Below are positions 1 to 43,850 of a stretch of 43,850 nucleotides of DNA, piece by piece. The notes beneath the pieces are model-generated. The model was given only the letters and a program-made list of their open reading frames with translations. It ran no database searches and was not told the DNA's origin. The stretch spans positions 1 through 43,850 of the forward strand of contig JAAUSR010000041.1 of the NCBI GenBank assembly GCA_012032555.1, read 5' to 3'. Positions within the stretch are counted from its first letter, which is position 1. Each line of letters begins with the position of its first letter. The stretch comes from Thioploca sp. (GTDB lineage Bacteria > Pseudomonadota > Gammaproteobacteria > Beggiatoales > Beggiatoaceae). The position numbers and the translations under genes were made by a program.

Positions 1-51
1 GGTATGAAAAAAGTTTAATCTTATTCAACTCGTTAATTACCACCCCCCTCA

Positions 52-74
52 CCCCCTCCTTGGTAAGGCGGGGG
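52..74. repeat. REP-like hairpin, GC-rich
   Basis: CCCCC-T-CCTT pairs with AAGG-C-GGGGG around a three-base loop, with one internal mismatch. It lies downstream of the minus-strand gene ending at 159, but no T-run follows on that strand, so it is not a classical terminator. Bases 84-110 just beside it resemble 27402-27429, the right arm and flank of another palindromic element in this window. The pair may belong to a dispersed repeat family. Nothing else is seen in bases 1-158. Confidence 0.5.
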
Positions 75-158
75 AAAACTACGCTTAACTTAATGGCAGT
101 GAGACAACGCTTACTCTACTTTCATCTGATTCTGAGTATTAAGTTAAAATTACCTCAA

Positions 159-860
159 TTACAACTCCTTCACTTCCATCGAATCGCTATAAACTTCAAT
201 TCCCAGCTTGGTAGCGACTTGCTCGGCTTTAGCATCAACCATCGGTGAAATCACCAACATGCGCGTGACTGGTCGCTGGTGCTTCTTCTCGTAAAAACGG
301 ACCTTACGTTCAAAACTATACATTCCGGCTTTATCTATGGAAGATTTAATTTCGCAAATGATTAACAGACCATTTTTGATAATTACATCCAACTCAATTT
401 GGTCGGGTCGCCCAAATACCACTCCTTCATCATCATAATCATTAATATTGAGCACCTGCACCCCAAAACTTTGTTCCAAAATACCCACTAACGCATTGCG
501 GAAAGAACTTTCGGATTTAATTCCCCAACGCGCACCGATAGCAGTAATACTGCGGTCATACTTCTTGGCGATAGCCATAATTGCTTCGTGCATTCTCTCA
601 AATTCACGTTTGGCATCTTCCCATTTGCGGTTTTGTTCTTGAGTATATTCCTGCCATTTACGGCTTTGCTCTTCTCTATCGTGTCTTAATTCACGTAGCA
701 GTTGGTAGAATCGGTCGTCAGTTTCATGACGGTCGGCAAAGTTTTGCTGTGCTAAATCTAAGACCAGTTTTTGAATTTGTGCGTTTTGTTGGATGAGCGT
801 GGGAAGCCGCTGCACAATCAATTGGTCCAGTTGTTCAGAATCAATGATAAGTTGGGTCAT
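159..860 (-). CDS. DUF3782-type protein with PD-(D/E)XK nuclease-like fold
   Basis: The 233-residue protein has a charged, probably coiled-coil N-terminal half (about residues 30-100, rich in Glu, Arg and Gln). The C-terminal half carries a D158...E170-x-K172 signature on adjacent hydrophobic strands (ELDV, ICEIK), as expected of the PD-(D/E)XK fold. This architecture matches the DUF3782 family, common in cyanobacteria and large sulfur bacteria, often in many copies and without a proven function. The start ATG at 860 is preceded on the minus strand by an AGGAAG-like ribosome site. It stands alone, with the secreted protease gene on the same strand about 60 bases upstream. Nuclease activity is inferred from fold signatures only. 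Confidence 0.75.
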   Translation of the reverse strand: MTQLIIDSEQLDQLIVQRLPTLIQQNAQIQKLVLDLAQQNFADRHETDDRFYQLLRELRHDREEQSRKWQEYTQEQNRKWEDAKREFERMHEAIMAIAKKYDRSITAIGARWGIKSESSFRNALVGILEQSFGVQVLNINDYDDEGVVFGRPDQIELDVIIKNGLLIICEIKSSIDKAGMYSFERKVRFYEKKHQRPVTRMLVISPMVDAKAEQVATKLGIEVYSDSMEVKEL

Positions 861-918
861 CTGAATCTTCCTCTAGGATATAAAGTCTTTAACCGATTTT
901 AGACTCGTAACAGATTAT

Positions 919-3189
919 TTAAAAAACATTAAGACGCACTCCGGCTTTAAACTGAAAATTGGTTGAACGGCAACTTTCATCTTCATCGTTGGCTTGGCAC
1001 ACACAATCACCTTGATTACAGAGTTGTTCAAACTGCTGTTGGCGGTTGTTACCAAAATAATTCACGGTGATGACGGCTTTTTCTGCATTACATCTTGATT
1101 TAATCACGGGCATAGTCTCACCGACTACCAATGCACGACTTGGCTGTAAACTCAGTTGGCCCTCTTGTAGGTGGAGTACATTGGGTTTAATAGTACCACC
1201 AGCAGATAGTGGTTCATCGCGTCCCCAAAGATTGGATTGCTGGGGTAAGACACTACAAGCTTGCCAATTCGCCGCTTCTTCATCTGGACAAAGGGTGAGA
1301 ATGGCTGGCATGTCGTTGTATAACACTTCGGCCAACCATAATCCCTGACTTTCAGTCACAGTGAGGTCGCTGCATTCGGTTTCACTGACGCAGAGTTGAT
1401 ATTGGCAAGCTTCTTGACCATTGACCCCAATGGTTAGCGTTTGTTCTAGCGGTTGATAGCGATAGAGCGATTTAATTAAGTAAACAGCCATTCCTGGTTC
1501 AGTTTGCTGACCGTAATAACCGTCGATATTGATTACCTCATTGGCTGGTAATTCTAACCATCTAGCAGCAGCGCAGATAAAGCCACTAGGACAAACAAAT
1601 TCGCCATTGGGTTCAAAGGTATCGGCTTGGCGCCGCTGGTTATAATAGTCTAACGCTTGGTTCAGTTGCGTATAAGCTGTTGGTAATACCGATAGATATG
1701 ATTTCTCGCTACCAATATCGATGCTGATCCGTCCGGCTTCTGGATTAATGGCTTTGACTGGATCGTTGGTTTCATAATCTACCACCAGCCGATGAAGGTT
1801 CGCTTGCAATTTTTCAGTGTAAGATTTTAATGTTGGAAACTGTAGAGAAATGGTTTGCAGAAAATTGTAAAGATCAATACGAATATTTTGCTGTTCGTCT
1901 AATGAACGCAATAATTTGCCGGTAGTTTTGATGGGGTAGCCAGGTACCCGAATGATACCTTGACTCAATGCTTCATAACTGAGGAACCCTTCTTCCTGGA
2001 ATTTATTGCCCAGTTCCTCGGCAAACTGACTGAAAGCCTCGCTAAATGTGGACAACTGGGTGAGGTCAAGCACGCTGTATGTAATTTGAGTAGTGTTGAA
2101 AGTTTTTACCGCTTTACTCTGTTGGATATAGCCTGCTTTAGCTATCTGACCGGCAACAATTCCATCGGTGGGCAAAGTTGTGCTGAGTTGATAGAGTAAA
2201 TGAGTGTAATCTATCCCATGTGCCGGTTCTATTTCCACTGATCCAGCCATCGCGTTAGCTACCGTAGCCGTAATTTCTGCTACTTCGATGGTTGCCATGA
2301 CGCAGGCATCGTAAATAACGAGGTCTAGCGGCTTACCAAACTCAGTGCGAATGGTTTGAAAGGCTTGATGCAATTGTGTCAAACTCATCATGGCTTCATT
2401 GGCATTTTGGGAAGTATCTTGGCCAAAACCTTGGGTGCCACCACCGTGATTCCATAAAATGAGTACATTTTGGTAAGCTGGAAATCTATCTTTAGCCCAC
2501 AAGACAAAATCGCTTAAAGTTTGCGGATCACCCATCAATTGTTCACCTAAATCTTCTAACACATACCATTGTCCATCACGAACCAATGAACGTTTGACTG
2601 TTTTCCACCCCGCACGACTGGAACCCCCGGTCGTTACCACTACATTGATATTACGGTTTGCGGGAAATTGCATTCCAGCTAACATTTCTAAAATATCCTT
2701 ACTAGCATTTCCCGGTGTGTTGGTGGCCACTCGCTCTAAAGTTGATCCCACCTGATAAACCATGACGGTCCAAGCCTTTTTTTCTCCAGTTAACGGGGGT
2801 TGGTTGGCAAAAATTTTTAGATATTGCTGCTGTTCGATGATTTCACTAAAAGAATTGCCTACGCCAGCATAAAGCTTGATGCCTTGCAAGGTATCGGTTG
2901 TAAAAGGACCGAAACAATTCGGGCGGATTTTTCTCTCCAAGAACACCGGCGGTTCCGCTGGGGGTTGCCAGGGTGTGAATTCGATTATTCCGGTCGTGGT
3001 AGGTGAGAGGAAGAGAAAATCTTTATCATCTACCGTTGAGGCGAGGTACATCTTGGTTTTAGCCGTATCTAAAAGAAAACAAAACGAGGTACCTTGAGGA
3101 CTGGGAGTGATATTGATACTGGCTAAGTCGTAGATAGCAAAAGTAGGAAAGGTAAGCAGGTAACAACAGATGAATAATTTGATACGCAT
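919..3189 (-). CDS. Secreted clostripain-family (C11) cysteine peptidase
   Basis: The protein has 756 residues. A short hydrophobic signal peptide (residues 1-18, ending near TFA) implies export. The C11 catalytic dyad is visible: H248 in the WNHGGG segment and C296 in YDACVM, each after a hydrophobic strand as in clostripain and gingipain-like enzymes. The region from about residue 135 (WTVMVYQVGSTLE) to 480 is the peptidase core. The roughly 270-residue C-terminal part is Cys-rich and beta-rich, possibly a substrate- or surface-binding region. Family members cleave after Arg or Lys, but specificity here is not shown. The gene follows a secreted metzincin gene on the same strand with a 68-base gap containing a strong inverted repeat, so the two proteases are probably co-transcribed. 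Confidence 0.85.
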   Translation of the reverse strand: MRIKLFICCYLLTFPTFAIYDLASINITPSPQGTSFCFLLDTAKTKMYLASTVDDKDFLFLSPTTTGIIEFTPWQPPAEPPVFLERKIRPNCFGPFTTDTLQGIKLYAGVGNSFSEIIEQQQYLKIFANQPPLTGEKKAWTVMVYQVGSTLERVATNTPGNASKDILEMLAGMQFPANRNINVVVTTGGSSRAGWKTVKRSLVRDGQWYVLEDLGEQLMGDPQTLSDFVLWAKDRFPAYQNVLILWNHGGGTQGFGQDTSQNANEAMMSLTQLHQAFQTIRTEFGKPLDLVIYDACVMATIEVAEITATVANAMAGSVEIEPAHGIDYTHLLYQLSTTLPTDGIVAGQIAKAGYIQQSKAVKTFNTTQITYSVLDLTQLSTFSEAFSQFAEELGNKFQEEGFLSYEALSQGIIRVPGYPIKTTGKLLRSLDEQQNIRIDLYNFLQTISLQFPTLKSYTEKLQANLHRLVVDYETNDPVKAINPEAGRISIDIGSEKSYLSVLPTAYTQLNQALDYYNQRRQADTFEPNGEFVCPSGFICAAARWLELPANEVINIDGYYGQQTEPGMAVYLIKSLYRYQPLEQTLTIGVNGQEACQYQLCVSETECSDLTVTESQGLWLAEVLYNDMPAILTLCPDEEAANWQACSVLPQQSNLWGRDEPLSAGGTIKPNVLHLQEGQLSLQPSRALVVGETMPVIKSRCNAEKAVITVNYFGNNRQQQFEQLCNQGDCVCQANDEDESCRSTNFQFKAGVRLNVF

Positions 3190-3211
3190 AGAAAATATCC
3201 TCTCAATTAGC

Positions 3212-3244
3212 AGACCTTTGGCAGGATTGAGTCTGCAAAGGTCT
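3212..3244. repeat. Inverted repeat between two protease genes
   Basis: Perfect nine-base arms AGACCTTTG and CAAAGGTCT enclose a 15-base loop. It lies between the metzincin stop (3258) and the C11 peptidase start (3189). No T-run follows on the minus strand, so an intercistronic mRNA-stabilising or processing hairpin fits better than a terminator. Confidence 0.6.
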
Positions 3245-3257
3245 ATTTGTTGTTAAA

Positions 3258-4958
3258 TTACCTACCCGGTATCCGCATGGTAGATGTCTGAAAATAATTG
3301 CCGTCAAAATCCCAATTGGAAACTACTTTCAGGATACAAATGGGTGAATCGTTGACTTGGATTCCCCAATCCATACTCAATCTTAATCCTTGATCGTTAT
3401 CATAGAGCCAACTATCAGTGCGAGCTGGAATAATCCAGGTACCCCAAGTCCATTGCGGTAGATCGGGATGATAGAGTTTCACCGTGACCGTGGAAAAAGT
3501 TGGATTATTAAACGCAATATAGCCGTTATGCCCATCCCATAAAGAAGTACCAGGGCGGTAATTACTGGGGTTATAGGTATAAGAACAACTGTTTCCTAAT
3601 GATCCTTGTGGATAAAAACCGGCAATTCCCGCTTTATCCTGGGTAGAAAGGTCAGTTTTAGGGGCTACGCAGTAGTATTCAGTGTCCGCATCTGGACATT
3701 TTTGTGGATCCGCTAAATCTTCCGCTGAAACCCAAGTTTTGGGTAGGTAATAAATCATGATGGAATTGGGATCAAATTCAGTGACGAAAAAAGCACTGAT
3801 TGAATTACCTTTGAGTAAGCTATCTATAACATTAGAGCGTACTTTTGGTTCATCCCATCCCCATTTTGCCAGTTCGGCAATAATCTGTGCTTCATTCCAA
3901 TGGTAAGCTACATTGGGACTGTTATGTTCATGCCGTAAACCAATCGCATGACCGAATTCGTGGAGTACAGTTCCTCTAAAATTTTCAGGAGAATTTAGAA
4001 AACTGAATGCTAAGTTCATGGTTTCTTCATGTTGAGATCTTTCTTGAGCATCCGTACCCACAACCGAGTATGAACCCTTTTCACGGAAACGTATCCGTAT
4101 ATCCGCTTCATCCCAAGAAGTTCTTCTAAAATAAATATTGCCATATTGACTCCACGCACTGGCAGTTTTGATAACCGCATCAGCTACCACATTCTCGCAG
4201 GCATTTCTTTCCATGTTTTGACATACCGCTGGTGGATTGTCAAAATTGGCACCATCAAAATCAAAGCCGACCTTGAGACTCTGACCATTAAGCCAGCGCA
4301 ACGCATACTGTCCTACGAGACGACCATCACTTTCTTCAGTAAGCAACGGAGTAACGTCTATCCGAACCGGCGGTTGGGCTGTTGCTACCGCTTTGGTATT
4401 GACGGCTGCCGGTATAGTCTCTGCGACTATATCAATTGGCAATTGGTTAGTTATCAACATGCCGTCTTCAAGCAAATACCCAAAGTAAACTTGTACTTGG
4501 CTTTCTGGCAAAAATCCATTGTAAATTTCGAGCGAATGGCTAGATTGTAATGGGATTAGTTTTACAAAAGGGACTAGGCTAGTCACATCAGCATTCCAGG
4601 ATAATATGTTCCGGTCTACTGCTAACATCAGTTGGGTGATATTATTGGGAGCATCTAGAGTAGAATAATGAGCATAAACCACGAGATCAGCCATTTTGCC
4701 CACATGACTCGAGTCAACTTTAATTTCACCTTGGATTTTAACGGGATTGACAGCGTTAATGCTACCATCCCGACGAAAAATGCTTGCTTCAATTGTAAAC
4801 CCACCGTGAAAGGTTGCTGTCGTTTTAATGGGTTGTCCTTCAATATCAACACCATGAGTGCCTAATTCCGGTAATTCCGCCGCTAAGGTCTGCAATGGAA
4901 GAAGCCCCCATGAGATGAGTAACCCTAGGGTGGCAAGTAATCTGCTAAATTTCAACAT
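3258..4958 (-). CDS. Secreted astacin/metzincin-type zinc metalloprotease
   Basis: The zinc site HEFGHAIGLRH is complete (H333, E334, H337, H343 counted from the start chosen here), and a Met-turn-like SIMIYY follows about 50-60 residues later. Together they define a metzincin, probably astacin-like. I chose ATG at 4958 rather than the ATG 81 bases upstream because it begins a typical signal peptide (MLKFSRLLATLGLLISWG, cleavage near LAA) and has GGAGA about ten bases before it. About 300 residues of beta-rich sequence precede the catalytic domain and may act as propeptide or adhesion module. A C-terminal segment after residue 440 has paired Cys and aromatic residues, suggesting a small binding domain. 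It is followed by the C11 peptidase gene. Substrate unknown. Confidence 0.85.
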   Translation of the reverse strand: MLKFSRLLATLGLLISWGLLPLQTLAAELPELGTHGVDIEGQPIKTTATFHGGFTIEASIFRRDGSINAVNPVKIQGEIKVDSSHVGKMADLVVYAHYSTLDAPNNITQLMLAVDRNILSWNADVTSLVPFVKLIPLQSSHSLEIYNGFLPESQVQVYFGYLLEDGMLITNQLPIDIVAETIPAAVNTKAVATAQPPVRIDVTPLLTEESDGRLVGQYALRWLNGQSLKVGFDFDGANFDNPPAVCQNMERNACENVVADAVIKTASAWSQYGNIYFRRTSWDEADIRIRFREKGSYSVVGTDAQERSQHEETMNLAFSFLNSPENFRGTVLHEFGHAIGLRHEHNSPNVAYHWNEAQIIAELAKWGWDEPKVRSNVIDSLLKGNSISAFFVTEFDPNSIMIYYLPKTWVSAEDLADPQKCPDADTEYYCVAPKTDLSTQDKAGIAGFYPQGSLGNSCSYTYNPSNYRPGTSLWDGHNGYIAFNNPTFSTVTVKLYHPDLPQWTWGTWIIPARTDSWLYDNDQGLRLSMDWGIQVNDSPICILKVVSNWDFDGNYFQTSTMRIPGR

Positions 4959-5207
4959 AGATGAGTTCTCCGATAAAATGATTGGAATGGCTTGACATCG
5001 TTGACCGCCTTTGAACGAAATAAAATCAACTTGTATCACGTTCCAGAAATGAATCGGATTATTTTAAACCGAACCGGTCCAGTTGCTACATACCGTTTAG
5101 CGTAATTTTTTTGTAAGAAAGAATACCCGCATTTTGGGCTTGGGAAAAACTAGCGAAATCCATGATAACCCCGCTCAGTTCAACCCTAAGTAGTCGCTAT
5201 TGATTAA

Positions 5208-6475
5208 TTAATTGTTTTCAGGAACAATTTCATTGATTACAATTTCAACCTTATTTTGAGTTGCTAACTTTACCGGATTTACTTGTCCTTGCAAATCACC
5301 CGGTTGAGGAGTAGCTAGACCGCTAGAAGAAATGCGGGCTAGCAAAGTAATTTCTTGGAAATTCGATAATTTCATTGTTGGTACCATAGCCATGCTATCG
5401 TCTAAAGTAACTTGCGTGGGTAACTCACTCGCCGATTTTTTCACGATAGCTAAAGGCATCGGTGGACCTTGGCTAGCACGTGCATAGATAAATACGGTAT
5501 CAGTTGGTTTTACTTTCGCCTGTAAAGTGGGATCTAAACGAACTTTAACTTTAATCTGAGTGGCTGAAGTAGAACTAGAAGATAGGGTTGCTGTTAGCGT
5601 AGTGGTGGTTGAAGGCGTTGATTCTTCGTCTTGAATTTGCGCTAACTGACGGGCATCAGCAATTTGTTTTTCTAAAGCTTGTCGAGCTTCTACGTCATCC
5701 GCCGGTAATTGATTTAAAAAACGCTGCCAATAATTAATAGCAACTAAGTAATCTTGTTTTTGAGCAGCGGCAAAACCAGCTAACCAAAGTGCTTGTTGAT
5801 GATTCGGGTCTAATGCCAAAGCAGCAGTTAATAAATGGTGGGTTGCCCAGTTAATTTGCCTTCATTGGCGAGCGCTAAAGCTTCGGCAAAATCAGTAAGT
5901 AATTGGGGATCTTTTTCTCCTACTCGTGTTAGAATTTGATTATAGGCTTGAGCAGCTTCTTGATAACGTTTTAGCGCGCTATAAGAACGTGCTAACATAT
6001 ACCAGCCTTTAGCATCATCGGGTTGTTGTTGCAGGCGAGCCGCTAATTTATTCACCATGTCATCAAAATTGTCAGGTAAATGTCCCTCTTCTGGATGGGT
6101 TAGGTTGGTTACGGGAGTTTCTGCCACCAAAAGTTGGGGTGCACCTAATTTCCAATAGCCACCAACCGCTAAAGCTGGAATACTTATCGCTACAATAATA
6201 GCTGTCCAAATCGCTCGTGATTGTTGAGCAAGCGGACGACTATCTTGGTACTCTTGTAACAAGGTTTTATCTAATTCTTGTTTTGCTTGAGTATATTGTT
6301 CTACGGGCAAATTTTCTTGAGTTAATTCAACCAGACGTTCTTTATAAATAGCAATATTGATGGTATTACGATCAATTTCAGTGAGTGGTAAATTCTTCCT
6401 CAACAATGGCGGGATAACAAAAGTCAACGCTAGTACGATTAGCCCAGTTGCTATGAGCCAGAATTCTAAAATCAT
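5208..6475 (-). CDS. ccmI: CcmI cytochrome c maturation protein, split by a one-base frameshift
   Basis: Two open frames form one CcmI. The first (6475-5828) gives the N-terminal membrane segment (residues 4-24), a cytoplasmic loop, a second membrane segment near residues 93-113, and TPR sequence ending LANEGKLTGQPTIY. The second frame (from about 5835 to 5208) continues with LLTAALALDPNHQQALWLAG, the next TPR, then the CcmI C-terminal domain with GPPMPLAI, VTLDDSMAM and ARISSSG. One extra base near 5834-5842 (for example T3 to T4 on the coding strand) joins them exactly. CcmI presents apocytochrome c to the CcmF/CcmH ligation complex. Its start overlaps the region just after the ccmH stop, as expected of a ccmHI unit. 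Probably a sequencing indel; a real lesion would remove apocytochrome binding. Confidence 0.88.
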
Positions 6476-6481
6476 ATGTTG

Positions 6482-6943
6482 TTATTCACCTAATAATTGT
6501 TTGATTTTTTGTTGTTCTGTGGTGGTTAATGCTGGCGGGATTGCTGTCGTTTGTGCATGACGGTAGATAAAATATCCTAATCCAATTAAGCCAATGAATA
6601 GGAGTATACCCGGTCCTAACCAAAGCAAATAAGTTTTAGCTTTAACGGGGGGATTATATAAAACAAAATCACCATAACGTTCTACCAGAAAACGGGTAAT
6701 TTCTTCATCTGATTGACCTTGAATAATCATATTGCGAACCAAATCGCGGATATCTTGAGCCAATTCGGCATTCGAATCAGCAACGGATTGATTTTGACAA
6801 ACCACACAACGCAGTTCGGTTGTCAGGTTTTGGTAGCGACTTTCTTGACTAGAATTGGTAAAAGTGAGGGAATTTTTATCTACCGCGTAAACGAGATAAC
6901 TGGGCAAAATAAATAAAATTAAAATAAATAAAATATTCTTCAT
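6482..6943 (-). CDS. ccmH: CcmH, thioredoxin-like apocytochrome c reductant/haem lyase subunit
   Basis: The 153-residue protein carries the family motif LRCVVCQNQS with redox cysteines C46 and C49, after an N-terminal signal or membrane anchor (residues 2-19). One C-terminal membrane helix follows (about 105-127). The intervening DIRDLVRNMIIQGQSDEEI and RYGDFVLYNPP segments are typical of CcmH/CycL/NrfF. It reduces the CXXCH disulfide of apocytochrome c in the periplasm so that haem can be attached. It is first in a two-gene minus-strand unit with ccmI (six-base gap). No other ccm gene is adjacent; ccmB lies about 21 kb away in this window. Confidence 0.93.
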   Translation of the reverse strand: MKNILFILILFILPSYLVYAVDKNSLTFTNSSQESRYQNLTTELRCVVCQNQSVADSNAELAQDIRDLVRNMIIQGQSDEEITRFLVERYGDFVLYNPPVKAKTYLLWLGPGILLFIGLIGLGYFIYRHAQTTAIPPALTTTEQQKIKQLLGE

Positions 6944-7375
6944 TGCATAGACAAAATCAGGTAGTGATTTAAAATCAGTATTTTTCCATTATGGACTATT
7001 TTTTAAATTTTATTATAGTTAAATAAGGTGAGCAAGCAATTATAAGCAAAGCGGTAATTCTTATCGAGCCGATTTAGCGGAAAAAATTGAGATACCCTAT
7101 TCAAAACTAGATATTAAAGTTTGATAACACACTCGATTTTGCTTACTGATATCAAAGGTAACTTACCTCATTATTAAATATCTCTACTCAGAGTTATTCA
7201 CTAAATGGTAAAATTTTGTTTAAATATGGATTTTCCTAGGGTTAGTTCGGTATAGTGCTATTTGGCTAAAAAACTACTCTAATTAAATAACTGAATTAAA
7301 TTCAAGATGTATACCTCATTTTTTATATTGACGCTGGCATTTATTTTAGATGCACAGTTAAACGACTAAGTTATT
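6944..7375. other. Divergent intergenic region, ccmHI / signalling operon
   Basis: These 432 AT-rich bases separate ccmH (minus) from the HPt gene (plus). They contain no supported gene. A plausible promoter for ccmHI is listed separately. Upstream of the HPt gene a TATAGT hexamer occurs near 7251, but I find no convincing -35 partner. Confidence 0.6.
7012..7039 (-). promoter_or_regulatory. Candidate sigma70 promoter for ccmHI
   Basis: On the minus strand TTGCTT (7039-7034) and TATAAT (7017-7012) are separated by 16 bases, about 70 bases before the ccmH start. The -10 is perfect, the -35 matches TTGACA at four of six positions. Prediction from sequence only. Confidence 0.4.
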
Positions 7376-7768
7376 ATGTCAGCAGAAAAAGATACCAATC
7401 CAGAGCACAATGAGTTTCTTGCCATTCCTTCATTTGATCACCATCATCTAAAACATTTAGAGGGAATTATGGGTCATGAAATGACATTGTTACTGGTTCA
7501 ACAATTTTTACAACAAGCACCTTTGCAAATTCAAGCTTTGCGGGATAGTCTAGTGAGTCATGACAATGAAAATATACGACGCAAAGCACACCGGTTTAGG
7601 GGGGAAAGTTTGCAAATTGGGGCAATTCGTTTAGGTAAATTGTGTGAAAGAGTTGAATCTTTGGCGCAACAAAATAATTTAGCAACGCTAGTTACTTATT
7701 TAGCTGCTCTCGAAACGGAATTAGCGCAATTGACCCTGATTTTGACTCCGGTAAGCCATGACGATTAA
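7376..7768 (+). CDS. Histidine phosphotransfer (HPt) protein
   Basis: The protein has 130 residues with an HPt domain covering about residues 20-120. The phosphoacceptor motif reads RRKAHRFRGESLQIGA with H72, corresponding to the AHxLKGxxxxxGA consensus of HPt proteins. The rest is amphipathic helix, consistent with a four-helix bundle. HPt proteins shuttle phosphate between a hybrid kinase and a response regulator. Its stop overlaps the start of the next gene, a REC-GGDEF-EAL protein, by 11 bases. The obvious inference is that H72 phosphorylates D57 of that neighbour. No kinase is nearby. Confidence 0.85.
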   Translation: MSAEKDTNPEHNEFLAIPSFDHHHLKHLEGIMGHEMTLLLVQQFLQQAPLQIQALRDSLVSHDNENIRRKAHRFRGESLQIGAIRLGKLCERVESLAQQNNLATLVTYLAALETELAQLTLILTPVSHDD

Positions 7769-9866
7769 TAAGGTAACTCGGATTTTAGTCGTTGATGATG
7801 CACCGCTCATCCGCCAATTGTTAGAGCAAGTTTTACAACGCTATGGCTACCTCGTTCAATTAGCAGAAAATGGTCAACAAGCGATAGAATTTTTTCTTCA
7901 ATTTCAACCCGATTTAATTTTAATGGATGCGGATATGCCAGTACTGGATGGGGTAGAAGCTTGTACTCGAATTAAGGCCTATCCGCAGGCAAAAAATCTA
8001 CCAATTATCATGGTTACCGCTTTTGTTGAAGGCAAGTGGGTTGATCGCGCTTATGCTGCTGGTGCCACTGATTATGTGACTAAGCCCATTAACCTAGATG
8101 TATTGCGTAATCGTATTCATTATATTTTACAAGCTAAGCAAGCAGAAGAAGCCCTTTTTGATGAAAAAGAAAAAGCCCAAGTTACCCTGGCAGCCATTTG
8201 TGATGGCGTAATCACTACTAATGCCAAAGGTGAGGTCGAGTTTTTAAATTCTGTAGCGGAAAAGCTAACGGGTTGGACTACCGAAGAAGCCTATGGTTTG
8301 CCCTTAAACCAAATCTATTCGCTTAAAGATGAAAATACCCAGCAACCCATAGAATTTCCTATCCAGCAATGTTTACAACAAGGTCAAATGGTGGAGTTAT
8401 CTTATCATACCGTATTAGTTCATCGTCACCATAACCAGCATTTTGCGATAGAAGATTCAGCAGCACCTATTAGAGATCGTGATGGTAATCTTATTGGTGT
8501 CGTCTTAGTGGTTCATGATGTCACTGAAAATCGCAAAATGACTCAAGAATTGACCTACAGAGCTAAACATGATGCTTTGACGGGTTTGTGGAATTTGCTT
8601 GAATTTAAAACCCAACTCAATCGAGTTTTACGCCAAGCGCGTGATGCTCGTGGTGAACACGCCTTGTTATACATGGATTTAGATAAATTCAAGATTGTAA
8701 ATGATACTTGTGGACATGAAGCCGGCGATCAATTACTAAAAGATGTTGCCTTAATATTACAAAATAAAGTGAATACACTGACTGCCGGTGCGCCAGCAAT
8801 ATTAGCACGACTAGGTGGTGATGAATTTGGATTATTACTCGAAAACTGTTCGTTAACCTCGGCAATTGAACTCGCTAATAGCCTATGTGAACAAATTGAA
8901 AATTACCGATTTTTTTGGAAAAATGCCCAAATAGAAAAAAGTATTTTCACCTTAGGTATCAGCATTGGCTTAGTACCATTATCCAATCAAGTACTCAATC
9001 TAAAGAGTGCCTTAGCTATGGCTGATGCGGCTTGTTATGTTGCTAAAAATACTGGTCGCAATCAGGTGCATCTTTATCAAGAAGAGCAAACGCAACAACC
9101 GACTGATCAAAATATTCAATGGGTTAATTTGATTAATGATAATTTAGATCAAGAAGCCGGTTTCTGTTTGTTTCACCAATCGATTGTATCGATGGTATCA
9201 GCTAGCCTTTCTCCAACTAATTATCGCTACGAAGTGTTATTACGAATGAAAGATGCTCAAGGTCAATTAGTTCCTTTAGGTGCTTTTTTATCAGTGGCTA
9301 CTCGCTATAATTTAATGTCTTCTCTCGATTTATGGGTGATACGTCACCTATTGATTTGGCTTAAATGTCACCCTGAGCACTTGGAACAATTAGAAGTAGC
9401 TATGTTGAATATTTCCGGTCAATCATTAGGTGAGCAGAATTTTTCAGTGGCCGTATTGCAATTAATTGCTGATGCCGAAATTCCGGCAGATAAACTTTGC
9501 TTTGAAATTTCAGAAACCACCGCTTTAACGAATTTAAGTGGTGTCCTTCATTTTATAACAACTTTGAAACCACTCGGTTGTCGCTTTGCGCTGAGTAATT
9601 TTGGTTCAGGAATCGGTTCGGTTACCCTCTTAAAAATGTTACCAATAGAATTCTTAAAAATCGATGGTGCTTTTGTAAAAGCGATGACTCAAGATATTGT
9701 TCAACAAGCTGCAGTGAAAGCTATTAATGAAATTGCTCATTTAATGAACTTAAAAACCATCGCTCAAAGTGTAGAAACTGAGGAATTATTTGAACAATTA
9801 GAACAAATTCAAGTCGATTATGTACAGGGTTATTGGTTAAGTACTCCCAAGCCGCTGGTGGGATAA
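7758..9866 (+). CDS. Response regulator with PAS, GGDEF and degenerate EAL domains
   Basis: The 702-residue protein has a REC domain (residues 6-125; acidic pair D13/D14, phosphoacceptor D57, KP pair near 107), a PAS domain (about 135-265), GGDEF (about 275-435) and EAL (about 450-700). The GGDEF site is intact (ARLGGDEFG, residues 353-357), but the usual RxxD inhibitory site is missing just before it. The EAL domain looks catalytically dead. E492 of the EVL motif remains, but the DDFGTG metal-binding pair is SNFGSG (613-618) and the IAEGVE glutamate is Q670 (IAQSVE). I infer a phosphorylation-controlled diguanylate cyclase whose EAL domain, if functional, only binds ligand. It overlaps the HPt gene upstream and lies 30 bases before a type I secretion adaptor gene. 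Confidence 0.9.
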   Translation: MTINKVTRILVVDDAPLIRQLLEQVLQRYGYLVQLAENGQQAIEFFLQFQPDLILMDADMPVLDGVEACTRIKAYPQAKNLPIIMVTAFVEGKWVDRAYAAGATDYVTKPINLDVLRNRIHYILQAKQAEEALFDEKEKAQVTLAAICDGVITTNAKGEVEFLNSVAEKLTGWTTEEAYGLPLNQIYSLKDENTQQPIEFPIQQCLQQGQMVELSYHTVLVHRHHNQHFAIEDSAAPIRDRDGNLIGVVLVVHDVTENRKMTQELTYRAKHDALTGLWNLLEFKTQLNRVLRQARDARGEHALLYMDLDKFKIVNDTCGHEAGDQLLKDVALILQNKVNTLTAGAPAILARLGGDEFGLLLENCSLTSAIELANSLCEQIENYRFFWKNAQIEKSIFTLGISIGLVPLSNQVLNLKSALAMADAACYVAKNTGRNQVHLYQEEQTQQPTDQNIQWVNLINDNLDQEAGFCLFHQSIVSMVSASLSPTNYRYEVLLRMKDAQGQLVPLGAFLSVATRYNLMSSLDLWVIRHLLIWLKCHPEHLEQLEVAMLNISGQSLGEQNFSVAVLQLIADAEIPADKLCFEISETTALTNLSGVLHFITTLKPLGCRFALSNFGSGIGSVTLLKMLPIEFLKIDGAFVKAMTQDIVQQAAVKAINEIAHLMNLKTIAQSVETEELFEQLEQIQVDYVQGYWLSTPKPLVG

Positions 9867-9896
9867 ACGAGTTATTCATGAAGCTCAGATCGTTAT

Positions 9897-11186
9897 ATGC
9901 GAGAATATCAACAATTGTTGGCAAAAGAGGCTCATCCATTGAGTCATGTTATTTTATGGACAACCGTCTGTTTTTTTACTACGGCAGTGATATGGGCTAA
10001 TTACTCTACGTTAGATGAAGTCACTCGGGGTAGCGGTAGAGTTATTCCTTCTCGTCATGTTCAAGTAGTACAAAATCTAGAGGGTGGCATTGTCTCTGAG
10101 ATTTTAGTCAAGGAAGGTGATCAAGTTAACACCGGTCAAGTTCTACTCCGCATCGATGATACTCGTTTTGCCTCCTCTTATCGTGAAAGTCAAGTCACCT
10201 CTGCTACTTTACAAGCTAAAATTGTGCGTTTAACAGCAGAATCTCAAGGAAAACCTTTTAAACTTCCTCAAAATCTGACCTCAGCCCAAAAGGAACCTTT
10301 TCTAAATGAACAAGCTTTAGCGCGTTCAAGAGAACAGGAATTACAAAGTCAGGTTGAAGTCTTAGAACAACAGATAAATCAAAAGAAACAAGAAATCAAA
10401 GAGCTATCATCAAGACAACAACAATTACAACAGAGTTATAAATTGGCACAAAAAGAATTGAATATTACTGAACCTTTAGTTAAGAAGGGGGTGATGTCAG
10501 AAGTTGAGCTATTGCGTTTGCAACGTGAAGCGAGTTCAATTAAAGCCGATTTGGAAGGAACTCGTCTGCGTATCCCTCGTGCTGAAGCTGCCGTTACTGA
10601 AGCCGAGCGTAAGATCGAAGAACTGCAAGTGAGTTTTCGTACCAAAGCACTCAGCGATCTCAATGAAATTAAAGCCGAATCATCCCGGTTAACGGAATCG
10701 AAGCGTGCTCTAGAAGATCGCGTCGTTCGTACAGCAGTTCGTTCTCCAGTGAAAGGTACCGTGAAAAGATTAAAAATAACCACGATTGGTGGTGTGGTGC
10801 AACCGGGGATGGACTTGGTAGAAATTGTACCTTCAGAAGATAAGTTACTAATTGAAGCGCAAATTCGACCATCAGACATTGCGTTCTTACACCCTGGACA
10901 AAGTGCGATGGTGAAATTTACCGCGTATGATTTTTCCATTTTTGGTGGTTTACGCGCCTCGCTTGAACACATTAGTGCGGATACGATTACCAATGAACGT
11001 GGTGAATCGTTTTTTCTCATTCGATTGCGTACTGAACGAAATTATTTAGGAACAAAAGCCAAACCACTCCCGATCATGAGTGGGATGACGGTTAATATCG
11101 ACATTTTAACCGGTAAAAAAACGCTATTGGATTATTTACTTAAACCCATTAAAAAAGCGCAGGAACAAGCTTTACGAGAACGGTAA
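9897..11186 (+). CDS. HlyD-family type I secretion membrane-fusion protein (LapC-like)
   Basis: A 429-residue adaptor. One N-terminal transmembrane helix (about 18-37) is followed by the strand-rich segment VTRGSGRVIPS...VVQNLEGGIVSEILVKEGD, the biotinyl-lipoyl half-motif typical of HlyD/LapC proteins. A long Gln/Glu/Lys coiled coil follows (about 95-290), then a second lipoyl half (RSPVKGTVKRL...GGVVQPG) and a beta-barrel C terminus. It would bridge an inner-membrane ABC exporter to TolC during secretion of a large, often RTX-type adhesin. Neither exporter nor adhesin is in the window. Its position behind the HPt and GGDEF/EAL genes, about 30 bases after the latter, suggests co-regulated adhesin export. 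The ribosome site before ATG 9897 is weak. Confidence 0.9.
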   Translation: MREYQQLLAKEAHPLSHVILWTTVCFFTTAVIWANYSTLDEVTRGSGRVIPSRHVQVVQNLEGGIVSEILVKEGDQVNTGQVLLRIDDTRFASSYRESQVTSATLQAKIVRLTAESQGKPFKLPQNLTSAQKEPFLNEQALARSREQELQSQVEVLEQQINQKKQEIKELSSRQQQLQQSYKLAQKELNITEPLVKKGVMSEVELLRLQREASSIKADLEGTRLRIPRAEAAVTEAERKIEELQVSFRTKALSDLNEIKAESSRLTESKRALEDRVVRTAVRSPVKGTVKRLKITTIGGVVQPGMDLVEIVPSEDKLLIEAQIRPSDIAFLHPGQSAMVKFTAYDFSIFGGLRASLEHISADTITNERGESFFLIRLRTERNYLGTKAKPLPIMSGMTVNIDILTGKKTLLDYLLKPIKKAQEQALRER

Positions 11187-11363
11187 TAAACCAGATTAAC
11201 TGGATTAAAGGTTGTTTTGATGGCAGTATCAATATGACCTGACTAAATACTTGTGGGCATAGAAGATCCGCCGATTAGATTGAGAACTTCAACTAAAATA
11301 TCTCTCACTTGTTGCTTTTATGCCGGTTTTAATGCGTTGGCCCGGATTAAACTAAAAAGAGAA

Positions 11364-11392
11364 TTGACTCTATTTCGGGTAAATAATATAAT
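11364..11392 (+). promoter_or_regulatory. Strong sigma70-type promoter of tRNA-Phe
   Basis: TTGACT (11364-11369) and TATAAT (11387-11392) are separated by exactly 17 bases. The predicted start would be near 11399, about eleven bases before the tRNA 5' end. Confidence 0.8.
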
Positions 11393-11409
11393 GTTCGCTT
11401 AATTAATTA

Positions 11410-11482
11410 GGCCAGATAGCTCAGGTGGTAGAGCAGTGGACTGAAAATCCTCGTGTCGGTGGTTCAACTCCACCTCTGGCCA
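11410..11482 (+). tRNA. tRNA-Phe (anticodon GAA)
   Basis: The cloverleaf folds by eye. The acceptor stem GGCCAGA/TCTGGCC is perfect, the D stem is GCTC/GAGC, the anticodon loop CTGAAAA holds GAA, and the T stem is GGTGG/CCACC. Position 73 is A at 11482. CCA is not encoded; the sequence continues AAT. The anticodon stem GTGGA/TCCTC has a T-T opposition at 28-42. A strong promoter lies directly upstream. Lack of encoded CCA is less usual in Gammaproteobacteria, where many tRNA genes carry it. Confidence 0.95.
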
Positions 11483-11483
11483 A

Positions 11484-11510
11484 ATTGAAATGTTGCCGAT
11501 TGATTTCAAT
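11484..11510. repeat. Inverted repeat behind tRNA-Phe
   Basis: Eight-base arms ATTGAAAT and ATTTCAAT surround an 11-base loop just two bases past the tRNA. There is no following T-run, so it may be a processing hairpin or a weak terminator. No supported gene occurs in 11511-11757; two short minus-strand frames there do not look like a known protein. Confidence 0.35.
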
Positions 11511-11757
11511 CAGAGTCGGTTGATTAAAAATAACTGACTTTCAAAATAACCAACCTAAACCCAGAAAATAGTCATAGTTTTTGTTCGAGCGATTTCAACC
11601 GCCAACAGTGCCATTGAGTCGACTTATTATGGCGTGCCTTTTCTAACTCCGCTGCTACGACTCGCAGTTTTCCGTCGCTTTGATAATCGCATCGCTTGAT
11701 AACAGCTGTTCCATTCGCGTTTTCAAACACAGTTGACCATTTAGACGTTCCCAAAGT

Positions 11758-13650
11758 TTAAAGTTCAACTTGTGATCCCAATTCGATGACTCGATTAGTT
11801 GGAATTCTGAAAAACCGCATAGCACTTTGAGCATTCCGTGACATCCAAACAAAAAGTTTTTTTTGCCATAAAGGCATTTTTTCTAGGCTAGTCGGTACCA
11901 ATGTTTCTCGATTTAAAAAGAATGAGGTCTCCAACATATTAAAAGGATGATGATTGTAGGTTGACCATAAACTCAATGCTTTAGGAATACTCGGTTCTTC
12001 TTTGAAGCCATAATGAATGATAATGCGAAAGAAATTTTCATCTAAATTGTTCATTTCAATCCGATTTTGAACCGGTACAAAGGGGATCTCTTCAATCATC
12101 ACCGTTAAAAAAATCACTCGTTCGTGAAGAACTTTATTATGAGCTAAATTATGGAGTAAAGCATGAGGAACCATATGGGTATGAGCATTCAAAAAGACTG
12201 CGGTACCAGGCACACGTAATAAATAATCACTGTCTAGATTAGATAAAAATGGCTCTAAAACAATAGCTTCTGCTTGTAGCCGTTCTCGCAACAGGTTGCG
12301 ACCTTTCTTCCAAGTCGCTAATAAGGTGAATACGATCAGACCTATCACTAAAGGAAACCAACCACCATGAATGATTTTAAATGAATTAGCACTAAAGAAA
12401 GCGAGATCAACCGTTAAAAAGACGACTAACCCAAGAGTGATTAAGAGGGAATTCCACCGCCACAATCGCTGGACTACCACAAACCCCAAAATAGTATCAA
12501 TGACCATTGTTCCAGTCACTGCAATTCCATATGCAGAGGCCAATTGACTAGAAGATTGAAACCCTAATACTAAGGCAATAATGCCTAAAAGCAAGGTCCA
12601 ATTAATAAATGGAATATAAATTTGGCCAATTTCTTGTGAAGAGGTATGGCGAATTTCCATGCGTGGCAAGTAGCCCAACTGAATAGCTTGGCGAGTAACT
12701 GAAAAAGCACCTGAAATAACGGCTTGAGAAGCAATGATAGTAGCCGCTGTGGCCAAAAATATCATGGGGTAAATGGCCCAAGGGGGAGCCAATAGATAAA
12801 AAGGATTTTGTACACTTTGCGGATCACGGAGTAATAAAGCACCTTGGCCAAAGTAATTAAGTAATAAAGCGGGTAGTACTAATAAAAACCAACTTAACCG
12901 AATGGGATATTTACCAAAGTGTCCCATATCGGCATACAATGCCTCAGCACCAGTAACGGCTAATACCACTGCTCCTAACGCTAAAAACCCCTCTGATTTA
13001 TTAATCATGAAAAAATTAAGCGCATAGAATGGATTGAGTGCTTGTAACACCGCTGGTGATTGAATAATGCTGAGTATGCCCAGTAAGGCGAGGGTAGTAA
13101 ACCAAATTACCATAACGGGGCCAAATAAATTACCTACACTGGCTGTACCTTTACTTTGGAAGCTAAACAACGCCACTAATATGATCAAAGAAACGGGAAC
13201 AATCACTGGACCTAAAGATGGTGCGGCTACTTTCAATCCTTCTACAGCCGATAATACTGAAATCGCTGGTGTAATCATACCATCACCGTAAAACAAAGCA
13301 GCGCCAAAAATACCCAGTACGGTCAAAAATAAACCCAGTCGAGGTGATTCAGTCGTAGCACGTTGTAATAATGCTAACATTGCCATAATACCGCCTTCTC
13401 CTTGATTATCCGCCCGCATGATAAAAACAACATATTTGATAGAAACAACGATAATTAATGCCCAAAGTACTAGCGAGAGAACTCCCAGTATGTTAGCTGG
13501 AATCAGCGGCACTGAATGTGAACCGCCAAATACTTCTCTCATGGTGTAAAGTGGACTAGTGCCAATATCACCATAAACGATTCCAATGGTACCGAGAATG
13601 AGACCAACTAAATTATGATGTTCTTGATTGGAATTTTTAGTTAAATTCAC
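11758..13650 (-). CDS. kup: Kup low-affinity potassium transporter
   Basis: The 630-residue protein matches Kup/HAK transporters over its full length. It has the diagnostic YGDIGTSPLY at residues 26-35, NQGEGGIMA in the next loop, GDGMITPAISVLSAVEG, and about twelve membrane helices up to residue 440. A cytosolic C-terminal domain follows, with VPGTAVFL and HNLAHNKVLHERVI. Kup imports K+ with protons, important for osmotic adaptation and growth at low pH. It appears to be a single-gene unit: its 5' side is separated from the glycosyltransferase gene by about 230 bases and tRNA-Phe lies beyond its 3' end in the opposite orientation. Confidence 0.95.
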   Translation of the reverse strand: MNLTKNSNQEHHNLVGLILGTIGIVYGDIGTSPLYTMREVFGGSHSVPLIPANILGVLSLVLWALIIVVSIKYVVFIMRADNQGEGGIMAMLALLQRATTESPRLGLFLTVLGIFGAALFYGDGMITPAISVLSAVEGLKVAAPSLGPVIVPVSLIILVALFSFQSKGTASVGNLFGPVMVIWFTTLALLGILSIIQSPAVLQALNPFYALNFFMINKSEGFLALGAVVLAVTGAEALYADMGHFGKYPIRLSWFLLVLPALLLNYFGQGALLLRDPQSVQNPFYLLAPPWAIYPMIFLATAATIIASQAVISGAFSVTRQAIQLGYLPRMEIRHTSSQEIGQIYIPFINWTLLLGIIALVLGFQSSSQLASAYGIAVTGTMVIDTILGFVVVQRLWRWNSLLITLGLVVFLTVDLAFFSANSFKIIHGGWFPLVIGLIVFTLLATWKKGRNLLRERLQAEAIVLEPFLSNLDSDYLLRVPGTAVFLNAHTHMVPHALLHNLAHNKVLHERVIFLTVMIEEIPFVPVQNRIEMNNLDENFFRIIIHYGFKEEPSIPKALSLWSTYNHHPFNMLETSFFLNRETLVPTSLEKMPLWQKKLFVWMSRNAQSAMRFFRIPTNRVIELGSQVEL

Positions 13651-13880
13651 CGTGACTGAGTTCCTGAATGGTTTTAAGTAAGAAAAGCCTATAAGCAGAA
13701 ATGCTTATCCCATTGCTATTGTGTTCCATCCTACCGGAAGGAGGAGGGTAAGATTCTGGATTAAAACTATCACTTCTATTTAAATAATCAATAGTTCAGA
13801 AAAATTTACATAACACGGCTAGCCGATCCCTAGCGGTTTAACGGTTTAAAATGAAATCGGGGACTTAAGGGATGTAGCGT

Positions 13881-15067
13881 TTAACCGGTGGTATTCACTG
13901 AAGTTAAGACTTGCTGATATAAAACGGAAATTTTTTCAGCAATGTTTTGAATATTAAAGAGTTGTTCAAACCGTTGTTGTCCAACTTTGCCCAGAATAAT
14001 ACGCCATTGAGGATTATCAATCAATTGTTGTAAGGCTTGAGCCAATGCTCTCTCATCTTGAGGTGGTACGAGCAAACCGGTCTGGTTATTTACTACGACC
14101 CAAGTGACTCCCGATCCTGAAATCGCGCTGGCGACGATAGCTTTGCCATAACGCATGGCTTCTAATAGAACCACTCCAAATGCTTCGGTGCGTTCTAGAG
14201 AAGGTAAGCAAAAATAATCACAAGTTGCTAATAACGCATTCAGTTCAGTATCGGTACAATAACCCCATAATTTAACTTGGTTGGCTAGATTCTGTTGGGT
14301 AATCAAGGTTTGTAGGTATCGTTGTTGTTCTCCTTGACCAATAATGAGTAAATGTGCACCTTTTACTTGCTTCATTGCCCGTATTAATATTTCATGACCT
14401 TTATAATAAGTGAGGCGTCCCACCGTTAAGATTTTAACTACCGAGTCTCTCCATTGTTGTTCTGCCCAGCGTTGAATTTGCTCAGATGGTTCCGGTAACC
14501 GCGATAACGCAATTCCCAGCGGAATAATTTGACATTTATCTAGCCAAGGACGTAGCGGGATGCTAGAAACTAAATAGGGTTCTGAAGTGACTATAATAGC
14601 CTGAGCATGGGCAAGTACGCGTTGTTCTAAAGGACGATAAGCATGATAAGCAATTGATAATTTAGAATTTAACACTGAAGCAACATCAGCATGCCAATGA
14701 ACAATCCAAGGCAAGCGTTTCGCGCGCGGTAATCCCAGCGCAACCAAGGCAGAGGTATTGGGTAAATGCAAATGGAGTAATTGTGGCTGAAACTGACTCA
14801 ACACTTGATTAAACCAAACGGGAAACTGAGGACTGATTGGAGCATAAAGTAAGCGACCGTAAGTTGGGACTCGATAAATATTGAGATTGTTCCAAGCCTC
14901 TGCGGTCGTCATGGCAAAAAACGTGACCACTGCCGCTGGTGGTCATGAACTAATGCTGCTACGGTATCGCCTTGTTGCAGCTGAGCTGGCATCAGATCAG
15001 CGAGGAAATTTTCAATTCCACCGGCAAAAGGTGGGAAAAACTTGCCAAGATGAAGAACTCTAGGCAC
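13881..15067 (-). CDS. GT4-family glycosyltransferase, split by a one-base frameshift
   Basis: The open frame starting at 14930 lacks the N terminus of a GT-B glycosyltransferase. That N terminus is present in another frame just upstream: from GTG at 15067 it reads VPRVLHLGKFFPPFAGG, with the glycine-rich acceptor loop, up to HDHQRQWSRFLP and a stop. Adding one T to the coding-strand T6 (A6 at 14916-14921) fuses both as QWSRFFAMTTAEAW. The C-terminal domain has the E-x7-E nucleotide-sugar motif (EAFGVVLLE), KILTVGRLTYYKGHE and GSGVTWVV. The enzyme would transfer an activated sugar in cell-surface glycan synthesis. It starts only 21 bases after the last pseudopilin gene, so it may modify pilins or be a read-through member of that operon. 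Acceptor and donor are unknown. Confidence 0.85.
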
Positions 15068-15088
15068 TGATTTAATAATTCAATTAAA

Positions 15089-15919
15089 TTAATAAATAGG
15101 GAAAGGTGGCCATTTACCGGCAGTAGTTAATCGAGCAATTAAAATATTTTTAGGTAACCAAACCAGTATGTCATCAAATTGATCTTCTACATAGCTATCC
15201 TGAACATAATTATTTTTAGGATTATTATCCCAAGTCGGGGTAACTCCATTGAGAAAAGGATTAGAACATAACGCCTCAGAATTAATGATACCATCTATAT
15301 CATTATTACCATCCGGACGACCATTTTTACCGCAAGAAAAGATAATAGCGACCACATTAGAAACATAAGGATAATTCAGTTTTGAAGCATTTAATTGATA
15401 ATTTAACACTTTCTTGACATTATCATAAGGAGAAGCAGCTTGATTTAATGGTTTACCTTGTCTACTCGTAATTGTTAAAGAGGCTCTAGAAGCACCGATT
15501 GGATGTGATAGTGGTTTGGGTTCCATGGTCCGCGGATCAAAAATCCCCGGCCCATTATTAAACCAACCATCCACTCGATAACGAAAAGGGCGTCCCCAAG
15601 CATCATATTTGCCTACACCTAAAATAGCCCACGGTAAATAACCATCAGCATCATCATACTTTTCACATTTTTGTTTGGTAGCATCAGCAAAATTAGCTTC
15701 TTTACCGTTTAAATCGATTGCTGGGCAAGGTAATCGGCCATTCACTTCAGCAAATCCTAATAAGGCTTCTTTTATTTCTTCCAAAGTTTGTTGAGTAAGC
15801 TTTATTTTTTGTCGAGTGGATTGTTCAACTCCGGGCACTAATAAACTCCCGATGAGCAACCCAATAATAACTAAACTCATAGCCATTTCAATAAGAGAAA
15901 AACCAGCTATTTTATTCAT
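15089..15919 (-). CDS. Type IV pilin-like / pseudopilin protein 1
   Basis: A 276-residue pseudopilin. The class III signal MNKIAG is cut before FSLIE, giving the normal Glu at mature position 5 and a hydrophobic alpha-1 helix (about residues 7-30). The globular domain shares with the next three genes the sequence landmarks LPCPA, DGYLPWAILGVGKYDAWG, FRYRV, VVAIIFSCGKNG and a closing DILVWL...RLTTAGKWPP. A GGGTGAG ribosome site precedes the ATG. It is last of four pilin-like genes and directly precedes the glycosyltransferase gene. Likely an inner-membrane-anchored subunit of a type IV pilus or T2SS-like pseudopilus. I cannot assign it to a named gene. Confidence 0.85.
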   Translation of the reverse strand: MNKIAGFSLIEMAMSLVIIGLLIGSLLVPGVEQSTRQKIKLTQQTLEEIKEALLGFAEVNGRLPCPAIDLNGKEANFADATKQKCEKYDDADGYLPWAILGVGKYDAWGRPFRYRVDGWFNNGPGIFDPRTMEPKPLSHPIGASRASLTITSRQGKPLNQAASPYDNVKKVLNYQLNASKLNYPYVSNVVAIIFSCGKNGRPDGNNDIDGIINSEALCSNPFLNGVTPTWDNNPKNNYVQDSYVEDQFDDILVWLPKNILIARLTTAGKWPPFPIY

Positions 15920-16011
15920 TTTAGCTCACCCTTTAGTGAATCAGGTGGAGGAATCATTAAAAATTCCTGAGATAATTATCGCTAGAATAATTGCTAATAT
16001 CTTGATATTAA

Positions 16012-16710
16012 TTAAGGAGTCAGATAATAATTTATAATGTTACTAGTCCATTGATTATTTGCTGTGGTTAGCGCGTAATTTTTTTTACCAGCGGTGATTA
16101 AATAATCGTTTACGGTATTTTTAGATAGCCATGTCAATATATCGTCTTGATTTTCTAAATACCCATCTTGGATATAGGTTTCACCTCCCAGTTGGCTATT
16201 CTTTCCATCTGGACCATAAGAAAAAATGATAGCAACCACCGGCGTATTGCTTTGAAGTGTTAAATAATTTTCTTTTTGAGTATCTCTTACCACTATTAAC
16301 GAACTAGTTAGTTCTGGTGCCAATCTAGAATCGGTGTATTTTTCTTCCACTCGATAACGAAACATATTTCCCCAAGCATCATACTTTCCCACGCCCAAAT
16401 CTAGCCAAGGCAAAAATCCTTCGTTAACAGGCTGACTACCACATTGTTGACTACAAACGTCGATGTTTACTGCTCGGTTTTCTTTACCTATGGTTTTATT
16501 GGCTTCAAGAACTGGACAGGGCAAACAACCATGAAGAACCGCAAACCCTAATAAAGCTTGTCTAATTTCCTCTAAAGAATGTTGGGTCAATTTAATTTGA
16601 TCGTGTTCTACTTTTTTAGCCAGTGGCTGCAACAGGTTACCAATTAAAAATCCTAATATCACTAATACGATGGCGATTTCAACTAAACTAAACCCTTGAT
16701 TTTTTTTCAT
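16012..16710 (-). CDS. Type IV pilin-like / pseudopilin protein 2
   Basis: I start this gene at ATG 16710 (MKKNQG cut before FSLVE), not at the upstream ATG 16743, because only this gives a class III leader with Glu at mature position 5. A GGTGGGG stretch lies before it. The 232-residue product has the alpha-1 helix, then LPCP, EGFLPWLDLGVGKYDAWGNMFRYRV, VVAIIFSYGPDGKN and DDILTWLSKN. The shared periplasmic domain shows paralogy with its neighbours. Two Cys pairs in the LPCP region and near residue 70 (CSQQC) may form disulfides. A ten-base inverted repeat stands just upstream of its ribosome site. Confidence 0.83.
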   Translation of the reverse strand: MKKNQGFSLVEIAIVLVILGFLIGNLLQPLAKKVEHDQIKLTQHSLEEIRQALLGFAVLHGCLPCPVLEANKTIGKENRAVNIDVCSQQCGSQPVNEGFLPWLDLGVGKYDAWGNMFRYRVEEKYTDSRLAPELTSSLIVVRDTQKENYLTLQSNTPVVAIIFSYGPDGKNSQLGGETYIQDGYLENQDDILTWLSKNTVNDYLITAGKKNYALTTANNQWTSNIINYYLTP

Positions 16711-16728
16711 AAAACACAACCCCACCGT

Positions 16729-16756
16729 TAACTGCGTGCCCATTCACACGCAGTTA
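16729..16756. repeat. Intercistronic inverted repeat in the pilin cluster
   Basis: Ten-base arms TAACTGCGTG and CACGCAGTTA enclose an eight-base loop. It lies between pseudopilins 3 and 2, immediately upstream of the presumed ribosome site of pseudopilin 2 on the minus strand. No T-run follows. A role in mRNA processing or translation is possible. Confidence 0.6.
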
Positions 16757-16851
16757 CAAAAATTGATTTATATTTGGTGTACTTTATTTGTTTTCGATTT
16801 ACCACGATACCCTTACCCGGTCAGGAAAGTGGGCCATTATTTTTAATTAGG

Positions 16852-17697
16852 TTATTGACTATACCATTTGTCGTTGTTATTCGTTGTCGGTGCTATAGGT
16901 GCTATAGTATTTCCTCCGTTATAACCACCCAATAAGGGTGTTTGGGTTTGTTCTTTTGGTTTAATCGTATAAAGCAAAGGTGTTAAAATGGCTGCCGTGT
17001 TACGGGGCAATTTACCTGCTGTGACTAACCGATGAAATAATTCTGTCGTTGATACACTTTTCAAAACAGCCGTGTTGTAAATATAATCACCTTGGGTATA
17101 GCAAACTTTGCTTTGCTCGCAGACCGTTGCAGCAGAAACAGCCGGAATAAATAGTTCACTTACTGCTGTTGCCACTTGTGGTCCCTTTTTACCATCTGAA
17201 ACGATAACCGCAACAACTTCGGAAGCACCCCAATTGTCTTGAATAACAATATTATTAGAGTAATTACTCGCTACCAATTCTAGCAATTCTTTAGTAATAC
17301 CGGCGACATAGTTAATATCTACTCGGTATTTTAATAGATTACCCCAGGCATCATATTGACTTACGCCCAGATTAGCCCAGGGTAAAAACCCTTCTTCACT
17401 CGGTGTTCCTTGTAAACAAAGTCCAATTTCATTAGTGCCTCCTTTACATTCTTGATGACAAAGGTTTAGATCCTCTTTACCGGTATTTCCATCCGAAGCT
17501 GGACATGGCAAGCGACTATACAAAGTTGCATAATTAACTAATGCTTCTTTAATTTGTTCCAAAGTTACATCCGTACGCTGAATATTGGTCACATCAATTT
17601 GAGTTGTCAGCGGAATTAATAAACTGCCGATTACTAAACCAATAATGGTTAGTACAACTGCTAGCTCAATTAAAGTTAAGCCTTTTTGCATTTTCAT
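16852..17697 (-). CDS. Type IV pilin-like / pseudopilin protein 3
   Basis: A 281-residue pseudopilin with leader MKMQKG cut before LTLIE (Glu at mature position 5) and a strong GGAGG nine bases before the ATG. The shared domain is clear: LPCPA, EEGFLPWANLGVSQYDAWGNLLKYRV, VVAVIVSDGKKG and a closing LFHRLVTAGKLPRN. Compared with the other two it has an extra Cys cluster (CHQECKGG...CLQG) and a longer Thr/Asn-rich C terminus. It follows the large E5-less pseudopilin by 53 bases in the same direction. Its specific role as major or minor subunit cannot be judged from sequence. Confidence 0.85.
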   Translation of the reverse strand: MKMQKGLTLIELAVVLTIIGLVIGSLLIPLTTQIDVTNIQRTDVTLEQIKEALVNYATLYSRLPCPASDGNTGKEDLNLCHQECKGGTNEIGLCLQGTPSEEGFLPWANLGVSQYDAWGNLLKYRVDINYVAGITKELLELVASNYSNNIVIQDNWGASEVVAVIVSDGKKGPQVATAVSELFIPAVSAATVCEQSKVCYTQGDYIYNTAVLKSVSTTELFHRLVTAGKLPRNTAAILTPLLYTIKPKEQTQTPLLGGYNGGNTIAPIAPTTNNNDKWYSQ

Positions 17698-17750
17698 AGT
17701 TATCTACCTCCGCAGTATGGGATAAATTTAACTAACATAAAATAAAAACC

Positions 17751-19832
17751 TCATAATACCACATCATTAAATGTAGATGTTACTGGTGCATGCTTAAAAC
17801 GAGTATCTCCATTACTATTCTCACCTTCAAGGTAATTGGTTATCTCGATCTGTTGTTCTGGTTGAAATCGTTGCTGTCCATTTAAAGAACGCCCAGCTAC
17901 TAATACTAACATTTCCGCATGGATAATATCGTCTTGTTCTGCTGGGGTATTAAAAGTTAAGTCTCTGATAGTGCTGTTGTTGAGACTATAATCAGAATGA
18001 ATAGCAAAAAATACTTTATCTTGCCAAGCCTGCCACCACCACCACTTTGATGTACTTGGCGCCGGGTTTTCCGTAAAGTAAAAACATTGATATCTTTGAA
18101 GCTCCTGCTGAACACTTGTCCTTTTGGAGATAGCTTTAATCTTATCAATAAGATCTTCTTTACTAGAAATGTTTTTTATTTGGGCGGTTGGATCATCTAG
18201 TTTTGGATCATCTAGTTTATAAAAGTCAATAAATTCTTGTTTTATATCTTTATCTTTAAGAGTATCCAGCACTCTGGCTATCAGTTCTTCCTTGGTAACT
18301 TGGGGATCTTTTTTGAGTGTCTCATATTCCAGATCATGTAAATCAAGGATTAGAAAGGGAGTCTGTGGGTCGACCGGCCATTTGTTTGGAATGGCAGCAA
18401 ATTGGGTTTTAAAATTTTCCCATGTCGTGTCAAATATACCAGGTAGTTTAGGTAGATTATCAATCTGATTTTGGCTTAAATTCGGTTTTTGAACGATGTA
18501 CTGGAGTAGGTAGTTTTTTAGAGAATACTTAGTAGAAGATAAGTCAATTGGTTCATCACGGATAGGGTCATTGGAAATCCTGCCAAAATAGCCTTGATTT
18601 ATTTCTAAATTACCTATTTTTAGTTCTTTAGTAGTCCAGGGATATTTAGGGTAAAGAATATTCTTATCTTTGACATTATTTTTTATCTGCACTAGAATTC
18701 CTTCTTTATCAGTTGTTTTATCAAGATAATTATCAATTTTATTCACTGATTCAATAAATTCAGTTATAAAACTTTTCTTTTGTTCAGTAATACTATCAAT
18801 ATCAGTTGCCATGGTATCCATGAATTGATAAAAACTTTGCTGAGCATATCTATCAAGACACGCTCTGACTTGAGTTGCTACTTGATAATCCATCATTCGG
18901 TAGACTGGCTTAAAATCTTCTGATGTAATGGTAATTAACGTATCATTAAACGTCGGATTAGCGCGGTCTAATTGCTCGGTGTCATCTTGTGGATGAAGGT
19001 AGGTTTCATAAACCGGGGGCGCATTGATAAATTCGGGGATAACATCTATTAGTGGAGAACTAGCAAAGAAGCCACTACTCGGTGAAATAAAGATAGCACC
19101 GTTAGCACTCGGATTATCAATTACGACGCCTTCATAATTATATTGATCAAGATAATTTCTAGTTTGGTTAATTGGCTCAATAATTGACCCCGCTATAGTG
19201 CTGCCACATTCAGTCAGGGTACCGGTTCCCACATCCCGAGTTTGATTTTTAGTGAGCCGACCTGGTGCAAAGATCACCGCAATAGCGCCATCAAAAGTCG
19301 GTTTGCCGTCTTGATTAACAATGGGTTGGCCGTTTTTATCAAGAATCGGTTGACCCGTAATGATTTCATTTTTGGCATCTCTAATTACTATTTGGCCATA
19401 GCTATCGCTGGTAAGCACCTGTTTCGGATTATTTTTAAAATTACCAGACACGGCATACCAGAGGCATTCGCCACTGCCATCTCGTAAAGGTGGTACACCT
19501 AAAGTACGCCATGGGAAACGTCCGGTCACTATAATTCCTTCTTTATCACAAGTTAGTTCTGCATTCCTTGCTTCTAGACTACCATTGCCGTCTCTATCTG
19601 GACAGGGTAAGTAACCTTGTAGTTTAACATCATGATTTTGAGCATAAGTTGCCGCAAATCCCAACAAAGATTCTTTAGCTTGATTTAAAGCTTGTATCGT
19701 TTGATCTTGATCTTCTAATAGGTAATGTGCGCGTTCATTTAGTTGAGATAATAAAAAGGTAATCGAACCTAGTATAAAAATTGTTAATAGAATAATTAGC
19801 GCAGCACCCGATTGACTATGGACATAACGCAT
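17751..19832 (-). CDS. Large E5-less pseudopilin (GspK/PilX-like)
   Basis: Start placed at ATG 19832, since GGGGGAG sits seven bases before it and overlaps the alternative ATG at 19847. The 693-residue product begins MRYVHSQSG followed by AALIILLTIFILGS, a class III leader and hydrophobic helix, but mature position 5 is Ile, not Glu. Loss of Glu5 and large size are typical of GspK tip pseudopilins, and PilX-type minor pilins have a similar start. The first part repeats the neighbours' domain (LPCPDRDGNGS, GRFPWRTLGVPP, CLWYAV). About 450 further residues, including a charged Lys/Asp helical region (about 335-600), are not recognised. I infer a tip or initiation subunit. Confidence 0.75.
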   Translation of the reverse strand: MRYVHSQSGAALIILLTIFILGSITFLLSQLNERAHYLLEDQDQTIQALNQAKESLLGFAATYAQNHDVKLQGYLPCPDRDGNGSLEARNAELTCDKEGIIVTGRFPWRTLGVPPLRDGSGECLWYAVSGNFKNNPKQVLTSDSYGQIVIRDAKNEIITGQPILDKNGQPIVNQDGKPTFDGAIAVIFAPGRLTKNQTRDVGTGTLTECGSTIAGSIIEPINQTRNYLDQYNYEGVVIDNPSANGAIFISPSSGFFASSPLIDVIPEFINAPPVYETYLHPQDDTEQLDRANPTFNDTLITITSEDFKPVYRMMDYQVATQVRACLDRYAQQSFYQFMDTMATDIDSITEQKKSFITEFIESVNKIDNYLDKTTDKEGILVQIKNNVKDKNILYPKYPWTTKELKIGNLEINQGYFGRISNDPIRDEPIDLSSTKYSLKNYLLQYIVQKPNLSQNQIDNLPKLPGIFDTTWENFKTQFAAIPNKWPVDPQTPFLILDLHDLEYETLKKDPQVTKEELIARVLDTLKDKDIKQEFIDFYKLDDPKLDDPTAQIKNISSKEDLIDKIKAISKRTSVQQELQRYQCFYFTENPAPSTSKWWWWQAWQDKVFFAIHSDYSLNNSTIRDLTFNTPAEQDDIIHAEMLVLVAGRSLNGQQRFQPEQQIEITNYLEGENSNGDTRFKHAPVTSTFNDVVL

Positions 19833-19909
19833 CACTAGCTCCCCCATTATTACTACAATATTCTCAGCAAATGAGATGCCAGTTCAATAATAACAAACTC
19901 AACAAACAG

Positions 19910-20344
19910 TCACTGTGGTTCATAATTATTTGGCTCCAATTCAAAATTTTCTTGAACCTCACCATTAAGTGTATTAAGAGTTTGTCCCGGTTTCAAGGTA
20001 AAACCTTTTCTCTGATCAGCTAATTGAATTGGCACGACTAGACCTCGCCGTTGTTGTTCTTCAATTTTAAAACCAGTTTGAAATGGACTACTTTCATTAT
20101 TCATCCATATCGTGGTTGGTCCCACACTACGAGTAACTAAACCATTAAAGGTAATATAAGGAGGTGGCTTGGGTGGCTGAGTTTTCTCTTTTTCCGGCTG
20201 GGTTGGATTGACTCGTTCTTTGTCAAGCGCCTTACGTTGTTGAGGAGTAGTAAATAATCGCTGTAAACCCAAACCGTCCCCCCAGCTAAGTTGAGGTAAA
20301 CTAGATAACCATAAAAATAGTAACAAATAGCACCTTACCGACAC
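19910..20344 (-). CDS. PilP/MshK-like periplasmic pilus assembly protein
   Basis: The open frame extends further upstream, but GTG at 20344 is the likely start. It lies one base beyond the stop of the PilO-like gene, follows GGAATAA, and begins a signal peptide (VSVRCYLLLFLWLSS, cleavage near LSWG). The mature part (about 120 residues) has a Pro/Lys/Glu-rich linker, then a small beta domain: ITFNGLVTRSVGPTTIWMN, VPIQLADQRKGFTLKPGQTL. This resembles MshK, PilP or GspC domains that couple the inner-membrane platform to the secretin. Position after PilM/N- and PilO-like genes supports the assignment. No secretin gene is present in the window. Confidence 0.65.
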   Translation of the reverse strand: MSVRCYLLLFLWLSSLPQLSWGDGLGLQRLFTTPQQRKALDKERVNPTQPEKEKTQPPKPPPYITFNGLVTRSVGPTTIWMNNESSPFQTGFKIEEQQRRGLVVPIQLADQRKGFTLKPGQTLNTLNGEVQENFELEPNNYEPQ

Positions 20345-20345
20345 C

Positions 20346-21011
20346 TTATTCCACTTCGGTTTCAATATTAGATATATACCAATTAAGGGTGCAAGTAACT
20401 TCCAAATAAGCTTTAGATATATCTTTGACATCAATAATTCTATTTAATTGCTTAATATCACATTTTTTTAAATTAAATAACCCGGTAAATCGATGATTTT
20501 CTATCGCTTTTACCAAGTCTAGCATATTCCCTTCGTGTAGCAAAGTCAATTTCAAAATTAATTGTGTTTCATAAGTTTTGAATTGATCTTCTACAGTTAA
20601 ATCAGGAATTTGGTAAATCTTTTTGCTAGAAAGTTCATAGTTCGCTGAAAAAGGGTGTACTAGAGAAAGAAGTGCTTTGATCTCATTAAACATCTTCAGA
20701 TGGGGTTCCTCTCTATTAAGGTTTGTTCGATTCAAAAAAAAACCCTCTTTTTCTAACTGATAGAATTTATCTAGATATAAATTATCAACAATTTCTAGCG
20801 CTTCTTGGATACGTGAATAGTCCGTTTCGATTTTATTAAAATCATTCCGTTGTTGACGAAGCCAAGAATCCATCTGCTGGCGGTATTGATAACTCGCACC
20901 AATCAATAATCCCCCGCTGACGAGACTTATTATTAATACGATGAAAGCCTTATTTAAGGCAAACCACTCCAGCGGTACCGGGTCAGTTGCTTCAGGATGA
21001 AGTTTTGACAT
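20346..21011 (-). CDS. PilO/MshJ-like inner-membrane platform protein
   Basis: A 221-residue bitopic protein. A short cytoplasmic N terminus is followed by one membrane helix (about 23-43), a coiled coil (about 45-85) and an alpha/beta periplasmic domain. This is the topology of PilO, GspM and MshJ. Sequence similarity to any one of them is weak by eye, so the call rests on topology and gene order. The start overlaps the end of the preceding gene by about 20 bases, indicating translational coupling. It would form the periplasmic coiled-coil clamp with the PilN-like part of its neighbour. Confidence 0.65.
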   Translation of the reverse strand: MSKLHPEATDPVPLEWFALNKAFIVLIISLVSGGLLIGASYQYRQQMDSWLRQQRNDFNKIETDYSRIQEALEIVDNLYLDKFYQLEKEGFFLNRTNLNREEPHLKMFNEIKALLSLVHPFSANYELSSKKIYQIPDLTVEDQFKTYETQLILKLTLLHEGNMLDLVKAIENHRFTGLFNLKKCDIKQLNRIIDVKDISKAYLEVTCTLNWYISNIETEVE

Positions 21012-22611
21012 AGGGATGTTTAATGAATATATCTATAACAAATGTGGCTTCGTCGGTATCAAGACGCGGACCAATATGACCTTGTAAAGCCTGATTAGGA
21101 TCATAAGGGGAACGTTGTTCCTCAACTTGCCAAGAATCGGTTTGCTTGAGATCATCTATAAATTTTCTAAACATAACAGCAGCTTGGTGGAGATTATCTT
21201 GAATATGATCTATTCTACCATGTATTTTCATGCCTTCCCAAAAGTAAGCTGTTGAATCAGCTAGTTCTGTTTGGTTTGCCGATTCAGTGTCAGTTAGAGT
21301 AACTGATAGGGAATAAGACTGAAAAATCTCCGCTTTAGTTTCACCAATACCCCATTCTAAACGTTCAAGAACGAGGTTAGTGGGGTGTCGATTTAAGCTT
21401 TGGCTCAGTTTTTCCCAAGTAGCTTGAGGGGAAATATGGTGTGCCTTAATGTAAGAACCAACATCAACAACATTACGAATAAGTACAATGTTATCTAGGG
21501 GTAATTGTGGAATTCTACTTTTTAAGCTATCTAATTCGGCTTGACGGTTATGAATTTTATCTTGAATAGTCTGACCTTGTTGTTTAATAACCATAGCTTT
21601 TTCTACAATCATCCAACTAGCAATAGCGGCACTCGATATCAGAGATAATGATCCCAAATAGACACTTAATCGTAATTGCTGATAAAAGAAATAACGATTT
21701 TCCTTAGGTTTAGCATAGTGATTTTTAGTGTACCAGCGGCGTGCTAAGGCATAAGCTACCCAGTGGTATAAATACAAGGTAGGTGCTTCAATTTGTAACC
21801 CTAACTGTTGAGTTAATTGATGACTTTCTATTAAATGTACAGTGAGACCCGCTAAGCTTTCACCAGATCGCTGCTTTAGTGTATTCAAGAAATTAATATT
21901 GGTTAAAATCACAACGGACAAGGGGCTTGATTGTTCCATTTGTGATAAGCGCCGAGTATTTTCTAAATAACGGTGAGTCGTACTGATTTGTCTTAATACA
22001 TAATCAGTATACTGCTGGGGATTTTGTATATCTAATGGAACTAATCGGCTCAACTGTAGTTTCTGCCTGAAAAAAAAACTTTGTCGTAACCCAGCCGTAC
22101 TATGAGTTCCCATAGGTGGGGTATGAGCAACTAATAAAGTATAAGGTGCTTTAGGCAAATATTTTAACAAATTTTCACTTAATAGCGGGAGAGAGTAAAT
22201 ACCAGCAAGCGGGATTTTTAAAGTGACAATTAAATTTAACCAAGGTTGTAACAGATTAGGATTATTTAAAGCCATAAATAGCCCTAAGTCATCACGTCGT
22301 CCCTGTGAATCACGTCCTTGAATAATCGCATAAGTATAAATCGCATTTTCAAACAAACGTTTTTTCTTATGATTCATTAATTCCAACTGATCTTTACCCC
22401 ATACATGGGGTAAAAGAGCAATTTGGTATTCCTCCTGGGTCGTATCAAGCAACCAATAAATCGGTGTCTTAACATCTTGACTTAAATACCGCGCAAATTG
22501 GGCTTCGCCTTTATCATTAATTGGAAAAGGTTGCGCTGAGGTTAAAGTTTTGCCCTTGACAGAAAAAGCCAATAACTCATTATCTGATTGGTAAAGGATA
22601 CGTTTATTCAT
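20992..22611 (-). CDS. PilM/PilN-like (MshI/GspL-like) pilus assembly protein
   Basis: A 539-residue protein. The N-terminal cytoplasmic part (about 1-300) has the length and alpha/beta pattern of the actin-like PilM/MshI/GspL domain. One membrane helix follows (about 315-338, YLGSLSLISSAAIASW), then a coiled coil and a periplasmic domain as in PilN. It therefore looks like a PilM-PilN fusion, the arrangement found in MshI and GspL. Its ATG overlaps the GspF/PilC stop codon in a TAATG junction, a sign of coupled translation. Nucleotide-binding motifs are not obvious, so ATP binding is not claimed. Confidence 0.65.
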   Translation of the reverse strand: MNKRILYQSDNELLAFSVKGKTLTSAQPFPINDKGEAQFARYLSQDVKTPIYWLLDTTQEEYQIALLPHVWGKDQLELMNHKKKRLFENAIYTYAIIQGRDSQGRRDDLGLFMALNNPNLLQPWLNLIVTLKIPLAGIYSLPLLSENLLKYLPKAPYTLLVAHTPPMGTHSTAGLRQSFFFRQKLQLSRLVPLDIQNPQQYTDYVLRQISTTHRYLENTRRLSQMEQSSPLSVVILTNINFLNTLKQRSGESLAGLTVHLIESHQLTQQLGLQIEAPTLYLYHWVAYALARRWYTKNHYAKPKENRYFFYQQLRLSVYLGSLSLISSAAIASWMIVEKAMVIKQQGQTIQDKIHNRQAELDSLKSRIPQLPLDNIVLIRNVVDVGSYIKAHHISPQATWEKLSQSLNRHPTNLVLERLEWGIGETKAEIFQSYSLSVTLTDTESANQTELADSTAYFWEGMKIHGRIDHIQDNLHQAAVMFRKFIDDLKQTDSWQVEEQRSPYDPNQALQGHIGPRLDTDEATFVIDIFIKHPYVKTSS

Positions 22612-23851
22612 TAATGACGAGATGTTCTACTATGTTGTTGTGAACCAACCTCGTTAGTAATATCAATCATCACATCATAAAGTGGTAGGAAGAACGACAA
22701 AATAACCCACCCCAGTAATAATCCTAAAACGACAACCATCGCTGGTTCAATTAACGTTTGTAACCGATCAATGGACTCTCTCACTTCCCGATTATAAAAA
22801 TAGCTCACATTAGATAAAGCAACATCCAATTCTCCAGTACTTTCACCCACTCTAACCATCCGTAACACCAGTGGTGGAAATAAATTGACTTTATCAAAAC
22901 TTTCGGTAATGCTTATTCCATCAGCAATATGATCACTCACGTCTTGTAATGCCCTTTCGATCACGACGTTACCAACTAGCCCTTTACTAATCTGTAAGCT
23001 ATCTAAGACAGTAATACCAGCGCTATAAAGTAATGCAAAAAAAGTCGCAAAGCGAGCTAAAATAATCTTCTCTAAAATCGGTCCAATAATCCATACCCGT
23101 AACTTAAAATAATCAATGGTCAAATGTAGACGAGGACTTACTTTGATAGCCGCTTTAATCAATAAAAACGTTAATACTGGTGTAGCTAAGATAATATACC
23201 AATAATTGACAAATAGATTAGAAACGAATAATAAGATACGGGTCTGTAACGGTAATTCAATATTAAGACTTTTAAAAAAAGTAATTAACTGAGGCACTAG
23301 AAACATCATAATAAAGAACATGACGCCTAATAAGATAATACCCATAAAACTAGGATAGGTTAATAACTTCTTGGTTTTAGCAACCATTTCGTCGTGCCAT
23401 TTTAAGGTTTCCGTCAAATGTTGAAATACCCGGCCTAACGTACCACTTTCTTCTCCAGTATGGATTAAACTAATAAATACCTGATTAAAAGTCTCAGGAA
23501 ATTCAGCCATCGCTTCAGATAAATGTGAACCACCTTGGATATTTTCAATTAAGCTCGAGATAATTTCACGAAATCGAGACTGTGGTAAAGTATCGCGTAA
23601 ATCACTTAATCCTTCTAGTAAAGGCACACCAGACCGAGTTAAATTTTCCATATGAAAACAAAGGTAATTAACTCTTGTCGTGTTACTTTACCCAGACGAA
23701 AATGACGTAATTTCTGGGTGCGACAATGAATTAAATCTAACCCCATACGATCAAGGCGGACTTCTAGATCATTAATATTATTTGCACTGATTTGTCCTTG
23801 AACGATACGACCCTGTGAATCCATGGCTTTGTAGAAAAATTGTTGCGGCAT
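22611..23851 (-). CDS. GspF/PilC inner-membrane platform protein, split by a one-base frameshift
   Basis: Two frames make one T2SSF protein of about 412 residues, the usual family length. The first (from ATG 23851) gives MPQQFFYKAMDSQGRIVQGQI and ends RQELITFVFIWKI before a stop. The second, from 23651 inward, continues HMENLTRSGVPLLEGL. One more T in the coding-strand TTT (AAA at 23660-23662) gives the family-like junction LITFCFHMENLTRSGVPLLEGL. Both T2SSF repeats are present, with HTGEESGTLG and VGESTGELD motifs and three membrane segments. It is the polytopic platform that the assembly ATPase turns. It is first in the pilus cluster and overlaps the next gene by one base. Confidence 0.9.
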
Positions 23852-23968
23852 TTTAATTTTATTCTGTGATTAGGTTGGTAACAAGAAATGACAAATAACT
23901 AATTGATACAAACTGGAAATAACTATTTTGATGGGTTTATTTTCTTAACCCTTTGCTGGAATTATCGT

Positions 23969-24322
23969 TTACCCCAGTCGTACCGGTTCTTCATCAACTA
24001 AATTCAGTAGTTTAGCAACCACAGTGAGCGCATCATCAACAAATTCATCTAAATGATACCAGCGTTCAGATTGGTTAAGTGTTTGGCTTATTTGGTCAGC
24101 AATAATCCGCATTTGATAAACATCCGCCTTGGCTTGAGAATGGGGACATTTTTCGGCACTAATAAATAACTCGGGCGTATTAGCACCGTCCGGAATAACT
24201 CCTAATAAAAAGTGGTAGGGAACATTATCTCCACTTTCAATCTCTCCTAATATCACCAGTAAAAATTCACCAAATTGGTAGCGACGTTTGGGGAAGGCTG
24301 TTTTAATAACAGGTAATGCCAT
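23969..24322 (-). CDS. Conserved-looking hypothetical protein, 117 aa
   Basis: I do not recognise this protein. It is soluble, without signal peptide or membrane segment, and acidic toward the C terminus. An early Arg/Lys patch (FPKRRYQFGEFLLVILGEIE) is followed by predicted strands and two helices. A good AGGAG lies before the ATG. It sits between the pilus cluster (starting 118 bases downstream on the same strand) and the lipid A acyltransferase gene (upstream), with its own gap on both sides. The gene is probably real because start signal and codon pattern resemble the neighbours, but no function is suggested. Confidence 0.6.
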   Translation of the reverse strand: MALPVIKTAFPKRRYQFGEFLLVILGEIESGDNVPYHFLLGVIPDGANTPELFISAEKCPHSQAKADVYQMRIIADQISQTLNQSERWYHLDEFVDDALTVVAKLLNLVDEEPVRLG

Positions 24323-24449
24323 AACTTTAATATCTCCTCTGGGTTTAAGAGAGTGCTTTAGATAAAGAAATTACCGATTCTACTCAATTTGCCTTGATTT
24401 AGCTTTGAAGAAGTTAGCATACTCAAAAAACTGTATTTATTAATTATTC

Positions 24450-25346
24450 TTATCTATCGTAACAGGATTTAGATTTTTCTCCGTTAGGGTGGCGTTTAAA
24501 TCGTTTATAATTCCACTGGTATTGAGAGGGACAAGTTTGTACACATTGTTCTACACCTTGATTTAATGCACGTACAGCAATTTCTACCTGAGCAGAATTT
24601 ATCATAGGTGACGCCTGCTGAAAATGGAGATGAAAACCACCTCCTTGAGATAAACGTTCCGCATAGGTAAACAGAACTAACGCCCCCGTTTTTTGTACTA
24701 AACGAAATACTAAAACCATTGTATAAGCGGGTACTCCAAAAAAGGGTGAAAAAATACCAGCTGCTGCTTCATTAGGCACCTGATCCGGAAGAATACCAAC
24801 CACCTGACCACGATGTAAAGCTTGGTACATAGTTCGTATGCCTTTCTGATTAGTCGCGACAAAACACCCACCGGCACGTTCACGGGCTTGACGAATAAAG
24901 TTATCTAAACCCACCAATTTAGGTGGACGGTATAAAGCAGTCAATGGATAATGTGCAGAAACATACAAGCCCGCAATTTCCCAAGCACCTAGATGAGGCG
25001 TTAACAAGATAACCCCTTGTCCAGTTTGCATAGCTTGTTGCAAATAGATTTCATTACTCACTGCCCGTATTTGTTTGAGAACTTGTGGAGGGGACCATAA
25101 CCACAAAGCACCCAATTCGGTAACGGTTTTGCAAGTTTCAATGAGACTTTGTTTAATGAACTCATCTTGTTCAACTAGCGATAATTGTGGGAAACAGAGT
25201 TGAATATTAGTACGAGTCACTTGAGTCATTCGTAATCGATTTTGTTGGGAAATTATCCTGCCTAACCAGGTGGCAATAGCATGTACTCTAGGTAAAGGTA
25301 GTAATGCTAATAAATGTAACACCCCTTTAATCAGAAATACCCGCAT
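24450..25346 (-). CDS. Lipid A biosynthesis acyltransferase (LpxL/HtrB family)
   Basis: The 298-residue protein matches LpxL/LpxM late acyltransferases. It has an N-terminal hydrophobic anchor (about 5-22), the catalytic H-x4-E motif in TPHLGAWEIAG, YRPPK, a central GGCFVATNQKG segment, and GILPDQVPNEAAAG. These enzymes transfer a secondary acyl chain from acyl-ACP to Kdo2-lipid IVA at the inner face of the inner membrane. I cannot tell LpxL from LpxM by sequence reading. The gene starts 24 bases after the stop of a polytopic membrane protein gene on the same strand, so the two probably form an envelope operon. Confidence 0.88.
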   Translation of the reverse strand: MRVFLIKGVLHLLALLPLPRVHAIATWLGRIISQQNRLRMTQVTRTNIQLCFPQLSLVEQDEFIKQSLIETCKTVTELGALWLWSPPQVLKQIRAVSNEIYLQQAMQTGQGVILLTPHLGAWEIAGLYVSAHYPLTALYRPPKLVGLDNFIRQARERAGGCFVATNQKGIRTMYQALHRGQVVGILPDQVPNEAAAGIFSPFFGVPAYTMVLVFRLVQKTGALVLFTYAERLSQGGGFHLHFQQASPMINSAQVEIAVRALNQGVEQCVQTCPSQYQWNYKRFKRHPNGEKSKSCYDR

Positions 25347-25370
25347 ATCATTATAACTAAGATTAATTGG

Positions 25371-27221
25371 TCAATTGACTTGAAACTTAAGGGTATCTTT
25401 TAATAATTGTCCTTCCAGTGATAAACACTCAACCGTGGCGGCTTTTTCACCGGCCGATTTAAAAGGAAACTGAGAGAGATCAACACGATATTTATCGACA
25501 TAATAAGGTGCATATAAACAATTCAATTCTGATAAGCACCACTTACAATATTCTGTGGCAAATAAGCTATGGTTATTCATCTCAAAAAAAGGTCGGCCAT
25601 TTTCATAATTAATTTGATTTTTAATACTGAGATCGTGAGCGATTGTAAAAGTACATTTTTTATGTTCATCTCGGTAAATGTAAAAGTAATTTTCGCTCTG
25701 TGGCTTACCTTGAGTTAATTGAACATCAACTCGATTAAATTTTAAAAACCAATAATAACCGGAACAATAGGAATTAATATCATAATAATAACTAAAAGCT
25801 TGCCTTGCTACACTCGTGGCACTCGTTATAAGCAACCGATTTTCTCCGTAATAAGCCAATCGTCTCGTTATTAAACCTAATTTGGGATTGAACAGAATAT
25901 AACTACTTAGAACAAGATAACTTATGGGTAAAATAGCTGTAACCCAAGGTAGCATTTTGGTTGCGTGAATAAAGTTTAGGTCTTTTAGCCCATAAATAAC
26001 TGCAAAAAAACCTAAAAATTGAAAATAGGCCACATATCTCCCCATCGAAACTGCCGGATCTAGAATAAGCAGCAACCAAAATAATGCTTGTAAATATAAG
26101 AATAACTTATCTTTTCTCCGTATCGCTTTAACCAATGCTAGCCCAATAAAAATCGGCAAAGGATACCATAAAATGCTGAAAGCCCCCTGAGTCGTATCAT
26201 AAAGTGAAATTTTTTCAAAAGCAGTCGGTTGTGACCAAAACAGCTGAATAATTTTTTCTAGTTTACTCCCTTCGCCAGTATATAGATTAGCAACATATTG
26301 GGCAAATTCCAAATCAATAAAAGGAAAAGCCAAAGTTCTAAAGTGAATAAAATTCATTAAATAATGACTTAATCCCACTAAATAAGCAGCTATCGTTAAA
26401 ACAATGGCATTAAGTAATTGGTCTCGACTAACAATAACTTTTCTATTCCAAAAAATCGCCAACAGAAATATCAATGAACCCATAACCACACCGGTTAACT
26501 TCATATTCAGTAAAGCGATTAAGTTAATTAACAACAAACTCAATTTAAATAAATTGTTAATACGAATAGCCAAGAGTATATTAGTTAAGACATATAACGC
26601 TTGAATACTATCAATATACCCGGTGGTTGCTTGCGCAATATTAATCGGATTAAAAGCATAAGTCAGCGCAACTTTATCTGCATATTGGCTTTCTAAGCCC
26701 AACCTTGTTGCTAACAGGTAAGTCGTCGTATAACTGGCTGGAATCACTATAACGGTTATTAAACCATAACCCCAAAAATAATTGGTTAACTGAATGCCCA
26801 GCGCTTGCAAAAATTCGCCAAATTTAGGATAGCCTTGCGAATAACTAATTAAATCATATAAATGAATATCTAATATATCATGATACAAAGCGATGGGAAT
26901 AGCGGTATTCAGGTGATAAAAATAGGCGTCATGAGAATCATCTACGCCCACTAACAAATTAATTAGTGTTAATAAAATAGTTCCCAAACATAAAATGATC
27001 GTAGAAAATACAGGTATTTCAATATTCTCATATAATTCTTTGAAACAACGAGAAAGTAAGCGAAAAGAAATAACCAAGGCACCGGCTAAAAATAGAACAC
27101 TATTCTTAATGTGTAACTGATTAAAAATTAAATGAATAATAAAATAAATGGGCGAAAAAACGAATAAAAAATAATTTAATATCCATAAGCATTTTTTAAA
27201 CAAATCAATTAACTTAGTCAT
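25371..27221 (-). CDS. Polytopic membrane protein, possibly GT-C glycosyltransferase
   Basis: About 616 residues with roughly twelve membrane helices up to residue 450 and a soluble, Cys- and Tyr-rich C-terminal domain. In the first large outer loop VDDSHDAYFYHLN carries acidic residues next to aromatic ones, as in GT-C enzymes that use polyprenyl-linked sugars. I cannot place it in a named family. The ATG at 27221 is preferred to a TTG at 27239 six codons earlier. Downstream, the lipid A acyltransferase gene follows after 24 bases, so a role in lipid or surface glycan assembly fits the context but is inference. Confidence 0.7.
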   Translation of the reverse strand: MTKLIDLFKKCLWILNYFLFVFSPIYFIIHLIFNQLHIKNSVLFLAGALVISFRLLSRCFKELYENIEIPVFSTIILCLGTILLTLINLLVGVDDSHDAYFYHLNTAIPIALYHDILDIHLYDLISYSQGYPKFGEFLQALGIQLTNYFWGYGLITVIVIPASYTTTYLLATRLGLESQYADKVALTYAFNPINIAQATTGYIDSIQALYVLTNILLAIRINNLFKLSLLLINLIALLNMKLTGVVMGSLIFLLAIFWNRKVIVSRDQLLNAIVLTIAAYLVGLSHYLMNFIHFRTLAFPFIDLEFAQYVANLYTGEGSKLEKIIQLFWSQPTAFEKISLYDTTQGAFSILWYPLPIFIGLALVKAIRRKDKLFLYLQALFWLLLILDPAVSMGRYVAYFQFLGFFAVIYGLKDLNFIHATKMLPWVTAILPISYLVLSSYILFNPKLGLITRRLAYYGENRLLITSATSVARQAFSYYYDINSYCSGYYWFLKFNRVDVQLTQGKPQSENYFYIYRDEHKKCTFTIAHDLSIKNQINYENGRPFFEMNNHSLFATEYCKWCLSELNCLYAPYYVDKYRVDLSQFPFKSAGEKAATVECLSLEGQLLKDTLKFQVN

Positions 27222-27348
27222 TACTTTTATTAGATTCAATACTCGCTTAGTTTTTAATACTATTAGGCATGACGTGATTCACCTAACTAATCAATTCATC
27301 AGTCAGGGAAAAATCAGTTGACTTTTTAATGGACAGCGACCCTCAACC

Positions 27349-27414
27349 CCATTAACTTAAGCGATTTTTGCTCCCTTGATCTTTGAGAGTGGGGAATTTT
27401 CCTTAAGTTAATGG
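27349..27414. repeat. Long palindromic element (13-bp arms)
   Basis: Perfect 13-base arms CCATTAACTTAAG and CTTAAGTTAATGG surround 40 bases. It is located downstream of ccmB on the minus strand, without a T-run. The right arm and flank (27402-27429) resemble bases 84-110 of the window at most positions, and GGGGAA precedes both. This suggests a dispersed MITE- or REP-like family. No transposase is nearby. The remaining bases of 27222-27470 hold no supported gene. Confidence 0.6.
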
Positions 27415-27470
27415 TAATGAGGCTAAGCGCATTCAAATGACACGAACTCAATGCAGAAACTTGATGGTCA

Positions 27471-28148
27471 TTAGCTTAAGCTGATTCGTAATGCCGCTGC
27501 AGTTGCAAAAGGAGAGAGTGTTAGAGACAAGGTTAATAATGCGCCTAAGAAATAAAGTTGTCCAGCTACCGGAAAACCTTTTGCTGCTTCATTAACCGCA
27601 CCAGCGGCGAAAATCAACACGGGGATATATAAAGGAAGTACTAATAAAGATAATAATACACCACCACGCCGTAAACCTACCGTTAAAGCGACACCTACTG
27701 CGCCAACTAAGCTCAAAATAGGTGTGCCTAAACTTAAAGTCGCTATTAAAGTTAACAAGGTCGTATGAGGTAGAAATAATAAAATACCTAACAAAGGTGC
27801 TAATAGTATCAGAGGTAACCCCGTAGTGAGCCAGTGTGCTAACACCTTGGTAATGACAAATAAGGGTAGCGAATGGGCTGATAAAGCAAGTTGTTCTAAA
27901 GTACCATCTTCAAAATCAGAACGAAATAGGCTGTCAAGTGAGAGCATCGCTGCCAATAAAGCGGCAACCCAAATAACACCCGGTGCAATCACTTGTAAAT
28001 CTTTGGATTCTGGTGAAATACCGAGAGGAAATAAACTAATTACTATAACGAAAAATAGTAAAGGATTAGCCAGTTCTGAACGGTGACGATAAGCGAGAGT
28101 CAAATCGCGTTTGAGTAAAATATAACAATAGGATAACTGAGAAATCAT
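27471..28148 (-). CDS. ccmB: CcmB haem exporter membrane subunit
   Basis: The 225-residue product reads as CcmB over its whole length: CYILLKRDLTLAYRHRSELANPLLFF near the start, a FEDGTLEQLALS helix, six hydrophobic segments and LPLYIPVLIFAAGAV. I start it at ATG 28148; the open frame runs 69 bases further upstream but that part is the Lys-rich antisense-frame overlap with the end of the MORN gene. CcmB is the permease partner of the CcmA ATPase in cytochrome c maturation. The start lies one base after the MORN gene stop at 28150, so translation is probably coupled. No ccmA or ccmC is adjacent, unlike the usual ccmABCDEFGH order. Confidence 0.93.
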   Translation of the reverse strand: MISQLSYCYILLKRDLTLAYRHRSELANPLLFFVIVISLFPLGISPESKDLQVIAPGVIWVAALLAAMLSLDSLFRSDFEDGTLEQLALSAHSLPLFVITKVLAHWLTTGLPLILLAPLLGILLFLPHTTLLTLIATLSLGTPILSLVGAVGVALTVGLRRGGVLLSLLVLPLYIPVLIFAAGAVNEAAKGFPVAGQLYFLGALLTLSLTLSPFATAAALRISLS

Positions 28149-28149
28149 C

Positions 28150-30066
28150 TTAATATTCTTCGTCTGGATTATTATTTTGAAACTCAGCATTATCGCTTTC
28201 TTCATCGCTTTCTTCATCTTTCAATTCATCATGGTTGTCATCCGTTTCTTTATCCGCTGATATAGGTTCCTGCCTATGATTATTTGGAGATTTATTACTA
28301 TCATGGCTGATAGTATCTCTTGTTAAAGCCCCTTTATCTTTTAATTGAGATTCTTTATTGTCTGGAAATACGTTACTTTCAGTTTCTAGTGTTTCATCGG
28401 TGGATTTATTCTCAAGCGCTATCGTACTGGAGTTATCTTCTAACTCTATTTCGCTAGTAGCGGTTGCAGCGACTAACTGACCGCCTTTGAATTCTAACTC
28501 ATCCAGAGTGTAAAGATTATTTTCAAATTCAAGTTGTTTCGGTTGGCGATTAGCTAACACCAAAATACCTTTACCAGAACGTTTACCTTCTTCAAAATAC
28601 CCCTCATATCGATCACCGCCACTGGAGATGTAAATTCCCATCCCAGTCCGTTTACCTTCAGCAAATGCGCCTTCATAAACTTCTCCATCTACCCAAGTTA
28701 ACTTACCTTTACCATGACGTTGACCTTTAAAAAAATCGCCTTCATAACGATCACCATTAGCCCAAATGTAAGTCCCTTTCCCATGACGTTCATCATTGAC
28801 GTATTCACCTTCGTAACGATCCCCATTAGACCAGATATAAACACCAACGCCATGACGTTTACCGGCTTCAAAATCCCCCGTGTAGCGATCCCCATTAGAC
28901 CAAATATAAATTCCCTTACCACTCCGTTTGTTATTTAAGTATTTTCCTTCATAAGAATCGCCATTAGACCATTTAAATAAGGTCGGTTCACTGAGAAGAT
29001 TAACATCGTCGCTGGGCACATTATTTTGTGGTTCAATCAGTGGCGTCTTTTCGGTAATTTTTGGGGTCGTTTCCATTGATTTAGCTGGCTTATCTTCTAA
29101 TTTAGCAACCATTAACTTTGGTGTTGAGAGGGGTTCATTTTTAACGATCGCTGCGGTGGGTTTAGCCGATTTTTCATTGTGAGTAGTTATGGGTTCTATT
29201 TGTTCTGCTGATTTTTCTACGGTTGTGTCTGCTATAGTCGATTCTTTATCTAATTTAGCTAAATATTCTGGTTCAAGATCGTCAAAAGCTTCTTCTATTA
29301 TTTCAGTAAGGTCTGACTTTTTATTTTTGGTAGTGATAGTTTCTGAATCGCCAGCTAATTTGTCGTTAGAATCCGGTGGTGTGGTATCAACTTCTTCTTT
29401 TTCTATGGGTGTTCCAATCTTATCTTCTACCGATTCAGTTTCAGTTATTATTTTTTTATCTGCTTTGTTTTCGGATTGCTTTTCTTCTTTATTTATTTCC
29501 GGCTTGGCTTCCTCTTGATCAGATTGTGTTACACTTACTTCATCTTCTTCTTTAAGCTTATCTTGAGGTTTTTCTTTTACCGGTAGAGTTAAAACTGGTG
29601 TTTCAGATAAGGTTGATTTAGATTGAGTTGGGGTTGTTTTAGAAGCACGAACCATTTTACCGTTACTTCGTTTACCAGCAACAAATTCACCTTTAAATTT
29701 ATCACCATTTGCCCAAGTATAAGTCCCTTCTCCATCGCGTTTATCCTCCAAGTATTCACCAACATAACGATCACCATTTGCCCAAATGTAAGTACCCTCA
29801 CCATCCCGTTTGCCTTCATAGAATTCGCCCTCATAACTATCTCCATTGACCCAAGTATAAACCCCTTTACCGGTTCGATTTTTACCCTCATATTCACCTT
29901 TATAACAATCACCGTTAGACCAACAAACACTTTTCTTAACGGTCATCGGTTCTTCATCATCATCAAAATCTTCATCATCGGTTGCGGAAATGAGGGGTGA
30001 GGATGGTATGACGATAAATAAAAACGCCACTACACTGAAAACAAGTAAGTAATTTATCTTAGTCAT
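28150..30066 (-). CDS. Secreted MORN-repeat protein with acidic linker and tail
   Basis: Start at ATG 30066, ten bases after GAGG; the ATG 15 bases upstream overlaps that site. A signal peptide (residues 1-28, ending near ISA) is followed by an acidic stretch, then four MORN repeats (about 50-137), a 230-residue low-complexity linker rich in Glu, Lys, Thr and Pro, six more MORN repeats (about 367-505), and an Asp/Glu/Asn-rich tail. Repeats are 23 residues long with consensus W-x-NGDRYEGEY...GKRHGKGTY, mirrored by 69-base DNA repeats. MORN arrays are extended beta-hairpin scaffolds; a periplasmic or surface location follows from the signal peptide. Its gene is directly followed by ccmB, which is unexpected. 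Function is unknown. Confidence 0.85.
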   Translation of the reverse strand: MTKINYLLVFSVVAFLFIVIPSSPLISATDDEDFDDDEEPMTVKKSVCWSNGDCYKGEYEGKNRTGKGVYTWVNGDSYEGEFYEGKRDGEGTYIWANGDRYVGEYLEDKRDGEGTYTWANGDKFKGEFVAGKRSNGKMVRASKTTPTQSKSTLSETPVLTLPVKEKPQDKLKEEDEVSVTQSDQEEAKPEINKEEKQSENKADKKIITETESVEDKIGTPIEKEEVDTTPPDSNDKLAGDSETITTKNKKSDLTEIIEEAFDDLEPEYLAKLDKESTIADTTVEKSAEQIEPITTHNEKSAKPTAAIVKNEPLSTPKLMVAKLEDKPAKSMETTPKITEKTPLIEPQNNVPSDDVNLLSEPTLFKWSNGDSYEGKYLNNKRSGKGIYIWSNGDRYTGDFEAGKRHGVGVYIWSNGDRYEGEYVNDERHGKGTYIWANGDRYEGDFFKGQRHGKGKLTWVDGEVYEGAFAEGKRTGMGIYISSGGDRYEGYFEEGKRSGKGILVLANRQPKQLEFENNLYTLDELEFKGGQLVAATATSEIELEDNSSTIALENKSTDETLETESNVFPDNKESQLKDKGALTRDTISHDSNKSPNNHRQEPISADKETDDNHDELKDEESDEESDNAEFQNNNPDEEY

Positions 30067-30353
30067 TGAATAAAACCTCATTTATTTAATAAAAAATAGT
30101 TTCACATTGATAAAGTTAAGTATATAACGTTACTAGACAATTGCACCCCATACCGCTTATCCTAATTAGGAATGCTGGAATAATAACTTGATATTATAAA
30201 GATTAAAATTCTATCTGCCACTTTCATTTCCAGAAAATTTTAATAATAAAACCAACAGGTTATAATTAACACCTGCGCATGATCTTAATACTTTAATAGT
30301 CGTAAACTATTTTTGTGACTTATGTAAATAAGTCATTAAATAGTAGACAATTA
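30067..30353. other. Divergent intergenic region, MORN-ccmB / radA
   Basis: AT-rich and without a supported gene. It must carry the promoters of the MORN-ccmB unit (minus) and radA (plus). A TATACT hexamer occurs on the minus strand about 60 bases before the MORN start, but no good -35 pairs with it. The radA side ends in the heptamer array listed next. Confidence 0.5.
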
Positions 30354-30402
30354 TAAGTGATGACTGATAACTGGTAACTGATAATTGACAACTGATAACT
30401 GA
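30354..30402 (+). repeat. Seven tandem TAACTGA-type heptamers upstream of radA
   Basis: Seven contiguous seven-base units occur without gaps: TAAGTGA, TGACTGA, TAACTGG, TAACTGA, TAATTGA, CAACTGA, TAACTGA. The last ends two bases before the radA start codon at 30405, so the array occupies the place of the 5' leader and the ribosome binding site. No purine-rich Shine-Dalgarno sequence is otherwise visible. Intergenic TAACTGA direct repeats have been described as abundant in marine Beggiatoaceae genomes, with a suggested regulatory role. I see no second array in the window. Confidence 0.9.
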
Positions 30403-30404
30403 CT

Positions 30405-31820
30405 ATGTCACGCAAAAAAACCGCTTACACTTGTCAAAAATGTGGTGCTATTGTTCCTAAATGGGCTGGTCAATGTCCAGAATGTGGAGAATGGAATACA
30501 TTAGAAGAAACGATGATAGAAGAATCTTCTACTAAATATCAAGTTCGTACTGGTTATAGTGGTGTAGCGGCTCATGTTTGTTTATTAGATGCCATTACGG
30601 CGATAGAAGAAGTTCGTACTTCCACCGGATTGTCCGAGTTAGATAGAGTGTTAGGTGGCGGTTTAGTGACGGGTTCGGTAGTTTTGATTGGTGGTGATCC
30701 CGGTATTGGTAAATCAACCTTATTATTACAAACCCTAGCGACAATGAGTCAAACTGAAGTGAATTCACCACTTTATGTTACTGGTGAAGAATCACCTCAA
30801 CAAGTGAGATTACGTGCTCAACGATTAGGGTTAGATGTTCACCGGGTAAAGTTACTGACGGAAACGCGAGTAGAAAGTATTTTAGAAGTAGCCATACAAG
30901 AACAACCTAAAGTCATGGTGATTGATTCCATTCAAACAATTCATACCGAATTATTACAATCCGCTCAAGGTTCAGTGGCTCAAGTCCGTGAAAGTGCCGG
31001 ACAACTCGTCAGATTTGCTAAACAAGCTAATATAGCGGTATTTCTAGTTGGACATGTGACAAAAGAAGGTGCCTTAGCCGGACCACGTATTTTAGAACAT
31101 ATGGTTGATACCGTTTTATATTTTGAAGGAGATAGTGGAACTCGCTTTCGAGTGATACGAGCGATAAAAAACCGTTTTGGTGCTGTTAATGAATTAGGCG
31201 TATTTAGCATGACCGATAGAGGGTTAAAAGAGGTCAGTAATCCCTCAGCTATTTTTCTGTCACGTCATGAAGAACAAGTCCCCGGTAGCGTTATTATGGT
31301 TACTCATGAAGGAACACGACCGATGTTAGTTGAAGTACAAGCTCTAGTTGACGATTCAGCTACGCCTAATCCACGTCGCGTGGCTTTGGGTTTAGACCAA
31401 AATCGGTTAGCTGTGTTATTAGCAGTCTTACACCGACACGGCGGCATTGCGACTTATGACCAAGATGTTTTTGTCAATGTGGTTGGTGGAGTGAGGGTCA
31501 ATGAAACCGGAGCAGATTTAGCCGTATTATTAGCGATATTATCCAGTTTACGTAATGTGATCTTAGCGAGAAATTTAGTCGTATTTGGCGAAATTGGATT
31601 AGCCGGCGAGATTCGTCCCGTACCGAATGGATTAGAGCGCTTACGTGAAGCAGCTAAACACGGTTTTAAACGAGCTATCGTGCCTAAATCAAATGCACCC
31701 CAAGAGAAGTTATCAGCTATTGAAGTTATTCCCGTTTGGCGATTAGTCGATGCTTTACACAGTGTTGCTGCTTCAACCGTAAAACCTGACGATGATTTGT
31801 TTACGAATGAACCCAATTAA
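30405..31820 (+). CDS. radA: DNA repair protein RadA (Sms)
   Basis: The 471-residue protein has all RadA hallmarks. These are a zinc finger with C10, C13, C24 and C27, a RecA-like ATPase with Walker A GGDPGIGKST (K103), VMVIDSIQT as Walker B, the family motif KNRFG, and a C-terminal Lon-like domain (NVVGGVRVNETGADLAVLLAI). RadA is a hexameric DnaB-type helicase that promotes branch migration of recombination intermediates. Length is normal. The ATG at 30405 directly follows a tandem heptamer array rather than a normal ribosome site. The downstream neighbour is convergent. Confidence 0.97.
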   Translation: MSRKKTAYTCQKCGAIVPKWAGQCPECGEWNTLEETMIEESSTKYQVRTGYSGVAAHVCLLDAITAIEEVRTSTGLSELDRVLGGGLVTGSVVLIGGDPGIGKSTLLLQTLATMSQTEVNSPLYVTGEESPQQVRLRAQRLGLDVHRVKLLTETRVESILEVAIQEQPKVMVIDSIQTIHTELLQSAQGSVAQVRESAGQLVRFAKQANIAVFLVGHVTKEGALAGPRILEHMVDTVLYFEGDSGTRFRVIRAIKNRFGAVNELGVFSMTDRGLKEVSNPSAIFLSRHEEQVPGSVIMVTHEGTRPMLVEVQALVDDSATPNPRRVALGLDQNRLAVLLAVLHRHGGIATYDQDVFVNVVGGVRVNETGADLAVLLAILSSLRNVILARNLVVFGEIGLAGEIRPVPNGLERLREAAKHGFKRAIVPKSNAPQEKLSAIEVIPVWRLVDALHSVAASTVKPDDDLFTNEPN

Positions 31821-31836
31821 ATTTTAGAAATAAAAA

Positions 31837-31865
31837 AGTCACCTAGTTAAGTAAACCAAGTGACT
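31837..31865 (-). terminator. Rho-independent terminator of the 78-aa gene
   Basis: On the minus strand AGTCAC and GTGACT pair around a 17-base loop and are followed directly by six T residues. It lies 34 bases past the stop at 31899. On the plus strand no T-run follows, so it does not look like a terminator for radA. Confidence 0.6.
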
Positions 31866-31898
31866 AGGATAGCACGGGAGAAAAAACTGAGCCGACAA

Positions 31899-32135
31899 CT
31901 AATTATTATCGTTTACGTCATCAGCTGGGTTATCGAGAATACAATGCAAACGACCTTCACCCTCTACACGTTCTAGAGGAATGTTTAGATAAACACGTCT
32001 ACTCGCTTCATTTTCAAAATAGATAGTAATATCATTATAATGGCTACCCTCTACGACGAAAGGACGACCTTCTAGATCAGGAATATCACGTCCCGTAATG
32101 GGATCAGTTGTGCAGATTTGATGAAAGTGTGTCAT
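31899..32135 (-). CDS. Small acidic hypothetical protein, 78 aa
   Basis: Starts at ATG 32135 with an excellent AGGAG six to eight bases upstream; the in-frame ATG 24 bases earlier overlaps no ribosome site. The product begins MTHFHQICTTDPITGRDIPDLEGRPFVVEG and has aromatic beta-strand-like segments (YNDITIYFENEASRRVYL), ending in Asp/Asn. There is no signal peptide or membrane segment. I do not recognise the family. It is a single-gene unit between radA and the glycosyltransferase-like genes, with a terminator behind it and a 7-bp inverted repeat about 50 bases before its start. Confidence 0.7.
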   Translation of the reverse strand: MTHFHQICTTDPITGRDIPDLEGRPFVVEGSHYNDITIYFENEASRRVYLNIPLERVEGEGRLHCILDNPADDVNDNN

Positions 32136-32686
32136 GGTTATCTCCTCGCAGTAAATCAACTCAAATTTATAAAGTAGTGTTTCTTAAAGTTGACAGTTTA
32201 TGTCAACCATTATTGTTTAATGTGTGGATGAGGAGAAGATTTTTCAAGTTTTTTTTTAGCCATATAGCAAAAGTACAATAAAATGACTACAAAACCGGGC
32301 ATAACCCGTATTTGGGTAGTCCCTATAAACCAATAGAAGTATATTAAAATACTATTTTTCACTCTGATACATGCATGTAAATAAATGAGTCAATTCCTTA
32401 ATACAAAATTACTTTTAGGTTGTCCTTGCCAAGAGTTTAATTTTTACCAAAAAATTGATAATAAAATGACTAAAGATGACCTTTATAAAACAAAAACTGA
32501 CCCAACGCCAAGACAAATGTATTATTATGGTGGTTATCATCGTTTGAACACTTTAACCTCACCTTGAGACCACACATTTCTTATCTCGTTCGTAAGCGGG
32601 CTGGGTGGGATAATAGCTACTTAGAAAGCAAAACATCTTGAGTTAGAAGAAATGCTCCAAACTATTATTAATATTAAAGATATAAG
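32136..32686. other. 550-base intergenic region
   Basis: No well-supported gene. It holds the 5' side of the 78-aa gene (minus) including an inverted repeat at 32189-32207. A 60-codon plus-strand frame (32385-32567, starting MSQFLNTKLLLGCPC) lacks an evident ribosome site and a recognisable product, so I do not call it. The 3' part is AT-rich leader for the next gene. Confidence 0.5.
32189..32207. promoter_or_regulatory. Inverted repeat, possible operator
   Basis: GTTGACA and TGTCAAC are perfect seven-base arms around five bases, located about 54 bases upstream of the start of the 78-aa gene. It contains TTGACA on both strands, so it could be part of a promoter or a binding site for a dimeric regulator. 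Confidence 0.4.
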
Positions 32687-34483
32687 ATGTTTAGATATTC
32701 AAACGGGCTATTAGCGACTTTATGTCTCGGTTTAGCATTTTTGCATGGGGTGTTGCTTTATAGTGGTTCAACGGGTAATGACGACGTTTATATCACTTAT
32801 TGGTCAGCTAAAACGCTTAGCGATGGGGGCCATATCGTTAATTACAATGGTGACGCCTTAGAACAAAGTTCTAGCTTACTGCATGTCATTATCTTAGCCA
32901 TTTTACATAAACTTTCTGGAATCTCCTTTGCTGTCCTGGGAATCTATTTGTCAGCATTTATGGGGGGAATGACATTAATTGTTGCTTGGCGGTTAGCCGG
33001 TGCTTTACAGTTGAAGTACCCTTGGTTTGTTATTTTTTTCTGTGCGGTATTCCCCTATCTAGTTTATTGGTCTTTTGCCGGATTAGAAACTACCTTAGTT
33101 ACTTTATTGGTAACCCTGTTAGTTTATGCTGTTATTAAGATTTCTACGCAAACAACTCAAAGTTTATTCCATTTATTCACGAGTTTACTTATTGGTTGTT
33201 ATCTCCTCGCCCGTCCAGAAGCAATCTTCATTATTTTGCTATTTTTCTTGGAAATTGCCGGCTATATGTTGATTTATAATCAGTTTAAGCAGCAACATCC
33301 ATTTACCTATACAACTGCACACTATATAAGCCTAACTCAGTTATTTAGTGTGACTTTAATCCTATTTATAGTTTTATCATTTTGGCGTTATCAAACCTTT
33401 GGACAAATTTTTCCTCAACCGGTCTATGCTAAATCGGCTGGATTACTTTTGAGTAACTTCTTAGCCGGGATTGAATATCTGTTTCAGCAATATTGGATTC
33501 CGTCATTGGCGGTTTTAACCGGGTTAGTTGTTGGGGGAACCGCACAGATATTCCGGGGTCGTGTCCAAGATCCGCGTGAGCCAGCCTTGGTAATCATTTT
33601 ATTATTCTTCTTAGCTCAAATGGCTTTTGTTGTCGCTAAGGGGGATGATTGGATGGAAGGCGGACGATTTTTTGTGCCGGTCTTACCGTTGTTGGTAATT
33701 TATGGACTTTATGTCATTAATCAATTCCCAGTAAAAATTGCACCGCTAATATTAATTTTGCTATCCCTAACCGCCTGGATCGATAATGCTAAATTCAATA
33801 AATATCAATCACGAGGAACATTTTTGCCACTGATCAAAGCGGTCTCTGAACCGGTGATAAACCACTTTGAAGCACTTCAAACTAATTTTGATTGGCCAGA
33901 AAAGATTAATCGAGAACACTTAGCTCATATACCTTCCATCATCATGCTCGATAAAGTTATTACCCAGCTATTAAAGATAAAATCTTCACTCACTATTTTT
34001 GCTTGGGAAATGGGAATGATACCTTTTTATATTGCTGACCAACATTTTGGCAAAGTTAAATTTATCGATATGTATGGATTAACAACTCATCATCTAACTT
34101 ATTGTGATTTGGAAAAGCATTTTAACAAGAGCTTTGGTGGTCATTTATTTAAAGGACGTTTTGGGATTCAAACCAGCCTTTGGTTTTTATTAGCTAAATT
34201 CAAAGAGATTCAAGAGAATTGTCCCATCATACCCGATCCGGATATTATCTATGGAATGGGTGAAGCTCAGTGGATAAATAATCTGGATGAGTCGAAGGGA
34301 AAATACCAAATAATTTATCGTCAATCCGGCCAAGTGACCACGGGTGGTTGTTGGAGTAAACAAAAAGCCAATGCGGATTATTTTATAATAATATCGGCCA
34401 ATCTTCTGGCTAAAACGAATGAATTCCAACTCGAGTCTTATAAATGGCCTCAAGTTTCCTGTCAAATGAGACGAACATGGTAA
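32687..34483 (+). CDS. Polytopic GT-C-like glycosyltransferase (AftB-like N terminus)
   Basis: The 598-residue protein has about ten membrane helices in the first 370 residues and a soluble C-terminal domain of about 220 residues. The first outer loop reads GNDDVYITYWSAKTLSDGGHIVNYNGDALEQSSSLL. That resembles the DDxYIxxRYAxNLxxGxGxVxNxGxxVEGxSSxLW pattern of polyprenyl-phosphosugar-dependent arabinofuranosyl- and related GT-C enzymes, with the catalytic Asp pair present. It would transfer a sugar on the periplasmic side. It is followed after 34 bases by another membrane protein gene, likely a two-gene operon for a surface glycan. Its ribosome site is weak. Confidence 0.75.
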   Translation: MFRYSNGLLATLCLGLAFLHGVLLYSGSTGNDDVYITYWSAKTLSDGGHIVNYNGDALEQSSSLLHVIILAILHKLSGISFAVLGIYLSAFMGGMTLIVAWRLAGALQLKYPWFVIFFCAVFPYLVYWSFAGLETTLVTLLVTLLVYAVIKISTQTTQSLFHLFTSLLIGCYLLARPEAIFIILLFFLEIAGYMLIYNQFKQQHPFTYTTAHYISLTQLFSVTLILFIVLSFWRYQTFGQIFPQPVYAKSAGLLLSNFLAGIEYLFQQYWIPSLAVLTGLVVGGTAQIFRGRVQDPREPALVIILLFFLAQMAFVVAKGDDWMEGGRFFVPVLPLLVIYGLYVINQFPVKIAPLILILLSLTAWIDNAKFNKYQSRGTFLPLIKAVSEPVINHFEALQTNFDWPEKINREHLAHIPSIIMLDKVITQLLKIKSSLTIFAWEMGMIPFYIADQHFGKVKFIDMYGLTTHHLTYCDLEKHFNKSFGGHLFKGRFGIQTSLWFLLAKFKEIQENCPIIPDPDIIYGMGEAQWINNLDESKGKYQIIYRQSGQVTTGGCWSKQKANADYFIIISANLLAKTNEFQLESYKWPQVSCQMRRTW

Positions 34484-34517
34484 AAGTAATTGTTAACATT
34501 ACTGTTGAGCTTTATAA

Positions 34518-35729
34518 ATGGATAATAGCATAACGTTCCGGATGAACTATCGCCCGGTTCTGTTAAATTTCGTGGTTTTTACAATATTATGCTTATCTAT
34601 CCTCCGAGGAATACGCTTTCCTAATATCTGGTCCTATAGCCATTTTTTATTTAATTATGAGTTTGGATTAGTAAAAAGGGGACTCATTGGCGAAATTATC
34701 AAGCATTTTAATTCTCCTTGGCTAGCTTCCTACGATTTTTTTGTGATTGTTAGTGCACTAATATTCATTGCTAACATTATGTTACTCTCGCTGTTAATAC
34801 GGGATTGGCTTAATAGCAAAAATTTGGTGTTGATAGGATGTTCGGTCATTTTTGTATCAAGTTTGGCGGTGGTGTTTTTATCTCATTCAATCGGCTATTT
34901 TGACCACATAGGATTATTGATAACGTTAGTGGCCATAAGAATTAACGGGTTTGGCAAAAAAATACTGTTTTTGCTACCCTCACTCACTTTCGCGTTGCTA
35001 GTACATGAAGCGATAGCTATCATTTTTTTTCCGGTCATTTTTATGTCACTACTATTTGATATACAAGCGGAAAATAAAAGACACCAATTTACTTGGCTAA
35101 TTTTACTTTCAATGTTAGTAGTTATTTTCACTTCGTTTGTAAGTAACTTGACTATTAAAAAATCAGAAGCCCTAGAAATGTATAGTAATTTACAAACTCA
35201 AACTGGTTACACTTTACGAAAAGACGCCTTCAATGTGTTACATCGGCGGGGTAAGGATAATCTTATAATTATGAATAAAATATGGTTTCAAGCAAAACGG
35301 TTGCACCAATTTAGCGAGTCGTTACTGGTAATACTTCCGGTGCTGCTAACCTTCATGTATTTAACGGTCTATACGCTGAAAAAATCAAATACCAAGATTT
35401 ATTTAGTGATATTAGCTGTTCTGGCCTCGCTATCTCCACAATTATTACATGTATTTGGGTGGGATATGCATCGCTGGAATACCTTAACTATAACCACCAG
35501 TTTTCTCATGTGGTATGTCGTTTATTGCTCAAGAAATCACCTATTGTTAACAGAATTATCCAATGGCATTTATCCTATTTTTATATTGATTACTTTTTTA
35601 AATGGGATATCAACGATTGAATTGTTTGATGACTATTCAGTAAAGTTATTTCCATTTACTGAACATCAAGCCTATATTGTTAATGTTATTACTGGAAAGG
35701 AGAGCTTGCCGTATTTACCTAAGCGCTAA
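34518..35729 (+). CDS. Polytopic membrane protein of unknown function
   Basis: A 403-residue protein with about ten predicted membrane segments. Recognisable but unassigned elements are FNYEFGLVKRGLIGEII after the first helix, HSIGYFDHIGLL, and HVFGWDMHRWNTL near the end. The RG and WD-x-HR pairs are conserved-looking loop motifs of envelope polymerase or transferase proteins, but I cannot name a family. Placed 34 bases after the GT-C-like gene in the same direction, it probably acts in the same surface-polysaccharide step. The 160 bases after it precede the RHS locus and have no gene. Confidence 0.6.
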   Translation: MDNSITFRMNYRPVLLNFVVFTILCLSILRGIRFPNIWSYSHFLFNYEFGLVKRGLIGEIIKHFNSPWLASYDFFVIVSALIFIANIMLLSLLIRDWLNSKNLVLIGCSVIFVSSLAVVFLSHSIGYFDHIGLLITLVAIRINGFGKKILFLLPSLTFALLVHEAIAIIFFPVIFMSLLFDIQAENKRHQFTWLILLSMLVVIFTSFVSNLTIKKSEALEMYSNLQTQTGYTLRKDAFNVLHRRGKDNLIIMNKIWFQAKRLHQFSESLLVILPVLLTFMYLTVYTLKKSNTKIYLVILAVLASLSPQLLHVFGWDMHRWNTLTITTSFLMWYVVYCSRNHLLLTELSNGIYPIFILITFLNGISTIELFDDYSVKLFPFTEHQAYIVNVITGKESLPYLPKR

Positions 35730-35906
35730 AGCTTGACGAATGGATAATCTGTTAAGTGTGAATTCATTCCTAACATAGTAATAGTCGTAACTCCATCACC
35801 GTTCTCAAACTCCAACTTGAAAAACTCTCAACCCCCTAATAAAATTAACCCATTCATGAACTACCTTTAACAATTTATCTTTCTCTAACCAAAGTGGAAT
35901 TTGCCT

Positions 35907-36445
35907 ATGAAACTGTCCAATTGGGTCAAAAAACACTAATTAGTTTCCTCCTGAGTAGCGGATTAATATCATCCAGCCCAGCCGCTCATTATACTTATGA
36001 CGCCCTCAACCGCCTGATTGCGGTTACCGATCACATCGGTAAAACGCTTCACTATCATTATGATGCGGGGGGTAATCTCCTGGAAGTTGAACCAATAGAG
36101 GGGGAGCCCATCCTCGTTAATTTAGCTCAATTTACCGCTACCCCATTAGCCCCTCAGATTCGCTTAGAATGGCAAGCCCCCATCGAATCCAATCAAGCCG
36201 GTTTCAATCTCTGGCGTGCTCAACTGGTTGGTGAACAATACACCAACCTAACTCAACTCAATTCTCACCTCATTCCAACCGCTACTGATTCTGTTCAACC
36301 GTTAGCAACCTATTGCTTTGAAGACCTAACTGCCCGTGTGGGTATCAATTATGTCTATGGACTAGAAGCAATTGATTTTCAAGGACTCAGTACTATCCAT
36401 TGGGAATACCTGATTTCCGCCACTCGCCCACCGCAAATACCCTAA
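35907..36445 (+). CDS. Secreted YD-repeat/FN3-like protein with frameshifted signal peptide
   Basis: The open frame reads through from 35894 but starts without a signal peptide. In another frame ATG 35907 gives MKLSNWVKK. Adding one A to the A6 at 35928-35933 joins it to TLISFLLSSGLISSSPAA, a complete signal peptide, with GGAA seven bases before the ATG. After it comes one YD repeat (HYTYDALNRLIAVTDHIGKTLHYHYDAGGNLLEV), then an FN3-like domain with LEWQAPIESNQAGFNLWRA. The gene ends 13 bases before the large RHS gene and is probably in its operon. I infer a short secreted accessory to the RHS protein. Without the repair it would remain in the cytoplasm. Confidence 0.7.
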
Positions 36446-36458
36446 CTGGAGGCGACTT

Positions 36459-39400
36459 ATGTTAACCCGAATTTTCCAGCGTTGGTCAATCCTTTTGATT
36501 TGCCTAGCTACGTTCAGCCACCCCGTCAGCGCTGCCATCCCCTGGTGGCTAGGTGGTGAACCATCATTAGATCCCGGCCGACCCCCACTGCTCGCCATCA
36601 TTGAACCCACCACCAGTGATAATATTTACACTACTAACCAGGATACCCTCGATTTAGCCGGTAAGGTGGCTTCACTTTCTAGTATCGATCGCGTTGAATG
36701 GGATAGCTTTAATCTGGAGATGGATGATTTCCTAGATTTTGGTCAAGCGACGTTAACTGATACAGACTATGGCACGGTTAAAGACTGGAGTCAAGCCGCG
36801 ATTCCGTTGCAGGATGGTCACAATGAAATTACCATTATCGCTTTTGATAGCCTACAACGCTCCAGTATGGACCGCTTAGTCGTCGTTAAAACCACCGCAA
36901 CGACCGAGGAGCTGTTCGACGAAGAACTCGCTCAGAAAATCGAGGCCACGGCTTGTGTGGGTGACCCGATTGATACCGCCACCGGGAGTCAGTTGCTCGA
37001 ACAGACGCTGTTAACGGTGCAAGGCGTATTGCCAATCCGTTTTACGGTGAATTACAACTCCCGCTTGCTTAAATCGGGGCCGGTAGGAAAGGGTTGGGAT
37101 CACCAGAATTTTGCTACGCACTTGGAAGAATTACCCAACGGCGATGTTAAGATTCACTGGAGCACTAACCGTTATAATCTCTTCCCGAAAACCGCACTGG
37201 GTACTTATCAACCGGTTCACCTTAACTGTCAATGGGATCAGTTAGTCAAAAATGCAGATGCGAGCTTTACGCTCATTCGCCAACATCGCCATGTCTATCA
37301 ATTTGATCCGCAAGGGCAATTGCTAGCCGTCGGCAATCGGCAGGGACAGTTTTTACATTTGAGTTATGATGATCAAGAGCGTTTAATTAAAATCACCGAG
37401 CCAGTGTCAGGTGTGTTTCTCGACTATACTTATAACTCGCAAGGTCTCCTAACTACGGTGACCGATCCCTTAGGACGTCAAGCGCAACTCGACTATAACG
37501 ATCAGCAACAACTGATAACCTTGACTGATGCTGCCGGGCAAGCCGTTCATTACACTTATAACACTTGGGGGCAGATTTTAACCGGCACCAATGCCGAAGG
37601 CATCCAATTGTTTAGCAATACCTATGGGGCTGATCATCGGCTCATTGCCCAAGCGGATAGCCACAACCAACCGCTACAACTCCGTTATGACACCAGCCAA
37701 CCCGAGCAAATCATCACCACCGTGACCAATCGCTTAGGGGCTACCCAGGTTTATGTGCACAATAACCATTACCAATTACTGCAAGTTCAAGATGAACTCG
37801 GTCAGGTAACGAGTTACACCTATGATGAATTAGGTCGGCGGCGTACCGCGACTGACGGTAATCACCAGACCACTACTTTTGATTATGACGACCACGGCAA
37901 TTTAACGACTCTAACCGATGCCGCTGGTCATCAGACTCACTTTAGTTATGATGAGCAGCAGAATTTAGTTAGTGCTACCAATACCCGCAGTAAAACTATT
38001 CAACTGAATTATGATACCAATAACAATCTAGTTAGGGTTACTGATCCGCTCAACCAAACCACCACCTACCATTACAATGAGCATGGGCAACTGCTTACCC
38101 AAACCAGCCCCCGTCAAGGCGTAACCCATTACGAATACACTCAAGGTCAACTCACTCGCCTCACCACGCCCACTGGGATCACTTACACGCTCGGATATGA
38201 TGCGGCCGGACGGTTAATAACCCTAACTGCTGCGGAACACTACTCAGCGACACTCACTTATGATGGCATGGATCGACTGGTGGCCATTACTAATCCACTC
38301 GGTCACACCCTTCGGATGACTTATAATTCCCGTAACCAGTGGCTCACGCTGACCGACGCCAACGGTAACCTTACCCAACGCCGCTATGATGGTAACGGCA
38401 ACCTCAGCAGCCAAACCAATGCCCTCGGCCAAACCACGCATTACCAATATGATGGTGCCGACCGACTCATTAAAATCAGCGATGCCAAAGGGCAAACCAC
38501 TCAATTGAGTTATGATGCCAAAGGTCGGTTACTGAGCGTCACCAATCCGTTAGGTCAAACCCAGCAACTGAATTACGATGCCGCCGATAATTTACGCCAA
38601 CAGCTCGATGCTTTAGGCAATACCGTCGCTACGCTGCATTACGACCAATTAAACCAGCTCCAAAGTTTCACTAATGCCTTACAACAGACCACCCACTATG
38701 ATTACGATGACTTGAACCGACTAACCCAACGCACCGATCCACTCCAACATTCGACACAATGGCAATATGATGATTTGAACCGGCTGATAGCCAGTGTCGA
38801 TGCGCTAACTGGAGAAAGTGAGCAACACTTTGATGCTGATGGTAATCGCACTAGCTTGAGTGATCCCAATCAGAATCTAACGAATTTTGATTGGGACCGC
38901 GATGGTCGTCTCCTCCAAGAAACCGTGGCGAGCGGCGCTCAGCATAACTATACCTACAACGCCCAAAATTTACTGGAACAACTGACCAATGCTCGCGGAC
39001 AAGTTCGTCACTTCGACTATGATGCGGCCGGACGGTTGAGCCAAGTCACCGACCCCGATGGTACGGTCTCTTACACCTATGATCCCAATGGTAATGTGCT
39101 GACGGTTACCGATACCAACGGCACGATTTCGCGTCAATATGATTCCCTCAATCGCGTCACTCAATCTACTGATACCCAAGGAAATACTTTACGTTATGAA
39201 TACGATGCCGTCGGGAATTTAGTGAAATTACACTATCCCGACGGTCGGGTCGTCAACTATGAATATAATGCGGCCAAGCAGTTGATCAAAGTGACCGATT
39301 GGGCGGGACGGGTAACACAATATGAATATGATCCCAATGGCCGATTAAGCCGTGAGATTCGTCCCAATGGTACTCAAATGACGCGTCGTTATGGTGTGGC

Positions 39401-40730
39401 GGGGCAGTTACTACAACAAGTCGATACCGATAATCAAGGTCAGATAATCAGTCAATTTGACTTTCGCTATGATGCCGCTGGGAATTTGATTGAAGAAATC
39501 GTTACACCTGAAGTGGAAGGCGAGGCACTGATGCCGGTGCAAATGACGTATACGGTAGCGAATCAGTTGGCGACGTATAATGGTCAAGCCGTAAGGTTTG
39601 ATGCGGATGGGAATCTGACTTTGGGTCCGGTGTTGGGGCAGATGGCAGAGTTGCAGTTTGATTCACGGAATCGGTTGGTGCAGGCCGGTGGGGTGAGTTA
39701 TCGGTATGATGCGGAGAATCAGCGAGTTGGGGTGAATGGGGCGAGTTATGTGGTGAATTCGCAACCGGTGTTGAGTCAGGTGTTGGTGAAAGAGGAGAAT
39801 GGGAAAGAAACGTTTTATGTGTATGGGTTGGGGTTGCTTGGCGAAGAAAGTGAGGAGGGGTATAGCAGTTATCATTTTGATTTCCGAGGAAGTACTGTTG
39901 CGTTGACGAATGAGCGGGGGGAGGTGGTGGAGCGGTTTGGGTATGGGCCGTATGGGGAGTTAGTAGCGGGAGAGGTTTCGGTAACGCCATTTTTGTTTAA
40001 TGGGCGGTTTGGGGTGATGTCGGATCCCAATGGGCTGTATTTTATGCGGGCACGGTTTTATAGTCCCGAGATTAAGCGGTTTGTGAATCGGGATGTGTTG
40101 CTGGGGGAGGTGGGGGAGGGGCAAAGTTTGAATCGGTTTGCCTACGTTCGTGGTGATCCGGTTAAGTATACTGATCCATTTGGGTTAGATCGGATGTGCG
40201 GTCCAGGTTATAAGGCAGTTCCTATACCAGAACAACCCAGGATATCATTTTGTAATCCGGACAGAAGTGATATTAATCAACTTATTTGTGTAACAGCCGA
40301 ATGTGTAATGTATGGAGCTATTCCGTTTCCAAATTGGGAGTGGTTGGAAAATGTTTCCCTTCCTAGAGCATTTGGTCCAGGAGTTTATTTATGTAAACGA
40401 CCCATTAATGTTGCTTGGGTTCCACAAGGAGTAAGACCCTATCTTCAGCATCATTGGATTAAGACAAGAAAGTATGAAGCCGGAATGGGCGGACAATGTC
40501 CGGTACCTGGACAGAATTGTGCTGATGTTCCATATAGTCCAACACAAACCAAAGATCATTCTGGTCAATCATTAAAAATCAATGTTTCATGTGAATTAGT
40601 GCCCAATGTAGACGAAGAATGTGTTAACCAATTGATTATACCTGGGCGTCCAACCGGTAATTGGACACTCATTAATCAATGTCAAACATTTGCTAGTAGT
40701 GTAATAAATCAGTGCAGCAACAACTATTAA
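36459..40730 (+). CDS. Secreted RHS/YD-repeat polymorphic toxin
   Basis: A 1423-residue protein with GGAGG six bases before its ATG. It has a signal peptide (1-26, ending VSAA), a PWWLGGEPS start, a beta-rich N-terminal domain (to about 165), a DUF6531-like region with CVGDPIDTATGSQ, more than 25 YD repeats (about 290-1040), the RHS core (FDFRGSTVALTNERG, YGPYGE, SPEIKRFVNRD) and the junction DPFGL at 1239-1243. After it comes a 180-residue tip with QHHWIKT, KYEAGMGGQC, DHSGQ, and NQCQTFASSVINQC. The His-before-Cys order fits a circularly permuted papain/NlpC-P60 (LRAT-like) hydrolase, which is inference. Export in such proteins leads to toxin release in contact-dependent competition. The next gene may be immunity. 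Confidence 0.9.
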   Translation: MLTRIFQRWSILLICLATFSHPVSAAIPWWLGGEPSLDPGRPPLLAIIEPTTSDNIYTTNQDTLDLAGKVASLSSIDRVEWDSFNLEMDDFLDFGQATLTDTDYGTVKDWSQAAIPLQDGHNEITIIAFDSLQRSSMDRLVVVKTTATTEELFDEELAQKIEATACVGDPIDTATGSQLLEQTLLTVQGVLPIRFTVNYNSRLLKSGPVGKGWDHQNFATHLEELPNGDVKIHWSTNRYNLFPKTALGTYQPVHLNCQWDQLVKNADASFTLIRQHRHVYQFDPQGQLLAVGNRQGQFLHLSYDDQERLIKITEPVSGVFLDYTYNSQGLLTTVTDPLGRQAQLDYNDQQQLITLTDAAGQAVHYTYNTWGQILTGTNAEGIQLFSNTYGADHRLIAQADSHNQPLQLRYDTSQPEQIITTVTNRLGATQVYVHNNHYQLLQVQDELGQVTSYTYDELGRRRTATDGNHQTTTFDYDDHGNLTTLTDAAGHQTHFSYDEQQNLVSATNTRSKTIQLNYDTNNNLVRVTDPLNQTTTYHYNEHGQLLTQTSPRQGVTHYEYTQGQLTRLTTPTGITYTLGYDAAGRLITLTAAEHYSATLTYDGMDRLVAITNPLGHTLRMTYNSRNQWLTLTDANGNLTQRRYDGNGNLSSQTNALGQTTHYQYDGADRLIKISDAKGQTTQLSYDAKGRLLSVTNPLGQTQQLNYDAADNLRQQLDALGNTVATLHYDQLNQLQSFTNALQQTTHYDYDDLNRLTQRTDPLQHSTQWQYDDLNRLIASVDALTGESEQHFDADGNRTSLSDPNQNLTNFDWDRDGRLLQETVASGAQHNYTYNAQNLLEQLTNARGQVRHFDYDAAGRLSQVTDPDGTVSYTYDPNGNVLTVTDTNGTISRQYDSLNRVTQSTDTQGNTLRYEYDAVGNLVKLHYPDGRVVNYEYNAAKQLIKVTDWAGRVTQYEYDPNGRLSREIRPNGTQMTRRYGVAGQLLQQVDTDNQGQIISQFDFRYDAAGNLIEEIVTPEVEGEALMPVQMTYTVANQLATYNGQAVRFDADGNLTLGPVLGQMAELQFDSRNRLVQAGGVSYRYDAENQRVGVNGASYVVNSQPVLSQVLVKEENGKETFYVYGLGLLGEESEEGYSSYHFDFRGSTVALTNERGEVVERFGYGPYGELVAGEVSVTPFLFNGRFGVMSDPNGLYFMRARFYSPEIKRFVNRDVLLGEVGEGQSLNRFAYVRGDPVKYTDPFGLDRMCGPGYKAVPIPEQPRISFCNPDRSDINQLICVTAECVMYGAIPFPNWEWLENVSLPRAFGPGVYLCKRPINVAWVPQGVRPYLQHHWIKTRKYEAGMGGQCPVPGQNCADVPYSPTQTKDHSGQSLKINVSCELVPNVDEECVNQLIIPGRPTGNWTLINQCQTFASSVINQCSNNY
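39465..40175 (+). repeat. RHS core repeat, copy A (in the full-length gene)
   Basis: This 711-base segment, from the codons RYDAAGNL to the D of the DPFGL junction, has a copy of identical length at 41106-41816 and a shorter one at 42844-43235. Large stretches are identical at DNA level. From about 39530 the coding strand becomes very G-rich and C-poor compared with the upstream part of the same gene. Confidence 0.9.
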
Positions 40731-40797
40731 CATTATCCTTACTTTTTTACCTCATATTTATATTTTTAGTAGTTTAGCTGCTTTCAAGGGTACTTGT

Positions 40798-41019
40798 ATG
40801 TTTAAATTATTGATAGGTTTAATGGTTATTCTTTTAGGGGGACTGCTTTTTACTTATGGAATTTACTATGCTTGGATTTCTGTGACACCAGGTATTGATA
40901 AATTGTGTATATCGAAATATAAGAATTTATCATCATGGTTTATGATATCTTCGTACGCTTTTTTTGCTAGTGGAGGTTTATTTATTTTTTTATCACTCAA
41001 AAAAAATAAGCCCGCGTAG
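40798..41019 (+). CDS. Small two-helix membrane protein, possible immunity protein
   Basis: The 73-residue product has two membrane helices (about 4-30 and 46-65) joined by a short loop and ends KKNKPA. AAGG lies before the ATG. Its position directly behind the toxin tip, before the displaced core copy, is where RHS immunity genes normally stand. Lack of recognisable homology and the inferred periplasmic target of the toxin would fit a membrane-bound antagonist. The function is inferred only from position; it could also be an unrelated small gene. Confidence 0.55.
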   Translation: MFKLLIGLMVILLGGLLFTYGIYYAWISVTPGIDKLCISKYKNLSSWFMISSYAFFASGGLFIFLSLKKNKPA

Positions 41020-41105
41020 CTTGGAATGAGCTTGCAAACTCCAACATTTATGGTTCTGTTAATATGTTGTTGGATTTCCTTTGTTGGTCCAACCTACACA
41101 CTTGT

Positions 41106-41816
41106 CGTTATGATGCGGCTGGGAATCTGATTAGGGAATAATCCCTGCCGATACTTGAATGGGAGGCCCTGACACCGATACAGATGACTTATACGGCGGC
41201 GAATCGGTTGGCGACGTATAATGGTCAGGCAGTGAGGTTTGATGCCGATGGGAATATGACTTTCGGGCCGGTGTCGGGGCGGATGGCGGAGTTGCAGTTT
41301 GATTCGCATAATCGGTTGGTACAAGCTGGCGAAATCCGTTATCGGTATGATGCCGAGAATCAGCGAGTGGGAGTAAATGAAACGAATTATGTGGTGAATT
41401 CCCAACTCGAATTGAGTCAGGTGTTGGTGAAGGAGGAGAATGGGAAAAAAACGTTTTATGTGTATGGGTTAGGGTTGATTGGAGAAGAGGGTGAGGAGAG
41501 GTATCGAAGTTATCATTTTGATTTCCGTGGTAGTACGGTGGCGTTGACGAATGAGCGGGGGGAGGTGGTGGAGCGGTTTGGGTATGGGCCGTATGGGGAG
41601 TTGGTAGCCGGAGAGGCTTCGGTGACGCCGTTTTTGTTTAATGGGCGGTTTGGGGTGATGACGGATCCGAATGGGCTTTATTTTATGCGGGCACGGTATT
41701 ATAGTCCCGAGATTAAAAGGTTTGTGAATCTGGATGTGTTGCTGGGGGAGGTGGGAGAGGGGCAAGGCCTGAATCGGTTTGCTTATGGGATAGGGAATCC
41801 TATCAACTATATTGAT
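41106..41816 (+). repeat. RHS core repeat, copy B
   Basis: Same length as copy A and largely identical in DNA, but the first 78 bases are more diverged and contain a TAA stop in the RHS frame at 41139-41141. The homology starts abruptly after a non-coding stretch, so this is a displaced core end, not a complete RHS gene. Confidence 0.9.
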
Positions 41817-42395
41817 CCTGAAGGCAGGTTAGCTTGGTGGATTATCCCTCTCGTCACTATTGGGTTAACTCTGTACGATGTAATCGTTCCACCAGAGTTA
41901 CCAGCGGGGTTGGAGCAAGATGCGATTGTGCCGAGTATAGGGCCGGTAGATTTCTTTATAGGTCTTAGTAGTGGAACGACTAGTTTGGTCAAAGGTGTAT
42001 GTGGAAAATTAGAAAAATCTTCTCCAAGAGCACTTAAATATCCCCTTGACCGTTTCCCTTTTTCAAAACATCCATTGTCCCGTAGATTATCACCTGGGGA
42101 GACAGCCGGCGAATATGTTTACATAAAGGATGCTAAAGGAGTCGTGCATATCGGTCCAAACAGGAGTCACATGCACGCTCAGCTTTTAGGAGGGGGAAAA
42201 CCAGTGACTGGTGCAGGAACATTGACTATTGACTCCAAAGGAGTTGTAATTGAACTTACTAATATTTCCGGCAACTTTCAATTCAGTGCCGAAAGTTTAA
42301 TTTGGGTAAAAAAGGCGATAGAAAAACAGGGCTTAAGAGTCGCTCCTGAGGCATTTAGAAGCTATGAGGAAATAATGAAACAAAGTTTTTATTAA
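41184..42395 (+). CDS. Displaced RHS core with alternative toxin tip (orphan module 1)
   Basis: A 403-residue frame from ATG 41184 covering the final RHS core (residues 1-215, with FDFRGSTVALTNERG, YGPYGE and the junction DPEGR at 211-215), followed by a tip unrelated to that of the full-length gene. The tip starts with a hydrophobic helix (LAWWIIPLVTIGLTLYDVIV). It ends in a domain with GEYVYIKD, HAQLLGGGKPVTGAG, and LTNISGNFQFSAES. The pattern L-x-x-G-x-P-V-x-x-A-G with a later N-x-S-G is one I associate with polymorphic-toxin tips, but I cannot name its activity. There is no signal peptide, so expression alone may not secrete it; such modules are thought to replace the tip of the complete gene by recombination. 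A probable immunity gene follows 13 bases later. Confidence 0.8.
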   Translation: MTYTAANRLATYNGQAVRFDADGNMTFGPVSGRMAELQFDSHNRLVQAGEIRYRYDAENQRVGVNETNYVVNSQLELSQVLVKEENGKKTFYVYGLGLIGEEGEERYRSYHFDFRGSTVALTNERGEVVERFGYGPYGELVAGEASVTPFLFNGRFGVMTDPNGLYFMRARYYSPEIKRFVNLDVLLGEVGEGQGLNRFAYGIGNPINYIDPEGRLAWWIIPLVTIGLTLYDVIVPPELPAGLEQDAIVPSIGPVDFFIGLSSGTTSLVKGVCGKLEKSSPRALKYPLDRFPFSKHPLSRRLSPGETAGEYVYIKDAKGVVHIGPNRSHMHAQLLGGGKPVTGAGTLTIDSKGVVIELTNISGNFQFSAESLIWVKKAIEKQGLRVAPEAFRSYEEIMKQSFY

Positions 42396-42408
42396 TGGGT
42401 CTTTACTA

Positions 42409-42843
42409 ATGATGATAACAGTTACGTTCGTAAAAACAGAAAATAAACAAATAACTACTTCTGTAAGTCTCTGTGTGAAAAGAGGAAATCAAGTAAATGA
42501 AGCTGGTGTCAGAAGCCATCTTAATCCTAAATGTGTGTTACAACTTATTAACACTTCTACTGGCAAGCCGTATGAATCACATCTAGCAGTAGAAGCTGCC
42601 TGTCTTTCTGGGATAGGTTATGCGTACCTGAGTTTTACTAGCCGGCCACGTGCAGAAATCACCATTGAAGAGGTTAAAGGTTCATTTAGACCGTATGAGA
42701 CAGAAGGATTTGCTAATGCCTCAGCGATAGCAGTATTAACTGGCCTTGGAGAACCTATTACCTCATTAGTGGCTCCCGATGGTATCTGGCTGATAGATAG
42801 TTACTCAGGACAATGGCAGATGATTTTGCTAGAAAAAACTTAA
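42409..42843 (+). CDS. Probable immunity protein for orphan RHS tip 1
   Basis: The 144-residue protein is soluble and acidic, with no signal peptide. It has Ile/Val-rich strands (MMITVTFVKTENKQITTSVSL), a middle AVEAACLSGIGYAYLSF segment and a C-terminal part containing LLE. It starts 13 bases after the toxin stop and ends where copy C of the core begins. This position is diagnostic of cognate immunity genes in RHS arrays. No family is recognised. If it neutralises the tip, it acts in the cytoplasm, which would put the toxin's target there. Confidence 0.65.
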   Translation: MMITVTFVKTENKQITTSVSLCVKRGNQVNEAGVRSHLNPKCVLQLINTSTGKPYESHLAVEAACLSGIGYAYLSFTSRPRAEITIEEVKGSFRPYETEGFANASAIAVLTGLGEPITSLVAPDGIWLIDSYSGQWQMILLEKT

Positions 42844-43441
42844 AGGAGAAGGGGAAGAAGAGGTTTTATATGTATGGATTAGGGTTGACTGGTCAGGAGA
42901 GTGAGGACGGGTACTGAGGTTATCATGTTGATTTCCGTGGCAGTACAGTGGCATTAACGAATGAGCGTGGGGAGGTGGTCGAGCGGTTTGGGTATGGGCC
43001 ATATGGGGAGTTGGTAGCTGGAGAGACTTCGGTGACGCCATTGTTGTTTAATGGACGTTATGGGGTGATGACGGATCCTAATGGGCTTTATTTTATGCGG
43101 GCGCGGTTTTATAGTCCTGAAATTAAGCGGTTTGTGAATCAGGATGTGTTGGTGGGGAATGTGGGGAGGGGCAGTCGTTGAATCGGTACGCTTTTGTGTC
43201 GGGGAGGCCAGTGAGTTTGGTGGGACCGTTTGGGTTAGTTCAGGAAGATGTTGATCGAGCAGCAGATATTGTTAAAACTTTTCTACCCCACCTTTACAAT
43301 AAGACAGCTATGTCAACCATTGGTGATATGTCCTACAACTGGTTTATTAGAGTATTACAATATCTAGGCTTAGACTGGGCAACTTCTGGCTATACTGATG
43401 AATTTGGTTCTATTACTACAATACTTCGGACAGTTTTTTAA
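42844..43441 (+). pseudogene. Displaced RHS core (copy C) with a third tip, broken
   Basis: Starts with KEKGKKRFYMYGLGL directly after the upstream stop, aligned with VKEENGKKTFYVYGLGL of copy B. Two lesions follow: an in-frame TGA at 42915-42917 and a missing base in the G4 at 43163-43166. One G there restores VGNVGEGQSLNRYAFVSGRP. The open parts are 42948-43181 and 43178-43441. The junction is GPFGL instead of DPxGL. The tip that follows is only about 70 residues (QEDVDRAADIVKTFLPHLYN...) and is not recognised. No immunity gene is visible right after it. Probably a decaying module, though the frameshift may be a sequencing indel. Confidence 0.75.
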
Positions 43442-43462
43442 AATAGAAAGTTTTATCAGTGA

Positions 43463-43741
43463 GTTAAAATTGAATCACTATCATATAAAATCAATTACTT
43501 AGAAAAAAGTGTCCGAACCATTGTTACTATAAACAGCTATTTTTATTCGTCTCCTCTATTCTCAATTCTGAATCAACCGATTGGTAAAGAACGGCGTCTA
43601 CACGTTGAACAAACCATTGAAGAACTCCTTAAAACAGTTATACATGAATATATGCATTCTTATGATTATCAAAATTATTATACCAGTTATCTTTTAAGAA
43701 CTGATCCTTTCTTTGGTTCTGGAGCAGGGCCACCGCATTAA
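43463..43741 (+). pseudogene. Remnant of a toxin tip with HEXXH metallopeptidase motif
   Basis: A 92-codon open frame without a start codon, in the same frame as the preceding tip but separated by TAA (43439-43441) and TGA (43460-43462). It includes TVIHEYMHSYDY with H-E-x-x-H at 43643-43657, characteristic of zinc metallopeptidases, and ends FFGSGAGPPH before a TAA. It is too short for an entire peptidase. It may be the C-terminal end of the third tip or a separate degraded module. A functional claim would need the missing upstream part. Confidence 0.6.
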
Positions 43742-43850
43742 AATTTCTTGCCAAACACCAATTTGGCACGGTAGTTATCATTCCAACTCGCTTGGCGGCG
43801 TTTTTTTGCAAGGCTACCTGGGATAGAGTCGAAATCAAAAAATCCTAGGC

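Follow-up and report, generated by a model that had tools for sequence, protein, structure and literature searches.

Paired outward-facing TAACTGA heptamer arrays as probable arms of a dispersed dyad element in Thioploca sp., and a degenerate array of the same class before radA

In Thioploca sp. (genome G000), many TAACTGA arrays belong to a small dispersed dyad element as its two outward-facing arms, which is new here, and the array upstream of radA is a real but degenerate member of the published repeat class, to which the dyad element is an added finding. Since 2015, TAACTGA arrays in giant sulphur bacteria have been suspected of forming a regulatory network; an origin as dyad arms can be tested in congeneric genomes and cautions against treating every array as a purpose-built regulatory site. 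The data are probably best explained by dispersed dyad elements with heptamer arms, of which the radA array would be a solo, decayed member.

Features of the radA locus are given in Table 1, with positions in the window (the whole stretch of DNA analysed, 43,850 nt). The original prediction of seven TAACTGA heptamers was correct in that seven in-register units point at radA, but only units 4 and 7 are exact and the other five carry one mismatch each (in order TAAGTGA, TGACTGA, TAACTGG, TAACTGA, TAATTGA, CAACTGA, TAACTGA). The array is gapless and ends two bases ahead of the ATG, as had been stated, and TRF reported it at 30353-30402 with period 7 (79% matches, score 65). The downstream product was identified as RadA/Sms (TIGR00416, 629.6 bits vs. 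a cut-off of 403.05). No SD 4-mer was present in the 13 bases from -17 to -5 of radA. An Rfam sR5 match over the array was rejected as a chance likeness (18.3 bits vs. gathering 40, E = 0.1). Upstream of the array, a perfect 8-bp inverted repeat, TGACTTAT-GTAA-ATAAGTCA, lies at 30316..30335 and is a possible operator. Tandem repeats of 69 bp were noted within the MORN-repeat gene (28706-28840 and 29701-29871), and downstream of radA there are two Rhs-type genes (36459-40730, with YD repeats and an Rhs core; 41184-42395, with an Rhs core domain).

Table 1. Positions, strands and supporting evidence for features at the radA locus
Feature	Positions	Strand	Evidence or remark
MORN-repeat gene, divergent neighbour of radA	28150-30066	-	PF02493
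Divergent intergenic region, MORN-repeat gene / radA	30067..30404		no outward partner arm
Degenerate heptamer array, 7 units (2 exact)	30354..30402	+	direct reading, TRF, array rule
Gap CT between array and ATG, too short for SD	30403..30404	+	direct reading
radA (sms), DNA repair protein RadA, 471 aa	30405..31820	+	TIGR00416

Membership of the TAACTGA class of marine Beggiatoaceae, which had been proposed, was supported. According to the available portions of MacGregor 2015 (PMC4679880), a set of this class has at least two TAACTGA, which may adjoin each other or have one or two related 7-mers between them; at radA, TAATTGA and CAACTGA stand between exact units 4 and 7, which makes this array a 'split' set in that sense. 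The same portions list 169 sets in 'Maribeggiatoa', mostly forward, usually without SD and ending 1 to several nt ahead of starts, and the radA array shows these typical traits, being intergenic, forward, 2 nt from the ATG and without SD before the start. The arrays described here and those of marine Beggiatoaceae thus resemble each other in the heptamer, forward direction, closeness to ATG, mostly absent SD and split units (PMC4679880, available portions). The proposed taxonomy also fits, the family including Ca. Thiomargarita nelsonii, in which the heptamer was counted according to the accessible part of Flood 2016 (PMC4853749). radA is not named in the available text of MacGregor 2015 (PMC4679880).

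The doublet TAACTGATAACTGA occurs 108 times in the whole of G000 (5.55 Mb, 198 contigs), compared with 2 for the reversed control, and is present in 28 of the 95 genomes searched, this one included; the highest counts fall in the Beggiatoaceae family, with 679 and 738 for two genomes of genus g18. Arrays were called where at least three in-register units had no more than one mismatch each, one being exact, or where two units were exact. The G000 sample (1.154 Mb) comprised the window and 60 further stretches, 51 of them (L061-L111) picked for exact doublets and 9 not, and with 51 of the 61 sequences so picked its densities are not genome rates. This rule gave 74 arrays, and none in any of three first-order Markov shuffles; 71 were in stretches picked for array hits, 2 in 126 kb not so picked and 1 in the window. 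TAACTGA accounted for 117 of the 150 exact heptamer doublets in sampled intergenic DNA, the sample being enriched for it. Among tandem 5-base doublets of the intergenic samples, the AACTT/AAGTT class was commonest (52/245 in G000, 77/238 in the congener).

Distances to starts were calculated for the 917 genes of the G000 sample, with starts from our own codon-based caller. Direction was toward a start for 61 of the 74 arrays, toward a stop for 12, and 1 array was inside a gene. The start-directed arrays end within 11 nt of the start (27), at 12-41 nt (23) or farther away (11), and for some arrays called at 12-60 nt a nearer ATG exists. In a looser set (91 arrays, 90 outside genes), 30 of the 90 3' ends were within 11 nt of a start (2.2 expected), and the array-to-start count that had been proposed therefore ties the arrays to gene starts; 8 of the 90 were within 11 nt of a stop (2.1 expected). 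Array 5' ends showed no excess near starts or stops (1 and 1; expected 2.3 and 2.1). Only 2 of the 91 lie in convergent gaps, although these hold 13% of intergenic bases (gaps ≥60 nt). An SD was found in 0/27 G000 genes with an array within 11 nt (6% in shuffled leaders), 10/21 with an array at 12-60 nt and 273/837 without an array; judged by eye, arrays at 12-60 nt often end just ahead of an SD-like stretch. For the congener (G001), 27 of 34 arrays were directed at a start, and SD frequencies in the same order were 1/13, 4/10 and 315/867.

Arrays were frequently paired. An opposite-strand partner facing outward within 200 nt was found for 27 of the 74 G000 arrays and an inward partner for none, the remaining 47 having no partner; in G001, 8 of 34 had an outward and 0 an inward partner. 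Where called genes flank the arrays on both sides, 15 regions contained 16 outward dyads, of which 11 were in tandem gaps and 5 in divergent ones; in the tandem gaps, one of the arms points at a stop codon. Dyads in divergent gaps, but not those in tandem gaps, are what a leader-motif model would predict. An origin as dyad arms explains why arrays face outward and why reverse arrays occur close to stop codons.

Some of the dyads have in common a homologous AT-rich core of about 80-100 bp (GATAGCTTAACC..ATTAATAATTGA..AATTGATAAC). When 45 genomes were searched by blastn at E ≤ 0.01, the core was found at 12 places in G000 and 1 in G001; G016 and G012 had one short hit each and the remaining 41 genomes none. 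At the 15 best G000 core matches, an outward array-like 14-mer (≤3 mismatches; 0.7-2.1% at random places) was present on the left of 11 and the right of 14, with 1 and 0 facing inward. After six known array regions (five seeds) were omitted, 9 core places were left, with outward 14-mers on the left of 6 and the right of 8; the core query ends in arm-like bases that the right-hand test overlaps, which leaves the left-hand test the cleaner. The dyad element accordingly has inverted ends and a homologous core at many places. A sequence-only profile, R1, with 19 copies (16 from G000, 3 from G001), matched 67 places in G000 and 50 in G001 at E ≤ 0.01; at least 21 of the G000 matches were nearly full-length (16 training copies, 5 new). 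R1 matched in 22 of the 42 family genomes, mostly in part outside the genus among the matches listed, and these outside matches may be arrays alone, since R1 holds array letters.

Neither outward dyads nor a shared core are described in the available text of MacGregor 2015 (PMC4679880), where the one inverted repeat lies inside an ORF, and in this respect the present arrays differ from those reported there. No dyad description was found in the parts seen of the literature on Beggiatoaceae heptamer or palindromic intergenic repeats (MacGregor 2015, Flood 2016), and TAACTGA is absent from the RepeatModeler consensus sequences as given in the accessible part of Flood 2016 (PMC4853749). The dyads resemble MITEs, including those of Ca. 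Thiomargarita nelsonii (PMC4853749, accessible part), in being short and dispersed, with inverted ends and many intergenic copies, and in forming a hairpin if transcribed, which for the dyads is predicted by folding; unlike MITEs, they end in variable heptamer arrays, and no target-site duplication was seen at the two presence/absence sites, L209 and 513.86 kb of G001. The heptameric repeats of cyanobacteria and Bacteroidetes, as summarized in the available portions of PMC4679880, also have a 7-nt unit and are mostly intergenic, whereas the present ones are start-directed and often paired around a core; for a Microcystis sample the same portions give 6 of 24 heptamer sets as start-directed.

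Evolution of arrays and elements was followed in G001. A downstream match in the G001 sample was available for 25 of the 74 arrays, and 21 rows were comparable. Four were left out: #9 and #69 because they resembled paralogues (68-70% identity), #71 because it had no flank at the array, and #33 because its first match was 368 nt away, so that the array site was possibly out of view. A run of at least two units was kept in 18 of the 21, #61 was a split set, and #34 and radA (#60) had none, the two loci without array in G001 being L084 and radA. Best-run length differed in 14 of the 18, partly through substitutions. At L209, G000 has the element where G001 has about 26 other nt, with the left edge of the difference at the arm and the SD AAGGTAAGG unchanged in both congeners; this is a replacement of about 26 nt and not a clean empty site. 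The G001 element at 513.86 kb, 17 nt behind a called stop codon, is absent at G000 L105, where the rest of the gap differs too. The G000 array at L106 has no core, and its G001 orthologue has array and core; core loss of this type is a likely route to a solo array.

The radA array could have arisen by such a route. Its descent from a dyad element is plausible from sequence comparison, with two observations counted against it: no opposite-strand partner arm is present, so that the site lacks MITE-like inverted arms, and the dyad-element profile gave over 30067-30404 one non-significant match (30324-30401, 7 bits, E = 0.28), and in another comparison the model matched by its arm part only. For the G001 radA leader, a remnant of the core was likewise unsupported by the dyad-element model (E = 0.82). 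The 47 partnerless arrays also weigh against an element origin, as many may have arisen alone.

The original prediction had the array replacing a ribosome site, and this was contradicted by the radA leaders of relatives (the best 30 of 54 matches, all from the Beggiatoaceae family). An SD 4-mer was present in 2 and missing in 28 of these 30, and the same-genus orthologue in G001, 95% identical, has neither array nor SD. The gene is SD-less irrespective of the array, because both the family leaders and the array-free orthologue are without SD; an array that took over from an SD was therefore rejected, and array presence and SD absence are separate traits at radA. The radA leaders of G000 and G001 aligned poorly beyond the last bases. 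Among the best 30 of 54 matches, TAACTGA arrays precede radA in G000, G017 and G031. The G018 leader (L033, about 1447-1483) has a run of GCAATTA heptamers (TAATTGC on the other strand), a reverse-oriented relative of the TAACTGA unit, and heptamer runs before radA recur in three genera (g1, g17, g18).

Dispersed dyad elements would have an AT-rich core, roughly 80-100 bp long, between a reverse arm TCAGTTA(n) and a forward arm TAACTGA(n). Such elements, or single arms remaining after core loss, would occupy intergenic regions holding a gene start, the arm standing near the SD or, in SD-less genes, near the start codon. Arms would drift by substitutions and length changes, few of which are whole heptamers. 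At radA, a gene that is SD-less with or without the arm, the arm would provide a 5' leader rich in A/U and with little structure, and its likeliest effect would be that of a passive, initiation-permissive leader and no dedicated switch; in read-through RNA, a complete dyad could mask the start that follows. Counting against the element reading, scarcity in convergent gaps and closeness to starts suggest selection or targeting and no neutral spread.

The folding results were as follows. The radA leader had no significant fold, and a folded leader was rejected (z = -0.58). Of three dyads folded, L079 (9943-10086) and L101 gave z = -6.7 and -5.3, with outer arms predicted to pair over at least 16 bp, and L209, with decayed arms, z = -2.3. 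Unpaired fractions of the start region were 0.555 with array in G000 vs. 0.512 with no SD (P = 0.059) and 0.515 with SD (P = 0.084), and 0.590 in G001 vs. 0.516 (P = 0.031) and 0.507 (P = 0.014); array leaders are weakly predicted to be slightly more open than others. The suggestion that radA offers a clean case of recombination-gene control was not demonstrated, given the array-free congener, the lack of a significant fold and the lack of any functional pattern in the class in the available text of MacGregor 2015 (PMC4679880).

A dispersed regulon, including radA, in which arrays bind an RNA-binding protein (S1, Csp-like or unknown) controlling or promoting initiation, is regarded as rather unlikely. 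The binder proposed in the available portions of MacGregor 2015 (PMC4679880) is S1, Csp or another, and mobile-element carriage was considered there too. Such sites would agree with the arrays directed at starts and abutting the start or SD, with the persistence of runs of at least two units in 18 of 21 orthologous arrays (another being a split set), and with the distribution of mismatches. Among 100 single mismatches in G000 and G001, positions 3 and 5 had 2 and 4, and positions 1, 2 and 7 had 25, 17 and 24, as if a period-7 ACTG were kept; low change at positions 3 and 5 hints at its recognition. This bias was weaker family-wide, where variant middle units were counted at positions 1, 2, 3, 5 and 7 (37, 37, 11, 17 and 17, with 27 of the 37 at position 2 from one genome), and the exact-flank design of the counts favours young changes and hence mutation bias, so that constraint on unit positions is weakly indicated, the family-wide counts being less clear. 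Stop codons as the constraint were rejected, positions 1, 2 and 7, needed for TAA and TGA, varying most. Also against regulatory sites are the missing radA array in the congener, the different, reverse-oriented run in G018 and the excess of array ends near stop codons.

A dyad acting as a dispersed promoter-sensing translation insulator is an improbable extension. Read-through RNA from the upstream gene would hold both arms and form a long hairpin burying the next start, RNA begun within the core would bear the forward arm only and stay open, and solo arrays such as that of radA would be relics retaining only the open leader. If true, a single small mobile element would decouple adjacent genes and prevent read-through translation at many loci.

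Plain slippage, by which a simple-sequence repeat grew near starts with neither element nor function, is very unlikely. The congeners do differ by 7 or 14 nt in the arrays at L062 and L099, and the radA units are degenerate; however, crude pairwise alignment of the 18 orthologous arrays gave 17 gaps within or next to the array, of which only 3 were multiples of 7, and no gap in 6 arrays, so that slippage by whole heptamers was not borne out as the chief mode of change. The preferred reading of dispersed elements is independent of that mode. Neither the dominance of TAACTGA among exact doublets of the enriched sample nor the orientation, start closeness and outward pairing would be expected from slippage. 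A general 7-nt periodicity of leaders was also rejected, identity at lag 7 being 0.264 vs. 0.275 and 0.270 at lags 6 and 8 in intergenic DNA without called arrays.

Units serving as -10-like sequences or operators of near-leaderless transcripts are the most doubtful: GATAAC, which we take to resemble a -10 hexamer, stands a few bases ahead of the ATG and arrays are rare in convergent gaps, but a promoter scan of 30060-30420 yielded about as many sites as shuffled sequence (3 vs. 3.2 expected), none of them a forward site within the array, and positions 7, 1 and 2, required for a -10 reading, vary most.

Two further repeats were observed in and beside arrays. A composite unit of 14 bases, TAACTGTTCACTGA, is repeated in register inside arrays (L073, 4214-4255; L099, about 5418-5500; L079; L101) and builds a long array both in L099 and in the G001 orthologue of L099. 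Beside arrays at L037, L038 and L106 there is another dispersed repeat, which ends in CGTGGGAACGAG or in a sequence close to it.
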